A model generated the notes under the pieces. The model saw nothing but the letters and a program-made list of their open reading frames with translations, made no database searches and had not been told where the DNA came from. A program made the translations under genes and the position numbers. Positions 1-64,000 of a stretch of DNA of 64,000 nt are shown one piece after another. The stretch comes from Limisphaerales bacterium. GTDB lineage: Bacteria; Verrucomicrobiota; Verrucomicrobiia; Limisphaerales; AAA164-E04. The stretch lies in contig JAMASS010000004.1 of NCBI GenBank assembly GCA_024761205.1, forward strand, positions 186,001 through 250,000, read 5' to 3'. Numbering within the stretch: the first letter of the stretch is position 1; every line of letters begins with the position of its first letter.

Positions 1-1853
1 CCGATCCACCTTCACACCGTAGTTCTCCACCAACACCTTTCCCGCCGCATAATCGCCCTCGGATTTGATCCGTTGAATCTCACGCAAGAGTTGACCAAAC
101 AGATCGGTCAAAGCCGCGTAGTCATTGATGACGACGTAAGTCTTCCCGTTCCGCTTTTCCATGGTGACAACATTCCCATCTGCCCCCTTTTCCAAGACCC
201 ACTTGCAGATCAACTGACGATTCCGCATGTGATCTTCCTCAATGTTGTCGCCCATCTCCAGCCGATGTAATTGAACCAGCAAGCCATTCCGAAAATAACT
301 TTGGTAGGCCTCTTTACCGACGTCCGTGGTGGTCATCAAGCCCATGTCGATCAACTTTTGATCCATGGCGAAGTAGAGTGCAACGAGATCCGCCCGCGCT
401 TCCTCCAAAGTCGACGCGTAGGATTTCAAGGTCTCCTTTGGCGTCCCAACACCGGGATTGAGTTTCCCCGAGGCGTGGCCGATCACCTCATGCATATCCA
501 CATGGAGATTGTGAGACAGGGCTCCCCACTTCTTAGATAGTAGGACTTCCTCTTCGGTGGCTGCAAACTCCTCCAGTATGCCACTTGATTTTGAGGCTTC
601 ATCGTATGCATGCACTATATTCGCCAAATTCACTGACTTAGATCCATGCAGCGAACGAATCCAATTCGCATTGGGTAGATTGATCCCGATCGGACTTGCG
701 GGCGAGGTCTCGCCAGCCTCCATGACTACATTGATCACCTTTGCCGAAATGCCCCGCACCTTCTCCTTTTTGTGAGCGTCCATGATCGACGAGTGATCCT
801 CAAACCACTGAGCGGCTTCACTGATCTTGGCAATCCGTTCCGACGCTTCCAGATCTCGAATGGAGACCACCGACTCAAACGCCGCCCGATACCCTGCCGC
901 ATCTCCATAGACCTCGATGAAGCCATTGATGACATCCACCTGCGAATCCACATCCGCAACCCAAGCAATATTGTAGTGGTCAAATGTTCGCAGTTGACCC
1001 GTTCGGTAATAGGCGATCAACAACTCGAGCGCCCGCCGCTGCTTAGAGTTCTCAGCAACCTGAACAGCTTTCTCCAGCCAATAGACGATTCGCTCAATCG
1101 CTTCAGTGTACATGCCACCAATTTTCCAAGTCTTCTCGTAAATGACGCCGTCCTCCTTGATGAGCTTCGAGTTGAGGCCATAAGAGATCGGCTTGTCATC
1201 GCCTTCACTGATCATCTTTTCGTAGAACGTCTCGACCTCCACTTGCGTCAAGTTCTCATAGAAATTGTTCGCCGAATCAGCAATCAAATCGGCCGTGGCA
1301 TCCTTGTTAACCCGCTTGGCGTCCACTCTCGGATCAAACATCACCGGGTGCAATCGCTGAAGCAATGCAGCGACGGACTCACCCTTTTCTAACGGCAACA
1401 AAGGGTTCTCAGAACCTCGCACCATTTGCTCGAAGTATTCGGGATAAAGCCAGGGTCAAATTTCTTGGTCGAGTAGTGATGGTGAATTCCGTTCGAAAAC
1501 CAAACCCGTTTCAAATAGACCAAAAACGCCTCCCATTCATCGCCAGAACGCTCCCCCCGATAACTGTTCATGACCGCTTCCAGTGTGCGGCGAATACAAA
1601 GGTTATGCTTGTAGTTCTGATCGTAAATAATGTCCCGTCCCGAAAGCGCTGCCTGCGCGAGGTAATAAAGCAGCCGCTTATGCTGCAGCGGCAAGGACTC
1701 AAACCCAGGAACCTGGTAGCGAAGAATTTTTAGATCGGCGAACTGCTCCGTCTGCCAAACAAACGACTCATCCGATGGACTTTCTGCAGCTCTCACGCCT
1801 GAATCAACCACCAAAACGGACACCAACAACCCGAACGACATCAACTTTGGCAT
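1..1853 (-). pseudogene. dipeptidyl peptidase III (M49), 3' end cut by window, one frameshift
   Basis: Zinc metallopeptidase of family M49, which removes dipeptides from peptide N-termini. The family signature HEXXGH is present as HEVIGH (475-492, minus strand) and the third zinc ligand sits in EEARAD (388-405). The chosen ATG at 1853 gives a signal-peptide-like N-terminus (MPKLMSFGLLVSVLVV), so the enzyme is probably exported; an upstream TTG at 1859 is less likely. The reading frame breaks at a C-run (GGG on the + strand, about 1441-1443): one extra base restores the frame and a continuous M49-like sequence runs to the left edge. Because the rest is undamaged, this could be a sequencing error rather than a true mutation. 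The C-terminus lies outside the window. Confidence 0.88.
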
Positions 1854-2481
1854 AGGCAAAAGATGCTGTGCTCACCCCCAAGAAGCAAAACAAAAAAACG
1901 CGGCGATCAAAAGGTGGGGCAAGACTCTACCGAGCTTTCCGTCATCCACAATCTGTCGCACACAGGCGAGATTTCACTCCATTGCGTCCAAATACTCATT
2001 CTTGCCATCGGGATAAGGGTCCGAAAGAAATCGATGCCTGCCGGCCAGATCGCCCTTGATTTCCGATTTCACAGGATTCCAGAAAAATCATTCGTTTGAC
2101 TCATCAGATGCAGAGCTCTGCCACTTACCCCAACAAATCCGACGTCCCCAAAGCAAATCCAACCACTCGAATCAAAAAGGAACCGAAGACATGTCCTCTC
2201 CCCGAAAAAGTCGCCGGTAAATGGCCTGAGCTTCGGCTCGGACCACAGCCGGATCCCTTGTGTCAACGGGAAAAACACTGAGAGGGACAAATGGCAAATG
2301 ACGTGACTTCTTGCACGAGTTTTCCAAGAGTCGACACGGTCATCCTGTCTGACACCTCAACTGGAATCAGACCATTTGTCGGCGATTGTCTCTTAGGCTC
2401 TAATTGCGCCACACCCTCCAAATCCCGTCAAAATTTCCCTTGCCGAGATGGATGCGAATGATATGCTCTGTCCCCCTTGTA
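1854..2481. other. intergenic stretch without recognisable gene
   Basis: The only open frames here are short and show no recognisable motif. The region should hold the divergent upstream signals of the M49 peptidase (minus) and rpmE2 (plus), but I see no clear promoter. Confidence 0.5.
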
Positions 2482-2775
2482 ATGAAAAAAAATATCCATC
2501 CGGAATCGTATCGGCCGGTGATCTTCAAGGACTCGGCTTCAGGATTTACCTTCCTGAGCAAGTCTTGCGCCCGATCGAAACAGACAATGAGCTGGGAAGA
2601 CGGCAACGAATATCCGCTCGTTGTCCTTGGCATTAGCAGCGCATCGCACCCTTTCTACACCGGCCAACAGGTCTTCGTAGATACGGCAGGGCGTGTGGAC
2701 AAATTCCAACAGCGCATGGCCAAGACCAAAGCCGCCCAGGAAAAAGCCGCCACTTTCAAGAAAAAGCGCCGCTAG
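2482..2775 (+). CDS. rpmE2: 50S ribosomal protein L31 type B
   Basis: Ribosomal protein L31 of the large subunit, type B (the zinc-free paralogue class). The product starts [17 protein letters not shown] and carries the conserved [10 protein letters not shown] and SHPFYTG segments, ending in a basic tail (FKKKRR). It has 97 residues, slightly longer than the usual 80-90 because of this tail. The open frame extends upstream to 2404, but homology starts exactly at the ATG at 2482. No CxxC zinc pair is visible, which fits type B. It lies 90 bp upstream of prfA in the same direction, a common rpmE-prfA pairing. Confidence 0.93.
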
Positions 2776-2865
2776 CTATTCTTTCTCAAGGCCGTCCGCA
2801 TCGCGATTGCAGAAATCGTGTCCTGCGGGCGGTCTTATCTTTTACCCTCCCCTCCCTTGATCACC

Positions 2866-3945
2866 ATGGACCTGAACGCTCATATCGATAAGTTTGAAAG
2901 CCGGTATGCCGAGATAGAAGCGGCCTTGGGAGATCCATCGGTCTTTGGCAATCAAAAAAAGTCCCAAAAGTTGTCCCGGGAATACAATCGAGTAAAGAGC
3001 CTGTTCGAGCTAGGGCGCGAATACCGCAAAGCAGCCGAGGAACTCAAAGAGAACCAGAAAATCATCGAGACCGAGCCCAGCGATTCTGAAATGGCACAGC
3101 TGGCTCAGGAGGAAATCACCCGACTCACCAAATCTCAGGAGGCTGCGATGCTCGCACTCCGGGCAGGGATTTTGCCGCCCGATCCTACCGATTCACGCGA
3201 CACGATCGTTGAAATCCGGGCTGGCGCCGGTGGTTCCGAGTCCGCCCTGTTCGCCGCCGATCTTTACCGCATGTTTACTCGTTACGCCGAACGTCGCAAT
3301 TGGAAGATCGAACTCATGGACACTAGTCCTTCAGATTTGGGCGGCTTCAAAGAAATCATCTTCACGGTCAAAGGTGAGGATGTTTTCAAGCGATTGAAAT
3401 ACGAAAGCGGTGTCCATCGAGTCCAGCGCGTACCTGTCACCGAGGCGCAAGGACGGGTGCATACCAGCACAACCACCGTGGCCGTGCTTCCGGAAGCGGA
3501 GGAAATCGACATCGAAATTAAGCCAGAGGAGATCGAAATCTCCGTTTGCCGTGCCTCCGGCCCTGGCGGCCAAGGGGTGAACACCACTGACAGCGCGGTC
3601 CAGGTTCAGCACAAAGACTCCGGGCTCATCGTTCGCTGCGCGGACGGTCGTTCCCAACAGCAAAACAAGGTCAAAGCAATGACCGTGCTCCGATCACGCC
3701 TGCTCGAGCGAAAGATCGCCGAGGAAAACGCCGAGTACGCCGCCCAGCGAAAGGCCCAAGTGGGCACAGGCGAACGCAACGAACGCATCCGCACCTACAA
3801 CTTTCCGCAAAACCGAGTGACGGACCATCGCATCGAACTCACACTGTACAACCTACCCGCGCTGATTGATGGTGACATGGACAGCGTGATTGATCCCCTA
3901 ATGGCCGATGACATTGAAAAACGACTGGCCGAGGCAAATCCATGA
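2866..3945 (+). CDS. prfA: peptide chain release factor 1
   Basis: Class I release factor that reads UAA and UAG and triggers peptidyl-tRNA hydrolysis on the ribosome. The 359-residue product has the catalytic GGQ loop (residues 234-236, in SGPGGQGVNT) and the stop-codon-recognition tripeptide as P-V-T (residues 190-192), the PxT pattern of RF1 rather than the SPF of RF2. The start at 2866 (MDLNAHIDKF) agrees with the family length; the frame is open to 2818 without homology. The stop overlaps the start of the following HAD gene by 4 bp (ATGA), suggesting translational coupling. Confidence 0.96.
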   Translation: MDLNAHIDKFESRYAEIEAALGDPSVFGNQKKSQKLSREYNRVKSLFELGREYRKAAEELKENQKIIETEPSDSEMAQLAQEEITRLTKSQEAAMLALRAGILPPDPTDSRDTIVEIRAGAGGSESALFAADLYRMFTRYAERRNWKIELMDTSPSDLGGFKEIIFTVKGEDVFKRLKYESGVHRVQRVPVTEAQGRVHTSTTTVAVLPEAEEIDIEIKPEEIEISVCRASGPGGQGVNTTDSAVQVQHKDSGLIVRCADGRSQQQNKVKAMTVLRSRLLERKIAEENAEYAAQRKAQVGTGERNERIRTYNFPQNRVTDHRIELTLYNLPALIDGDMDSVIDPLMADDIEKRLAEANP

Positions 3946-4520
3946 CCTTCGGAGGCATCATCTTTGACTGCGACGGGACCTTGGCCGATACCATGCCGCT
4001 ACACTGGGAGGCGTGGTGCACGGTGTCGGAGCGTCATGGGTTCCAATTCTCGAAAGAACGCTTCTACGCACTCGGCGGCGTGCCTTCCCAAGATATCCTC
4101 AAAATGATCAACGAGGAACAGAATCTCAATCTTGATGCTCACCAAATTTCCAAGGAAAAAGAGGAGGCATACCTTCCCAACCTCGGAGCGGTTTATCTGA
4201 TCGAACCCGTTATCGAAGTCGCCTTTTCCAACCACGGCAAAGTTCCGATGGCAGTAGCAACCGGGGGCACCCGGAAGATCATCTCCCAACTTTTGGCCCG
4301 CCTCGAGATTGACCACCTTTTTGATCACCTCGTCACCAGTGAGGACGTGAGTCGACAGAAACCGGCACCGGATATTTTTCTTGAAGCCGCTTGCCGAATA
4401 AATGTTCCGCCGGAAAAGTGTCTCGCCTATGAGGACACGAATCTTGGCCTACAAGCCATTGCTTCGGCGGGTATGAAGGGTGTAGATGTCCGGCGATTGC
4501 GCGCCGAACTCAGCTGCTAG
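3942..4520 (+). CDS. HAD-family hydrolase, beta-phosphoglucomutase-like
   Basis: Haloacid-dehalogenase superfamily phosphatase or phosphomutase, cytoplasmic. Motif I is DCDGT near the N-terminus (FDCDGTLADT), with a helical cap after it, then motif II (VATGG), a lysine in SRQKPAPDIF (motif III) and YEDTNLG (motif IV). The 192 residues are short but normal for subfamily IA. The start overlaps the prfA stop by ATGA. The substrate cannot be read from sequence; sugar phosphates are usual for this group. Its 3' end overlaps the convergent AI-2E-family gene by 11 bp. Confidence 0.88.
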   Translation: MTFGGIIFDCDGTLADTMPLHWEAWCTVSERHGFQFSKERFYALGGVPSQDILKMINEEQNLNLDAHQISKEKEEAYLPNLGAVYLIEPVIEVAFSNHGKVPMAVATGGTRKIISQLLARLEIDHLFDHLVTSEDVSRQKPAPDIFLEAACRINVPPEKCLAYEDTNLGLQAIASAGMKGVDVRRLRAELSC

Positions 4521-5874
4521 GTGGCTCCTGCCTCCGGGCTGAGGCCCTCGTCACTTCGGCGTCCAATAACGGTTTGCCCGAGTCCGTCCATTCGCGCCGC
4601 CGCCACACGTAACGAAACATCAGCGTCCGCAATGCAGCGGTTAACGGAATCGCTAGCACGCCGCCGGTGATGCCCCCTAGTAGCGTCGTACCGACCATGA
4701 TGGAGATGATCACCGTCAGGGGATGAAGCCCGATGCGGTCACCAATAATCTTTGGCGAGATGACAAAACCCTCCAACATCTGGACAAACACAAACACACA
4801 CAAAGTCAAGATGGGATGGACGATGTTATTGTGTTGGATAATCGAAATAGACAAAGCGGGCACAATGCTCAGCATCACACCCAGGTACGGCACGATCCCC
4901 AAGATACCGGCCATAAAGCCGAGCAGCACACTGTATCGCAGATTAATAATCGAAAACCCGATCATCAAAAGAATGCCCACGCACATGGCCACCAACACCT
5001 GAGACCGGAAGAAGACAATTAACGAATCGTTGATAGATCGCAGCACAAAGATGATTTCCGCCTTCATCTTCGACTCGCGAATGGGCAAGTAGTCCGTCCA
5101 GTTATTCTGAATGCCCTTCTTCTCTGCCAAAAAGTAAAAGACGTATACAGGGACCAGAGCGAACCCCACCAACAACCCGAACCAGGAAGTGATTTGCGAT
5201 AGCTTATCCAAGGACCACTGACCAATCTTACCAAGAATGGCTGCCGCCTTTCCGATCAGCATACCGTCAAAAGCAAAACTGGCAGTCATATCCGTTTCGG
5301 TATCGGATTCACTCGCCGTCATCGGAGCGCTGCTTGTCATTGAGCCGTCGCTCAGCGTTTGATCCACATCTGCGCCTTGCTTGTTGTCCTCCGATGGTTC
5401 TTTTGCTTCCTGGGTAAAAAACCCAGAAAGCATTTCGGGGACCTTGATGTTTTTTAATACCGCCGAGACATCAATTTTGAAAGGCGGGTCGCGGAGGAAC
5501 CCGTTGATTTTATTGGTCAAGTTTTCCTCGTATTTCGGCAATGCTTCACGAAGCGCACCCACCTCATTAATCAAACGCCACCCCACGGTGGTCAACATCC
5601 CGACTTGAAATAACAATGCCAGGAAAAATACCAGGATGATTGCCCAGGGACGGGGGATATTCCGTCTTTGGAAATAATCGACCACGGGGTCCAACAAATA
5701 GGCGATCACTCCCGCCACGGCCAACGGAAGCAAAACCGAAGATAATTGCTTGGCCACCCAGCCCACCCCCACAAAGACCAGCGCCACCAAGACCAGAATC
5801 ACGGCGACCGCCAAAGCCGTGGCTGCAGTCCAAACGATCTTGCCTTGATCTTCTGAGGGTGCTGGAAATTTCAT
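4510..5874 (-). CDS. AI-2E/PerM family membrane transporter (UPF0118)
   Basis: Multi-pass inner-membrane protein of the AI-2E transporter (PerM/YhhT) family, whose substrates are mostly unproven. The N-terminal third has two hydrophobic segments, including a long one at about residues 17-60, then a soluble region (about 90-200) with an acidic low-complexity insert rich in E, D, S and T. The conserved C-terminal membrane core follows (for example ILGIVPYLGVML and ISIMVGTTLLGGITGG). With 454 residues it is longer than the usual 350-370, the extra length being the acidic insert. The ATG at 5874 is well supported. Confidence 0.87.
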   Translation of the reverse strand: MKFPAPSEDQGKIVWTAATALAVAVILVLVALVFVGVGWVAKQLSSVLLPLAVAGVIAYLLDPVVDYFQRRNIPRPWAIILVFFLALLFQVGMLTTVGWRLINEVGALREALPKYEENLTNKINGFLRDPPFKIDVSAVLKNIKVPEMLSGFFTQEAKEPSEDNKQGADVDQTLSDGSMTSSAPMTASESDTETDMTASFAFDGMLIGKAAAILGKIGQWSLDKLSQITSWFGLLVGFALVPVYVFYFLAEKKGIQNNWTDYLPIRESKMKAEIIFVLRSINDSLIVFFRSQVLVAMCVGILLMIGFSIINLRYSVLLGFMAGILGIVPYLGVMLSIVPALSISIIQHNNIVHPILTLCVFVFVQMLEGFVISPKIIGDRIGLHPLTVIISIMVGTTLLGGITGGVLAIPLTAALRTLMFRYVWRRREWTDSGKPLLDAEVTRASARRQEPPSS

Positions 5875-5898
5875 TCGGAGTATACTGTCACGAGAAAT

Positions 5899-6735
5899 CT
5901 AAAATCGTTTCTTCTTTTGACCTCGTCGGCCGAGTCTTCTCGATTTCGCTGCAGCGGCACGCACGGCATTCATCAGCGCGGCCCGAAGCCCCCCCTTTTC
6001 CAACTCGTGAACCCCATCGATAGTCGTGCCTCCCGGACTAGTCACCATGTCCTTGAGTGGACCGGGGTGCATCCCCGTTTCCAGCACCATCTTCGCCCCG
6101 CCCAACACGGTCTGGGCGGCGAGCCGGGTCGCCGTATCTCTTGGCAAACCGGCAGCAACGCCCCCATCACTCAACGCCTCGATGATCTGAAAAACGAAGG
6201 CCGGACCGCTCCCACTGAGACCGGTCACGGCATCGAGCAGCGATTCGGAAACTCGAACGGCAACACCTACCGCCGAAAGCAGCTGCTCTGCGAGTTGCCC
6301 ATCAGCTTCGCTCGCATGTGTTCCCAAGGCAAACCCTGATGCTCCCACCCCTACCATGGCGGGCGTGTTCGGCATCACACGAATCACGCGAGCACCGGTG
6401 AGCAAGTTTTCTTCAAAAATGGCGAGGGGCACACCGGCCGCAATCGAAACCAAAAGGTGAGACGTTGTAAAATGAGGGTTTATCCCGACGAGAGCCTCCT
6501 CTACTTTATCCGGCTTTACCGCGACAAAAATAACATCCGCCCTCTGGAGAACCTCCATCGGTTTAGTTGTTGCCCAAGCGCCGACCGCGGACTGAAAAGC
6601 TTCCCGTGCCTCACCGAATGGGTCGGTCCCAATGACCTGATCCGAAGCCACAGTTTGCTTGTCCACCATGCCTTTAGCCAAGGCCACGGCCATCTTCCCG
6701 GTCCCAATAAATCCGATTCTCGCTGATATGCCCAT
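5899..6735 (-). CDS. proC: pyrroline-5-carboxylate reductase
   Basis: Reduces 1-pyrroline-5-carboxylate to L-proline with NAD(P)H, the last step of proline synthesis. The N-terminal dinucleotide motif is IGFIGTGKMAVAL, and the family segments VAVKPDK, RVMPNTPA and GLSGSGPAFVF are all present, as is the C-terminal signature around MVTSPGGTTIDGVHELE. Length is 278 residues, normal for ProC, with an added basic tail (RRLGRRGQKKKRF). The ATG at 6735 (MGISARIGFIG) is chosen over an in-frame upstream start at 6801 without homology. Confidence 0.95.
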   Translation of the reverse strand: MGISARIGFIGTGKMAVALAKGMVDKQTVASDQVIGTDPFGEAREAFQSAVGAWATTKPMEVLQRADVIFVAVKPDKVEEALVGINPHFTTSHLLVSIAAGVPLAIFEENLLTGARVIRVMPNTPAMVGVGASGFALGTHASEADGQLAEQLLSAVGVAVRVSESLLDAVTGLSGSGPAFVFQIIEALSDGGVAAGLPRDTATRLAAQTVLGGAKMVLETGMHPGPLKDMVTSPGGTTIDGVHELEKGGLRAALMNAVRAAAAKSRRLGRRGQKKKRF

Positions 6736-6829
6736 AAAAGTAATCCCATTACATACAGACCTTGAGATGAAAATCAAAATCCTTCCGCATGGAAAATACA
6801 AATTGGCCGGCGCATTCTAGTGCCCAACA

Positions 6830-7340
6830 ATGAATGCAAGAGATCGCTATGACATCATCGTCTTGGACAAGGAATCGATGGTTGGTGGCACGCCCGGCAT
6901 CGCCATTGGTTCGCTCATGGCGCACCGAACTCCACATCAGAGAAAATCGAATATTCGCAACTCTTGGGAGGAGCATGCCGAAGACGCGGCGCACTTTGCG
7001 CCCGAGGCTATCGAAAAACGCAATAACGCGGGACTCCGAGAATTCTCTTTTGAGGGAAACCTGCACGACCCTTTCATGGCTCAACAGTCTTGAAATCCGG
7101 TTCAGTGGCCCCCATCCCGAACCACCCCATCGATATCCCCGAATCGCACAACGCCATTCTCAGCGCCAAGGCCGACATCAAGACCCTCCAGGAGAAACTG
7201 CCGCAACTCGGGAAGGGAACCTTTGGACAAAAGCACGAGTGATGCGCCTCCGCACAAATCATGCAACGGACGAACCCGTACCCGAATCATATGGAGAAGA
7301 CAGTCGAAGATTTTAACCGCTCGCTCGAGCAATCAAAACC
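6830..7340 (+). pseudogene. FAD-dependent oxidoreductase (fumarate/urocanate reductase-like) remnant
   Basis: The start MNARDRYDIIVL runs straight into DKESMVGGTPGIAIGS, so about 20 codons of the first FAD-binding GxGxxG segment are missing, apparently deleted between two similar I-V-L stretches. The sequence SLMAHRTPHQRK and the later GPHPEPPHRYP match flavocytochrome-c/fumarate-reductase-like flavoproteins. The frame then shifts at least twice (GPHPEPPHRYP in one frame, then NAILSAKADIKTLQEKL in another), and only the N-terminal ~150 codons of a ~450-residue family remain. Non-functional as read. Confidence 0.75.
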
Positions 7341-8178
7341 AGACCTCTTCGGAAAAGCGGAACGACGCCCCTTAGTCAGGCAATCGTTGGGTCCTTCTTG
7401 GTTCGGTGAAGGCTTACTTTACCACAACCGAGGGAGGGGCAGGAATCAACCAGAGGTTCGAGTTCCTCAAATACCGCAGGCGAGTCCACCAAAAGACTCC
7501 ACTCCGTCGGGCAGAATGAGTTAAGGAAACAGATACTATGGGGTCATGGCCTCCATATCGCCTGAGCCATGACCAGTGGCCGCCTTGTAGAGCGCCACAG
7601 CTTAAAAATCTCACGCAGAGACGCTGAACCCACAGAGCAAGAAAGGACAAAAATCTCCGCCTCTGCGTAAGAAATCACAGCGAACCAAAAAACTAGTGTC
7701 GTTCCCCGGCTCCCCACCTCGCCCGACTTGTCCCGTCAGCAGTCGCATTTCCAGACCACTCCCGTGCAACGGCACTCCGCATCTGCGAGAATCACCAACT
7801 AGCACGGGACAGATTGCGACGGCGGTCTAGCGGTCGGACCGTGGCGAACCGCTCGAATTTCAGTTCGAGTTGTTCGGTATTCATCATATGCTCTCCTCAA
7901 TTTGAAGGGAGCTTAAATCAGCCCTTTAGACAAGGGCTGTCCAAGGGGAAATTTTTTGGGGAAGAAATTTAAAATCCGTTTCAGCTCAGTTCAGGCACGA
8001 AACGTGTGGAACTCTTGACAGAAAAACAGATGGATCGTAATTTTCTAGTAATAACCGGAAATCATCCCGCATGATGGCGTTTAACGGTTCAAAACAGACT
8101 AGCACAATCTAAATAGCACCTGAAATACGTTGCCCCCGGGCGGACAGCGACATCAGCAAATTAGCCAAAGGCAGAGCC
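7341..8178. other. non-coding/decayed stretch with dispersed 'cgcagag' repeat
   Basis: No supported gene. A short open frame (to 7524) has no recognisable similarity and may be residual coding DNA of the broken flavoprotein. At 7608-7672 a pair of opposed segments (cacgcagagacgctgaac and cctctgcgtaagaaatcac) resembles dispersed repeats seen in many environmental bacterial genomes. The last 300 bases are AT-richer and probably contain the promoter of the 8179 gene. Confidence 0.4.
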
Positions 8179-9342
8179 ATGAAAACCTTCCTCGCCACAC
8201 TCCTCGGCGTCTTCTTCGCGGCAGTCCAAACTCTCGGACAAGTCACCATCAGGAGTGCCGACATGTTTAGTGAAGTCGGCCAATATTACCGTGCTTACGT
8301 AAACTATCAGGGAGGGGGCCGCTTCCTCACTCCCCAGCCCATTCCGATTCGGGACAAGGTAGGCGAGCCAGGCGGACCGCATCTTTGGGATTTTACTACC
8401 GGCCCGACCGACGAGACTATCCGAGTAGACTACGTCAACCCCGAGCGCACCGTCCAAGGGTTCAACTTTCCCAACATCAAACTCGCCGAGCGAAAGACCA
8501 ATGAATCCAATGGCGACACACGATGGCTCTTTATCGAGCAGACCCCCTTAGTCGGACGGAAAGTGTTCGGATTCTTCGAGCTGAAATTCGGCACACAGTC
8601 TCATGCCTTCGAACCACCGATCATCGATTTCCCTGACCCCATTCAATTCGGGGATAAGTGGTTCACCTCAGTAACCTATCAAACGGCCATCCCTGAAGCC
8701 GGATTCGACTTCCCCATACGATTCACCATAGATTCCGAATTTGAAGTGGATGCCTACGGCTTTATCGATCTCCCGGGCCTCGGCTTCGGGGATGTCCTCC
8801 GAGTCAATGAAAAAGTGACTCACACGCAGGCCATTGAGTCGGACATCTTCGGGGGGGGCCTCACCGGCGACCCCGAAATCGACGGTGAAATAGGCGGAGG
8901 GAATGGTACTTTCACGGATGTCGCCAAGCTCATTACTCGCAATCTTTACTTCCTTCGCCCCGGATACGGCATCGTCGCCCAAATCCATTCCGCAGTCGCT
9001 AAGGCCGATCCCGGCGCTAGGTTTCAAGAGGCGAACTACTTCAGCCGAATGTTCGAAACCAACAAAACCCTTCCCGAGCCATGTACGGAACCCGCTGCCG
9101 TTGATGATCTGGAAATCTCATTCGGCTCCGGCCGCGCTCTGCTGAAATGGAGCACCAGTGAGTGCACCGATTTCTACAGTGTGGAGTACTCATCACTGGG
9201 CGGGATCGAAGGCTCCTGGAAATCACTCGGCGAAACTCAAAACAATTTTATGGTGGATGAGCTCGCAGTCGAGCCCGTACGACTCTATCGAGTCATTTCT
9301 CGCAAAGGCACACCTCCACTATCTCCCACAATAATCCGATGA
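8179..9342 (+). CDS. exported protein of unknown function with C-terminal FN3-like region
   Basis: I do not recognise a characterised family. The product (387 residues) begins with a clear signal peptide ([20 protein letters not shown]) and is probably secreted or periplasmic. The last ~80 residues (from about [20 protein letters not shown] to [14 protein letters not shown]) look like a fibronectin type III-like or Verrucomicrobial exported-protein domain. The stop overlaps the start of the prepilin gene (ATGA), so the two are probably co-translated and may act together at the cell surface. Confidence 0.8.
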
Positions 9343-10241
9343 GGATAAAGCTCCGCCAACGCTCTCAAATCCGTTCAGAAAACACATCTCGCACCCAAAG
9401 AAGCGGATCGGTGTTTTTGAGTGGATTCACCCTCATTGAACTGCTCGTCGTCATCGCCATCATCGCAATCCTATCAAGGCTGCTCTTGCCAGCACTGTCG
9501 CTCGCCAAGTCAAAAGCGAAGGAAACCGTCTGCAAAGGCAACACCCGGCAGATTATCATGGGGCTCGTCATGCACATGCATGACAATGAGTACTACCCGG
9601 TCTACAACTTTGATCCGTCAGTTGCCATTGAGAACAAATTCTGGACCGAAAGCCTCGCACCCTATACGAACGCACACTGGACAAATAAACTATTCAAATG
9701 TCCTGACTACAAAGGGCTTACTTTAGTCGGTAACGACGACGCGAATCCCCTCGGGAGCTACGGCTATAATGCCAACGGCACCAAAATGAGACCAAGCCAT
9801 CTCGGGCTCGGTGGAGCTTTCGCAGCACTCGCAGCGAGCCAAGAGCCCGAAAAACAATTCACAGTCAGGGTTATTCGCATCAAGGAATCCAGAGTCAGAA
9901 CACCCTCGGACATGATTGCCATCGGAGACGCTCATCTGGTCTGGGCGAGACCGGCGATTATCAAAAACCTCTACGGCATTGATATCTCTCAGGCGACTTA
10001 CAGTGGCACAGGCCTTCTGGATATCAACTTCCGCAATAGCTTTCAACGAGCACTCTGGCCGCCAACCCCCCAAATTATCAAATCTACCAAACGACGCCAC
10101 TCGGGCCGCTACAATGTGGGGTTCTGCGACGGACACATCGAGGGCATTCACCGTAGCAAATTGTTCTCCCTCACTGATGACACACTGCGCCGTTGGAACA
10201 ATGACAACGAACCCCACGCCAATCTGCTCTCCTGGAAGTAG
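9339..10241 (+). CDS. prepilin-like pseudopilin with H-X9-DG C-terminal motif
   Basis: Type II secretion/type IV pilin-like exported protein of the group abundant in Planctomycetes and Verrucomicrobia. The processing site is [11 protein letters not shown] (cleavage after residue 29), followed by the hydrophobic helix [17 protein letters not shown]. The C-terminal signature is [13 protein letters not shown], in which nine residues separate His and Asp-Gly. Length 300 residues. It is coupled by a 4-bp overlap to the preceding exported protein. The role is surface or exopolymer related by family; no assembly machinery is encoded nearby. Confidence 0.9.
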
Positions 10242-10357
10242 CGCCTCGAGACTCCCCCCAATATCCCAAGAGCACCGCAAGATTGACGAGGTGGGGCGGG
10301 ACTCCGTAGCGCCCCGTCTTTGCGTAGCGAGAGAGGATCCCGCCAGCACAACTCCAG

Positions 10358-11362
10358 GTGGAATGCACCCTACATTGTAACGGACGCTGTGCCATATCGG
10401 CTCGAAAGGACTCTCGCCTCACCTCGTTCATTCAAAATCAAGCTCGTTTACAACTGCGCCACCTTCGGCCAAGCTTGCCACCAAACAACTTGCTCACATC
10501 AACAAACCAAAAAACTCGCCGGCGCCGCTTTGTCAAAAACGTGATTGGCCTCATTCTCACTCCATTCGTGCTTTATGCACTGCTCCGTCTCTTTGAATAC
10601 ATTCAGGTATTCCAACCCCGCTCCGACCTCATCACGAGTCCCGAGTCGATCCACAACGCCCCCGAAGACGTTTTTTTCCCGACGACGGACGGCTACCGTC
10701 TCAATGGCTGGTTTTTCACCGCAACCGACGAATCCCAATGGGCAGACTGGGTCATTCTGATCTCTCACGGGAACGGCGGCAATATTTCTTACCGGCTTGA
10801 CCTCTACAAACTCTGGCTCGAGGAAGGCTTCCATGTATTCGCATACGATTATCGTGGATACGGCCTGAGCAGCGGCCGGCCCTCAGAGAAGGGCACTTAC
10901 GAGGATGCCGAAAGCGCTCATCGGTGGCTCATGGACCGTGGTTTCAGCGGGAACAAAATCATCGCCCTTGGAGAATCGCTCGGTGGCGGGGTTGCCACGG
11001 AACTCGCCATGCGGCGGACCGTTGGCGCTCTAGTCCTTCAAAGCACCTTTACCAGCATCCCAAATATCAGCAAAGAACTCTTTCCCTGGCTGCCGGTCCA
11101 TACGGTCGGTACGATTCGATACGATACCCAAGCGAAACTTCCATCGCTCGAAGTTCCCATTCTGATCCTGCATAGTCGTGAAGACTCGATGATTCCGTTT
11201 CATCACGCCGAGCAGAACTATCAAGCCGCCAACGAACTCAAACACTTCGAAGTGATTTCAGGCGACCACAACGACAGGATCACGGAGACCTCGGAAAGAT
11301 ACCGACAGGGAATCCGCAGATTAAAGGAACTGTTGCCTTCTGATGCTTCTGCTGGCGGTTGA
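10358..11362 (+). CDS. membrane-anchored alpha/beta hydrolase (BEM46/ABHD13-like)
   Basis: Serine hydrolase of the alpha/beta fold. A transmembrane segment (about NVIGLILTPFVLYALL) precedes the catalytic domain, which has the oxyanion segment ISHGNGGN, the nucleophile in GESLGGG, the acid in HSREDSMIP and the base His in GDHND. This order matches BEM46/ABHD13-like hydrolases, probably facing the periplasm from an N-terminal anchor. The start is uncertain: ATG 10358 gives a basic leader without homology, while TTG 10490 or GTG 10541 would place the start near the anchor. Substrate unknown. Confidence 0.85.
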   Translation: MECTLHCNGRCAISARKDSRLTSFIQNQARLQLRHLRPSLPPNNLLTSTNQKTRRRRFVKNVIGLILTPFVLYALLRLFEYIQVFQPRSDLITSPESIHNAPEDVFFPTTDGYRLNGWFFTATDESQWADWVILISHGNGGNISYRLDLYKLWLEEGFHVFAYDYRGYGLSSGRPSEKGTYEDAESAHRWLMDRGFSGNKIIALGESLGGGVATELAMRRTVGALVLQSTFTSIPNISKELFPWLPVHTVGTIRYDTQAKLPSLEVPILILHSREDSMIPFHHAEQNYQAANELKHFEVISGDHNDRITETSERYRQGIRRLKELLPSDASAGG

Positions 11363-11374
11363 CCTCCTGATTAT

Positions 11375-11459
11375 TGGTGCGCGAGAGAGGACTTGAACCT
11401 CCACGCCCGAAGGCACTAGAACCTAAATCTAGAGCGTCTGCCAATTCCGCCACTCGCGC
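11375..11459 (-). tRNA. tRNA-Leu (anticodon UAG)
   Basis: Read on the minus strand, the 7-bp acceptor stem GCGCGAG pairs with CTCGCGC, followed by discriminator A and an encoded CCA. The anticodon stem CTAGA/TCTAG encloses a loop TTTAGGT, anticodon TAG. A long variable arm with a TTCG tetraloop (TGCCTTCGGGCGT) and a T-arm GGTTCAAGTCC complete a class II tRNA-Leu of 85 bases including CCA. Confidence 0.95.
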
Positions 11460-11632
11460 CCAAACGGGCTGCCACTATCCAGATTTCCAACAGAAACACA
11501 AGCCAACAGTTGCGTTTTGAAGATTCTTCCATTCTTCAAAACGCGGGATATCCAAAGCGACGAAGAACGGCCGCACTCTCAGCCTACGCCAAGACTTCGG
11601 CCGACGAACAAAACCTCACCGCTTTTCCCCAA

Positions 11633-12427
11633 TCAATATTTCCCAACTGTTCGGCCCGAGCCTAGGTTCAACGCCGTGGCAATCTCCTGCGCCTTCGAAA
11701 GCATCATCCCCGCTTCACTAGCGATTGCGATGAACTGAAATCCCTCTTCACTCCTCAGCTTGGCGAAATCAGCAGATGCCACGTGAATCCCCGAAGCCAC
11801 ACCGTATTTCCTCGCTGTGGTCTTCAAATGCGTCAATGCATCCAAGAACGCTTGATCATCGCTGTCCCAGACCGGCTTCCGCCCCATCGATTTGAGCAAA
11901 TCATTCGGCCCGACGAAGAAGGCATCGATACCTGGAACGCTGAGAATTTCATCGGCGTTCTCGACCGCCTTGATATGTTCCATCTGAACCACGAGCAAGA
12001 TTTCGTCATTGGCTTTTTCATAGTATTCAGCCGGCTCTGTCCCAAAATTCACGGCGTGAAGCATCCCTCCGACTGCTCGGGCGCCCAGGGGACCGTAGAA
12101 AGTATTTTCAACCGCCATCTCGGCTTCGCTCTTAGTACAAACCATTGGAATCACCACCCCCCAACCGCCGTTGTCAATGACTCGCTTGATATTCTCCCCG
12201 GTATTCCACGCAACTCGAGCCAACGGCACGGTCCCGGCACCGGCGATCGCAGCGTAGCTCAGAGCAGCGGTTTCAACCCCGATGGGCATATGCTCGAGGT
12301 TGAGAGTTAACCAATCAAATCCCACGTTCGCCAGCAACAAGGCCGCTGTGGGGTCGGGAAGCGAAAGCCAAGTGCCGATGCTGGGTTCACCCCGTTTGAG
12401 CTTCGCTTTAACTTCGTTTTTTTTCAT
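11633..12427 (-). CDS. HpcH/HpaI family aldolase
   Basis: Class II metal-dependent aldolase of the HpcH/HpaI family, which cleaves 4-hydroxy-2-oxo acids to pyruvate or a related keto acid plus an aldehyde. Visible landmarks are GTWLSLPDP near the start, the NLEHMPIG segment that replaces the usual DxEH, a metal-binding Glu in VVQMEHIKAVEN and Asp in GIDAFFVGPNDL. The ATG at 12427 (MKKNEVKAKLKRGEP) gives 264 residues, normal for the family; an upstream in-frame start at 12454 is possible. It lies about 50 bp downstream of a 2-hydroxyacid dehydrogenase on the same strand, which suggests a sugar-acid catabolic pair. Confidence 0.9.
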   Translation of the reverse strand: MKKNEVKAKLKRGEPSIGTWLSLPDPTAALLLANVGFDWLTLNLEHMPIGVETAALSYAAIAGAGTVPLARVAWNTGENIKRVIDNGGWGVVIPMVCTKSEAEMAVENTFYGPLGARAVGGMLHAVNFGTEPAEYYEKANDEILLVVQMEHIKAVENADEILSVPGIDAFFVGPNDLLKSMGRKPVWDSDDQAFLDALTHLKTTARKYGVASGIHVASADFAKLRSEEGFQFIAIASEAGMMLSKAQEIATALNLGSGRTVGKY

Positions 12428-12480
12428 AGATTGCCGCGTCTCGAGCAGAGACACAGAGGTGCTGAGCTGAAATCTGAGTC

Positions 12481-13515
12481 CTAGAAGGACGCTCGCAACG
12501 ATGGGGAATCAAAGACCTCCCGGTTGACCACCAACTTCGGAGCTTTGCCGTTCATCAAGTCTACAATCGCTTGAGCCGCCGTCCGGGAAATCCGCTCTCC
12601 CGTTTCACGCGTGCTAGAGGCTTGATGCGGCGACAACACCAAATTAGGCGCTGAACGGAACGGATGCTCCTGCGGCAATGGCTCCTCCACGTAGGCATCG
12701 ACCGCGGCCCCGCCAATCCATCCCTCGTGGAGCGCTTTGGCCAGCGCGGGCTCATCCACATGTGCGCCACGGGCAGTGTTAATAAAGAACGCATCTGACT
12801 TCATCTGGCGGAATGCGGATTCATCCATCATTCCATGATTTTCCGGAGTCAACGCAGCGTGCAAGGTCACGAAATCACTTTCACTCAGCAGCTCTTCAAA
12901 GGTGACGTATTCGACTCCGAGTTCTTTGACGGCGGGATTTTCAAAGACATCATAACACAGCAATCGCATACCAAAGCCTCTCGCTCGGCACGCTACCGCT
13001 TGACCAATTCGGCCGCACCCGATGATCCCCAATGTCTTACCGGCAATATCGCATCCCCAAACCATTTTCCAGATGCCAGCCTTCATTGTCGCATCCACTT
13101 CCACTGTGTGTCGAGCCAGCGTCAATAAGAGCGAGAAGGCATAGTCGGCCACGGCATCGTCTAGTAGACCGGGGGTATAGGCAACGACAATACCGGCTTC
13201 GGTTGCGGCTGGCACATCAATCGAATCATAGCCTACACCCCAGCGGGAAATAATCTTCAGGCTGGCAGCCTCGGGGCGACCGAAAAGCTCCTTTGTATAG
13301 GGATCGGGGCTGCACAAAACAGCATCCATCCCATCAACCGCCCGCAGCAAATCCTCCGGCGGCAGCGGCCCGAAGTGATCGGGAATAATTGCCTCACAAC
13401 CGCTAGCCTTTAATAATTCACGAGCGGGTTCACCTACGACGCTAAATGCTCGCGCCGTAATGAGTACCTTCCAAGACACAAACAGGGAGTTTAGTGAGGT
13501 CCACTCTTCGTGCAA
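12481..13515 (-). CDS. D-2-hydroxyacid dehydrogenase (phosphoglycerate dehydrogenase-like)
   Basis: NAD-dependent D-isomer-specific 2-hydroxyacid dehydrogenase. The Rossmann motif is GIIGCGRIGQAVA; the catalytic Arg is in NTARGAHVDE, the Glu in YVEEPLPQ and the His in LSPHQASSTRE. There is no ACT domain, so it is not a full SerA. Length 344 with the start at 13515; a GTG at 13479 would give 332 residues and starts just before the conserved SWKVLITA, so the start is uncertain. Being upstream of the HpcH aldolase gene in the same direction suggests joint action on a hydroxy or oxo acid. Confidence 0.9.
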   Translation of the reverse strand: MHEEWTSLNSLFVSWKVLITARAFSVVGEPARELLKASGCEAIIPDHFGPLPPEDLLRAVDGMDAVLCSPDPYTKELFGRPEAASLKIISRWGVGYDSIDVPAATEAGIVVAYTPGLLDDAVADYAFSLLLTLARHTVEVDATMKAGIWKMVWGCDIAGKTLGIIGCGRIGQAVACRARGFGMRLLCYDVFENPAVKELGVEYVTFEELLSESDFVTLHAALTPENHGMMDESAFRQMKSDAFFINTARGAHVDEPALAKALHEGWIGGAAVDAYVEEPLPQEHPFRSAPNLVLSPHQASSTRETGERISRTAAQAIVDLMNGKAPKLVVNREVFDSPSLRASF

Positions 13516-13564
13516 GGTATGTTTTGAAAGTCGCTGTTTCCGCCCGTAAGACCCAGCTGCGGCT

Positions 13565-14340
13565 GGTGAAATCTTGAGGGTTGTTTCTTCCCGAATGCTT
13601 GAATTCCTTGCTTGGCATCCGGACCTTCAAAGCATCGGAGATACGCCTCCGTATCACTCAGGTAGGCAACCTTCGCCTGCAAACCATCCGTAAGATGCAG
13701 CTACCACTTTTTTGTTTCCCGAAGCGCCTTAGCTGAGTTGCCTGAGAAGCTATTCTGCTCAATCATTTGCCCTTCGCATCAAAAGAAATGGCGGCACGAT
13801 CTCGTGAACTAATCTCCATTCGCTCGCCTGACGAGAGGAAATCATTCCCCCGGTCAGATGCAAATCCAAAGCATGCGCTTTGCCGCTGATTCCCACTAGT
13901 TGGGCCAATTCACAACCTGGCGGCCAGCCTAAGTTGATTTCCGGCATCCCAAAGCTTGCCGCTGAAGAAAAGCGATCCGGAAATCACACGAACAAGCGAA
14001 AACGTATCCCACTCCCGTTGCCAAACCATTCACTACAGTGATCATTACTTGCGGCAACCTTTCCAAATTAAGAAACATCGATGCCTGACGATGGCTCAGC
14101 AATTGAACTGCATCGACACTTCAACTCCTTCACATCATCCCCGGCACACAGAATCCCTTGCCGCTCCCGGTAACGATCAGCACGCGGGTCGCCGTACCCT
14201 GCGTGGCAATCCAATCCACCAAACATTCCAACTCATCCGTCATCAACCGATTAATCGCGTTCCGAGCTCCCGGTCAGTTGAGCGCCAGCACACCGATCTC
14301 CTCCTTCACCCGGAATTAAATCGTCGAGAACTCGGAGAGT
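13565..14340 (-). pseudogene. enoyl-CoA hydratase/isomerase remnant
   Basis: Three crotonase blocks are readable in different frames. The N-terminal block EIGVLALN-stop-PGARNAINRL (about 14250-14320) has a TGA where the family has Arg, and continues to VLIVTGSGKGFC. The central block (about 13800-13945) gives PEINLGWPPG and LTGGMISSRQASEW. The C-terminal block (about 13600-13640) gives FEGPDAKQGIQAF. At least one stop and several frame changes separate them. The gene once encoded a crotonase of beta-oxidation or similar acyl-CoA metabolism; it is now broken. Confidence 0.85.
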
Positions 14341-14492
14341 TCGCGCACAAAAGATGTTGTTTCTGCCGAATCAACATGGCTCACCAAGTGGGTAACGAAA
14401 CGGTCCAATTGGATCACCGCTCGTCGCTGTATTCACCAGCCGATGATTCCGGCGATCCCGGAGTTCAATCCTGATTTCATCGGCTAGTTGGG

Positions 14493-14879
14493 CTAGGCGC
14501 CAATTTGCTCTCGATACTGAGTCGGCGTCAGCAATGCTTCCAACTCATCGGGAGTGGCAAGATGAATCCTGAACAACCAACCCGCGCCATAAGGATCCTC
14601 ATTAATGATACCCGAGTTCTCCGCCACTAGCTCGTTCACTTCAATGACCTTGCCCGAAACCGGTGAATAAATATCACTAGCGGTCTTGACTGACTCGACG
14701 ACTATGCACGCTTCCTCCTTCTGCAGCTCTCGTCCCATCTCAGGCAATTCAACGAAGACCAATTCCGCCAGTTCGCCCTGGGCATGGTCCGAGATACCAA
14801 TCGTGCCGATGCTGTCTTCCACTCGAATCCATTCATGAGATTTCGCGTAACGAAGATCCTCGGGAATATTTGAACTCAC
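14493..14879 (-). CDS. gcvH: glycine cleavage system H protein
   Basis: Lipoyl carrier protein that shuttles the aminomethyl group between the P, T and L proteins of the glycine cleavage system. The lipoylated lysine is K65 in VESVKTASDIYSPVSG, and the N-terminal YAKSHEWIRVED is typical. 128 residues, normal length, starting with GTG at 14879. It follows a deleted gcvT copy by only 4 bp on the same strand. No gcvP is in the window, so this H protein either works with a T protein elsewhere or has lost its role in the cycle; H protein can also be kept for lipoyl relay. Confidence 0.95.
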   Translation of the reverse strand: MSSNIPEDLRYAKSHEWIRVEDSIGTIGISDHAQGELAELVFVELPEMGRELQKEEACIVVESVKTASDIYSPVSGKVIEVNELVAENSGIINEDPYGAGWLFRIHLATPDELEALLTPTQYREQIGA

Positions 14880-14883
14880 AACT

Positions 14884-15492
14884 TCACTCCTCCTGCTTCC
14901 GATAAATGGGTTTCTTCACAATGACCGCTGGAAATTGGCGACCGCATATCTCAATGGAAATCTCTGTATTTGAATTCGCAACGCTGGCGCCCATTAACGC
15001 CATCCCTATCCCCGTCCTAAAGCATGGGATGACCGAGTCACTAGTGGTCATTCCAATCGGCTCTGAGTCGAGCTTCACAGGATACCCCCGCCTGCGGGCA
15101 CAGGGGCGTTTTCTCGACCATTTTGAAAGCACCAGATTTCCGGGTCAGCCCTCCTTCAATGCGATCAACGACTCTTCTCGCACAAAGTTTGCCTACATAT
15201 CATTAATCACTCCCCCAGAGTCATTGCAAGACAAGGAGGTGTACTGTTTCTCACCCACATCCAGCCGGGTGCCATCGTTTGCGAGGACGGAATTGATGAA
15301 GTGGCGCGCGTCTTTGCCAGAAACGAATATCTCCCCTAGGTGGGAAATATCGAACAACCCATTTCCGCTTCGAACGGCGAGATGTTCGCCAATAATGCCC
15401 GAATACTGGACTGGCATTTCCCATCCACCGAACTTGACTAGTTTGGCGCCGAGTGATTGGTGAATCTCATATAGAGCGTTTCTCTTTAGCAT
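14884..15492 (-). pseudogene. gcvT: glycine cleavage T protein, internally deleted
   Basis: The N-terminal 99 codons are intact (start MLKRNALYEIHQSLGAKL, then FGGWEMPVQYSG and FDISHLGEI) and reach SLSCNDSGGVINDM before a stop. The sequence then jumps to the C-terminal domain (FVREESLIALKEG, YPVKLDSEPIGMTTSD, IEICGRQFPAVIVKKPIYRK), again with a stop and frame change between. About 180 codons including the folate-binding core are missing, so 609 bp remain of the usual ~1.1 kb. It cannot make a working aminomethyltransferase. Confidence 0.92.
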
Positions 15493-15540
15493 AAACCAGG
15501 ACTTCCCAGCTTTAGAAAACTGACGGGCGGAAGCCGAGAA

Positions 15541-16257
15541 TCAACCCCATTTCTCCAAGCGGATCTGCTCCTTTGACAAACCCATTTCCTTGATCACCAA
15601 CTTCTCTATTGCTTCAACCAGAGCGGTCGGCCCACAGGCGTAAAAAACGGTCTTATGGAGCTCAACGACTTGCTCCTCAATCCACGCGGTATCGATTCGG
15701 CCACGTCGTCCCATCCAAGGATCGGCCTCTGCCAAGCGGGTGCACGTTACCAGGAATTTGAAGTGCGGGTTCTCCGTTGCCAGCATTTTGAACTCTTCAT
15801 CGAAAATAATATCATTCGTCGTTCGGACGCTGTACATCACAGTGATTCGTGTCTGACGGCCCGTTTGCGTCGCTTCTCGAACGAAAGCTCGAAAAGGGGT
15901 GACGCCAGAGCCACCGGCAATGCAGATGAGGTGCTTGTCATCTTCCAATACCGGAAGGAACCGGCCAGTCGGCGGGATGACAAGCATCGTGTCTCCTTCT
16001 TTCGCCCAGTCTACAATACGAGCCCCCATTTTCCCTTCTCGTTTGACGGTAACCTCAAAATAACCTCGATCCAGCGCACAAGAGGATAATGAGTAAGCAC
16101 GCTTATATTTTGGCGTGTCCGGCCAACAAAGAGTAATGAATTGACCTGTCTTGAATTCGACGTCGTAATCGGCAGGCCACTTCAACCGGATTGTCTTGGT
16201 ATCTGGAATCTCTAGCTTCACGGACTCGATCACCATCTCAACGCTCTTCTTTGGCAT
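15541..16257 (-). CDS. ferredoxin-NADP reductase-like FAD/NAD(P)-binding oxidoreductase
   Basis: Flavin reductase of the ferredoxin-NADP reductase fold. FAD contacts are in YKRAYSLSS (RxYS motif) and TGRFLPV; the pyridine-nucleotide site is IAGGSGVTPFRAF, and the C-terminal YACGPTALVEAIEK matches the CGP motif. At 238 residues there is no added ferredoxin or globin domain, so it must pass electrons to a separate partner. The ATG at 16257 has a good match to the family start. It lies 48 bp upstream of gcvT, possibly once in one transcript. Confidence 0.88.
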   Translation of the reverse strand: MPKKSVEMVIESVKLEIPDTKTIRLKWPADYDVEFKTGQFITLCWPDTPKYKRAYSLSSCALDRGYFEVTVKREGKMGARIVDWAKEGDTMLVIPPTGRFLPVLEDDKHLICIAGGSGVTPFRAFVREATQTGRQTRITVMYSVRTTNDIIFDEEFKMLATENPHFKFLVTCTRLAEADPWMGRRGRIDTAWIEEQVVELHKTVFYACGPTALVEAIEKLVIKEMGLSKEQIRLEKWG

Positions 16258-16912
16258 ACCATTTCTTTAAATCTCATCAACCTTCAACAAAACCTGGAAG
16301 CGCAGAGATTAGAAAGGAATTCCAAACTCTGTAAATATCGGAAATCCACAGCGGGGATAACTAGACAAGGTGGGAGAGGCCTCCTCGCACCCCACCTCAT
16401 CCACATTCCCACCGTCCCACAACTTTCCATAACGCCCACACGGAAAGATGTTAGACACTTATCACGAAACATGATTACCGAACCAATGACTGCCGGAAAC
16501 AGTCTGCCAAGAATGCTAGTCCTCAGGCAGAAGTTCCAGCCGACCCCAAAGCTCGATCTCCAACCAACAGTCCTTTGAGAACTCCACGCGATGATGCGGG
16601 CGGTTCGCCCCTGAATGACCAATGACACCGGCATCGGTAGCCGGGGCATCACGAAAGAACCAAACTAGTGACTTGAATAATTACAATCACCATAACAGCC
16701 CCCGCTATCCAATTATTACTTTTCATTTTTGTCTCCCTGTCATCTGCTAAAGACGCGGAGCTTTTTGAAATGGAGACAACGGATGACTAGGTCAAGATTC
16801 TCTAAGGGTCTCCGCGTATTCAGCATGTTCCGCAGTTTAGAACCTTCACCTTTCCCCCTTTGTGCCTCCGTGTCTTCGTACAAGACTAGCTCCCCAACGC
16901 CAAACCTAAGCC
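16258..16912. other. intergenic stretch with a short gene remnant and repeat-like tail
   Basis: On the minus strand at 16516-16680 an open frame without ATG reads DAPATDAGVIGHSGANRP and WLEIELWGRLELLPED before a stop. It looks like the end of a lost gene that I cannot name. At 16785-16885 the + strand holds a 'ctccgcgtattcag ... cctccgtgtcttcgt' segment of the same style as the dispersed repeat at 7.6 kb. Nothing else is seen. Confidence 0.4.
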
Positions 16913-17461
16913 TCAAACCGGAATCATCCCACTCTTCCGAGCAAAATTAAACAACCCTCCTGCATCCACAACCGGCCGAACCTCACCCAAATCCTTGAAC
17001 GAATACACCTTTCCGTCCCTATTTACCGTTAACGTCGCGGCATCCAAATCCACCGAAACCTCATCACCGGTCTTTAAAATCTCGCACAAGCGTTCTGGAC
17101 ATTCGCAAGGGTACAACTCACCAGTCGCCACACAATTGCGAAAGAATATCCGGGCAAAACTCTCCGCAATCACCAACTTACATTCCGCAGACCCCAGAGC
17201 GATCGGCGCATGTTCCCGAGAGCTCCCACAACCAAGGTTCTTACCGCCAATGATGATGGGATAGCGACTGTCCAACTGCCCTTTCTCGATGTATCGGATC
17301 GGATACATCGCATCCGGCAACCCAATCATGGCGTAACTTCCGAGCTTCTCATACTCCTCTGCAATAGTGGGCACTAAGTTGAGGTACTGCGCTGGAATAA
17401 TCTGATCGGTATCAATGTTGTCCTTCACAACATACACCGGCCCTTCAATTACTGAACTCAT
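16913..17461 (-). CDS. leuD: 3-isopropylmalate dehydratase small subunit
   Basis: Small (swivelling) subunit of the LeuCD isomerase, which converts 2-isopropylmalate to 3-isopropylmalate in leucine synthesis. The landmarks are DNIDTDQIIPAQYL near the start, GGKNLGCGSSREHAP and ESFARIFFRNCVATGE. The ATG at 17461 (MSSVIEGPVYVV) gives 182 residues; the frame opens 9 codons earlier without similarity. leuC is not beside it in the window. A HacB-like homologue of the same fold is the alternative. Confidence 0.9.
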   Translation of the reverse strand: MSSVIEGPVYVVKDNIDTDQIIPAQYLNLVPTIAEEYEKLGSYAMIGLPDAMYPIRYIEKGQLDSRYPIIIGGKNLGCGSSREHAPIALGSAECKLVIAESFARIFFRNCVATGELYPCECPERLCEILKTGDEVSVDLDAATLTVNRDGKVYSFKDLGEVRPVVDAGGLFNFARKSGMIPV

Positions 17462-17740
17462 CAGAAAAAATTCTGCGAATTTCCCCAAATCAAAGCAACC
17501 CGCAAATGCCCTTGCACCCAGAAGGTGGAGCGAGACTCCATTTCACGAAACGGGATGAATCCCCCCGAGCCACCGCCAGTGCCGGAGCCTCGGGCTAAAG
17601 TTTTGAACAATGGTTTCGCGCTTCATCTCAAACCAGATTCACCATCTGCCTACTCGGCTCGGATGGAGATAAATGAGAAGAGCCTACCCGCATAAAGCAT
17701 CAGGAAAAGGGATGCCGCCGACAGTGTCACGGTCATCGAG
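17462..17740. other. intergenic stretch upstream of leuD
   Basis: Contains a GC-rich segment (17515-17600, aggtggagcgagactcc) resembling one at about 10290-10330 (aggtggggcgggactcc), possibly a dispersed repeat. The right part may be the 5' end of the decayed IS1595 element. Confidence 0.35.
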
Positions 17741-18469
17741 TTGATGAATATGCCCAACTTGAGACAGCGACCGCCAAGTGTATTTGAAGCGCAAGTATGG
17801 GCCAAAAGACCGCCTGCTTCAGGCTTGGGCTGCGCGAAGGCAAGGACGCCCCGTCCTCCGACCCGGGCTGAGGCGGATGAAACTTACTTCAGCGGGAAAC
17901 AGGCCAACATGAGCAACGCTCGCCGAAGGCCGCTTAAAGGCGCCGGATGCGGCACCGTGGGCAAGAGAGCAGCGGGAAAGACCGGGCGACGCATCAGATT
18001 CGGGCGAAGGCGGCGGGGGTGCTTCACCTCGGCAGGGCTTCAAGGATTCGTCATTTTGAGCACACGGCTCCGGGCGACGGGCTGCACGGACGAGGCAGCG
18101 GCTTATGCGGGATTCGCCCATGAGGAGATCAATCACTCCGAATACGTGTGCGGCACGGTGCACCCGAACGGCGTGGAATCCTTCTGGCCCATGCTGAAAC
18201 GGGCATATAGGGGCACGTTTCACAAAATCTCCCCTAGGCACCTGAATCAGTGCATTCAAGAATTTTCGTCGGCAAGCTCGGGTCTTCGCCAAGCGGACAC
18301 GCTGGCGCAAATGACTGTGCTGGCCGTCGGCACGGCCCTTTCATCGCTGATAACGGACTGCCTCTCGGGAAGCGGGGGCATGAGCGGAGTCCACGCTTCA
18401 AGGGCGCGACGCCCGAGGTCATTGATGCGAGCAGCCATCCGATTGGGAATCTTTCCGGTGTCGGCTTGA
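17741..18469 (+). pseudogene. IS1595-family (ISXO2-like) transposase remnant, copy 1
   Basis: The frame contains ISXO2-like transposase blocks: ADETYFSGK (D at 17876, first acidic residue), GCGTVGKRAAG, a DEAAAYAGF block with the second Asp, then HPNGVESFWPMLKRAYRGTF with the third (Glu) and KISPRHLNQCIQEF. The N-terminal zinc-ribbon part is missing and the middle is scrambled (a GC-rich stretch replaces the usual VEG block). No start with homology is visible. Inactive element; inverted repeats were not found. Confidence 0.85.
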
Positions 18470-18711
18470 TCGGGCCTTGCCGAAGCTCTAATGGAACGAT
18501 CCCTCTGCCGTTGGATGATTACCCCACCCCCGAGGTGATGGCGAGAAACCGAGTGGACAATGCCCTCTATCCCGCAAAGACTTTTGCCGCTAAATCAAGT
18601 GTATAATTCTCTTTTCAATGGAACCCAATGGCTCATGATTCCCCTGACTTTCCATGACATTGCATTCGATGTGGATTGATCATGACGAATGCAGCAATTG
18701 AGGAAAACAAC
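18470..18711. other. promoter-proximal region of the Nramp-like operon
   Basis: The stretch from 18590 is AT-richer than its surroundings (tcaagtgtataattctctt) and contains a plausible extended -10 (gTATAATtc at 18600-18606), so a promoter for the Nramp-like gene is likely here. A weakly coding frame to 18606 shows no similarity. Confidence 0.4.
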
Positions 18712-20433
18712 ATGAGCGACAACGAGAACCGGTTGGATCAAGACCGTCAAATGATTCAGGCAGCCCAAGGCAAAGGGGTTGTCGAAACGTTAAAAACCTA
18801 CACCAAACTTTCCGGTCCAGGCTGGCTGCAGAGTGCTATTACGTTGGGCGGCGGTTCGCTAGCAAGCAGTCTCTACCTCGGCATCCTCGCCGGATATGGC
18901 ATGCTCTGGCTCCAGCCCTGCGCGATGATTCTCGGGATCATCATGCTCAGCTGTATCGCCTTTGTGACGCTTTCCACTGGCGAACGCCCGTTCCACGCCA
19001 TTAATAACCACATCAACCCCGTGCTCGGCTGGGCCTGGGCAATCGCATCGTTGGTGGCAAACATGGTCTGGAGCCTGCCTCAATTCTCCCTCGCAAACGG
19101 TGTGATACAGCAAAACCTGGCGCCCAATCTCCTCGGGGGCAACGTCGGTACGTGGGTCAACTGCATCCTCATCCTCATCGTTACGGTTGGCATCACCTGG
19201 AGCTATGGCAACGGGAGTCGTGGCATCAAGATTTATGAGATGATTCTCAAACTAATGGTGGCGATGATTATACTCAGCTTCATCGGAGTCGTCATCAAGA
19301 TGTCCTTTTCGGAGAACGGCCTGCCGTGGAGCCAGATTATCGGCGGTTTTGTCCCGGACCTCAGTCGGATGAACTCGCCCTCCGCGGGATTTGTCCCTTT
19401 GCTCGAAGCAACCCCCGAAGGTGCGCGCGGTTTTTGGACGGATTTCATCGTCGCCAAACAACGGGACGTCATGATCAGTGCGGCGGCAACTGCCGTCGGG
19501 ATCAATATGACGTTTCTGCTCGGCTACTCCCTGCTCGCCAAGGGCTGGGACAAGGATTTTCGAGGCCTGACTATCTTTGATTTATCGACCGGGATGTTCA
19601 TTCCGTTTGTTCTCGCCACCAGCTGCGTGGTCATCGCCACCGCCAATCAATTCCATCTGCAACCGGCGCCCGGTTTTCTTGGCGAAACGGACTCAAACGG
19701 CGCCATCGTGCCGAGTGCCAAAGCCGCCAAAGATTTTAACGATCTGATCGATGGCCGAATCAAGAGCACCTTGACTGATGCGGAAAAACAAGCCGTGCAG
19801 GGCGAGGAAGCTCTCGCCAGCCTCATCCAGGCAAAGAGGGAATCCGGAGAAATCACCGATGCCGAAAAGAGACTGGCAGCTATGTTGGTTAAACGCGACG
19901 TGAGGGAATTGGCGCTCTCGCTCGAACCGTTGACCGGTAAAGGCTTTGCCAATCTCATCTTTGGTCTGGGCGTGTTGGGGATGGTTCTGTCCACCATCAC
20001 GATTCTCATGCTGATCTCGGGATTTGTGATTTGCGAAATGTTCAACCTCCCTCGAACCGGTTGGCCGTTTAAACTCGGCTGCCTAGCCGCTTGCACGGGC
20101 GTCCTCGGACCGTTCCTTTGGAGCAAAGCGACCGCCTACCTGACAGTTCCCACTTCTGTATTTGGAATAGTGCTGTTGCCGATTGCTTACATCTCCTTCT
20201 TCCTGTTGATCAATCAGAAGTCGCTACTCAAGGAACATCTGCCCACCGGCGCGTCGCGAACCGTTTGGAACACGCTCCTCTTTATAGCTGCCACCATCGC
20301 CACCTTTGCGAGCCTTTACGTGATCAACCAAAAAGCGGGATGGAAAGGATGGATCGGCGTAGGCGTTCTTCTGGCCTCAGCGTTCATCGCCCACGTCGCG
20401 AAAATGCGGAAACCGGCAGCCCGCAAACCATGA
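18712..20433 (+). CDS. Nramp-related membrane transporter with a soluble insert
   Basis: Multi-pass transporter related to Nramp/MntH (APC fold), about 573 residues. Conserved stretches are LSGPGWLQSAITLGGGSLASS at TM1 and INMTFLLGYSLLAKGW near TM6. The canonical metal motifs DPGN (TM1) and MPH (TM6) are not seen; TM1 reads GGGSLASSL, so divalent-metal specificity is doubtful. Residues about 320-405 form a charged helical insert between membrane segments (for example KQAVQGEEALASLIQAKRES). The ATG at 18712 is preceded by GAGGA with good spacing; an upstream ATG at 18682 is possible. The stop overlaps the next gene by ATGA. Confidence 0.85.
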   Translation: MSDNENRLDQDRQMIQAAQGKGVVETLKTYTKLSGPGWLQSAITLGGGSLASSLYLGILAGYGMLWLQPCAMILGIIMLSCIAFVTLSTGERPFHAINNHINPVLGWAWAIASLVANMVWSLPQFSLANGVIQQNLAPNLLGGNVGTWVNCILILIVTVGITWSYGNGSRGIKIYEMILKLMVAMIILSFIGVVIKMSFSENGLPWSQIIGGFVPDLSRMNSPSAGFVPLLEATPEGARGFWTDFIVAKQRDVMISAAATAVGINMTFLLGYSLLAKGWDKDFRGLTIFDLSTGMFIPFVLATSCVVIATANQFHLQPAPGFLGETDSNGAIVPSAKAAKDFNDLIDGRIKSTLTDAEKQAVQGEEALASLIQAKRESGEITDAEKRLAAMLVKRDVRELALSLEPLTGKGFANLIFGLGVLGMVLSTITILMLISGFVICEMFNLPRTGWPFKLGCLAACTGVLGPFLWSKATAYLTVPTSVFGIVLLPIAYISFFLLINQKSLLKEHLPTGASRTVWNTLLFIAATIATFASLYVINQKAGWKGWIGVGVLLASAFIAHVAKMRKPAARKP

Positions 20434-22181
20434 GCATTTGGGAGAGAGATTACATGCGGAACCGCCCCGGGAGGGGGAGACCCGGTAAACGCCGGAAGAA
20501 AAAACGCCGACGAAAGAAACAAGGCCAACAACCGCCGCCTAGCTCAACGCAACAAACTCTCGGGCCGCCCAACTTGAAGACAACCCTTTTCCCGGGATTC
20601 CTGGCTGGCGAACCTCCCGCATCAGAGTCATCGACGTCCCCGCCCATTGCGGAGAAAGATTCCATGAAAAACGCTCCCCCCGACCTCCCCCGAAAATCGA
20701 CTGCGAAGAATCAGAAACCCCGCCGGCGGACGGCGGCTGCTCCGGACGCCGCACCGTCCCTGTTGCTCGTCGCGCTCTCATGCGCGATGGCCGGCGGCAT
20801 GGGCTGGGGCATTCGCGGGCAACACGGACCTGAAACCGGCACCATGATCGCCGGCGTCTTGGTCGGCCTCGTACTGGCCTTCTTTTTCTGCCGGCAAACG
20901 AGCTCCCTGTCTACGGCGCGGGCCGTCGCGCTGATGACGGTCGCCATCGGCTTCGGTGGTTCCATGACCTACGACCAAACGGTTGGGTTGACTCATGAAC
21001 GCGAATTCATAGGGAACAGCGACGCCCTAGCCTGGGGTCTCGCCGGATTGTTCATCAAAGGCAGCATTTGGATCGCCTTCGCCAGCGCCTTTTTGGGGAT
21101 CGGCTTGAGCCGTACCAAATACCGCCCCACCGAGATTACCAGCCTCCTCCTCCTCATGATCTTCCTCCTGTTTCTCGGAGTCTTTTTGATCAATCGTCCC
21201 TTTGATCCCGCAAACGAAATTCTCCCGAAAGTCTACTTCTCGGACCATTGGTTTTGGGAACCGGACAGAGAACTGAAGCCGAGACCGGAACGATGGGGCG
21301 GCTTGCTGTGCGCCTTGATCGGCGTGATCTTCTACGTATCCTTGATCAAGCGCGACAAACTCGCCCAAATGCTCACCCTCTTCGGTTTTCTCGCCGGTGG
21401 ATTCGGCTTCGCTCTCGGACAGTGCGTCCAAGCCTTCAACGCGTGGCATCCTGATTATTTCAGAACGGGATTCTTCGACGAAGGCACGACCGCCCGAATG
21501 ATCGTCCGCAATTTTAACTGGCAGAGCATGATGGAAACCTCATTCGGCGCAATCTGGGGCGCCATACTTGGGCTAGGCGTCTGGCTCAATCGGGGCCTCA
21601 TCCAAACGGAAACGGGCGACGACAATGTCGAACTGTCATCAGGTCAAGAATGGCTGCTTATCCTCGTGCATGTTGTGGCCCTGCTCACCTGGGACTTCCT
21701 GAGCTATCCAGCCTTCGATCAATTTGCCGATCACGCCATCACCATGGGATTCCTCCCCATTTTTGGAATCATGGCTGGTCGCTTTTGGCCCTACATGGTG
21801 GCCTTGCCCATCGTGGTTCTTCCCATCGCCGGAAAGACCATTCGCCACATCGTATACGGGACGCAACACATTGAGCCCGACTTGGGTTGGCTGGTCTACG
21901 GCGTCATCCCGGTCGCCCTCGCTCTAGTCCTTGCCCTAGTCTTATATTTCGCTGGAAATCAGGGACAATCCGGTCGTCAATTTGCCCGCTGGACATTGCT
22001 CTTCACGGCTTGGGTCTTCTTCCTTCTCAACTTCGCGTTTTTCGAATTCTCCTGGCCGTGGGTGCCGCTCGACCAATGGACCGACCGTACCCCCAATACG
22101 GTGCTCTTCACAATCGCTCTCTTCGGCATCACCCTAGTCACCCTCCTCTACGGCTGGCGAAAACCTACGACGACACCCTGA
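20430..22181 (+). CDS. large multi-pass membrane protein of unknown function with basic N-terminal tail
   Basis: A 583-residue product starting MSIWERDYMRNRPGRGRPGK. The first ~110 residues are soluble, strongly basic, then Pro/Ser/Thr-rich. From about residue 115 the protein is mostly membrane: roughly a dozen hydrophobic segments (for example LLLVALSCAMAGGMGWGIRG and GTMIAGVLVGLVLAFFF). The motif GMGWGIRGQHGPETG recalls putative Verrucomicrobial/Planctomycete membrane proteins of unknown role. Coupled by ATGA to the Nramp-like gene, so the two are probably made together. No enzymatic motif is recognised. Confidence 0.8.
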   Translation: MSIWERDYMRNRPGRGRPGKRRKKKRRRKKQGQQPPPSSTQQTLGPPNLKTTLFPGFLAGEPPASESSTSPPIAEKDSMKNAPPDLPRKSTAKNQKPRRRTAAAPDAAPSLLLVALSCAMAGGMGWGIRGQHGPETGTMIAGVLVGLVLAFFFCRQTSSLSTARAVALMTVAIGFGGSMTYDQTVGLTHEREFIGNSDALAWGLAGLFIKGSIWIAFASAFLGIGLSRTKYRPTEITSLLLLMIFLLFLGVFLINRPFDPANEILPKVYFSDHWFWEPDRELKPRPERWGGLLCALIGVIFYVSLIKRDKLAQMLTLFGFLAGGFGFALGQCVQAFNAWHPDYFRTGFFDEGTTARMIVRNFNWQSMMETSFGAIWGAILGLGVWLNRGLIQTETGDDNVELSSGQEWLLILVHVVALLTWDFLSYPAFDQFADHAITMGFLPIFGIMAGRFWPYMVALPIVVLPIAGKTIRHIVYGTQHIEPDLGWLVYGVIPVALALVLALVLYFAGNQGQSGRQFARWTLLFTAWVFFLLNFAFFEFSWPWVPLDQWTDRTPNTVLFTIALFGITLVTLLYGWRKPTTTP

Positions 22182-22183
22182 AG

Positions 22184-22216
22184 GAGCGCGGACAAGAATG
22201 TCCGAGCTCCGCTCCA
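22184..22216. repeat. REP-like palindrome, copy 1
   Basis: ggagc-gcggaca-agaa-tgtccg-agctcc can fold into a near-perfect stem-loop just after the membrane-protein stop (22181). It may end that transcript, although no T-run follows. A related palindrome is at 59931-59965. Confidence 0.6.
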
Positions 22217-22289
22217 ATTCCATCCTCGACAAAGTTCATAAGGCCCAATTGAAGAAGGCCATGCAAACCGCACCGTCGTCAACAGACCT

Positions 22290-23945
22290 CCTAACAATTG
22301 CCACCTTCTGCTTCACCGCACTCGCCCAAGCCATTGAAAAACCAGCGATCTATTTTGCTGGTTTCAATCGCAAGGTCCGGCCTCGAGACGACTTCTTCGA
22401 ATTTGTCAACGGCCAGCGGCTCAAAGACAATCCCATTCCAGTCAACAAGACCCGCTGAGGATCTTTTTTGATCGAAGAAAACGGGACACCATTCAAACAA
22501 TCATCCATAACCTTAGCCAAAATACCAATCTGGCTGCGAGCTCCGGCGGAAAAAAATCCTCGACCTCTATCGCAACTATCTGAACGAAGATCGAATCGAA
22601 AATATCAGCCGGTCTCCTACCGCTGCCAATCTCAAAGCCATCGAAACGATACAGGAGAAGAATCATTTCGGCAGGGAATGGGTAATCTCCGATCAACAGG
22701 GCTCGCACGCCTGTTGAACTTCGGCATCGCCTAGGATGCCAAAGACTTGCCCAGCTGTGTCGTTTATTTCTCCCAGAGCGGATTAGGCATGTCGGAGCGA
22801 GGCTACTATTTCCAAGACGACGAGCGCTCCAAGGTCCTCCAGCAACAATACCGAGAATTCCTCAAAGCTCTTCGACTTGGCGGAAACGCAGACAGTGCCT
22901 TAAAACAGGCCGAATCTACAACCTCGAAAAGGCTACCGCCGAACATCACTGAACCCGCGTTGAAAACCGGGACCACCTCAAGACATCCAACAAAAATCCC
23001 TGGCAGACATTCGCGTCATACTGCCTCAGTTCACCTAGAACGACTATCAGGGAACCAGCGACATCGATCGCGAACTCTATTTCACCGTCCGCCAGCCTTC
23101 CTTTGTCGAAGGGCTCAAGCAATTGATCGAAGAAATGCCCCTTGAGGACTAGAAACTCTACTACCAGGCTCGTTTCTCATCGGCACCGCCTCCTACCCAA
23201 GCAATGAGTTCTAACAAGCCCATTTCGATTTCTATTCCCGAACGCTCACCGGGCAGCAGGAACCAGAGCCCCGCACCAAACGCAGCGTGGATCTCATCAA
23301 CGACATTCTCAGTGAAGCCGTGGGCAAAGAGTATGTTAAAAGCCATTTCCCGCCCGAGGCCAAATCACGCATGCTCGAACTCGTGGGCCATCTAAGAAAG
23401 GCGATGGCAGAGAGCATCGATCGACTCGAATGAATGGACACCGCCACCAAGGCTGAAGCACATCGCAAACTCGCCAAATTCACCACCAAGATCGGTTACC
23501 CCGCCTCAAGAGCAAGACCAGACAATCTAGTCGGCAATCTTCGACGGGCCAGCGAATTTGTCCACGCTCGTGAGGCGGCTAAACTCGGCAAGCCAATTGA
23601 TCGCACCGAATAGTTCATCAACCCACAAACAGTCACCCCCTCATAAACGGATCGTCTTCCCATCCGCCATTTTGCATCCCCCCCACTCTTTAACACCACC
23701 GTCAACTACGGCGGCATTGGCATACTTAATCAGCCACGAGGTTGGCCACAATTTCGACCACCAAGGCCGCCACTCCGATGACGGAGGCCACCTTTGCAAT
23801 TGGTGGACCAAGACGACGCCAAAACCCATGGCGAGCGAACCGGCAAACTCGTCGACCAATACGCCAAACACAAACTCCTCGAAGGCCAAACCATCAACGC
23901 CCAACTGACGCTCGAGGAAAAGTAGGCCAACATCGATTTGCCTGA
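22290..23945 (+). pseudogene. M13 family (neprilysin/PepO-like) metalloendopeptidase remnant
   Basis: M13 blocks appear in order but in changing frames: VRPRDDFFEFVNGQRLKDNP at the start, VVYFSQSGLGMSERGYYFQD, VGKEYVKSHFPPEAKSRM, DTATKAEAHRKLAKFTTKIG, then the zinc motif HEVGH (23735-23749) and LLEGQTINAQLTLEEK near the end. Several stops replace Trp or similar residues (a TGA after VNKTR, a TGA before MDTATK, a TAG after IDRTE), and the C-terminal third after ANIDLP is absent. Once a secreted zinc peptidase of ~680 residues; now clearly dead. Confidence 0.92.
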
Positions 23946-24225
23946 CCATTATTCTGACATTTCACACATTGTGAACCTTTTCATGCCTCCCAAATTCCCC
24001 TATCCAGACTTTGAGGTCTTTTGTTCGGATACAGGCCATTCCTGAGCTATCAAAATAATTCTCCGCCTCAAATGGTAGCAACCATAGATAGACAGGATGA
24101 ACAAGATCAGGTGCCAGGACCCTCGCCCCTCAGCAAAGCGGTATCCTGTGTTTTCTTTTGATCCAGGTTCCGCTCGCGGGCCTGCCATGCGCCCTCCAAC
24201 TTGAAACCTGGAACTCACCTGCCTG
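23946..24225. other. intergenic stretch with a dispersed 'acaggat' repeat
   Basis: At 24070-24110 the + strand carries agacaggatgaacaagatc, a motif of the type seen again (reverse) at 26836-26866 and at 40763-40800. No gene is seen. Confidence 0.4.
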
Positions 24226-25701
24226 TCAGTACGGCCCATACGTCCCAAACATTTCATGTTTAGACTGACGCGGCCGCACGCGCACCGAATGATCTGGTTT
24301 CCCGGTCGCACGATCGAACTCATCCGGCGTCCGAACCGTCGGCAAGTAATCCCCCGTCCGCTTTTCCCATTCCGTCAACTCCCGCTTTAATGTCGTTACC
24401 AGAGACTGCAATTGCGGGACATCCACGATATTCCGCAATTCATGCGGGTCATTAAGCAAGTCATACAGCTCCCACTCCGGACGCGGCCTCACGAAGCAGG
24501 CCTCCTGAACGAAGGTCAATCCTCCCTTACCACGAAGCGTTAACATCCGCTGCCACGTGAGACTCCGCCCCACGTCTGCAGATGGAGTCGCTGCTAGATC
24601 CGGATAATCATTCCGAATCAACTTGTAGCGCTGGTTGCCAACCGCCCGCCCGTGATCCTCGTAATCATGCCAATGATCCTCCGCAAACACATAATCTCGA
24701 ACCGAGACGGTCGGATCATCCAACACCGGAAGAATGCTAACCCCAACAAACGTCGACACCGATGGCAAACCCGCCATATCCAAGAAAGTAGATGCAATAT
24801 CCACCGCGCTCACCAAACTCTCGCTCACTGACCCCGCTCGCACCCGGGCGGGCCATTTGACAATCCACGGCGTACGGATGCCGCCGTCATACAGACTGGT
24901 TTTATCACGCGGAAAAGGACGTCCGTTATCCGTAATGAACAGAATCGCAGTATTATCACTGACGCCCTGCCGATCCAACTCCGCCACAACCTGACCGACA
25001 TATTGATCCAATCGTCCGATCTCGTCATAGTATAACCGCAAATCTTCTCTTACCTCTGGCGTGTCTGGCAGGTGGGGCGGGACCAACACCTCTTCAGCCT
25101 CATGCGGCGGGTTCAAAGCTCCATCTTCATATTCTCGATGCGGATCAAGGGCCGCCAACCACAAGAAAAATGGCCGATCCCTGGGCCGATTTCGCAAGGT
25201 CGGAAGCCAAGCCTCGCATCCACTCGGCGCTTTAGCGATCATCTTCGGCGGTTCTTTGCCATCGCCGGCAGGCAAAATGAATCCCGCCATTGACGCCTCA
25301 AAAACATCATCGAACCGATCCTTCACCCCCTCACCTAAATGCCACTTTCCGGCCGCCGCCGCATAGTAACCCGCTCGCTTCAACTTCTCGACAAACGTGA
25401 CCGAAGCGCTTGGCAACGGCCAATGCAATTGTTCCGCCCCAGTATTGTGCGGATAACGCCCCGTAATGATACTCGCCCGGCTCGGACTACAAGAATTCGC
25501 CGTCAAATAAGCATGCCGAAATCGCATCCCCTCCGCTGCCAAGCGATCGATATTCGGCGTTCGCACCACGGGATTTCCATACGCCCCACAATCATTCCAA
25601 TTCATGTCATCCGCAATAATCAACACGATATTTGGCCGCTCCGCCAACCCCGCTCGTGCGCCTAACAGCAATCCCATAACCATCAACAACACCTGCTTCA
25701 C
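24226..25701 (-). CDS. sulfatase (heparan N-sulfatase/sulfamidase-like)
   Basis: Type I sulfatase that hydrolyses sulfate esters or sulfamates of polysaccharides after its cysteine is converted to formylglycine. The modified residue is C71 in NSCSPSRASIITGR; metal ligands are D31 and D32 in IIADDMNWND and the later pair in FITDNGRPF. The signal peptide (MLLGARAGLA region, start GTG at 25701) sends it to the periplasm or outside. The spacing HWPLPSASVTFVEKL and ALDPHREYEDG resembles N-sulfoglucosamine sulfohydrolase (SGSH). 491 residues, complete. It lies next to a broken second sulfatase on the same strand. Confidence 0.92.
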   Translation of the reverse strand: MKQVLLMVMGLLLGARAGLAERPNIVLIIADDMNWNDCGAYGNPVVRTPNIDRLAAEGMRFRHAYLTANSCSPSRASIITGRYPHNTGAEQLHWPLPSASVTFVEKLKRAGYYAAAAGKWHLGEGVKDRFDDVFEASMAGFILPAGDGKEPPKMIAKAPSGCEAWLPTLRNRPRDRPFFLWLAALDPHREYEDGALNPPHEAEEVLVPPHLPDTPEVREDLRLYYDEIGRLDQYVGQVVAELDRQGVSDNTAILFITDNGRPFPRDKTSLYDGGIRTPWIVKWPARVRAGSVSESLVSAVDIASTFLDMAGLPSVSTFVGVSILPVLDDPTVSVRDYVFAEDHWHDYEDHGRAVGNQRYKLIRNDYPDLAATPSADVGRSLTWQRMLTLRGKGGLTFVQEACFVRPRPEWELYDLLNDPHELRNIVDVPQLQSLVTTLKRELTEWEKRTGDYLPTVRTPDEFDRATGKPDHSVRVRPRQSKHEMFGTYGPY

Positions 25702-25737
25702 AACATCCGCTCCAAGCCACCTTCAACCTTACACCTT

Positions 25738-26715
25738 AATCCAATACTCTCGGCGTCGGATTCGCCACATCCAGCACCGTCCGCTGCTCAGGAACTTTTG
25801 ACGCCCTCATGCCCTAACCTCGCCTTCGCATCCGCCGCCAGTGCAAGCAAACGCCGCACCACCTCCGGATGGTTCGCCGCCACATCATGCCTCTCTTTCT
25901 CACCTCGCAACAGACGCACCAACTTACCTCCACGCCCCGGCCCTTGCTTATCATAATGATCCCAAACCGGAAACGTGCGCTCCAAAGGCAAGTGATACTT
26001 CCATGGCCCCGACCGACCGCACCGCCTGTAACTGGTGCTGCCGATAATAATAAAACACCTCATACGGTGTCTTAGCACCCGCTTCACCCCGCATCAGAGC
26101 CCCAATAAGAAAAAAAGACTGATCCCTATTGGCCTCAATAAACTTGACTGCCTCTTCCGTGTACCTTTGCGTCAAGATGGTCTGGTCCGCCGGGGCCTCT
26201 ATGACCCGCTCCTGATCCAGAACTGGCAGAGGCAGATCCCCTCGGCCGCACGCTCTGCACATCGTTGGAGTAAGGAATCCCATAATAGCGATCAAACCCG
26301 TGCCGCGTGGCAAATGCTGTGGTTGATCCCCCAAATGCCACTTCCCGATACAGGCGGTCGCATAACCCCGAGCCTTTAATGCCTCGGCCATCGTAATCTC
26401 CTCCGGATGCAGGCCCCGCCGGCTCCGAGGAATAAGCACCCAATGCTCAGTATAATCCTCGTGCATCCCCACCCGCTGGGCATAGCACCCCGTCATCAAA
26501 CTCGACCGCGAGGGCGTGCAGACCGGATTCGACAAATAAAAATATGTAAAACGCATCCCCTCCTTCGCGATTCGATCAATCGCCGGCGTCCGATGCCGCT
26601 CCGTCCCATAGCAGACCAAATCCCCATAACCAAGATCATCACAAAAGATCAGCATAAAATTAGGCGCAGCCGACAACTGCCCCACCCACAATAAAACCAG
26701 CAGCAAACGATACAT
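25738..26715 (-). pseudogene. second sulfatase, internally deleted and frameshifted
   Basis: The N-terminal ~200 codons are intact (signal peptide MYRLLLVLLWVGQLSA, CDDLGYGDLVCYG, modified Cys C66 in NPVCTPSRSSLMTG, IGKWHLGDQPQHLP). After ANRDQSFFLIGALMRGEAG the sequence jumps to the C-terminal domain (YHLPLERTFPVWDHYDKQG, then NHPEVVRRLLALAAD) in another frame and ends VANPTPRVLD in a third. About 150 codons with the central metal-binding half are missing. It was an arylsulfatase-like enzyme downstream of no intact partner. Confidence 0.9.
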
Positions 26716-26915
26716 AGGAACGCCTTCAAACTACCTTGCCTCTTTCTAACTAACAACCCCACAAGTGCCTTGAGTTTCCTCTACATACGTTATTAAACAG
26801 GATTCAAAGAATCAACACGATTAAACTTCCCATTGTGTAAATCCTGCTCATCCTGTCAAAACTTGCCGAATCGCCCGCCAAGCCCTCAAACACCGGCCAT
26901 CATCAATCCAGTGCT
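26716..26915. other. intergenic stretch with a dispersed repeat
   Basis: Contains aaatcctgctcatcctgtc (26838-26858), the reverse counterpart of the repeat at 24.07 kb. No gene is seen. Confidence 0.4.
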
Positions 26916-27397
26916 ATGAAATTGCTTGTTCACCTAGTTCCCATCAAGCACTGTCTCCTAGCAAAAACAGTGCTTGATCCTTTCTGTGGCTGTGCTACTG
27001 CGTGCATCGTCGCAGAGCAATTTCGGCGCGAGTGGGTAGGTATCGACATATCGCCAAAGGCCGCAGAACTCGTGAAACTGCGCGTATGGAATCGGAGCTT
27101 GGCCTATTCTACGCTGGCGTGCACCGAACGGATATCCCAGAGCGCACTGATCTAGGCAATCTCCCGCAGTACAACAGCGAGGCGAACAAGCGAAAACTCT
27201 ACGGAGAACAAGGCGGCAATTGCGCGGGCTGCATTACGCATTTCGAGCCGAGACACCTTGAGGTGGATTACATTATCGCGCGGCGTAAAGGCGGGACGGA
27301 CCATATCGGCAACCTCCAACTGCTGTGCGGTTCCTACAACCGGATCAAGGGTGACCGGGGCACGGAATATCTTCGGGTTAAGCTGCAACTATTATAG
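26916..27397 (+). pseudogene. site-specific DNA methyltransferase-HNH fusion, C-terminal remnant
   Basis: The first part (frame from 26916) encodes the C-terminal SAM-binding region of an amino-methyltransferase: VLDPFCGCATACIVAEQF and WVGIDISPKAAELVKLR. After a one-frame shift (about 27070-27110) the second part reads RTDIPERTDLGNLPQYN and an HNH-nuclease block GNCAGCITHFEPRHLEV, GTDHIGNLQLLC. This order matches a known methyltransferase-HNH fusion family. The HNH core reads VDYII where VDHI is expected and a later Cys is Tyr, so catalysis is lost. The N-terminal two thirds are gone. Confidence 0.8.
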
Positions 27398-27796
27398 CCG
27401 GTTTATGGGAGTAAAGTATATAACTCCCTTCATCTTTGGTTCGCTTGGCACCGCACCGCGAACATCGTTGACCAAAGATCTTGCTGATAGGCATTCTGGG
27501 GCTCCTCTCTGATTCGACCGATGTTAGGTTCCATTATTTTAGTCCGCATTGGATCGATACACAAGGTTGAGTTCGTTTGAGTCTACGCGGGGGCATGCTT
27601 TAGGAGTGCGGGAGCAGAGCGAATCGGATCTGCAGCTTTGTCTGAATGGGGCGAGTCTTCCGGACAGTTCAAGGAATGACATGAGATACCCGTCACACAT
27701 CTAGGTGGTAGCGAAAAACGAAGAACAATCATTGGACTTTGCGTCACGCTCTAACGGCTTAGTCTGAAGGCTGAGGAGTGGGGATAGTGATGGCAT
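27398..27796. other. decayed DNA without recognisable gene
   Basis: No open frame of note and no motif recognised. Base composition is more balanced than in the intact islands. Confidence 0.4.
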
Positions 27797-28290
27797 TTAT
27801 CGATTTGTCAGACGCCTGTGGAGATTGAGAATGCGTTGAAACTCCTCTTCGAAGAGTTCAGGAATTTGTAGCCGATGCCTTTCTCGGTGCGCTACATAGC
27901 GACGATGGAGATGGGGCCGATGGGGGAATAGATAATATACTGAGTAAGGCGCCCATTGCGACCTCAGGGCTAGCACCATATCCCACAGCCGAAATAGGTG
28001 CCGCCAATTGATTGGCGGATCGGGAATGAGTTCAAGGATCACAATATGTATATTTAGTTGACGATCAGGCTTGACTGTTCTTGAGATTTCTTGGAGCTAA
28101 TTATAAATCTCAGCGTCGGAATAACCTTCAGAACGCAGGTAAGATAATTGATGGAATACGCTGTATTGAGCCTTGACATCGTTTGACTGGAGTTGCTTTA
28201 GGCACAGATCGAATAGTTCTGCCAGCAATTGTAGACGTTCGCTCGTCGTGCGGCATAACCGATCTAAGGCCAAAATCTGCGATGATCACG
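27797..28290 (-). pseudogene. unidentified gene remnant with one in-frame stop
   Basis: One minus-strand frame reads continuously for ~150 codons apart from a single TAG at about 28100: LQLLAELFDLCLKQLQSND, SYLRSEGYSDAEIYN-stop, LNIHIVILELIPDPPINW, RLWDMVLALRSQW, LFEEEFQRILNLHRRLTNR. The composition is that of a real soluble protein with helical repeats, but I cannot name the family. The 5' part (before 28290) is lost or frameshifted. Confidence 0.55.
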
Positions 28291-28944
28291 TGATTCTGTT
28301 TTTGGCGTCCATTAGCATAGCGGTGCATCATGTCGTTAGTTAGGCACTACGTCTGTACATTTGAGAGTATCGAGTCCAAACGTTAATGTAGGCGTCGTTC
28401 CAAGTACGCTTTGGATCACGATTTTTTAAGCCGATTTCGAAATCGGCAACTCACTGAAATGCTTGATCTCGGAGTTGTTACTCCTGCCACTGTATTTTTC
28501 GATGATCTTCTTCTTAAGAGAGATTTCAAAGTCGAGATTGTCGGCTCCCTCGCTGCTAGGCCGACAGAAAACCTCGATGGCTCTCTCAACAAAGAGGCAA
28601 TCAAGAATAGATAGCCGACTAGCGTGGAAATTTTTTGAGTGACTCCATCGTTGAAACGAAGCTGATCAGGCAAGAATATCCCGGCAATGATACGGATAAC
28701 GGTAAAGAGCCGATGTCGACGTACCGAATGATTTGATACCGCTCGAGCTATTCGCACTCATTAGTTTGGATCGTGGTCGACCCTCTTCCATTGCGGACCA
28801 CAACTTACCTGATTAAGAGAGGCAAAGTGGAAAATATTGTAGATTTACCCTGATTCAGGGGGTTGCTGAATGGAATGGAAAACTATGAATTACATCGCGA
28901 ACGCGAAGGACCCAGGAGGAGAGGGTGGAAAGCTTCTCGCAAAG
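28291..28944. other. decayed DNA with a short unassigned open frame
   Basis: The + strand frame 28411-28614 (MDHDFLSRFRNRQLTEMLD...) is protein-like for 67 codons, but I recognise nothing in it, and the overlapping minus frame is equally long. No other structure is seen. Confidence 0.35.
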
Positions 28945-29682
28945 TTAGGAGAAGTCCGACTGATAATGGAATCCTGATTCGAGACTAGTTGATAGGTGGC
29001 CCGAGTGAACTGTTTGCAACATCGGCTGCAATCGGGAAGACTTTGCTCCATCGAACGTTTTATGATGCCGTCTAAAATACGCTCTTCGCCAGATCCCACA
29101 AGAAGTAGAGTGCAGTTGCTCCTGTTCTCGCACCTTGTTCAAAATCTCTTCCCGACCCTCGTCACGTGCACTTGCTTCCTTGGCCACTACCAGGGTGTCC
29201 AGGCTCTGCTTGGTGAAGAGTTCACCTGCCTTGATCTTCTCTGCCACACACTTCTGCACGGCCTCGTTCAAGACTTTCTCGTCAATGCCTTCAGGGGCGG
29301 GGGCGGCAGCAGCTTTGGATGTGAGACCTTGGTTCTTGAAATCAAGCTGCATGTTGTTGATGCGCTTGACGAGGTCTGCGTGGTCCAGAGCCAGGTAGAC
29401 GACATTGGCCAATAGGTTCCATCCGTCACGGGCGGAGTCCCATTGCTCCATGGGAGGCAACTGAGAAATTTTATCGTTGAGCTTGGCCTTGAGGTCGTTG
29501 ATCTGTTGGACGTAGGCCTGCGGCAGCTGTTCCACAAACTCATCAGGCAGAGTAAAGTTCAATGACTCCTGGATGCGGGAGATGAGTTGCATCCGTTGCT
29601 CCGGTCCCAGTCCGGTCAGCTTGTCACTACCTGCAAACACGTTGGATTGGTTCGGAATAGGTTGCGGAGTGACAGTCGGCAA
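28945..29682 (-). CDS. hypothetical protein, C-terminus probably frameshifted
   Basis: Starts with TTG at 29682 inside a Pro/Thr-rich leader (PTVTPQPIPNQSN); the frame is open to about 29735. The next ~160 residues are a convincing soluble helical protein: RMQLISRIQESLNFTLPDEF, LPQAYVQQINDLKAKLNDK, INNMQLDFKNQG, an Ala/Pro linker, then ELFTKQSLDTLVVAKEASAR. The pattern (helical, charged, Ala/Pro linker) recalls phage scaffolding or assembly proteins, but no family is assigned. After EEILNKVREQEQ the sense is lost and another frame (LVGSGEERILDGIIKRS) looks more coding, so the end is likely frameshifted. Confidence 0.5.
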   Translation of the reverse strand: MPTVTPQPIPNQSNVFAGSDKLTGLGPEQRMQLISRIQESLNFTLPDEFVEQLPQAYVQQINDLKAKLNDKISQLPPMEQWDSARDGWNLLANVVYLALDHADLVKRINNMQLDFKNQGLTSKAAAAPAPEGIDEKVLNEAVQKCVAEKIKAGELFTKQSLDTLVVAKEASARDEGREEILNKVREQEQLHSTSCGIWRRAYFRRHHKTFDGAKSSRLQPMLQTVHSGHLSTSLESGFHYQSDFS

Positions 29683-29804
29683 GGGGTTAGGGGGGAGGGG
29701 TGTTACCCTAGCGAGAAGGTTGACATTGGGTGATCCCTAGGGCGATTACTGTAGCTTCATCAGGCTAGGCTGCATATAGTTACTTGGGGTATTTATCATG
29801 ATCG

Positions 29805-30019
29805 CTATTGCTTGAATTTGGAAGCATCAGATGAATTTTTTTTGCCTCCTTTGACAAAATAGTACAACCCCACTAGGAATAGCAGGCCACCGAAAACATG
29901 TGCCCTGGTCTGACCAATCGCATACGCGCTCTCATCTTCAGGGTCACCTTTCAGAATGCCTGAAATGAGCACTGCACCACCCATAACACTCCGATCGCGC
30001 CAAGTATTCGGTTCCTCAT
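29805..30019 (-). pseudogene. small two-TM membrane protein with a 1-bp deletion
   Basis: From the ATG at 30019 the sequence reads MRNRILGAIGVLW, then after a one-base deletion near 29980 continues GGAVLISGILKGDPEDESAY and AHVFGGLLFLVGLYYFVKGG to a TAG at 29805. The joined product of ~71 residues has two hydrophobic segments separated by an acidic loop and a basic tail. The two frames join smoothly with one added G, so this is a real small gene with a single lesion (mutation or sequencing error). Confidence 0.65.
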
Positions 30020-30430
30020 AGTATTGCCTTTATTCACACAACAGAGCTAAATTGTCGAAGGCTTGCGCAGAGATGGGTTTGTCTCTATTTATATCAGACA
30101 GGCTCGAACCCTCCTCTGGAAGTGCAGGCCTCAGAGACCGGCCTTCTAACTGCTTGGATTGAGTTCAATGGTTACCATGCAGCGCTCAGCTTCCTTGATG
30201 ATTGAAAGATTGCCGCCGCGGGTTGTGTTCACCAGATCCTATGAACACCGTGAACCGCCCAGAGGGGAAGGGCTTCGATTTCACTGGTGAAAGTCGCGCT
30301 TGTGCCGCGCTCAATCAAGGATCCATCTGCTCGAGTGGCGACCATATCGGATTCGCCAGGGGGCGGTCGCTTGCAGGGGGACTCCCTGCTTTCTCCCAGG
30401 GTGCATTGTGGAGTTTTACAGGGTTCGGTG
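30020..30430. other. decayed DNA without recognisable gene
   Basis: The + strand frames here (for example 30202-30453) are low in protein character. Nothing is recognised. Confidence 0.35.
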
Positions 30431-30439
30431 AGGGCATTC

Positions 30440-31019
30440 CCAGCCTTTGTTAAAGAGCTTGAGTATCTTGTATCCGTTTCTTTTGCCTGCTGTTCCCGGT
30501 AGACGGGATGAATTGTGGTCCCATCCGTAGCGAGAAACCGGCACCGATCCCGCTACATCGAACAACCGTAGGCACCAAAACCATCGTGGAAACTGAACCT
30601 GGAACGTGCGCTCAGGGCCTCCCTTCCCTGAGTAACGATCACGTCAACTCCTGAGTTGATGAATCGTTTGGCCCTGTCAGCGCTGCTAATTGAGTGAACG
30701 CGATCCACATAAGGGCTTGGCTTCCCTAAAAGAAGGAGACGGCGTGGGCCTGCTCGTCAAGCGCTGTATCGATCAAGTGTTCGACGTTATCTTTGAACAT
30801 CATGTTGACGCCGAACGGGGCCGACGTCCTTTCCTTGGCGGACTGAATCGTTGCCCGTAATCGTTCGGGCGTGGCACTGACGCTGTTCACCATTCCGAAG
30901 CCATCGGTATTGGAGACGACGGCGGTCATTTCGGGTGATGTGGCGCCGCCTATTGGCGACTGGATGATTGGATGTCTCACTCCTAAGAGGTCTTGGAGTT
31001 TTGTCGTCGGCCAACGCAT
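30440..31019 (-). pseudogene. nitronate monooxygenase (2-nitropropane dioxygenase family) remnant
   Basis: The N-terminus is intact from ATG 31019: LLGVRHPIIQSPIGGATSPE, then PFGVNMMFKDN, ending in a stop at 30726. Further family blocks follow in other frames: GKPSPYVDRVHS, SGVDVIVTQGREA and RFLATDGTTIHPVYREQ. Large pieces between are deleted and there is a stop before the RFLATD block. The ancestor was an FMN-dependent TIM-barrel enzyme of ~330 residues. Confidence 0.87.
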
Positions 31020-31289
31020 GGAAATTCTCTTCCTTGTATTGAGAAAATATCGAAGCCCAGACCCTTGCGAATCACAAGCTTCGAGTCCTAACCTACCAGC
31101 AGGGGCACAACGGAACGGGGATTTGACCCCGAAGATCGCGAAGGAAATCTTGATCGGATAGTTGAAATCTCGTGTTTTTCGCGTCCTTCGTAGTTCAACA
31201 TTCCGGTCTGGATAATGGTGTTGGGATGTAATGGTCGTTGTATTTCGAAGGCACCGTCACAATCGGATTCTCTAGTTGGGCGTCCGGCC

Positions 31290-31785
31290 AAGCTTTCCTG
31301 ACCACTGCCTCGCAGACCGGGATGTCGACCCGTTAATGGCAATGACCCCGCCAGACTTCATGAACCGGGCCAAGTAACCCAAATAGTGATCGTCTGTGCC
31401 GCAGTAGGGAAAGGAGTCGGTCGAGAGGATGGCATTGAAAAATTCCACTGCGTAGGGCAATGAACGGGCTCGGTGTGAATGGGAAAAATACTCTTTTCGA
31501 GGCTGGCGTCGAGAGTTCGCTTCTGGTTGTCGGACACGCTGAACCAAAGGTTGGTCACCCACACGGTTACATCAATTTCTCGGTCGAGGAAGATGGACGA
31601 CGCTGCGAGCCCACAGTCAAGATAGAAGATGTTCATCCCGGACTTCAGATCCAGCGCGGAGGTTAAACTAGTCGGTCAGCCAGAGGGAATTGGCGCCACC
31701 CCCTGACGGTCGCCGTGACCCACTCAGGGTGATACGCGTTCGCGCGGAGAAATCGTTCATCGGTGAATACTTCGTCCGAGGTCAT
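31290..31785 (-). pseudogene. SAM-dependent methyltransferase remnant
   Basis: Starts at ATG 31785 (MTSDEVFTDERFLRANAY, HPEWVTATVRG), shifts frame around 31680, continues MNIFYLDCGLAASSIFLDRE (motif I region, with the usual DLGCG altered to DCGLA), DVTVWVTNLW, then shifts again to FPYCGTDDHYLGYLARFM and KSGGVIAINGS. The C-terminal half is missing. It resembles class I methyltransferases annotated as cyclopropane-fatty-acid-synthase-like; substrate unknown. Confidence 0.85.
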
Positions 31786-31997
31786 GGGACTGCAGAGTGT
31801 TCGGAACCGTTCGGCGGATTATGGTGCTGATGACCGCGATTTTAGAGGGTTAAAGTCGAAAATCTCGTAGCAGCCGATGTGAATCGGCTCAAACCCATTG
31901 GCCTTAACTCCCGCTGCTTCCCCTCTTCCGCACTTGAAAAATTCAAGCCTGTCGCGCTTAGAATCTTGAACCACATGTGGTTGTTTCCGTGTCTTCT

Positions 31998-32740
31998 ATG
32001 CTCCTGTATGATACAGGACTTTCGTGCGAGATCTCATCATCAGAATCCGTGAAGCGGACGGGTGGATTTACCTTAATCGAGTTGCTCGTGGTCATTGCGA
32101 TCATTTCCATCCTCGTCGCTATGTTGTCCTCGGCACTCGATTGAGCCAAGGCAAAGACCAGACAGATCAAGTGTCTCAATCATTTGCGCCAGCTTGAGTT
32201 GGCCATCCAAATATATGCGGATGAACACGGCGACGTCATTCCACCGCGCATTTCGGGCAGAGCCAATTGGCTCAGTTCACTGAAGCCCTACTACGTGGAT
32301 GAGCGACTGCTCGTCTGTCCCACTGATGGCCCAAGGGCACGGTCCAGCTGCCTCATCAATGGTTTCAATGATTATTTTGCGGTGAATTTTTCGAAGGAAG
32401 CATTCGAGGAGTCCAAGGAATGGCAGAGCTCCGGCATCATGGGATTGGATAGCATACCCCCTAATCCCACTGCCACCATCATGTTTGGGGAGAAATACAA
32501 AGAGTCGCCGCACAACCACATGGGCTTCTACCAAGGCGAGGGCAACGATTTTGTGAAAGTGAATCAAGCCAAGCCGCGGGTTCCAATCGCCATCGCAAGA
32601 ACGGGGGTTTGAACTACGCCTTTGCGGACGGAAGTGTCCGATTCATGAAATACGGAACCACTATGAAATCCGGAAAACCTTTGGGCCGTGACCGAACAAT
32701 GGCGGGCGGCTCCGCCGCAATTTCAGGATGTGGGTGAATG
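31998..32740 (+). pseudogene. prepilin-like H-X9-DG protein, stop and frameshift
   Basis: Second member of the pseudopilin group in the window. From ATG 31998 it has the processing site [12 protein letters not shown] and the following hydrophobic helix, then an in-frame TGA at 32142-32144 (after MLSSALD, where Arg or Lys is usual). The same frame continues with CLNHLRQLELAIQIYADEHG and MFGEKYKESPHNHMG to a stop at 32612. A one-base shift near 32580 brings in the C-terminal block HRKNGGLNYAFADGSVRF. Compare the intact gene at 9339-10241. Confidence 0.88.
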
Positions 32741-32784
32741 GGTGGAGATGCCATCAAACTCTGCATATATCAACCTTCAGAGCT

Positions 32785-33099
32785 ATGAAGAAAAACATTA
32801 CCATTATCGCCTTGCTCGCCGTCATTATTACCAGCCTGACGATCACTCTGAGGAACTTGGCGCCGAATACCGATGATGATTACCGCTCGTCCTGAGAACG
32901 AGCATTCATCAAGAAATTCGACAATGACGGCGATGGTGAATTGAGCGGAGAAGAACAGGAGGCTGCGGAGAAAGCAATGGATGAGCACCTTTTGGCCAGC
33001 TTACCGAACAAACGTCCAGAGAGGACAAATTTGAGAATTAAACACAGGACTCCATGTTTTTGCTTCTTCGATCTTCGGGGCGAGGCTTCCTTGGCCTAG
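32785..33099 (+). pseudogene. small membrane-anchored EF-hand protein with in-frame stop
   Basis: From ATG 32785 the product starts with a signal anchor (MKKNITIIALLAVIITSLTI) and a short linker. An in-frame TGA at 32893-32895 interrupts it; the same frame continues AFIKKFDNDGDGELSGEEQE, a canonical EF-hand calcium loop (DNDGDGELSGEE). The tail after LPNKRPERTN has lost protein character. Likely an exported calcium-binding protein before the stop arose (Arg CGA to TGA would explain it). Confidence 0.7.
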
Positions 33100-33514
33100 G
33101 GATTTTGCCGCTTTCATGACCTTCTCGCTGGCGTCCGGATTTTCCCCGCTGCGGCTAGGCTTGAACCGCCCCGAGGCGGACCTGTCAGCGCGGGGGGACT
33201 CTCCAAGCCTGATTTCGTTGCAACCGCTCGCACGAATGGAATCCCCATCTTCAAGCGCGACCCAGAAAGCGGGAACGCCACCGCCCCAACAATCCAAGCC
33301 GTCTTCCGCCCGCCGCCCAGCTCCCTCCTAGATGGCAAGGACGAGAACCTCTCCGGCTAGTTTACACCGGATGCCTGACACCCGCTGGCGGCGCGGCAAG
33401 GAGCGCAGGCCACGCCCGGAACCCCGGCAAATTTCTTGGGAATTACATACTTTCACTAGCCGGGGAGGATGTCAATTATCTTATGGTTGTCATTGGCGGA
33501 AAGGCTGGCAATTT
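33100..33514. other. decayed DNA ahead of the second IS1595 remnant
   Basis: Both strands have open frames of similar quality to 33357, so no coding strand can be chosen. At 33436-33452 lies ttgggaattacatactt, found again exactly at 43188-43204. The left end of the IS1595-like element should be in this region, but I could not identify its inverted repeat. Confidence 0.35.
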
Positions 33515-34001
33515 ATGGACCGGACGGGAAAGATACAGACACTGAGCATCAGGCAATTCTTCCGGAGGTTTCCTGATGAAGTGGCTGTTGTTGGCCTATC
33601 TGGAAGCAAAGCGGTGGCCTGTGGCTGGTCGTGTCCGGGCGTTCCCGGTGCGTGAGACCACCAAGGACACTTTACAATCCACCATTAGAGAAAACGTCCG
33701 GCGCAGTTTGTGGCTCTACACCGACGCTTACTCTGCCTATTGCGGCTTGATCGCCTATGAACATGAGGCGGTGTCTCACTACACGGGCGAATATGTCCGA
33801 GGGCAAGCTCATACCAATTCCATTGAATCCTTTTGGGCCTTGCTCAAGCGGGGGATTTATGGCACCTTTCACCACATCAGTCCGAAATATCTGCACCAGC
33901 ATATGGCGGAATTTGAGTGGAGACAGAATATTCGTGACTTCGACACGCTCGGACAAATGGCGGTTGTTGCCGTAGAACTGGATAGCAGGGTGCAAGCATG
34001 A
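33515..34001 (+). pseudogene. IS1595-family (ISXO2-like) transposase remnant, copy 2
   Basis: From ATG 33515 the start MDRTGKIQTLSIRQFFRRFP is the family N-terminus; a frame change follows, then AYLEAKRWP, the point where the zinc-ribbon normally begins. The sequence jumps directly to GRVRAFPVRETTKDTLQ, so the zinc ribbon, first Asp and about 120 residues are deleted. The rest is well preserved: LYTDAYSAYCGL (second Asp), GQAHTNSIESFWALLKRG (Glu) and ISPKYLHQHMAEFEWR. The stop overlaps the next gene's ATG (ATGA), suggesting that the methyltransferase is a translationally coupled passenger gene. Confidence 0.87.
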
Positions 34002-34684
34002 GTGTGGCGCTTTCTTCTGAGCTGGACACTAACGGATATTCCCCCCTCAGCAGCGTATGGGAAGGCAGAGACGTTGATCTCATCGAGGCCATGTTGCAGT
34101 TCTATCCGGTAATACCGCCGCACCCCATCCTTGATGCCACCTATAATGCAGGCCGCTTTTGGGCCGGCTCCACGCGGCAAGTGGTTTCGATGGATATCGA
34201 CCCCAAATATAAGCCGGACATAGTGGCGGACAATCGCGAAATGCCCGGCGTGAAATCTGAATCCTTCAGCGTGGTCGTATACGATCCACCGCACGTCGGC
34301 CCACAAGGACGGGATAAAAGCACTAAGCGTTTCGACGTAGACTTTGGAGCCACCATGGAATGCGGCAAGCAGCAGGATTGGACTTTAAGTTATCTATATC
34401 CTCCGTTTTTGGCGCAGGCCAAGAGGGTACTGCAGCAAGATGGCCTTCTGCTGGCGAAAATCACGGACATGGTGAACAACCATATGTCCCGATGGGCACA
34501 CTGCGACTTCATGCGAATGGCCGAGGACGCCGGGTTTACCGTGTGCGATTTGATCGTGAAAGTCAGAGCCGGCCCAATGACATCCAACCGGTGGAAAACC
34601 GCTCACCACGCGAGGAAACGGCACTGCTTTTGGATCATATGCAGAAACAGCTCCCGATGCGAACGTATAACCCGCTCAGTGTAG
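33998..34684 (+). CDS. SAM-dependent DNA amino-methyltransferase-like protein
   Basis: A 228-residue methyltransferase. The SAM-binding motif I region is ILDATYNAGRFW, the following acidic strand is VSMDIDPKYKPD, and motif IV is VVYDPPHVGPQG, the D-P-P-H form of N6-adenine/N4-cytosine enzymes. KAKR(V)LQQDGLLLAKI-type sequence and the ending TAHHARKRHCFWIICR look complete, so this gene appears intact. It starts at the ATGA overlap with the IS1595 transposase remnant and overlaps the downstream Eco29kI-like endonuclease start by 46 bp. Expected role: protective methylation in a type II restriction-modification pair. Confidence 0.8.
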   Translation: MSVALSSELDTNGYSPLSSVWEGRDVDLIEAMLQFYPVIPPHPILDATYNAGRFWAGSTRQVVSMDIDPKYKPDIVADNREMPGVKSESFSVVVYDPPHVGPQGRDKSTKRFDVDFGATMECGKQQDWTLSYLYPPFLAQAKRVLQQDGLLLAKITDMVNNHMSRWAHCDFMRMAEDAGFTVCDLIVKVRAGPMTSNRWKTAHHARKRHCFWIICRNSSRCERITRSV

Positions 34685-35240
34685 ATGAGCTTGGGAAAAA
34701 CGCAGCGCGTGCTCTGATGGGGTACCCCGCTGTCGCATTGCCGCCGGAACCGCCGTTTCCGGGCGCTGGTGTTTATACCTTGCACTACACTGGATCATTC
34801 AATGCTTACGCTGGAATGCGAGAAGACGAGCCAATTTATGTAGGGGCAAGGCTGACCCGCCAGGACGGCGGCTCGGGCGGGAAGAAGAGTGGCAATCAAC
34901 GCGGATCTTGTGTAAAAGGTTGGCCAAGCATGCAGAGTCCATAGAATACGCCACAAATCTGGACTTGAAAGACTTCCAGTGCAGGTGGCTTGTGTTGGAT
35001 CAGGTCTGGATTGGGCTCACCGAACAAGTATTGATCGCTGGTTATCGACCCGTATGGAATGTCGCTGTTTCTGGGTTCGGGATCAATGCTCCGGGGAAAG
35101 GCAGGGCTAATCAGCGCAAATCCGAGTGGGACACATTGCATCCAGGACGACCTTACGTCGAGAATCTGGTGGCAAGAGACGAGACAGTTGACGACCTGAT
35201 AGAACAGACAAAGCAGCACAGGAGAGGGAGGAGGCGATGA
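34639..35240 (+). pseudogene. Eco29kI-family (GIY-YIG) restriction endonuclease, frameshifted
   Basis: From ATG 34639 the product reads PLSVDELGKNAARALMGYP and the GIY half of the nuclease motif (AGVYTLHYTGSFNAYAG) followed by EPIYVG, the YIG half. A frame change at 34854-34858 follows; the correct continuation is KADPPGRRLGREEEW, then LAKHAESIEYATNLDLKDF, VWIGLTEQVLIAGYRPVWN, PGKGRANQRKSEWDTLHPG. One inserted A would restore one chain. Family members cut within GC-rich palindromes (Eco29kI: CCGCGG). The frameshift removes the catalytic C-terminal half, leaving the methyltransferase alone. Confidence 0.88.
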
Positions 35241-35521
35241 AAAAACAAAGGCTAAGCAACCTGCGAAACCTTTGCAGGCTGATTACGTTACAGCTACGTC
35301 GCGCAGAAACTCCGCCGAAAATATTCTATTGACACTGTATCTCGCGGTATGACCGGAAGACGGCTCACCTATCAGGAGTTGACGGCATGATCGCCATAAA
35401 TCCGAAGGAAAATCCGCTTTTCGGGAAGTTCGAGAAAGTGGCTGAATCGCGAGTCAGTCGCGGGCTGCTAAGATGGAAATTGCGGACAAGTCCGTTTCGA
35501 TGGAGTTGCTTGTTCGATCAT
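35237..35521 (+). other. chain of tiny ATGA-overlapping frames after the endonuclease
   Basis: Very short frames follow each other with 4-bp ATGA overlaps: MKKQRLSNLRNL... from 35237 (overlapping the endonuclease stop), then MTGRRLTYQELTA at about 35349-35390, then MIAINPKENPLFGKFEKVAE from 35386. A third frame (KAKQPAKPLQADYVTATSRR) between looks more coding than the first. These may be remnants of further passenger genes such as a controller, broken by frameshifts. No family is recognised. Confidence 0.4.
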
Positions 35522-36638
35522 TAAACAAGGCGACTTAAATTATGCCGCATAATGGTGTACGATACGAGCACCCCAACACGAGATGAAAGCTGTGGCGAGA
35601 AAGCTCGAGATTACCGATGCCGATGTGATGCGCATCGCCGTACAACAGGAAATCCAACGCTCGGACGAGTCGAGGTACGATCACCGGCTTCACGGCCTGT
35701 TGTTGGCGACCGGAGGGCAGAGTTGCCGCCAGGTCGCCCAATGGTTCGATGAGGATCCGCGAACGGTGCGGCGCTGGGTCAGAACCTTTGAGGAGAGGGG
35801 TTCGATGGGCTGCGCGACGGTGAAAGAACCGGTCGTCCACGCACGCTCAGGCCGGATCAATGGTCGTCGCCGGAGCGGGACCTGCGTTGCCGACCGGATG
35901 ACTTCGGCTTGGCCGGGCACTTGTGGGGCGGCGGGTTGCTCGCCGAACACTTGCGGCGCCATTACGATGTGAAATTGGGGGTGCGCCAGTGTCAGCGGTT
36001 GTTCAGGCAGATGGGGTTTCGATTTCGAAAGCCGCGGCCGCAGGTGGCGCAGGCCGATCCGCAACGCCTTGCCGCGTTTAAGAAAACTGCGCCGTCTGGC
36101 ACGACGCGAGGACATTGAGCTGTGGAGTCAGGATGAATGCCATTTTCAACGACACGGAACCCGCTGTCGGGTCTGGGTTCCGCCCGAGGAAAAAGATCCG
36201 GTCGTCGCCCACGCGCCAGTCCGTCGCCTGCTTTGGTGCCGTCAGTCTTACGCAGCGGCAAGTTCGTTCACACCCTTTCGCCGGTGTTCAACGCCGCCAC
36301 CTTCGAGGCGTTCCTGAAGGTGCTGCTCCGACGCTGCTCGCGCAACCAGAAAATGGTCGTCATTCTCGACAACGCACGCTACCACCACGCCAAGCTGCTC
36401 AAACCACTGTTGAGGGCCCACCGAACGCATCTCAACCTGCTGTTTCTGCCGCCTTACAGCCCACAGCTCGCGCCGATCAAGAGAGTTTGGAAACTTGACG
36501 CGGCGGCTGGCGCCTCACCATCTCTACTTCAGCAGCCTGGAGGAGTTGTCGGCCGCTGTGGAGGCCTGCTTCGACCAATGGCGAAAACCGAACCGTGTTC
36601 TGCAACGGTTATGCGGCATTACTTAAGTCGTTATGTTT
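35522..36638 (+). mobile_element. IS630-family insertion sequence
   Basis: The element is bounded by inverted repeats of about 35 bp: the left end runs 35522-35556 (taaacaaggcgacttaaat...), and the right end 36605-36638 gives, in reverse, taaacataacgacttaagt.... The two match at about 28 of 35 positions, including the shared block atgccgcataa. Each end begins with TA, the dinucleotide that IS630 elements duplicate on insertion. It interrupts the passenger region of the IS1595-like unit. Its single transposase is broken (next entry). Confidence 0.85.
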
Positions 36639-36640
36639 AA
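35583..36640 (+). pseudogene. IS630-family transposase with several frameshifts
   Basis: The helix-turn-helix part is in the first frame (LLLATGGQSCRQVAQWFDED, TVRRWVRTFEERG). After a shift come LDGLRDGERTGRPR-type and the block GHLWGGGLLAEHLRRHYDVK, FRKPRPQVAQADPQR; after another, ELWSQDECHFQRHGTRCRVW (first Asp) and later KMVVILDNARYHHAKLL (second Asp). The third catalytic residue lies in LAPIKRVWK where NPIE is usual, so the Glu is Lys. At least three frame changes plus this substitution make it inactive. Confidence 0.88.
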
Positions 36641-37337
36641 GAACCCCCGATGGACTCGAAAAGGTGCAATAATCTTGGATAGGTGTGCCTCGACCGAAAG
36701 CATTTTTATATCCTGCCAGCGCCATCTGACAACCTAGATGCCGCTAGGTAGCCCATCCTGGGAATTGGCGACTAGCAAGATAACTGCCGACTACCGGTTA
36801 GGTTGAAGATTGCGGTATGGGAGATCGTCGCAATCCAGTAGGGAATCATGCGATCATCCACCTTGCTGGGTGATTCGGGGTGGTAGACAGCGGGGCGTCG
36901 ATGCGTAAAGGCAGCGGTTGAAGCCACTGGTTATTGTCAATCGTCGTATTCAGCTAGGAAACTCTCCACGACAGATGAGAGCATCTCCTTTCGTGAGCTC
37001 TCTCATATATCGATGCATACTTGAAGCCCAGTCCCTTGTTTAACCCTCGTTAGATGAGGACACGCCGATTCAAGATGGGATTGAATAGTCGCCCTAGAAA
37101 GCGTAGTGGAGGAGAAATGGATAAAGCCATCTCGGGAGCACCCACGGTCTCGCCGCAAGTGCGCCCCACGCGATCAAAATCAAGCCCCGGTGGATTCTGG
37201 TGCTCAACACGGCACTCCAATTCAGCTAATTTATTTGCCATCTTTTCCAGCATGACGGCGTCTCATTCGTGATGGGAACACCGCCGAAATCTTCCGTCTA
37301 GGCAATGTGAAGCTCGTGCAATGTATGGCTTGGGCAG
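36641..37337. other. decayed DNA between IS630 and the PPK2 remnant
   Basis: No supported gene. Frames on both strands at 37050-37270 are equally long and unrecognised. The right end of the IS1595-like unit may be here, but no inverted repeat was found. Confidence 0.35.
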
Positions 37338-37520
37338 TTGAGTCAAAGGGATTGGCGGAAACGGGAACGCTGGGCAGATTACGAAGCCGTCGTCAACGAC
37401 ATGGTGGCTTATATAAACTCCCCCCGTGCGCCCTGGAAGTTGATTGCCGGAAACAACAAACGATTCGTGCGCATTCAAACCATCAACACCATTTGCAAAC
37501 AGCTTGAATCTGCTCTGGCC
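37338..37520 (+). pseudogene. polyphosphate kinase 2 (PPK2) C-terminal remnant
   Basis: The frame encodes LSQRDWRKRERWADYEAVVN, DMVAYINSPRAPWKLIAGN and NKRFVRIQTINTICKQLESA, the C-terminal end of PPK2-type polyphosphate:nucleotide phosphotransferases. The Walker motifs and the preceding ~200 residues are missing. Only a fossil of the gene. Confidence 0.8.
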
Positions 37521-37866
37521 TGCCCCGCAACTCCACACCGATACCTCTACGGTGAACGGCCCTTTTGGCCTCATTTCGGCCCTGTCAAAAAAATCCGAAA
37601 AATCGCGATTTCCTCTTGATGCCGCCTCCGCTTTTTGGCGGAACCGCCCCCCGTAACCATTTGAGTGGATGATCCCAAGTCGGGTCGCCTGCTGAATACG
37701 ACAGTCTGATTCGTGCTTCGGGGAAGTGTGCACAGCTTCCCCGAAGCTCAGGTGAATAGGCAGACTTCCTGCATTTTCTGCTCGAATGGTTACAACGGCC
37801 CGGCAAGTGAGGGGTGTCGGTTCGTTGTGCGGGGAAAATATCAACCAAACAAACAGAACGCAGAAA

Positions 37867-38538
37867 ATGAAACTGATTCATACCATTCTGACGGCCCTCG
37901 TTGGCCTTGCCTCCCAAACCGCCCGAACCCTTCCCATCCTGCCCGTCATCAGGAATCATCCTAGAACGACAACAACGGGACTCGGTCTCGTTATCCTCAT
38001 CACAATCTTTGCCTTTTGGCCGCCGTCAAGCGGATCCGCCCAAGGCTCATTGCAACATTTTGTGACTTCCGTTAATCCGTGCTGGGTCAATAGTCCGCAT
38101 CACTGTCGAAGAGGCAGCAGTTGGAGTGGTTATCGTCGAGTCTGGCTTTGTGAAAAAGGGCTCTATGAGACAGAGTGTTCTTATATGTGCTCAGCCCATG
38201 CTTCCTATCTAAAGTGTCGACATGATGCGATGCAAGATTGCATCAGCGCCCGTGAAGCAGGGTACAGAGCATACTTAGGAGCATTTCTTGCGACAGTGCT
38301 CAAGGGTGTTCCACATGGCATCGCTACGGTCGGACTTACTCCTCTTGCCATTGGACAGTGGTGCGCAACGTTTGATGAAACCGTGAGAATTATTGTTGCA
38401 GAATGTTATCGCGCTTATGTGGATACGCGAAGGAATGCATCACGCACTATTCGGAGGGGTCTGTGGGGCATAGCGGAGTATGACCAGACAGACGATGATG
38501 AAAACGGATTTTGTGATGGATGCGAACGCTTGCGATGA
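37867..38538 (+). CDS. exported cysteine-containing protein of unknown function
   Basis: Not recognised. From the ATG at 37867 (MKLIHTILTALVGLASQTA) the 223-residue product has two hydrophobic N-terminal stretches (the second GLVILITIFAFWPPSSG), then a soluble domain with several cysteines in the order NPCWVNSPHHCRR, YETECSYMCSAHASYLKC, MQDCISAREAGY and CDGCERLR, which may form disulfides outside the cytoplasm. The start at 37867 is preferred over an upstream frame opening at 37786. It runs in the same direction as the next unknown gene, 58 bp apart, and the two end in a shared terminator, so they probably form one operon. Confidence 0.7.
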   Translation: MKLIHTILTALVGLASQTARTLPILPVIRNHPRTTTTGLGLVILITIFAFWPPSSGSAQGSLQHFVTSVNPCWVNSPHHCRRGSSWSGYRRVWLCEKGLYETECSYMCSAHASYLKCRHDAMQDCISAREAGYRAYLGAFLATVLKGVPHGIATVGLTPLAIGQWCATFDETVRIIVAECYRAYVDTRRNASRTIRRGLWGIAEYDQTDDDENGFCDGCERLR

Positions 38539-38596
38539 AGACCTTGTTCCCTTAGGATTCTGATTCTTAGGGCACAAATAGATGTGAGGGAACGCC

Positions 38597-39574
38597 ATGA
38601 TGGAGAATTGGATAGCATTATTTTTTGGTTTCGCTCCAATAGAGGCATTTACTGATTTTTTGTCATGGGTGCTCACTCCGAGAGGTTTTATCAAATTCCT
38701 TTGCCATGTTCTTTTTGTAGGAGGCACCATGATCATCAGCGGCTGGCTGTTCAAGCGGACTCCCTATTGGAAGCGGGAAGCTAAGTCCGGCCGCCGGGAT
38801 GAGGATTATCCGGGTTCGGTCTGCACTCCAAAGCAGAATCTTGGCTTGGTTCAATTATTTGCCATGGTGGCGGGGATGTTCTGTTTCTTGTTTTTTGACA
38901 GATGGTTTGGCTTGAGTCCCAAGTCTTCTCAAGAAAGGGTTGAGGATGAGGCGCCCATTGAGGTGATCACCCCGCCCCGCCCGTCACCGATTGAGGAGGA
39001 ACCCGGTGAGGAAGTCCGGAAAGTCGGGGCGGTTGAGGCAGTGTCGTGCTGTGGCGATTTGACCGAGGAGGAGCGCGCGCGGATGCTGGAGGCGCTTGAG
39101 GCAGTCTGGCAAAATCCGGTGAGCGCCTCGCCTGAAATGCTGGAGCGTTTGCCGCCGGAGAATGTTGTGGAAGAAGCCGTCACCGCATTTTCGGATTCGA
39201 AATCCGATGTTGAGGAGGAATTGCCGTTTGACTGGGGTGAAGTTCGTCTGCTCATGCTGGAACAGATGCCGGAAGGCTCGATGAAGGCAGCCGCGGCTTT
39301 GACGATGCTAGAGGCGGACGAGTTCATGGAAGCCATGAATCCGACGGAGGAGGCGATGCTGGAAGAATGGTTTCAGAGCTGGTGGAATCGAATGGTGGAA
39401 CGGAACCCCGATATGCCGACCGAGGGCATTGAGGGGGTGCTGATGCGCAAGGTCGTTGAGATGACCGCCGCTTTCAGCGTGAGCCGGAATCTCGAGGAAC
39501 TGCGGCAGATTGAAGCTGAAAACCCCATGCCCATGCCAAATTTGGGCGCGGGAGGGAAACCTGGCTGGGAATAG
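38597..39574 (+). CDS. membrane-anchored acidic protein of unknown function
   Basis: Not recognised. The 325-residue product has three hydrophobic segments in its first ~110 residues (for example GFIKFLCHVLFVGGTMIISG and GLVQLFAMVAGMFCFLFF), then a strongly acidic soluble part rich in Glu and Met with helical repeats (LTEEERARMLEALEAVW, LPFDWGEVRLLMLEQMPEGS, MEAMNPTEEAMLEEWF). The methionine- and glutamate-rich helical tail and N-terminal membrane anchor suggest a protein-protein interaction role at the membrane. It follows the cysteine-containing exported protein and precedes a strong terminator. Confidence 0.7.
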   Translation: MMENWIALFFGFAPIEAFTDFLSWVLTPRGFIKFLCHVLFVGGTMIISGWLFKRTPYWKREAKSGRRDEDYPGSVCTPKQNLGLVQLFAMVAGMFCFLFFDRWFGLSPKSSQERVEDEAPIEVITPPRPSPIEEEPGEEVRKVGAVEAVSCCGDLTEEERARMLEALEAVWQNPVSASPEMLERLPPENVVEEAVTAFSDSKSDVEEELPFDWGEVRLLMLEQMPEGSMKAAAALTMLEADEFMEAMNPTEEAMLEEWFQSWWNRMVERNPDMPTEGIEGVLMRKVVEMTAAFSVSRNLEELRQIEAENPMPMPNLGAGGKPGWE

Positions 39575-39597
39575 AATAGGCAAGGAAATCGAGAGTG

Positions 39598-39640
39598 ACG
39601 CCCGCTTCGGATTATTCCGGGGCGGGCGTTTTTTTTGGGA
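39598..39640 (+). terminator. rho-independent terminator
   Basis: acgcccgc / gcgggcgt stem closing a 15-base loop and followed by eight T residues, 24 bp after the stop of the unknown membrane protein. Confidence 0.85.
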
Positions 39641-39863
39641 GGGGGTTTTTTGGTTGCGGCGGAAAAGAATACGCTTGAAAGGGTTGGCGGGCTTTTGAAT
39701 CTTTGAGGCGATGGCAGTGGAAAATGAAAGGGGCGCAAGCCGCGCGGGAGTATTTGTCGGTGTCGGCAAAGTGTCGGTTGCCCTTGCCGGAGATTTGCGG
39801 GGGCACATGGATGAAGCCCCACGGTTGCGCTTTCAACGACAGGTTTAAGGAAGGAACGGATGG

Positions 39864-40748
39864 ATGATTTTGACAGGAATTGCAGATGAGGCGGGTGCGT
39901 TGATTGATACGCAGATCAAAGCGACCAAGGAACTAGGCTGGAAACATATTGAGGCGAGGTCGGTCGAGGTGGAGGGATTTTCCAAGGCCAATCTTCACGA
40001 TATCGACGATGCTGCGTTTGATATTGTTGAGCAGAAGCTTAAAGACGCTAGTGTTGAGATCTATGCCTTCGGGTCTATCATCGCCAATTGGGGAAAGAAG
40101 GTCGATGATCCGTTTGATTTGTCAGATGTCGAACGAGCGATTCCGCGCATGCAACGCTTGGGGACGAAGTTCGTGCGAATCATGAGTTATGCGGTACGTG
40201 AGGGGGATGACCAAATGGAGGAAGAGCGCTTTGGGCGAGTGAATGAAATCACGAAGCGGTTCCTTGATGCCGGGCTCACGCCGATGCACGAGAATTGTAT
40301 GAATTACGGGGGGATGAGTTGGCAGCATGCGCAGAAGTTGCTGGAGCATGTGCCTGGTTTGAAGTGGGTATTTGATACGGCCAATCCGGTGTTTAACGAT
40401 GATCGAAGCAAACCCGCGCCGTATCCGAAACAGGATCCGTGGGAGTTTTGGACGAACATCAAGGAGCATGTGGTGCATATCCACATCAAGGATGCGATTT
40501 GGCGTCCGGAGAAGAACGATGCGGAGTACACGCTTCCGGGAGACGGCGATGCGGCGGTGAAACGGATTCTGAAGGATGCGTTTGCTGGCGGGTATGACGC
40601 TGGAATCTCGATTGAGCCGCACATGGCGGTGGTCTTTCACGATGACTCGAAGACAGCTTCTGACGAGGAGGTCTATGACAGCTACATTCGTTATGGAAAG
40701 CGGATGATGGAGGCCATCGACGAGGTGAAAGAAGAACTGGCAAATTAG
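39864..40748 (+). CDS. sugar phosphate isomerase/epimerase (xylose isomerase-like TIM barrel)
   Basis: Metal-dependent isomerase/epimerase of the AP-endonuclease-2/xylose isomerase-like superfamily. The strands carry the expected ligands: Glu and His in TPMHENCMNYGG, Asp in KWVFDTANPVFN, His in VVHIHIKDAIW and Glu in AGISIEPHM. 294 residues, normal length, complete. The substrate (keto-sugars or inositol derivatives are typical) cannot be read from the sequence. It precedes a UbiD-like decarboxylase by 115 bp. Confidence 0.9.
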   Translation: MILTGIADEAGALIDTQIKATKELGWKHIEARSVEVEGFSKANLHDIDDAAFDIVEQKLKDASVEIYAFGSIIANWGKKVDDPFDLSDVERAIPRMQRLGTKFVRIMSYAVREGDDQMEEERFGRVNEITKRFLDAGLTPMHENCMNYGGMSWQHAQKLLEHVPGLKWVFDTANPVFNDDRSKPAPYPKQDPWEFWTNIKEHVVHIHIKDAIWRPEKNDAEYTLPGDGDAAVKRILKDAFAGGYDAGISIEPHMAVVFHDDSKTASDEEVYDSYIRYGKRMMEAIDEVKEELAN

Positions 40749-40862
40749 ATTTTGGGAATTTCTGACAGGATTGACATAATTTATAGGATGGATTTCATCC
40801 TGCCCTCCATTTCTTCCCCTAACTTTGCTTTTGCCTAGGGGCTCTGTTAGGTTCCTCTCGGC
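40749..40862. repeat. dispersed 'acaggattgac' repeat
   Basis: ctgacaggattgacataatttataggatgg at 40761-40790 belongs to the same repeat type as 24.07 and 26.84 kb. Confidence 0.4.
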
Positions 40863-42371
40863 ATGGCGTATGACTCGTTCAGTCATTTTCTTCAGGCGCT
40901 AGATGAGGCGGGAGAGTTAATCCGGGTTCCTGATCCGGTCGCTACAGAGTTGGAGATTACGGCGCTGGTGGATCGGGAGATGAAACAGCCCGAGGGGGGG
41001 CGTGCCTTGTTGATTGAGCGTCCCACGGTCGATGGTGAGATTTCACCTTTTCCTGTGGCGGTTAATACGCTGGGGTCTTACCGTCGGATGGCTTTGTGTT
41101 TTCAGGCGGATTCGGTGGAGACTGCGGCAGCGGAATTGGGTTCGCTGATGAAAGCGAAACCGCCGACAGGGGTGCGGGAGGCAATGAAGTTGCTGACGAC
41201 CGCTCTGGAACTGCGGCACGCCAAGCCGAAGATCGTCAAGAGAGGGGCTTGCCAGGAGGTAGTTCACCGATTTGACGATTCGGGCGGTGAGTGTCCGATC
41301 TCTTCCGATTGTCCGACATTGTTGAATATGCCCATTCTCAAATGTTGGCCGGAGGATGGCGGGCGCTTCATTACGCTTCCCTGTGTGGTCACCAAGGATC
41401 CGGTGACTGGGGAACGCAATGTCGGGATGTATCGGATTCAGATCTACGATTCCCAAACCACGGGCATGCATTGGCAGCTGCAAAAGGTGGGCGCGCGGCA
41501 TGGTTGTCAATACTATGAGACGGGGACCCGCATGCCGGTAAGCATCTTCATTGGCGGAGATCCCGTGTATCCGTTCTGCGCGACCGCTCCCATGCCGGAT
41601 GGTCTGGATGAGTTTTTGTTGGCGGGCTATTTGCGGAAGCGGTCGGTGGAACTTGTAAAGTGTTTGACGAGTAACCTCGAGGCACCGGCTAGTGCGGACT
41701 TTGTGATCGAGGGGTATGTTGATCCGACGGAGCCGCTGCGACCGGAAGGTCCCTTCGGAGACCATACCGGCTTCTATACCTTAAAGGAGCCGTATCCCGT
41801 TTTTCACGTGACGGCAATTACACATCGGAAGGATGCGGTGTATCCGGCAACGATCGTGGGGATTCCGCCCATGGAGGATTTTTATATTGGCGCGGCGAGT
41901 GTGAAATTGTTTTTGCCCATCTTGCAGATGAATTTTCCGGAGATCGTGGATATTGCCTTACCGGCAGAGGGGGTGTTTCACAATCTCGTCTTCGTGAGCA
42001 TTCGGAAGACGTATCCGATGCAGGCGTACAAGATCATGCACGGTCTGTGGGGGATGGGACAGATGATGTTTACGAAGTATTTTGTGATTGTGGATGATGA
42101 TGTGGATGTGCATGACACAAGTCAGGTTTTGTTCAGGCTGTGTGCGAATACGGATCCGAAGCGGGATAGCATTGTAACCAAGGGGCCGGCGGATGTTTTG
42201 GATCATGCGACGGATGCGATTGGGCGTGGGTCCAAGATGGGGTTTGATGCGACCCGCAAACTGGCGAGCGAGGGATTTGCAAGAGAGTGGCCGCCCCTGA
42301 TCCGGATGGACCCTGCGGTTCAGTCTCGAATGGACCGCCTGTGGGAATCGCTGGCGAGGCGAGTTCCCTGA
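40863..42371 (+). CDS. UbiD-family decarboxylase
   Basis: Prenylated-FMN-dependent reversible (de)carboxylase of the UbiD family, which acts on aromatic or alpha,beta-unsaturated acids in quinone or aromatic metabolism. Conserved stretches are VALIDREM-like near the start, FITLPCVVTKDPVTGERNVG, the active-site region RPEGPFGDHTGFYTLKEPYP and GIPPMEDFYIG. 502 residues, complete. The partner flavin prenyltransferase (UbiX) is not in the window. Menaquinone synthesis by the futalosine route is a possible context in this phylum. Confidence 0.92.
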   Translation: MAYDSFSHFLQALDEAGELIRVPDPVATELEITALVDREMKQPEGGRALLIERPTVDGEISPFPVAVNTLGSYRRMALCFQADSVETAAAELGSLMKAKPPTGVREAMKLLTTALELRHAKPKIVKRGACQEVVHRFDDSGGECPISSDCPTLLNMPILKCWPEDGGRFITLPCVVTKDPVTGERNVGMYRIQIYDSQTTGMHWQLQKVGARHGCQYYETGTRMPVSIFIGGDPVYPFCATAPMPDGLDEFLLAGYLRKRSVELVKCLTSNLEAPASADFVIEGYVDPTEPLRPEGPFGDHTGFYTLKEPYPVFHVTAITHRKDAVYPATIVGIPPMEDFYIGAASVKLFLPILQMNFPEIVDIALPAEGVFHNLVFVSIRKTYPMQAYKIMHGLWGMGQMMFTKYFVIVDDDVDVHDTSQVLFRLCANTDPKRDSIVTKGPADVLDHATDAIGRGSKMGFDATRKLASEGFAREWPPLIRMDPAVQSRMDRLWESLARRVP

Positions 42372-42375
42372 ACCT

Positions 42376-43168
42376 CGGCGGTACTTGGGCGGATACGAGA
42401 TAAAAACCCCGGAAGCGATTTGCTTCCGAGGCGGTTTCGGGTGTTCTCGCGTTGCTGTGACGCTGTCCGAAGACGGCCTCAGGCGACTCTAAGCCCACAA
42501 CGGCTACTCGTCGGCGAAGCGCCCGCCAGGCCAGCCCCACTTTCATGCGTTCGCGCCACCTCCCCTTTGGCGCTCCCGTGTAACGGGCCTTCGCCGCCCT
42601 GAACTCCTCATCCAACCAATCCTCATCCGTCAGCAATTTGTCGCCGAGCAGGAGAATACCGGTTGACTCGTCGCCGAGAAACTTTTCGCCGGGCCGCATG
42701 TCGGTTTCCAAAAAGTCAATGCGGAATAACTCATCAATCAATTCCGGTTCCTTAATTTGGGCAGCAAAAGCCATCTCCCGCTGCGGGTAGCCCGTCGCCA
42801 CTCTTCTACGCCATAGCCGTGTTCCATCATAAGGTCATGACTTGCCGAAACACGGGATCGTCACGCCGCGAAGAATCCAGAAAACACTTAATGTCCCGAT
42901 GATAGGCAACCTTCCTGAGATATTCGGGATCCCGGTTGTCCGGGTCGTAGTATTCGTCCGGATATTCCCTGATGAGCCGTTCGCGCTCCGCCCGAGCCGC
43001 CGAGATTTGCCTAGGCGAGGGAATCTCCAACTTCGGGGGCCACGCTGTCGGTGGCGGGGACGCCGCCGTGAGGGCGGGCGGCGTGTCCGCTTCCGGCCCG
43101 TCGCTCATGTTGTCGTTTTCAAGGAAGAACAAAACCGGACTCAAAGTCGCCAAAACGAGGGCGAGCAC
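42376..43168 (-). pseudogene. exported charged protein of unknown function, two frameshifts
   Basis: Starts with ATG 43168 and a signal anchor (MLALVLATLSPVLFF), then a Pro/Ala-rich linker and PRQISAARAERERLIREYPD, YHRDIKCFLDSSRRDDPVFR. The frame ends at a TGA (42827) but continues with MMEHGYGVEEWRRAT in a second and YPQREMAFAAQIKEPELIDE in a third frame, then MRPGEKFLGDESTGILLLGD. The joined protein looks real, so this is a gene with two small indels (mutation or sequencing error). Its frame runs on into DNA antisense to the UbiD gene, so the true stop is unclear. No family recognised. Confidence 0.6.
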
Positions 43169-43302
43169 CCTCAGCCAATAGATTGTTTTGGGAATTACAT
43201 ACTTGACACCACAGGAGGGAGTAAAGGCTGTTTTAACCAGAATTGGAAATTGACAAAGAATAAATCTTGCATTTGAACATTTAAGTATTAAAATTTGGAG
43301 TC
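43169..43302. other. AT-rich intergenic stretch with a 17-bp shared sequence
   Basis: Holds ttgggaattacatactt (43188-43204), identical to 33436-33452, followed by an AT-rich region without genes. Confidence 0.4.
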
Positions 43303-43472
43303 AATCAACATCGCTCCAGCCCCAAAGGGTAAAAGTCACCGGTCTGGCGTTGTTGCGGTAGTAGCCTTCCACGGTGGCGCCCTGCGGCAGGAAGAGATGC
43401 CAGTTTGGAGCCGTTATGCCAAGACCCTGGGAGCCTGACGTGAAAATGATCGCGTCCTCGGCAACGCGAACT
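43303..43472 (-). pseudogene. C-terminal remnant of an unknown exported protein
   Basis: A minus-strand frame without start reads AEDAIIFTSGSQGLGITAPN, WHLFLPQGATVEGYYRNNAR and VTFTLWGWSDVD before a stop. The beta-rich, aromatic composition resembles the end of extracellular or phage tail-like proteins. It lies directly downstream of dispersed repeat 1 in the minus-strand sense. Confidence 0.5.
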
Positions 43473-43715
43473 TAAACGCAACCACGCCGGGCTGTTGTTA
43501 CTACGCTACGCAACAGAGTTGCGAAGTGTTCTCGCCTTTTCGCCCGAGCAACGGGGAAGCTTGCCCCCCGCCGTTGCCTTGATCAAGCATATCGGGCTGA
43601 GCGATCCGACTTTGACCGAATCGCATAGTGCAGTAACGGGAGCGAAAACAAGTGAAGGTGAAGGGCGGGTCAACGCCCAAATCGCATTTTCGGCAATTTT
43701 TTCGCGAGGTCGGAA
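43473..43715. repeat. dispersed repeat family 1, copy 1 (~240 bp)
   Basis: Aligns along its length with 54068-54310: shared blocks are acgcaac-a-cgccgggc-gttgtta, tacgcaacaga, ttctcgcc-tttgccc, cgttgc-ttgat, gcatagtgc-taacggga and ca-cgcatttycggca. On the minus strand both copies keep an open frame ending KARTLRNSVA (copy 1) or KTARTLRNSVA (copy 2), although the upstream parts diverge. Whether it is a mobile, regulatory or coding unit is unknown. Confidence 0.75.
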
Positions 43716-43853
43716 AGAAGGCGGCGAGGCGGTCAAAAAGAGCCATTCGTCGGTGGGGTATCGGTGGGGTTGCCTATGGGTTGCGGTGGGGTATCGGTTC
43801 AGTTGCGGTTCGGCGGGGGTGGTGTCGGGATTTTTTTGCGCGAGGTTTGAAGG
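43716..43853. other. short region between repeat 1 and the parvulin gene
   Basis: Gly/Val-rich + strand frame without similarity; nothing recognised. Confidence 0.3.
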
Positions 43854-44834
43854 TTAGTAGTAGCGAACAAATGCCTTTTTTCGGAGTGTTGATATCCATT
43901 GCTTTTGCAGTCGATTCCGCTCTTCGGCGCGGAGCGTTTTTTCGATATCCTGTCGCACTTCCGCCAAAGGTTGCGGTTCTGCGGCACGGTGGCCATCTAT
44001 GTGCATTAGGTAGCAACCTTCGTCTTTGCGGATGACTTCGCTGACTGTTTTTGGCTTTAAGGAGAAGGCGATCTCGGCGAGGTCCTCGCGCAGGACGGAT
44101 CTCTCGACCCAGCCCCAATCACCGCCATTGGATCGTTGTGAGCCATTATGATAGACGGAAGCCATGTCTGCGAAAGAGGCACCGGATTGTATCTTGGAGC
44201 GAATTTCTTGCAGGAGCCTCTCGGAGGCTTGGTCATCGCCGGGCTGGTGGCGGAGGAAAATCATGCGGAGCCGAATCCGTTCTTCCTGTTGGTATTTGTC
44301 GATATTCTCCTGATAGTAACGCTCGATTTCAAAAGGAGAAACGAGAACGACGGAATTAACGTTGCGGGCGGTTAGAGCGTCGACGATGACTTGTTGGCGG
44401 ATACTCTTGCGGAAGGTTTCGTAAGTGATGCCGCGCGCTTGAAGGGTTTTGGTGAGGGTGAGGTGATCACCGAATTGGCGACGGACTCGGTCTTTCACTT
44501 GCTCATCGATCACACTCTCAGGCAGTGAATACCCTTCGGATTCGAATTCGTTGATGATGAGTTGTCGGTCAATGAGAGTTTCCAAGGCGTTTTGACGAAC
44601 TTCGTTCACTTTCTGCTGCAGGGCCACCGGATCGTGCCCGAATTGACGGAACAGCTCTTCTTCTAGCGGAGCGGTTTGGATCTTGATGTCGTCCACGGTG
44701 ATCGGTGTTTCGTAGACCATGGCCACGACAGCATTAAGGAGTTCTGAGGCGGCGGACGTAGGTTTGGCGATTGTGATGGCAACGGAGATGACGAGCAGCG
44801 ACAGCTTTCTGAGAAGCAGGGTGGTGAATGGCAT
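43854..44834 (-). CDS. parvulin-type peptidyl-prolyl isomerase (SurA/PpiC family)
   Basis: Periplasmic chaperone and prolyl isomerase for outer-membrane or exported proteins. A signal peptide (MPFTTLLLRKLSLLVISVAIT) precedes a SurA N-like helical domain (ETLIDRQLIINEFESEGYSL) and a parvulin domain with RIRLRMIFLRHQPGDD, FADMASVYHNGSQRSNGGDW and IAFSLKPKTVSEVIRKDEGC. A short basic C-terminus follows. 326 residues, one parvulin repeat only, complete. Its minus-strand stop is close to dispersed repeat 1. Confidence 0.9.
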   Translation of the reverse strand: MPFTTLLLRKLSLLVISVAITIAKPTSAASELLNAVVAMVYETPITVDDIKIQTAPLEEELFRQFGHDPVALQQKVNEVRQNALETLIDRQLIINEFESEGYSLPESVIDEQVKDRVRRQFGDHLTLTKTLQARGITYETFRKSIRQQVIVDALTARNVNSVVLVSPFEIERYYQENIDKYQQEERIRLRMIFLRHQPGDDQASERLLQEIRSKIQSGASFADMASVYHNGSQRSNGGDWGWVERSVLREDLAEIAFSLKPKTVSEVIRKDEGCYLMHIDGHRAAEPQPLAEVRQDIEKTLRAEERNRLQKQWISTLRKKAFVRYY

Positions 44835-45232
44835 AGGTTTTTGACGATCCGAGCTTTGTTGGGTTTTGGCGTCCTTGGCGGCCCGAAAGAATGGCCATGC
44901 GCCGTGTTAATCAGCTGTCGGTTAATATAGGAAATGTGGCTAGTCGGTCAAGCAGGTAGGGGAGATTCAAACCGGCTGAATCGGTTTGAATCCCCAAGTT
45001 TTAGGCCGGAAGTGAGGCCAAGCATAGGCAAGACCTTGAGTTCGGAACAGGGGGGCGCGCAATTCACTTTCGAGAATCGCCCGCCTCCGTCGCAAAAAAA
45101 AAATCATTTTTCCTTCTTGACGGATTCCGCCCGAGATGGTTTGCTAGAGAAGATTTCTCAGCAAACAGCATTACAGGAGCTAGGGAATAAAAGAACAGAG
45201 CAAGCGCAACCGTTTAATTAAGAGGCTACATT
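44835..45232. other. divergent intergenic region with likely promoters
   Basis: Separates the parvulin (minus) and PEP-CTERM (plus) genes. A TTGACG hexamer at about 45117 and AT-rich DNA downstream could be the promoter of the PEP-CTERM gene, but spacing to a good -10 is poor. Confidence 0.35.
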
Positions 45233-46018
45233 ATGGACCCTAAAACCGAATTATTCACCGGATATTCACGGGGGTATCCCTTCAAGCCCGCTGTTCAGGA
45301 GCGGGCAGGTCAATGGATTAAACTCACCATGGTCGCCCTGCTGACCGCCCTCGCCCTCCCATCCGCCGCCCTCGCCCAACCCAGGGAGGCTGTCAGCAAC
45401 CACCGCAGCAATCAAGGCATCTTTAGTTTGGACAGAAACACTTGGGCGGCGACGACATCATTCACCGTCGGCCCGCTTCCCGCCGACGCGGCGACAGATG
45501 CATGGGAATTGGTTAAGGTGAGGGCGTGGTTTAATAGAACCGAAGGTAATCCCCCACCTATCGTCGCCGGAATTTACAGCGAAGATAGTCGCGGCGAGAG
45601 GAAGGAGCTCGCATTCTTAAGATTCCTCAAAGATGGTCGCACTGTTCCAATAGAGATAAGGGACAGGGGATGGTATGATTTTTACCCGGAAAGCTCGGCG
45701 GGTCTGGGGTCTGGGGCTGGTACTCTCCGCTTGGAACCGGGTGAGACCTATTGGCTGCAGTATTCGTCGCCTAGTGCTGAACATCTTAGTGTAAGGTACA
45801 GGATTTCGAACACATTGGACGGTACCGAGAGAGGTCTGGATGGATGGTCGATTGGCAACATAAGAAAGGGTGCGGGACGCACTTCGAATCGGCCTCTTCA
45901 ATTCAGTGTGACGGTGTTGCCAGAGCCCTCGGAGTATGCGCTTTTCTTTGCATTGGGCTTGGGCGCCTTCGCTATTTGGCATCGGCGGCGTCAACGAGGG
46001 CAGCAGGCCGCCGCCTAG
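45233..46018 (+). CDS. PEP-CTERM sorted exported protein
   Basis: Exported protein with a long N-terminal signal (hydrophobic core VALLTALALPSAALA) and a C-terminal PEP-CTERM sorting signal: LPEPSEYALFFALGLGAFAI followed by the basic cluster WHRRRQRG. Such proteins are processed by exosortase and often linked to exopolysaccharide; no exosortase gene is in the window. The ~190-residue body has no recognised domain. It is followed by a strong terminator, so it is transcribed alone. Confidence 0.88.
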   Translation: MDPKTELFTGYSRGYPFKPAVQERAGQWIKLTMVALLTALALPSAALAQPREAVSNHRSNQGIFSLDRNTWAATTSFTVGPLPADAATDAWELVKVRAWFNRTEGNPPPIVAGIYSEDSRGERKELAFLRFLKDGRTVPIEIRDRGWYDFYPESSAGLGSGAGTLRLEPGETYWLQYSSPSAEHLSVRYRISNTLDGTERGLDGWSIGNIRKGAGRTSNRPLQFSVTVLPEPSEYALFFALGLGAFAIWHRRRQRGQQAAA

Positions 46019-46046
46019 CAGTTTTCCCCCCCCGCCATCAACCCCG

Positions 46047-46078
46047 GGGCAGCCTCGAAAGGGGCTGCCCTTTTTTTT
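46047..46078 (+). terminator. rho-independent terminator
   Basis: gggcagcc / ggctgccc stem with an 8-base loop and eight T residues, 28 bp after the PEP-CTERM stop. Confidence 0.9.
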
Positions 46079-46131
46079 GCGCCCCCATGGTCAAGCGTTT
46101 TGGGTGAAATGGCGCGTTTCATTTCTGAGGA

Positions 46132-48540
46132 ATGAGGACAGGATTTGTGATAATGAGAGCCCTTTGTTTCGCAATACTGATCGGGTCGGTGAGCGGGAAG
46201 GCGCAAAGGCTGCCAATAGTGTTGGATATGCTGCCGCAAAGGAGCGCATACGAGTCTTTTGACGCCCCAGAACCGTCAAGCGGGGAGGGGCTTCAATGGA
46301 AGGCTAGCGACAGGGTGGATTGGGTTTCCGGATTTCAGGGGCAGGCGCCTCAATTGGCTGATAGGGGCGCCGGGATTCATTTTTCGCTGAAGCCTGGGGT
46401 GAGGGCAAAGTGGTTGAATCTGCGGGAAGGCAGTTTGCGTTTCCGATTTCGGCCGAATTGGAACTCGGGCGAGGGTCCTGGTCATTATGCCAGTTTTTTC
46501 TCCATCGGCGCATGGACACCCGATCCTCCGACAGTGGGTTATTGGGCGTTAACCACTAACCCGAGCGGTGATCAGGTCATATTCTCTGCTCAGCAAGTTG
46601 GCCGGGGCACGACGTATCTCCGGTCCGCGTTCGAGTTTCAATCGGGTCGATGGTACGATATGCTCTTGGTTTATTCACCTGCGGCAACTCGGCTCTATAT
46701 TGATGGCAAGATATTTGGGCCGGGACAGGGCGTGGCGGTCGCACCGAGTGATGGCGTCTGCGAGCAATTCGGACTTCGGCTGGGAAATGACCATCATGGG
46801 AACCAACCGATTCGGGGGACGATTGATGAGTTTGAGGTTTATAGGAGGGCATTGAGCGGATTTGTGCAACGAAAGGATGCCTTTGCATTGACTGCTTCCA
46901 TTGACCAAGCCGTCCCCTCGGTAAATCTTCGTTGGAGCAGCAATGGCAAGGAGCGAGTGACCGTGCGACGCCGTGAATTAGGGAAATCCCAGTGGGCGCT
47001 CCTGTCATCGGTGATCTCGACGAATCGATTTGTCGACACTTCACCAGGATTGAAGGCGGGCTCGCGCTATGAGTATGCCATTGGGCAACGGCGGATCAGT
47101 GTTGCAGTGGCGGACTTGCCCGCAGTGGAACATCGGGGACGCGCGCTGCTTTTGATCACACGTGAGGCCTCAGCTCGAATCGCCGGCGCTCTCAATCGAT
47201 TTAAACTGGATCTGGTAGGGGACGGATGGATCGTTGAGCAACGGGAGATTCCCAAGCATGATTTAAAGCGCAGCGCCCGCTATCGGCGTCGAGTGGCCGA
47301 GGTAAAATCGTTGATCCGTCAATGGTATCAGAAGTCTCCTGCCGAGCGAGCGGCGGTGTTGCTCATTGGGAATGCACCCATTCCTTACTCCGGCGCACGA
47401 GCGGAGGATGGCCACCGGCGCAAGGGGGACGATCATCGCGGCGCCTGGCCTTGTGACGCCTATTATGGGGATCTCGATGGCGTTTGGACGGACAAGGCGA
47501 TCTCACACGTGAACCGTACATTGCGTTCCAACACCAATCGACCCGGCGACGGAAAATTCGACCAAGATTACTTGCCGTCGGCCTTGGAAGTTGCCGTCAG
47601 CCGCATTGATTTTAGCAATTTGCCGTGCCTTTCCGGTGATGCTCTGCCTGGCAATCCATCCGGTTCCGCTGCCATCGAAGCCGCCCTCCTGCAGCAGTAT
47701 TTTGACAAGAACCACGCCTATCGCACGGGGCAACTTCGCTTTGCGGACCGGGCTGCGGTCAAGTCATACCTGCCGGATCGGTTGCAACAGAATATCGACC
47801 GCAACGCCTTCAGTAATGGTTGCAGCTTGTTTGGCAACCGGATCGACAGCGTCTGTGAGCTGGATTGTTTCATGATCTCGCGTCCGGTTCTCTGGGGTTT
47901 TCTGGCCGGGTACGGGGGAACGGAGTCTTTTGCCTCGGGACGTTATCAGACACAGTTCATGAACCAACCCGGATATGGCCCGAAAGCGGCGTTCTTCATG
48001 GTTTATGGTTCTTGGAGTGCCAACTGGAATATTGAGAACAGTTTTACGAAGTCCGCCTTGGCGGGGACCGTCGGCGGATTGGTGGTCATGAGCTCCCTGC
48101 ACGGCCGTTGGAATTTGTCCGCTCTGGCATTAGGCGAGCCGCTGTCAACGAGTTATTTAGAGACCGCCAATGGACTAGGAGAAAACCGGGCCGTGCCTCG
48201 ATCCGTCTCGATCCTTGGGGATATTACGCTCCGCTGCCATGTAGTGCCGCCTGTGGGCACAGTAGACGGTCATCGCAATGGTGGCTCAGTCTTACTCTCG
48301 TGGAACATTGATGAGAAGACCAAGAATGATCTCGGTTGCTTTATTTATCGCAGCCGCAATGTGCATGGGCCCTATCGTCGGATATCAGGTCTGGAACCCA
48401 TTCGGGTGCAAGAATATATTGATCACGAAGCGACGACGGACGAACCTTATTACATGGTGCGACGCGTGGCGATGATGATGACGCCCGGCGGCCGCTACAC
48501 AAACCTCAGCCAAGGGCGATTTCTGAAGCCAGAGGGCTGA
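46132..48540 (+). CDS. large exported LamG/C25-like protein, probable non-peptidase
   Basis: An 802-residue exported protein (start at 46132, or 46153 MRALCFAILIGSVSGKAQ). After the signal comes a laminin-G/concanavalin-like domain (about residues 40-240; DGKIFGPGQG, GTIDEFEVYRRALSG). An FN3-like stretch follows, then a gingipain-like (peptidase C25) domain (RAAVLLIGNAPIPYSG, PCDAYYGDLDGVW, and AFFMVYGSWSANWN). The position of the catalytic His usually in GHG reads AGYGGTES, so the His is Tyr; peptidase activity is unlikely. A second FN3-like part ends the protein. Likely surface protein of the Verrucomicrobial C25-like group. Confidence 0.82.
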   Translation: MRTGFVIMRALCFAILIGSVSGKAQRLPIVLDMLPQRSAYESFDAPEPSSGEGLQWKASDRVDWVSGFQGQAPQLADRGAGIHFSLKPGVRAKWLNLREGSLRFRFRPNWNSGEGPGHYASFFSIGAWTPDPPTVGYWALTTNPSGDQVIFSAQQVGRGTTYLRSAFEFQSGRWYDMLLVYSPAATRLYIDGKIFGPGQGVAVAPSDGVCEQFGLRLGNDHHGNQPIRGTIDEFEVYRRALSGFVQRKDAFALTASIDQAVPSVNLRWSSNGKERVTVRRRELGKSQWALLSSVISTNRFVDTSPGLKAGSRYEYAIGQRRISVAVADLPAVEHRGRALLLITREASARIAGALNRFKLDLVGDGWIVEQREIPKHDLKRSARYRRRVAEVKSLIRQWYQKSPAERAAVLLIGNAPIPYSGARAEDGHRRKGDDHRGAWPCDAYYGDLDGVWTDKAISHVNRTLRSNTNRPGDGKFDQDYLPSALEVAVSRIDFSNLPCLSGDALPGNPSGSAAIEAALLQQYFDKNHAYRTGQLRFADRAAVKSYLPDRLQQNIDRNAFSNGCSLFGNRIDSVCELDCFMISRPVLWGFLAGYGGTESFASGRYQTQFMNQPGYGPKAAFFMVYGSWSANWNIENSFTKSALAGTVGGLVVMSSLHGRWNLSALALGEPLSTSYLETANGLGENRAVPRSVSILGDITLRCHVVPPVGTVDGHRNGGSVLLSWNIDEKTKNDLGCFIYRSRNVHGPYRRISGLEPIRVQEYIDHEATTDEPYYMVRRVAMMMTPGGRYTNLSQGRFLKPEG

Positions 48541-49010
48541 ACACATCCACGCCGAAGCCCTCTGAGTTGTCGAAGCGGACAAACGAACCCCCGCCGCCCT
48601 CGGCGTCGCCGACGGGGTTTTTCCATAATCCTTGAGCGTTGATGTTGCCCAAGGGCCAGGCATCAAAGTTATCGACTAGGCTCCAGCCATCGCCTACCCC
48701 GTCGAGTGCGCTCACCTTGAAGTCGGCCGAGACAGACTCGTTGCCGCGTGAAGCCGTCAGCGTAAAGGTCTTGGTTGCCTCCAAGGCTGCGGTGATGCTG
48801 CCGACGCCAAACACAGAGGCTGCCGTCACGTCCCCCACACGCCATGATTGATGCTCATCACGTGGCCTCTGAACTGGCGTCCCAGCGGAGAACCACGGAT
48901 CCGTTGATCTATCCCGGAGTGAGTGTGAGCCTTCAAGTCTGGGCCCGACTGCGTTGGCAAATGATGGACCCGACGAATCTCCTCCGTGCCCTTCAGTTTA
49001 GTCCGCCGGA
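48506..49010 (-). pseudogene. remnant of an exported Ig-like/C-terminal domain protein
   Basis: Frame pieces read INGSVVLRWDASSEAT, then after a shift MSINHGVWGDVTAASVFGVG, SITAALEATKTFTLTASRGN and ALDGVGDGWSLVDNFDAWPL, FVRFDNSEGFGVDVFSP. This matches the bacterial Ig-like plus C-terminal domain frequent at the end of large Verrucomicrobial exported proteins. No start; the N-terminal body is lost. Its 3' end overlaps the LamG/C25-like gene convergently by about 35 bp. Confidence 0.6.
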
Positions 49011-49685
49011 CCCTATCATTCTAGCCCGGATTTCTCGCCAATAAAGGCTGTCCAATGACAGGGAGTTTGGCGAAGCATGGAGATTGCTCCCACGGCCATG
49101 CCATCTCTTCCGCCGTTGTGCCTCCCGCCGGCAAGCCGCCGCCACAGCGGGAGCAAAGAGCACCCCCGGGGCAAGGCCACCCGGTGCGTTTTCTCTTGGT
49201 TCGGCTGGGCCCGGCAGGGGGCCCTGGAGGAGAAGAGGGGAAACCGCCTCAACGAACAACCGCCGGACTTGCTGGCCGTCCGCACCAGCTTCGCGGCAGT
49301 CCGGGAATTGGCGAAGGAACGATTCTAAGACCGACAAGCACCCAAGCTCCGGAACCGTCCAATGCTGGTTCTCCGTCTATCTGGCACCTTTCTGTTGGTT
49401 GTGTTTCCGTGGCGGTGTGAGTCAAACCCAATTCCAATGGCATTGGAGCATTCCCACAGGCCGGCCTCAGTCTTCTCGGTGCGACCTCTTTCTACTTCAC
49501 GGCCCTAGTGCACGAGGACGCGATGATCACTGTCATTTCCCCTCATTCGCCGAGCCTCCCTCTTAGTCTCCTTTAAGCGGCGGCATCTTCTTGCTCAAAA
49601 AGGACGCCTCACCCGAACAAAACTAACCTGCCTAATCCTCCTCCTAGAAAGCTGCACCCCATGACCCCCAATTAGTCCTTACGCC
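49011..49685. other. decayed DNA containing a fragment of dispersed repeat 2
   Basis: At 49019-49040 the + strand reads tctagcccggatttctcgcc, the same motif as at 62998-63018 (plus) and 54384-54405 (minus). The frames downstream (49077-49566) are Pro/Arg-rich and I could not assign them. Confidence 0.45.
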
Positions 49686-50948
49686 TCATTCGGTGACTAA
49701 CACAATCCCCTGCCCCGGCCGAAGATCGTATTCAAATGGACTCGGCAGGTAGTCGAGCCGAAACTCTGGAGACACATCAACTAACTTGCGATCCACACCC
49801 AGATAACCGTAAAGACTAGGACACCAAAAGTGCTGATGCTGGCGGATGTCCGTGTTCAGCAAGACGAGGGACGATTCACCGGTCTCTCGGTCGGATTTCC
49901 GCATCAACAGAACCCGAGGATTTCCCGTGGCGATGAACTGAGTGGCCACCTCACGGTGAAAGGTGGGGTGCTGTCGTTTCACCTCATTCACCGATTCGAT
50001 AAACCGACTCAGGTCCACATCGGTTGCTTCCCAATCCGTTGGCCGGGTGTCTACAACATGCAAGGGCCGTCGAAATCCGAATTCGTAGCCAATTGGGATC
50101 ATCACACCAGTGGAAAACAGGGCTGAAAAAAGATATCGCTGTTTTAGGCCCGCAAAGTTGCCATCCAGTTCGGCTGCCAAACGCGGTGTGTCGTGGCTCT
50201 CTGGAAAACCGATCGATCCCACCAACTCACGAGTCAAATCATACTGTTCCATAAGCCAGGGATCATGAAAGTTCCACCATTTGCTGCTATTCTGAATGAA
50301 ATCAACTCCTGCGTTCACCAAGCCGAGCGTCTGTTCCAGAGTGCATCCAAGCGATTCAGCAACAAAGATCACCTCCGGGTGTGCTTTTTTGACCGCTCCG
50401 ATAATCTGGGACCAAACAGGATCCGGCACCTGGTAGGCAGCATCGCATCGAAACCCCTGAAATCCCTGTTCGACGAGGAAACTCGCCACCCTGATCCAGT
50501 AATCAATAAGCCCGCCGAGCTCGGCTCGCTCGTCATAGCGAAACTTCGCCAAATCACCCCAAACGATTTTCTTATTCCCCTCATAGCAATGCGGATGCAC
50601 GACCTTGCCTCCTTCCCACTCGAGCCACTCCGGATGTTCCCGCACCAACGGCGAGTCGAAGGCACAATGATTGGTCACCAAATCGGTCATGAATCGCAGA
50701 CCCAAACGCTCGCCCGACTCAATCACCGCCTGCGATTGCAGAAACGGCTCCCTTGGGTCCTCGTCATCTACGAGTAGCGGATGCCATCGAAAGTAATCTG
50801 AAATCGAATAGAGACTGCCCGAAAAGCCGGAATATTGGATAGGATTAACGAATATCCAACCAAACCCCATATCAGCGGCTCGGCGCAGATGCTGCGGCCA
50901 GTTGGAAAAATGCCCGACTAGCAGCGGGAATAGGTTGTAGATCGTCAT
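49686..50948 (-). CDS. GH13 alpha-amylase-family glycoside hydrolase (GlgE-like)
   Basis: Glycoside hydrolase/transferase of family 13, TIM-barrel. The nucleophile is D169 in GFRCDAAYQVP, the acid/base is E198 in FVAESLG, and the transition-state pair is H252-D253 in FPESHDTPRLAAE. The FRCDAAY version and length (420 residues from ATG 50948) resemble maltosyltransferase/GlgE-like and related amylases rather than classical alpha-amylases. No signal peptide, so cytoplasmic; intracellular alpha-glucan turnover is the likely role. An upstream in-frame start at 51005 adds 19 residues without similarity. Confidence 0.88.
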   Translation of the reverse strand: MTIYNLFPLLVGHFSNWPQHLRRAADMGFGWIFVNPIQYSGFSGSLYSISDYFRWHPLLVDDEDPREPFLQSQAVIESGERLGLRFMTDLVTNHCAFDSPLVREHPEWLEWEGGKVVHPHCYEGNKKIVWGDLAKFRYDERAELGGLIDYWIRVASFLVEQGFQGFRCDAAYQVPDPVWSQIIGAVKKAHPEVIFVAESLGCTLEQTLGLVNAGVDFIQNSSKWWNFHDPWLMEQYDLTRELVGSIGFPESHDTPRLAAELDGNFAGLKQRYLFSALFSTGVMIPIGYEFGFRRPLHVVDTRPTDWEATDVDLSRFIESVNEVKRQHPTFHREVATQFIATGNPRVLLMRKSDRETGESSLVLLNTDIRQHQHFWCPSLYGYLGVDRKLVDVSPEFRLDYLPSPFEYDLRPGQGIVLVTE

Positions 50949-51299
50949 ACAGCTTACCAGGCCGAAGTTTCCTGAAAGCGCACGACACTCGCTTGAACAG
51001 GACATTAGCTACACTATGGCCGAATCTTTCCATTGATTCGGGTCAGCCGCCAAGCCGTAATGTTTTTCTCCTTCGCTGCTTTCCCCAACGTTCAAGACTT
51101 CCAGCGCTCCTGGTCCGTCCTTTTTAATCACACCCGATTCTCGTCGACATGCACCTCGCCCGGATTTGCCGACAGAACGGCTAAGAATCATAACAATACC
51201 CCGGAACAGCGGTCATCAACTACTATCGACGGCACCGCAACGAAGATCGTGATGATCGTGGAATTCACAGACTACCTACTTGCAAAGTAAGCCTTTCCT
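50949..51299. other. decayed DNA without recognisable gene
   Basis: Short frames on both strands (for example a minus frame ending GLAADPNQWKDSAIV) have no assigned similarity. Confidence 0.35.
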
Positions 51300-51960
51300 C
51301 ACTCTTCACGATCGATCCGGTCGGGTATCTCGGTGGGGCGAGAGCACCGACCATTGAGGGAGATTGGGCAACGTTTCCACCATATATTGACCACCTTCCA
51401 CGGATTCCCAAGTAATTCTTCAAAGGCAACATCATAAGTGTAAATCGATGACTCTGATTCCTTCGTCTCCCGCTCCCGCCATTGGCAGAGAATTGGTGAC
51501 GAGAATCACCGTGGGAAAAGCAACCCATTTTCAGCCTCGTTCGCTGACAAACGGTTCGACGCCAATCTGATAACCGGTAGCTTTAAAACGACTGTGGATA
51601 AACGCCCCCTCACGGATGGGACCAACCATAGTTAGACCCTGCGGTCGCTAGGGTGATCTCTTCCTCGACATTATCGCGACTGATGTCCTCCACAATGAGG
51701 TGGGATCGCCCGTCGGCCCCCGTGCGAACGATAGATTGTGCAAATTACGGAATCGGCAGGCGGAGATTTCATCGAACGCTTCTGGATCGTCGGCGAAAGA
51801 ACTGTGTGATTCCGCATCCGGACGAACTCCCGATTGGATCTGATCGATTCGTAATACCTTACCAAGAGCCTCGTTGAGATTCTGACCGCCTCCTTCCACC
51901 ACCGGTTGAGGGGCTCGCCTGTTTCGACCACGGAGGTTCACAACGCAACCAGGTAGAGCG
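51300..51960 (-). pseudogene. PQQ-dependent sugar dehydrogenase (soluble, YliI-like) remnant
   Basis: Blocks of the PQQ-binding beta-propeller family in mixed frames: VVEGGGQNLNEALGKVLRID (51830-51905), AFDEISACRFRNLHNLSFAR (about 51740-51790), and LIVEDISRDNVEEEITLATA with GSNYGW (about 51635-51690). At least two frame changes are present and most of the propeller is missing. The ancestor was a periplasmic aldose dehydrogenase; now broken. Confidence 0.8.
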
Positions 51961-52041
51961 AGAGTCTCTCGAAGCCGCTGCCGAAGGCCCTTTCAAACCA
52001 TGAGTGAGCCATGAAAAGGGCGGGGCGGGCGTTCGCAAGAT

Positions 52042-53001
52042 TTACTCCGCCAATCCTTCGCCATCATAGTATTTCAATTTCGCATCGATGTTGTCGATAA
52101 TCGCTTGGTTGACCTGCTCCGCCGTTATCTGGCCGTTGCGGTGCAACTCCTTGGCGTGGAACATTTTTTCGTCCAATTCCCGCTCCCATTGGTGGTCGGG
52201 GCCGTATTGATATTCCCTCCAGCGGGCGTTGCTCAGCACTGTCATCACGCCGGAAGCACGAGATAATTGACGCCTTTCCTGAGAAAGCCGTACCTCCTCG
52301 TCGTCGGCAGTCAGCTGATCGATTTCCGGCTGAACCGATGCCCATGACCTTCTTTCCCTCGTGGCCTCTCGTTTGATCTTCATTATCTTCTCCCTGCCCC
52401 GCCACGTCGTCATGTGCATGTCGGCAATGTTGCCGTCAAAGTTTTCGTCGAGAAAGTCGGCTTTTATCCACTTGTCTTGAAACAGGGCCAGAAACTCGCT
52501 TTCGCTCGGCTCGAACCAAGCCGTTTCCACCCGCAAGTCCTTGGCGGACTGCGAGTACTCCAACTTGTATTGCCGCAACTCGTAAGGCGAAAGATAGGCG
52601 GACATCTTCGCCCACTGCTCCCGCTCCAAATCCCGAATCGTTTTTTCGATGCGATACACGCCACCAACAACTTCGTTTTTTTTGATGGCCCATTCTGAAT
52701 TGGGATCCGTGGACCCCCAGTTGGGCCGATAGTATTCGCTGGCCTTGAGCTCGTCCCGCTGCGCCACCGCACTGGCCACCTCCTCGGCGTATTCCTCGGC
52801 AATGGCGTGAACCGCCGCCCAATCCGCCGCCGTTGCGGCTTGCCGTCGCCCTCCGTCCCGAGCCGTCGACGTCGTCTCGGGACTGCCGGCGTTTTGTTCA
52901 GTGAGGGCAGGGCTTGCCGGCGACGTTCCATCGGACGGGCGAAAGGCCACATACGCCAGAATCACAGCGAATAAGCTGAGTGAAACAATTAACGTTTTCA
53001 T
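52042..53001 (-). CDS. exported/membrane-anchored charged protein of unknown function
   Basis: 319 residues starting with a signal anchor (MKTLIVSLSLFAVILAYVAF), a Ser/Thr/Ala-rich linker, and a long helical region: AKMSAYLSPYELRQYKLEYS, AWFEPSESEFLALFQDKWIK, MKIKREATRERRSWASVQPE, and ending with NGQITAEQVNQAIIDNIDAK. The LSPYELRQYKLEYSxxA and ExSESEFLALF pattern resembles an uncharacterised family common in Opitutaceae, but function is unknown. It lies 29 bp downstream of another exported unknown on the same strand, and dispersed repeat 1 lies upstream of the pair. Confidence 0.75.
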   Translation of the reverse strand: MKTLIVSLSLFAVILAYVAFRPSDGTSPASPALTEQNAGSPETTSTARDGGRRQAATAADWAAVHAIAEEYAEEVASAVAQRDELKASEYYRPNWGSTDPNSEWAIKKNEVVGGVYRIEKTIRDLEREQWAKMSAYLSPYELRQYKLEYSQSAKDLRVETAWFEPSESEFLALFQDKWIKADFLDENFDGNIADMHMTTWRGREKIMKIKREATRERRSWASVQPEIDQLTADDEEVRLSQERRQLSRASGVMTVLSNARWREYQYGPDHQWERELDEKMFHAKELHRNGQITAEQVNQAIIDNIDAKLKYYDGEGLAE

Positions 53002-53030
53002 CGTCTTTTCTTGCTTGAGTTGAACTGCAT

Positions 53031-54005
53031 TTAACGCAGTCGCGGTAAGACAGGAACCCTCGGTGCCGGTCGAAGTGAGGGCGGCGGCGAAGGAACCGGC
53101 TCATCTGACGGCAATGGCCGACGGTCGGGTTTAATCCTCTCGTTTCGTGGCGGGCCGTTTTCGACAAAATGGATGCTGTCAATATATGCCCAATCCCCGC
53201 TCGGGGCAGAAAGCGACCGAATGGTAGTTTCGCCCGGATTCAACGTAACCACCTGCGAACGGGAAACAGCCGAGCTGCTCCCTTCAATCCCGTAGCGAAC
53301 AGTCAGCGTGAACTTCTTGGTTCCCGAAGTGTGCCGGGCCTTGATGAACAAGCCCGTGCGCCATCTCTCAATGATTTTGATCCCATCGTCAATAGTTGTT
53401 CTTTTGCCAACTTTCGACGACTTGCCCTTCAAGTCAATCGCCGGCCTGTCTTTGATGTGAGAATAATCGTGTTTGTGAGCCTCGCCGTTTAGGTTGTATG
53501 GGGCCTGGTGGTACCAAGTTAGGTTTTCAAAAGGCGGATAGCGACCATCCCGAAACCACCGGGTTTTTCTTTCCTCAATCTCCCCGTTGTATTCCCCCTC
53601 TTCAATGTGGGCCCAGTAGCTGAAGGCATACCCTTTGACATCATGGTCGGGTGGGTTCGTGCGATGCCTTTCCTGCTGCCAAGCTACCCATTTCCTTCCC
53701 CACCACCCCACCCGCACACTCAGCTGTTCATACCGCTCGTCCGAGCCGTAGAGTGCGTAGGACGGTGTTTGCGCTTCTAAGCCGGAAGACGCAAGCGTCA
53801 GGCTGGCGATGGCGATCATAGTTCCGAAGTAAGGGAGGTTAGCTACGGTCGTTTGCCGTGTCGAGCGGAAAAGCGTTGTGAGCGAATGGTGAAGACGGTT
53901 CCCCAAGTCCGATGCGGCGGCAGAACGCGCCGTGATGAGCGCCGGAAGCGCAAGAGCAATCCCGAAGAGGCCGGTGAAGGTCAAGATGAATGTAGTCATG
54001 TTCAA
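53031..54005 (-). CDS. exported protein of unknown function with proline-rich tail
   Basis: 324 residues with two hydrophobic N-terminal stretches (MNMTTFILTFTGLFGIALAL and FGTMIAIASLTLASSGLEAQ), so exported or anchored. The middle is Trp/Tyr-rich (VGWWGRKWVAWQQERHR, KGYAFSYWAHIEEGEYNG, KTRWFRDGRYPPFENLTWYH), followed by a beta-type domain (KKFTLTVRYGIEGSSSAVSR, GDWAYIDSIHFVENG) and a Pro-rich end. No family recognised. First gene of a two-gene minus-strand unit whose upstream flank holds dispersed repeat 1. Confidence 0.75.
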   Translation of the reverse strand: MNMTTFILTFTGLFGIALALPALITARSAAASDLGNRLHHSLTTLFRSTRQTTVANLPYFGTMIAIASLTLASSGLEAQTPSYALYGSDERYEQLSVRVGWWGRKWVAWQQERHRTNPPDHDVKGYAFSYWAHIEEGEYNGEIEERKTRWFRDGRYPPFENLTWYHQAPYNLNGEAHKHDYSHIKDRPAIDLKGKSSKVGKRTTIDDGIKIIERWRTGLFIKARHTSGTKKFTLTVRYGIEGSSSAVSRSQVVTLNPGETTIRSLSAPSGDWAYIDSIHFVENGPPRNERIKPDRRPLPSDEPVPSPPPSLRPAPRVPVLPRLR

Positions 54006-54067
54006 TCTCTTTCTGTTGTTGAATCGATCCGATCCCCCTGTTCCTTAGTGAACAGAGGCCAAGACAC

Positions 54068-54310
54068 GCCAAACGCAACAGCGCCGGGCCGTTGTTAGCA
54101 CTACGCAACAGAATTACGGAGGGTTCTCGCCGTTTTGCCCAAGCTAACGGAAGGAGCTTGCAATCTCCTCCCGTTGCTTTGATTCGGGCTGTTGTATCGG
54201 ACAAGCGACCCGACATTGAACGAGCCACATAGTGCTAACGGGAAGAAGTGTGAAGGGAGAGACAGGGCAGCGTCAACAGCAAAATGCCATTTCCGCACTT
54301 TTTTTCTACT
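54068..54310. repeat. dispersed repeat family 1, copy 2 (~240 bp)
   Basis: Second copy of the repeat at 43473-43715, same orientation. As there, it lies upstream (minus-strand sense) of exported genes of unknown function, and both keep the minus-frame ending ARTLRNSVA. It is directly followed by repeat family 2. Confidence 0.75.
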
Positions 54311-54311
54311 T

Positions 54312-54410
54312 CGCCGGGGCGGAGCAGAAGGCCGTCCGCCCCATCCTCGAGAAGTCTTCAAAAATCTCGGCCATCTCTATGGGCGAGAATATCCGGGCTA
54401 GCTCGCGTCC
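54312..54410 (-). repeat. dispersed repeat family 2, copy A
   Basis: On the minus strand: ctagcccggat-attctcgccca-tagagatggcc-gagatttt-gaagacttctcgag-gatggggcgg. A related copy is on the + strand at 62998-63095, and a short one at 49019-49040. Confidence 0.65.
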
Positions 54411-54649
54411 GAGGAGCGCGTGAGGAAGTGATTGAAAGGCGTGAAGTTAGGAGCAGCGGAAGTTTTGGCCAAAGGGTGAAGGATCACTACTTTGTCTTTT
54501 CTGTCATGGGGGGAACGTCGCCGAGTTTGCGCTCCTTTTCCCATCATGCTCCACACCGGATGCCATGTTTATGCAACTTCGCCACTGCCGAAATACTTGG
54601 CACCCCTGCTCGAATGATTCGAGATATCCGACAACACCATTGAATTGCC

Positions 54650-55166
54650 CTGTGAAAATGGCATGCGGGGGCAACAGTCGATGGCGTATCTGAAGCTGGA
54701 CTGCGTGGATATCTTGTCGCTGCATGGCATTAACAATCGAGAGCTTTTGGATTAGGCGATTGGCAGGGGCAGGTGTTTGGAAGCGGTCCGAAGCCACGGC
54801 TTCGACTACATGTATCTGCATTGGTATTTTGTCAATAACCTTAACTGGCAGGCGGTTGTTGAGGCACATCAGCGGACATGGGCATCTTCATCATCAGCCC
54901 GAACGATGAGGGCGGGAAATTGTATGAGCCGTCACCCCAAGTTGGTCAATTCATACGCACCGTTATCACTCATGGTGTTTAACGATTTCTATGCCTGTTC
55001 AAGACCGGAGGTGCGGCTAAGCTCGGGCGCCGTCCGTCCTTCGGACTTTGATGAGCATCTCAAGGCGTTGGAGTATTACGACTCAATGGAAACAGTTGTC
55101 GACCTAATTGAAAAACGATTGCGGGACGGAATGGGAAGAGTATTGGATGAGGGTTGGTGCTCTTGA
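54650..55166 (+). pseudogene. aldo/keto reductase remnant
   Basis: Family blocks in frame changes: MRGQQSMAYLKLDCVDILSL, HGINNRELLD-TAG, then SHGFDYMYLHWYFVNNLNW, GIFIISPNDEGGKLYEPSP, PKLVNSYAPLSLMVFNDFYA and VRPSDFDEHLKALEYYD. Segments between (including the catalytic tetrad region) are deleted. It resembles the large aldo/keto reductases with an extra C-terminal domain; inactive. Confidence 0.85.
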
Positions 55167-55169
55167 GCA

Positions 55170-56243
55170 CTTGGAAAACGATCCAGACGCTAATGACGCT
55201 GCAGATGCGGCAGGACAGAAATGTCTTGTGGCGGCCGATAGCTTGACTGTTCGGACCAAAGTACAGTCAACCGAGGCCACCGCCGGTGGCCACCAGGAAA
55301 TCCCGAGCAGTTCTTTTCGTTTGAGGGCAATCGAGTTGTCGTCAATAACAGATTGTCGGGCCTCTTCGACGAGGGGTTGGCCGTTTGCCGCAGCCGTTGC
55401 GATGACGTCTCTTTCAGCGGCTGCATAGACGATATGTTCTTCCCATAAATATGCGCACCCCAAAAGGTGGCAAGCCCTACCGCCGCTAGCGGTGTGAGGA
55501 GCAGTTCGCCTTTGAAGAGGTCTTTGACCGATCTCATCGTTTGATTGGCTTCTTTCTGCGACTTTAACCGGGCGGCAACCCCAACTATCGGGCTCTTGCA
55601 AGCTGCGTCGAATCCAAAGAATCAACAGAATTGGCAGAATTGGCAGAACGCCAAGGGCGAAACCAAGTGGCCACGGGCAGGGAGGTGGGATCGACGAGAT
55701 TGGCGACCCAATTGCCGGATTGTTCGGCGACCGACGCATGAATTGTGGCGTTGCCGATATGAAAAACGTTCTTACTGCTATTGTGAGATAGTGCCAAGAA
55801 CGTTGGGGGCGTGAAAAATATCGCCGACGTGCTCGGGGCTTTCTTTTGGGGAATACCTCGGCGGACAAGTGCACTTGCGACCGCCCATTCTCCGCCAACG
55901 CCAAGGGCCACTAAGAAGTGAAAGCCCTCCAAATGCCATCAATCTTGAGAAAAGGCAGAAAGACATGGTTTACTTTCGTCCAATTCGGCCGCTTAAGCCC
56001 CGAACATGACGCCGCCCAATAGAAAAGCCGCCAGCGTGATTTGGTTGTAAAAGGCGATTTATCCGGCTTCTGTCTCTTCGGGTGTCAGCGAGGGCAATGG
56101 CTTCACCATTCTAGCGACGAAGATTTGGCCATCAAAGATATTGAAGGCCCATCCGAGTGAGGCGATAATGAAGACGGCCACTGGTAGAGGGTAAATGGTG
56201 CTGTAACATTTTTCATCGTTAGGCTTCGGCGACGATCGCTCAT
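55170..56243 (-). pseudogene. major facilitator superfamily permease remnant
   Basis: From ATG 56243 (MSDRRRSLTMKNVTAPFTLY) membrane blocks appear in scattered frames: AFNIFDGQIFVARMVKPLPS, FYNQITLAAFLLGGVMFG, FHFLVALGVGGEWAVASALV, GFALGVLPILPILLILWIR, SVKDLFKGELLLTPLAAVGL and NISSMQPLKETSSQR-like. At least four frame changes and lost helices make it non-functional. It was a sugar- or acid-type MFS transporter of ~12 helices; substrate unknown. Confidence 0.82.
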
Positions 56244-56735
56244 GGTATTCCGGGGCAGGGAGTTCCTGCTAGATTTTCGTTGTTTCAAAGGAATAGGGCC
56301 ATTTAGGACCTCGTCTTTGAGTAAAGAAATTAGGGCTTGTTCATCGGGTATTCGGAGTGGTTTGTATCCTCGGGGTGATCTCGCTAGGGAATAGAGTCAT
56401 TCTTAAATGACGGGATTCTGAGTATTATTTTGCGTGCCGGGGGGGGGGGAGGGTTCCTGAACGCATGGAGTTGATTGTTGCAGCTGGATTTCTGATCCGG
56501 AGCTCCCTAGGAAAAGGCAAGTCCGAAGCGGACTGATCGCTGGCTGCCTTTTCACAGGTTCGCCCCAGACTAGTCCGGAGTCAGCGGTGGTAGAGCGATG
56601 AATAAATTCGAGTAGATTCGAATTTATTCATCGCAATGGACTTTGCCTCGTATAAAAGTGGTGCCATTGATTATCCTCTGAGCGCTGTCTGTCTAGACTT
56701 GCCTGCATCATCATCAGATTGAAACCGCTGATGTC
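56244..56735. other. decayed DNA without recognisable gene
   Basis: A G-run (ggggggggg at about 56440-56450) and a short palindromic stretch aataaattcgag-tagattcgaatttatt at 56601-56630 are the only features; the latter could be a binding site or hairpin. Confidence 0.4.
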
Positions 56736-56753
56736 ATGCGGTTTGCCTGTGCA

Positions 56754-57060
56754 ATGAACGAATCCAATATCAATTTTGATGTGATTGGCTATGGGGCTTG
56801 GGGCGGTTATCATGCCCGGGCCATTGCTGGCGTACTCGCCAATGTGGCCACGCTATGCACCTGCGCGCGCGAGGATTTCCCGAGGCACGGGGCGCCTCGG
56901 ATTGGCAAACGTTGCTCGAGGATGCTGGCATTCATGCTCTTATGTCGTCGTCCTGCCGAGTCATTTGCATTTTGAGGTGGCCTCAGCGGTTTTGTCAGCG
57001 CGAAGACATTTCGCATGCCGAACGGAGGGACTGCGTCATTCGAACGTGATGCCGCCCGAG
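56754..57060 (+). pseudogene. Gfo/Idh/MocA-family oxidoreductase remnant
   Basis: Starts MNESNINFDVIGYGAWGGYH with the NAD-binding GxGxxG as GYGAWGGYHA, then frame changes: LLEDAGIHAL, VVLPSHLHFEVASAVLSA. These are the dinucleotide-binding strands of the family; the C-terminal sheet domain is missing. Inactive fragment. Confidence 0.75.
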
Positions 57061-57670
57061 AATGACCGAAGTTCGGGAATAAGGCGCAGCGGGCAGAGTA
57101 CGTTGTGCAGCGATTCTGATGCATCTGCGGAGGGACGCCTGCGTGAGCTGCGTTATGCTTGGGAGCGGTTGGCGGATGACTGTCTACGAATTGCTACCCC
57201 GATGTTACCAGTCATTCGGCGATTAAGGTCGGGAAGGGAAACGTTTTTCAACCAGCTGATTGCCGCGGTCAAAGGTTGGAAAGACACGCGGAACGATTTT
57301 TCCAAGGCAATCACATTCGGTGGCGGTTCGGTCCTGGATCACGGGGCGGTTTTGCGGTCGGCGGGTCTTGCGGACGTGCTGTCCTTTGATGTTGCTTGGC
57401 AGCAAGGTGACGTGGCTTGGGGCAACTTCAGCACGATGCACGGGCGACGGTCTTTCTTCGGCACACGAAAAGTGCTGGCGTCTTTGGTGGCGAATGTGGA
57501 TTGAATCCGTGCCGCAAAATGAAGGAGCGAGGAGAGGTTGAACAGCGGAATACTTTGCATATACGCAGAACGGATGGTTTAGTTCGCCGTTGGAACCGCT
57601 TTTTAAGATGTGTGTGAACTCGACGCTTTGGAGAGCTATGGTGGTCGGAAAGGATGGTCCGACAGGGCGG
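57061..57670 (+). other. unassigned fragment, possibly coding
   Basis: The + frame to 57504 reads GRETFFNQLIAAVKGWKDTR, KAITFGGGSVLDHGAVLRSA and WQQGDVAWGNFSTMHGRRSF, with a pattern of a larger protein (AsmA-like is possible), but start and family are not established. Confidence 0.35.
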
Positions 57671-58215
57671 ATGAGCGGAGCTTCGATACTGAGGTTGCTG
57701 TTACTGATGTGGCTGTTGGTGCTGGTAGCCGTTTGTAGCCTTCGTGCGATTGGCATGGCGACGAATTTGAATTTATCAAAGAGGAAACGGATGACCTCGT
57801 TGTGTTTCTTGAGGGACGCCTGCCGGAATACACAGAGGAGCTGAAGTCGCTCGAAAATGAGGGTGAGGAGGAGTATTTCGAGGCTGCCATTTATCTACTT
57901 GAGGAAGCCAATTCGGCGAAGGAGGAGTGGGAAGCTATCAAGGCCGTCGATGAAGCCGAGGCTAATGCCTTTCTGATAATGTTACGGCTCAAGGCGCACG
58001 CCATACGTCTAGCGGATGAAATCGTAATTTCCGGTGATACCAATGAGAATGAGTCTTGATCAGCTGAATTGCGGAAATTACTCAGCGATCAGGTGGCTGT
58101 CCGGTTACTCTTTGAGGAGACTCGAATTTGATTGCCGGAGCAGGAGATTGAGGTGCTGCAAGAGGAATATGAAAAAGAGAAGGCGAATCCCTCCAAAGTG
58201 ATCGAGGCTGATTAA
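57671..58215 (+). pseudogene. membrane-anchored coiled-coil protein of unknown function, broken
   Basis: N-terminal anchor MSGASILRLLLLMWLLVLVA (57671) is in one frame. The long helical part follows in another: TDDLVVFLEGRLPEYTEELK, SLENEGEEEYFEAAIYLLEE, AKEEWEAIKAVDEAEANAFL, with a TGA at 58056-58058, then AELRKLLSDQVAVRLLFEET, a second TGA, and LPEQEIEVLQEEYEKEKANP. It joins a set of short, anchored, charged proteins in this window with no known role. Confidence 0.65.
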
Positions 58216-58499
58216 AAGTTATTCTGGAAGACAGTCGTCGGGGATGGGGTGGTGGCAGTCAGTTGGCGTTGTTTGGTCAGACTAGCCGGGAAGGCGAAAA
58301 GTCCAAAAAAACTTTGTTTTAGATGCGACTCGGTGATTTGCCCCGTGGACTTGCTTGGCGACTCGAATACCGGCCGAGCGAGGCCTTTGGTGTTTGCTCG
58401 TCATTCCGGGCATGATTTGTTCTGGTTGGCATTATCTCAGCCGTACGGCGGTGCGCTCTAAATGTGGATCAATCCTGTTTCTCTCACTGGACTCGGCCG
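58216..58499. other. decayed DNA without recognisable gene
   Basis: The + frame to 58461 reads coding-like (LLGDSNTGRARPLVFARHSG) but has no assigned similarity. Confidence 0.35.
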
Positions 58500-59740
58500 C
58501 TGCCAACGCTTGCTAGAAAAATAGGTTGCTGCAGCACCCGGAGGGGCAGCGGCATACTCCTGTCTACCGAGGCGTGAGTCCTCCGTAGGATTCCAGAGCC
58601 GTTGGAAACTCCGCCAAGGCCGCCGCCCCGAGGAGCAAGCGGTTGCGTTGGATATCCTCCCGCATTCTTTGGGTCAGAAAATCGATCTCTTCCTGTGGGC
58701 GAATCGTTCCCATCCGTTTGGCAGCTGACTAAAACCTCGAGCAGCGGACTCAGGCGGACTTTTGCGGATGACTGTTTGGCTGCTTGCCAGTTGCCTTCAC
58801 GAAGAGCATGGGCTAGTAAGAACAAAGCTCCGGCCGTTCTTGAGGCCCTGCATCCAGCGTTCCGGTGTGAAGTGACCTTCAAGGTGCACGTATACTTGGC
58901 TGAATCCCGATGGCGAGGGATGCACACCAGACGCCGTTCCGACCGTGGATGTCATACGGAGGTCGCAGTTGAGCAGGACGTAGTAACACTGGAATCCATA
59001 TTCGAGCCAGTTTCGTTCCCAAGAGCTCAATTTTGGCGACAGGTGGCAGCATCAGAGACCACGGCCAACTGTGTTTGTCGAGATACGGTAGTACGCCTTC
59101 GGCATGCGCTTTTTCCGCCGATCTGCCTGACGGGTGGCATGGCCTTCTTCAAAGGTCGTCTTGTGATTCAGAATGGACACCGCACCCAGGGTGTGCCGTT
59201 TCGCTCCGATCGAGAAAATTTCATATTCGGTGTTTCGGGACACGATGATGTGCTGATCGTCGTCGACAATGAGTTCCGTGCCTTTTTTGGCTCGAGGTCC
59301 AAAAGAGGACGGAGGATGGTGAAGCGTTGAAGGCCGTGTGTGCGGCGCTTCGTACGCGGAGGCCGCCCAAAACGTCCCCGGAAATGAAATGTTGATATTT
59401 TCGGCCAACATGATGTTCGACAGTTCTAAGTGACAGCGATGCACATGCGTTTTGCCCGAATACCAGCCTCTGTCGGTGAATTTGACCCATTGCCGTAGAG
59501 GGATTCTGAAATCGACGGGATCGCCTCCTCCTTCACTCCTCGCCGATACGGGAAATGCTCTTTCCCGCAGTAGCCCTCTAGTTGGTAGGTCCCGGGTGCG
59601 AGATCGGCCTCAAACGGATGCGCCAAAATCGTCGTGTATTGATCGCGCGAACGTTGCATGAATACCCGCTGTTCTCGATACGGCAGAGCTGATCCCTGTG
59701 GCGAAGACGATCGAACAAAATGATTCCAGACCAACTCATC
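58500..59740 (-). pseudogene. CehA/McbA-family (PHP-like) metallohydrolase remnant
   Basis: Readable blocks in several frames: VWNHFVRSSSPQGSALPYRE, QYTTILAHPFEADLAPGTYQ, then THVHRCHLELSNIMLAENIN with the metal-binding HxH, VSRNTEYEIFSIGAKRHTLG, AVSILNHKTTFE, WERNWLEYGFQCYYVLLNC, GHFTPERWMQGLKNGRSFV and near the end MREDIQRNRLLLGAAALAEF. Several frame changes and losses occur, so the product is not made. The intact relatives are exported hydrolases of unclear substrate. Confidence 0.82.
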
Positions 59741-59930
59741 TAGGAGGTAAACCCGGGTTGGGAGGGGAGTGCCGATATTGGCATCGACGACGGGTCCCCG
59801 TCAACTGAGCTGCTTTGACGGCATTCGCGAAGATCCCCAATATGAGCAAGCTCAAGCTGAGCCTTTGCAGGAGGTTTATGCTGCCAGAATCTGGAGCAAC
59901 TGACTTCATTCAAGCACAATGCAGAGGCGC
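59741..59930. other. intergenic stretch between the CehA/McbA remnant and palindrome copy 2
   Basis: No gene is recognised. The region precedes a palindromic repeat and then the sulfatase gene. Confidence 0.35.
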
Positions 59931-59965
59931 GGACACTCTTGTCCGTGTTTTTCGCGTTCGGTCGG
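59931..59965. repeat. REP-like palindrome, copy 2
   Basis: gcgcggacactcttgtccgtg, related to the palindrome at 22184-22216 (gcggaca-loop-tgtccg). A second gggcaagagtgccc element lies close by at 59963-59976. Confidence 0.5.
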
Positions 59966-60041
59966 GCAAGAGTGCCCTTGCCCCTTTTCTATCTCCGATT
60001 CTATCATTGATCTCATGTCAATTTCACTCCATAAGCAATGC

Positions 60042-61478
60042 ATGATCCCTTTGACGCCACGCAGAGCGTTCCTATGGAAGATGCTGTTTCCGTGCCTTAC
60101 GGTCATGGTTTCCTCGCTCACCGTTGCGGCCGCTGAGCGCAAGCCAAACATCATTCTCATGATGGCTGACGATGTCGGTTGGGAGTGCTTTGGCTGCTAT
60201 GGCGGTGAAGACTATCGAACACCCCATATTGACGCTCTCGCGCAGAAAGGCATTCGGTTCCAGCACTGCTATTCCACGCCCCTCTGCACGCCATCACGGG
60301 TGAAGTTGATGACGGGGCAGTATAATTTCCGCAACTACACTCATTTCGGTTATCTCAGTCCTAAAGAAAAGACCTTTGGCCATCTCCTCCAAAATGCCGG
60401 CTACAAAACGGCGATCGCCGGCAAATGGCAGCTCAATGGTCTCTACAACTTACTGCCCGGTCATGGCGACCCGACACGCCCTCTCAAGGCTGGCTTCCAC
60501 GAATCCCTCCTGTGGCAAGTGACCAAGGGCAAACAGAACAGGGATGGCGGAGGCGAACGATTCTGGAATCCACCTTTGGAACACAATGGCAAGATGATTA
60601 CGCAGAAGGAAAACTGGGGCAAATATGGCCCCGATCTCTTTGTCGATTTTATCTGCGATTTTATGGAACGCAACCTAACCGAGCCTTTTTTTGTTTATTA
60701 CCCGATGGTTTTGGTTCATGACCCCTTCGTGCCTACGCCGGATACAGTCGGTGATCAGTCTTTGCAGACAGCCAATATCGCTCCGAAAGATCCGGCGACG
60801 CGCAAGCGCAATTTCACGGCCATGGTGAACTATATGGACAAGCTCGTCGGTCGCATTGTCGAGAAGGTGGGATCCCTTGGCCTGTCGGAGGAGACGATCA
60901 TTATGTTCACCGCCGACAACGGGACAAATCGATCCATTCGATCGCAATGGAGAGGCCGGGAAATTTACGGCGGCAAGGGTGGCATGAAGGACATGGGAAC
61001 TCACGTGCCTTTTGTCGCTTACTGGAAGGATCACACGCCGCAGGGCGCCGTGCTGTCGGACCTGATCGAGTTCACCGACTTCTATACCACGCTGTCGGAT
61101 GCAGCTGGCATCAAGCCGCACTGGGAAGATCCCATTGATGGAAGAAGTTTCCTGCCCCAGCTGAGAGGCCAGAGAGGGAATCCACGGGACTGGACCCTCA
61201 GTCATTACCAACCCTATTGGGGCCAAGTTCCAGGTCAATTCGCCCGTACGGCGGACTTCAAACTTTATCGTGACGGCCGCTTCTATGAAGTGCCGAAGGA
61301 CCTAGAGGAGACTACCGATCTTTCCCATGTAGCCAATCGGCGAGCGCAGGCTATCCAACAACAACTTCAGGCGTTGCTGGATCGATGTCCACCTGCTCCT
61401 ACGGAGAAGGGAGATCGGATGACGATATTCCGGCCTACCTACCCGGCTTGGACTGGGTTGTTGGAGCCGGGGGGTTAG
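60042..61478 (+). CDS. sulfatase (arylsulfatase-like)
   Basis: Exported type I sulfatase. The chosen ATG 60042 (MIPLTPRRAFLWKMLFPCLT) gives a basic, hydrophobic signal peptide; 60015 is an alternative. Metal site ADDVGWECFGCYGG, the formylglycine Cys is C82 in TPLCTPSRVKLMTGQ, later metal residues in IMFTADNGTNRS, and substrate-side His in VLVHDPF. About 478 residues, complete. It is the third sulfatase of the window, and the second intact one. Polysaccharide (algal or host glycan) sulfate removal is the expected role. Confidence 0.92.
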   Translation: MIPLTPRRAFLWKMLFPCLTVMVSSLTVAAAERKPNIILMMADDVGWECFGCYGGEDYRTPHIDALAQKGIRFQHCYSTPLCTPSRVKLMTGQYNFRNYTHFGYLSPKEKTFGHLLQNAGYKTAIAGKWQLNGLYNLLPGHGDPTRPLKAGFHESLLWQVTKGKQNRDGGGERFWNPPLEHNGKMITQKENWGKYGPDLFVDFICDFMERNLTEPFFVYYPMVLVHDPFVPTPDTVGDQSLQTANIAPKDPATRKRNFTAMVNYMDKLVGRIVEKVGSLGLSEETIIMFTADNGTNRSIRSQWRGREIYGGKGGMKDMGTHVPFVAYWKDHTPQGAVLSDLIEFTDFYTTLSDAAGIKPHWEDPIDGRSFLPQLRGQRGNPRDWTLSHYQPYWGQVPGQFARTADFKLYRDGRFYEVPKDLEETTDLSHVANRRAQAIQQQLQALLDRCPPAPTEKGDRMTIFRPTYPAWTGLLEPGG

Positions 61479-61749
61479 GTGGCGGTTCGTCAGGGTAGTC
61501 ATTGACCCGCTACTTAGAATGTAGCGGCTGATGTAAGTTAGCTCTAGCTCTATCCGTAGTACTTGTTTCAAAGTGTGCGAAGTTATTTTCACTGCTACGA
61601 AGTCTTTTGGTCTGTCTTCTCTCGTCAAACGTTGAGTTTGTCGATGGAATTACAAAGATTGCTGGCTGATTGTACTTCTCGTATTTTGGGGAGATCAGTA
61701 TGTCCGTAGGGTTTTTCGGGGGGCCTTTTGGATGAGATGAGAGGTTTTT
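61479..61749. other. decayed DNA without recognisable gene
   Basis: No frame with similarity was seen. Confidence 0.35.
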
Positions 61750-62235
61750 TACGATAGTGGATTTCTCGATTCTCCGACAGATTCCGACGATAGCACCAGC
61801 GTTCGCGGCGGCGTTGTTGCTGCTTTGGATCGCGGTGATGGTGTTTCGGTGGAACCGGCAGGCTTCCGATTTTGAACCGACGAGCTCGCAAAGAAGGATA
61901 ATCCAGCGTTTAGGGTGTTGTTTTCGTGTTTCATGATTTCGGCTTTGATCGTGTTGTTGGGCGTATTTTTCGGTGTTGGGAGGACTCCGCTTTGGTTGCC
62001 GCTCCGAAGATGTTGGCCGAGGGCCTCCTCGCGATTTTCCTGTTGCGGCTGAGTATGTTTGTCAACGATCGGGCCATTTTATCCGGATTCTCCATCACCA
62101 AGGAGATTTGCCGAGGATCGGAATCTCGGTGTGGGGCGAGGTGCCGGCTTCAATAATTGACCATCGGGTTTCTTTTGATACCGGGAAGTATCTTCCGGGC
62201 GAAACGTCATCGGCTGCATTTACGGAATTCTGATC
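61750..62235 (+). pseudogene. DUF350-family membrane protein remnant
   Basis: Frame pieces read TDELAKKDNPAFRVLFSCFM, then ISALIVLLGVFFGVGRTPLW, and in other frames GLLAIFLLRLSMFVNDRAIL, SGFSITKEI and EDRNLGVGRGAG. The DExxxKDNPA and NDRxILxGFS blocks and their spacing match DUF350 (small repeated inner-membrane proteins). At least three frame changes; inactive. Function of the family is uncertain. Confidence 0.75.
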
Positions 62236-62997
62236 TTTTGTCCGGCGTCGTGGCGTAGGGACAAGATGGCGTTCGGGCTTGTTTGAGGGGGACTGTCCCA
62301 ATTGCTCGGTTCCGATTGCATTGACCTGATGTGGGGGCGAGTTTTTTGGGGCTACAATTTGGAATCAATGTACGATTGAACCGAAGATATTTTTTCGTGA
62401 ACTGGGATATCGATGGCCCTTATTGGAAGAGCCAGGAGACTCAGCGAGGCTTCGGCTGGAAGCTTGGACGCTACGTAAAGGGAGTGAGGTTCGGTGAAAT
62501 CGGCGGATTCGTTTAGCGTTCGCTGACTCGAGCGTCCTACGTGGTTGAGTTGGAGACAGCGGTCGATTTTGAGTCGGAGATGGAGGCGGGCGGTAAAATT
62601 TCCGTGACGGCGGCGAAGTTGAATTTCGCTGGGGCGGGGACATTCATCGACTTGCCTTGGCCGCCGAACACTGACAACAAGAGGCGGTTTTCAACCGCTT
62701 CAGTATTTGGAATCAGGAAACGAGCGGCAACGGATTGGCGTTGTGGCTCGGTGATTTAGTCATTAACGGGACGCACTTTGATTTTGACACCGATCCCAAT
62801 TGGCTAGGGGTTAGGAACCAGACCCGATTTGTTGAGCGAGTCATCCGGCTATATCATTGGCATGGGAATCTCTCAGAAAGTGATGCCGCCATTCAGTCAA
62901 AGGTGCACATCGGAGGGGGGAGATTTGGCGAGACGAACACATCAAGGAGAGAACCGTGATCAGCAACGAAACTGTTTGGCGGTCCTGTCGGAGGCGC
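62236..62997. other. decayed coding DNA on the plus strand, unidentified
   Basis: Fragments such as YFFVNWDIDGPYWKSQETQR (about 62385-62450), FESEMEAGGKISVTAAKLNF and LGDLVINGTHFDFDTDPNWL (about 62745-62810) look like pieces of one exported protein, in changing frames. I could not assign a family. Confidence 0.4.
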
Positions 62998-63095
62998 TCT
63001 AGCCCGGATTCCTCGCTAGTAGAGATGGCCAGATGACTACCATGAGACGACGGCTAAGATTTTGAGGGCTTCTCGAGGATGGGGCGGCGGCCCAG
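62998..63095 (+). repeat. dispersed repeat family 2, copy B
   Basis: ctctagcccggat-tcctcgcta-gtagagatggcc, then an inserted stretch, then taagattttgagggcttctcgag-gatggggcgg-cggccc. Same order of blocks as on the minus strand at 54312-54410. Confidence 0.65.
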
Positions 63096-63300
63096 CCTGT
63101 CCGCACTCCCTTCGGCATGGCTGGCCAAACCGGCAATCAACGACTAAGACCTCCAGTCCAAAGTCAAGGACACCGGTCACTTTCAGAATTTTGTACCGCA
63201 AATGGTCGGCGAGTTTCACCTCAAACGATCAGACACCTATCGTCTGACGATTAAACCGATTCGCAAGGCACGAGGCACCATCATGGATATTACGTCGGAT
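63096..63300 (+). pseudogene. C-terminal remnant of an exported domain (sulfatase-tail-like)
   Basis: The frame reads MVGEFHLKRSDTYRLTIKPI and RKARGTIMDIT, resembling the short beta-domain at the end of many PVC sulfatases and related exported enzymes (a 'tLtlkp' pattern). The preceding part is unreadable. Weak assignment. Confidence 0.35.
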
Positions 63301-63347
63301 TCGGCTGATTCCCTTGGCGAAATAGTGGCAGATCATTCCCCGTGCTC

Positions 63348-63760
63348 CAGTCAGTCCTCGAGGTTCAACAACTGCTTCCAGGAAAGTCCGTCAGAGAATC
63401 CACCCTCCTTTGCATTCGCGGCCAAAACCCGATGACAAGGTACAATCAAGGGAATGGGATTGGCCCCGCAAGCACGAGCGACGGCGCGATCCCCTCCCGG
63501 ACAATTCACTCGTTCCGTAACTTGTCTATAGCTCAAAGCCCAACCACAGGGAATCGTCCGCTGGGCTTCCCATACATTGAGCTAAAAGGCGACGCACCCG
63601 AAGATCAAGTGGCGGCAATTCTCCCATCGGTAAGGCTTGCAGCCCCTGTTTCAGAGCGGCAATCGCCTGATCGAGCCATTCTTTCGAATCACGGCCGGGG
63701 CTCCGTATTCGCAGGAAGCCGCAGCGCATGCACCCGATTTCGCACCGTTTAATCCAGAAA
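63348..63760 (-). pseudogene. ogt: methylated-DNA-protein-cysteine methyltransferase (Ogt/Ada) remnant
   Basis: The C-terminal core is intact in the frame 63351-63536: SYRQVTERVNCPGGDRAVAR, GANPIPLIVPCHRVLAAN and KEGGFSDGLSWKQLLNLE, with the acceptor cysteine in PCHRV. Upstream, another frame gives VAFQLNVWEAQRTIPCGW-like sequence in a shifted reading, and the N-terminus is unclear. So one or more indels separate the DNA-binding helix from the start. It repaired O6-alkylguanine when whole. Confidence 0.8.
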
Positions 63761-63859
63761 TTTGACAGCGCACAAACCGCACTCGGAAAGCTCGACTCGG
63801 GAAAATGCCATCACTAGTTGGAACCCGATAGGTGGCCATCTCCAGTGCCGTCTACACGC

Positions 63860-64000
63860 CTAGAACTGTCCCTGCAACAAGGCAAAGATGCCGAACAAAA
63901 GCACGAGCAAGAAAGCAAAGAGCATCAAAAAGCGGTTTCTAGCAATGCGTCGTTCATAACGCAGCGGCCGAATCCCTTGAATGCTCCCGGCCACTAGGTA
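63860..64000 (-). CDS. membrane protein C-terminus, cut by right window edge
   Basis: A minus-strand frame with no stop to the window end reads YLVAGSIQGIRPLRYERRIA and a single strong hydrophobic segment (FLMLFAFLLVLLFGIFALL) before QGQF-stop at 63860-63862. Only the last ~46 residues are visible: a tail-anchored or last transmembrane helix. No family assigned. Confidence 0.6.
   Translation of the reverse strand, partial: YLVAGSIQGIRPLRYERRIARNRFLMLFAFLLVLLFGIFALLQGQF

Follow-up and report, generated by a model that had tools for sequence, protein, structure and literature searches.

A locus in the genome of a Limisphaerales bacterium (Verrucomicrobiota; assembly GCA_024761205.1, contig JAMASS010000004.1) is very likely a decayed transporter insertion sequence (tIS) of the IS1595 family, in which a transposase gene is followed by a Type II restriction-modification (R-M) pair as cargo within the same inverted repeats. 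That the copy at this site forms such a unit is inferred, and no activity was measured. The locus lies in the window, i.e. the whole stretch of 64,000 nucleotides that was analysed (contig positions 186,001 to 250,000), whose numbering is used below. Related IS1595 elements carry a different R-M pair from copy to copy, and it is likely that the group spreads defence genes between bacteria. That R-M systems pass between distant bacteria is known, but what carries them is often unclear. If our reading is true, they would be carried directly by a small IS-type element that encloses an R-M pair within its ends and swaps it for others, and cassette exchange, translational coupling and addiction by the cargo would become testable in laboratory strains.

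Layout of the element in the window

All features described here lie on the + strand. The element opens with a left terminal inverted repeat of the IS1595 family (GGGAATTACATACTTTCACTAGCC; 33438–33461), which was recognised by motif match and at which the alignment of a second genomic copy begins exactly, the flank outside being different. The left end is thus at 33438 and not, as originally predicted, at 33515. Positions 33515–33580 hold a remnant of the transposase N-terminus (MDRTGKIQTLSIRQFFRRFPDE), the frame of which matches the N-terminus of full-length IS1595 transposases, and the C-terminal half of the internally deleted gene, including the DDE domain, follows at 33576–34001 (PF12762 DDE_Tnp_IS1595, 3.1e-26; NCBIfam transpos_IS1595, NF033547, 2.3e-25). 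The zinc ribbon is deleted from the transposase in both the window copy and the second copy; it is present (PF12760) in the transposases of the related loci L059 and L064 and of L072, a locus in the window's own genome. Comparison with full-length relatives further suggests that the window transposase is without the part expected to hold the first catalytic Asp.

The transposase stop (TGA, 33999–34001) and the methyltransferase ATG share an ATGA at 33998–34001, the same type of junction as in elements with a full-length transposase. The methyltransferase is an open frame of 228 aa (33998–34684) for an amino-type (DPPH) enzyme with a Rossmann-type model of moderate confidence, a weak N6_N4_Mtase match and no C5 match. 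Its structure model has a class I methyltransferase fold (mean pLDDT 68) with M.TaqI among many matches, a result too weak to name the methylated base.

The nuclease starts inside the methyltransferase end. Its 5′ part (P0002, 34642–34944) contains the GIY and YIG motifs and matches PF09517 RE_Eco29kI with an E-value of 0.0011, and a second frame (P0003, from 34890 to 35240) matches the same family at 3.3e-40. The reading frame is broken in a G-run at 34843–34846, an indel relative to homologues for which mutation and assembly error cannot be distinguished, and the 3′ part continues in the shifted frame at 34847–35240, in which the active-site R, H, E and N are kept at their positions (PMC1952068). 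R.Eco29kI itself is a GIY-YIG nuclease with these four active-site positions (PMC1952068), and all six of its active-site residues (Y, Y, R, H, E, N; PMC1952068) are present here, split over both sides of the frame break. Methyltransferase and nuclease genes adjoin, and by gene content and adjacency the pair is a Type II R-M system; a common recognition site and the activity of both enzymes are inferred only, the nuclease frame being broken and methylome data being absent.

Downstream of the pair, a 31-aa frame (35237–35332) that is probably no gene opens on an ATGA at the nuclease stop, and another small frame on an ATGA (35387–35524) is a frameshifted relative of the second copy's small ORF (KENPLFGKFEK / KDNPYYEKFEK). 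The latter overlaps the C-terminal end of a second, different IS1595 transposase (DTVSRGMTGRRLTYQELTA and its stop, at about 35331–35390), as judged by comparison with other transposase C-termini. Together, this C-terminus and the small frame point to a possible chimera of two elements. The original prediction had been made from the letters and reading frames only. It held for the shared ATGA, for the DPPH (amino-type) enzyme, for the endonuclease start inside the methyltransferase end and for further tiny frames overlapping by ATGA, at 35237 and 35387. It did not hold for an endonuclease present as such, the Eco29kI-family gene being interrupted by one frameshift, and the overlap of the tiny frame at 35387 with a second transposase has to be added.

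A frameshifted IS630-like element with inverted repeats of about 30 bp (35521–36640), a neighbour outside the unit whose left end is also present elsewhere in the same genome, sits where the right end would be expected. Inverted repeats outside 33.4 kb and 35.5 kb had been proposed as a check: the left one was found at 33438, and no right one was found in the window or the second copy, where local alignments were no better than shuffles. Both repeats, as expected of the IS1595 family, are found in the relatives L059, L061 and L060. With no right end in the window, a target duplication cannot be read there, and the unit character of the window copy remains an inference. As part of the whole best explanation, this copy is very likely a fossil, dead as a self-moving element, with its nuclease broken as sequenced and only the methyltransferase frame open, although this too is inferred from sequence alone. 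Just left of the element, a repeat of ~360 bp (33040–33401) is 98% identical to positions 1265–1626 of the same contig (C34:1265-1626) and recurs in part elsewhere in the genome, at several sites.

Complete related elements in other genomes

Complete units were sought as inverted repeats flanked by direct repeats. L059 contains an element of 2729 bp (3863–6591) with inverted repeats matching at 21/22 positions and the duplication CTCCGGTT, and L061 one of 2608 bp (3850–6457) with inverted repeats matching at 18/22. A third, in the window's own genus (L060, OX638380; about 3789–6367), has matching ends and an exact 7-bp duplication. In all three, the whole transposase-methyltransferase-nuclease unit is enclosed by repeats and 7–8 bp duplications. 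This fits the IS1595 family, which is characterised by GG ends and duplications of 8 bp (PMC8101967). The defining property of a tIS, a passenger inside the repeats, is therefore met in L059, L061 and L060, and is inferred from the same gene order in the window. The 8-bp duplication is perfect (8/8) in L059, in L109, L119 and L127 (see below) and in L072 and L073 of the window's own genome, and matches at 7/8 in L061 and L121; L064 has 24-bp end repeats without a duplication. The claim that the R-M pair travels as passengers of an IS1595-family element has thus largely held, with support from homologues and from the enclosing repeats.

Methyltransferase homologues and their neighbourhoods

A scan of 84,980 species genomes returned 33 close homologues of the methyltransferase, nearly all at 74–81% identity, of which 32 loci were usable. 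They belong to Planctomycetota, Chloroflexota, Pseudomonadota, Cyanobacteriota, Acidobacteriota, Myxococcota, Verrucomicrobiota and other phyla. In 10 of these 32 (L037, L040, L053, L055, L058, L059, L060, L061, L063 and L064), the methyltransferase gene is immediately preceded on its strand by an IS1595 transposase or a fragment of one, and the order transposase-methyltransferase-nuclease recurs in many phyla. The link would have been chance had homologues never been found beside IS1595 genes; this refutation failed. No IS1595 transposase was present upstream at 21/32 usable loci, and one locus (L035) has a transposase downstream. On the methyltransferase tree, the association requires at least six changes, meaning that IS1595 elements have repeatedly gained or lost the pair. 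This, together with the majority of homologues that have no upstream IS1595, implies that the pair also spreads without an IS1595 element. Relatives of the methyltransferase in plasmids and phages amounted to matches of 24–27% only, and in a sample of 388 genomes from the phylum, the window's own methyltransferase was the only one found.

An Eco29kI-like nuclease, downstream or convergent, is nearby in 28 of the 32 usable loci. The suggestion that pairing a DPPH enzyme with Eco29kI may be new therefore failed as a peculiarity of this site, the pairing being common in the family. The contrast behind it, that Eco29kI is partnered by a cytosine-5 enzyme, agrees with a REBASE survey, in which CCGCGG systems are of the cytosine-5 type except for an m4C system of Deinococcus (PMC10855626). 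Since the R.Eco29kI site CCGCGG contains no adenine, the DPPH enzyme would have to act on the N4 of cytosine if the site is kept. Under that condition, its action would be unusual for a DPPH motif; the methylated base itself was not addressed.

Two observations concern individual homologues. The methyltransferase genes of L060 and L061 each contain one in-frame TAG and are otherwise conserved. L059 and L061 have sister methyltransferases in IS1595 elements and different Eco29kI-like nucleases (short and convergent in L059, longer and codirectional in L061), which suggests a swap of the nuclease alone.

Exchangeable cargo behind the transposase

The window's own genome has 42 IS1595 matches. 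A second copy lies on the window's contig at a distance of about 182 kb (C34:37225). It shares the left end and the transposase deletion with the window copy, at 94% identity over 461 bp, but differs in its flanks and its cargo. Here, a small ORF is followed by genes for an N6N4 methyltransferase (4e-42) and an EcoO109I-type nuclease (7.7e-50), with ATGA at each junction. The internal deletion is found again, therefore, in a copy with another R-M pair. Because the deleted transposase is common to two copies with different flanks, we consider it likely, as an inference, that the element was moved in trans by another IS1595 transposase of the genome. The different cargo behind the same left end and deletion shows exchange at or near the transposase 3′ end; how this exchange occurs is not shown. 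At a third site (C45), an IS1595 transposase is accompanied by an N6N4 methyltransferase and a REase_II-type protein.

The same variety was seen in the sequence around related transposases in the same genomes. Both ends and a duplication delimit an element of 3009 bp with an N6N4 methyltransferase fused to HNH (L109), one of 2809 bp with a D12 methyltransferase and a NotI-type nuclease (L119; PF12183, 1e-39), one of 2696 bp with an MTase_II/REase_II pair (L127) and one with a D12 methyltransferase (L121). C5 methyltransferases occur in L111, together with a GIY-YIG protein, and in L136; L123 has an N6N4 enzyme, L135 a further MTase_II/REase_II pair, and L122 and L144 a methyltransferase without a recognised nuclease. 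When the flanks of L109 were joined after removal of the element, one continuous frame of 300 codons ran through a repeat-domain protein, which means that element and cargo were inserted there as one piece. The second ORFs of these elements constitute a source of candidate restriction enzymes that family models have so far not recognised. A search for the empty site of L127 in genus and family relatives matched only the neighbouring tRNA and was uninformative.

To what extent this holds for IS1595 loci at large was estimated in genomes from the alphaproteobacterial class of L059, drawn regardless of methyltransferases. Counting transposase loci outside the query genome, a methyltransferase was scored within 500 bp at 8 of 24 unselected IS1595 loci (N6_N4 4, N6_Mtase 2, C5 1, D12 1) and at 1 of 30 control loci with a PF01609 transposase in the same kind of genomes, the one being HsdM (one-sided Fisher p = 0.004). 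The loci are related, so this value is a guide only and not an exact probability. No R-M cargo was found in a phylum-wide IS1595 sample, and the trait accordingly belongs to a sub-group.

In most related elements, the cargo starts on the transposase's last base as ATGA or GTGA, and the transposase end before the junction often reads LIADNGLPSGARS. Elements with a full-length transposase have the same ATGA/GTGA junction, which disposes of the refuting possibility that the internal deletion created the overlap in the window. The transposase stop lies in an RTGA at 28/49 related loci, compared with 2/16 in the phylum-wide IS1595 sample and 9/29 control transposases. Given the latter number, the four-base motif alone is only moderately enriched; the striking part is that a methyltransferase starts at the RTGA, rather than the motif itself. 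Translational coupling through the ATGA is an inference, to be read with the same control figure in mind.

Mechanism and rival explanations

In the mechanism we propose, the transposase would move the whole unit by its inverted repeats and make an 8-bp target duplication, as shown on relatives by sequence. The cargo would probably be translated by coupling from the transposase message and need no promoter at the new site, and a methyltransferase placed before the nuclease would let methylation of host sites precede cutting; both steps are inferred. From established R-M biology, it may further be inferred that foreign DNA is fended off by the pair and that cells pay a cost for losing the element, an effect that would stabilise the element. 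Elements would swap their cargo at the transposase 3′ end or close to it, the variation being shown and the process not. What the sequences establish is cargo inside the ends in relatives, target duplications and varying cargo behind a constant transposase.

Defence islands gather IS and R-M genes, and an IS1595 copy might simply have landed upstream of an unrelated R-M pair. Such a chance neighbourhood could draw on the many methyltransferase homologues without an adjoining IS1595, on the frequent proximity of R-M genes to IS copies (PMC3031569) and on the 42 IS1595 matches in this genome. Yet, same strand and order, the stop/start overlap and the enclosing repeats with target duplications recur in several phyla, and methyltransferases are more frequent beside IS1595 transposases than beside those of another family in genomes of the same kind. 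We therefore regard this explanation as very unlikely, and as a general account it is refuted by L059, L061, L109, L119 and L127. Also very unlikely is that the cargo methyltransferase mainly regulates transposition, e.g. by methylating the element ends or the transposase promoter, with the nuclease being secondary. In its favour, methyltransferases are what the cargo has in common, the nuclease family being variable, and L122 and L144 have no recognised nuclease. Against it, the methyltransferases come from unrelated families with presumably different target sites although the element ends are conserved, a second REase-type ORF is usually present, and some cargo (P63C, BRO, SocA/Panacea) includes no methyltransferase at all.

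A closer contest is posed by the idea that recombination of two neighbouring IS1595 elements, and not one transposition of a complete unit, brought the R-M pair to this site. The second, different transposase C-terminus and small frame after the nuclease (35331–35524), as at the cargo start in the second genomic copy, speak for it; the order of left end, transposase, ATGA, methyltransferase and nuclease, which is that of intact relatives, speaks against it, and on balance we slightly disfavour it. Recombination would in any case be compatible with cargo status and bear on no more than the final assembly step here. Returning to the tIS reading, a bolder version holds that one clade of IS1595 elements is a dedicated Type II R-M carrier, with the transposase 3′ end (often LIADNGLPSGARS then RTGA) as a fixed docking and translation-coupling point for swapping unrelated cassettes, delivering ever-changing DNA specificities across phyla. 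We lean towards this version, albeit by a narrow margin.

Relation to known systems

Passenger-carrying tIS, including those of IS1595, and methyltransferase passengers in IS elements have already been described (PMC11891212), and R-M genes have been shown to move in association with IS (PMC3031569). The IS1595 tIS, such as ISNha5 (Siguier et al. 2009, cited in PMC11891212), resemble the present elements in their IS1595 transposase, GG-starting repeats, 8-bp duplications and passengers unrelated to transposition. However, the passenger of ISNha5 is a transcription regulator (PMC11891212), whereas here complete R-M pairs start on the transposase stop and differ within one clade. The IS1380 family likewise includes tIS with a methyltransferase passenger (PMC11891212), but these have a transposase of another family, and the bearing sections of that paper mention neither an R-M pair nor cargo exchange. 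IS-flanked composite forms also mobilise R-M genes by insertion-sequence machinery (PMC3031569 and references therein); in these, two IS copies surround the genes, while here one IS-type element encloses the R-M pair within its ends.

With regard to the enzymes, the Eco29kI R-M system has a nuclease of the same family (PF09517) with R, H, E and N at the same places in the active site (PMC1952068), but CCGCGG systems in REBASE are reported to be of the cytosine-5 type (PMC10855626), in contrast to the small DPPH amino-methyltransferase found here. Closer in this respect is the DraI m4C R-M system of Deinococcus radiodurans (M.DraR1 / R.DraR1; PMC10855626), which also combines an amino-type methyltransferase with an Eco29kI-like GIY-YIG nuclease. 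Yet, M.DraR1 belongs to the alpha class, has SPPY and is encoded ten ORFs away from its nuclease, in contrast to the DPPH motif, adjacent genes and mobile unit described here. In the open-access literature searched, which leaves most subscription journals outside its scope, there was no description of an IS1595 group with interchangeable R-M pairs.

Other cargo and a second kind of cassette

Several elements carry cargo of other kinds. A P63C-domain protein in L141 (855–3767) and a BRO-N protein in L153 start on the transposase ATGA, as do small proteins (130–147 aa, NWVKARAACT...FNxL) in L145, L155, L156 and L160; L155 and L160 also have an N6N4 methyltransferase about 420 bp further on. Within the window's own genome, IS1595 elements in L072 (4731–6760, C41; identical 20-bp ends) and L074 (5246–7306, C10) contain a SocA/Panacea-domain protein and a small membrane protein, possibly a toxin-antitoxin pair, and the 1936-bp IS1595 element of L073 (4785–6720, C18) contains a retropepsin-like aspartyl protease and a small ORF. 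Finally, an Acidobacteria MAG (L049, 4864–7237) offers another, different type of mobile R-M cassette. In it, the same methyltransferase and an Eco29kI-like nuclease occupy a 2374-bp unit that has no transposase but shows inverted repeats matching at 21/22 positions (GGTAGTGGTACAGTTTGAAAA) and a duplication of 8 bp.
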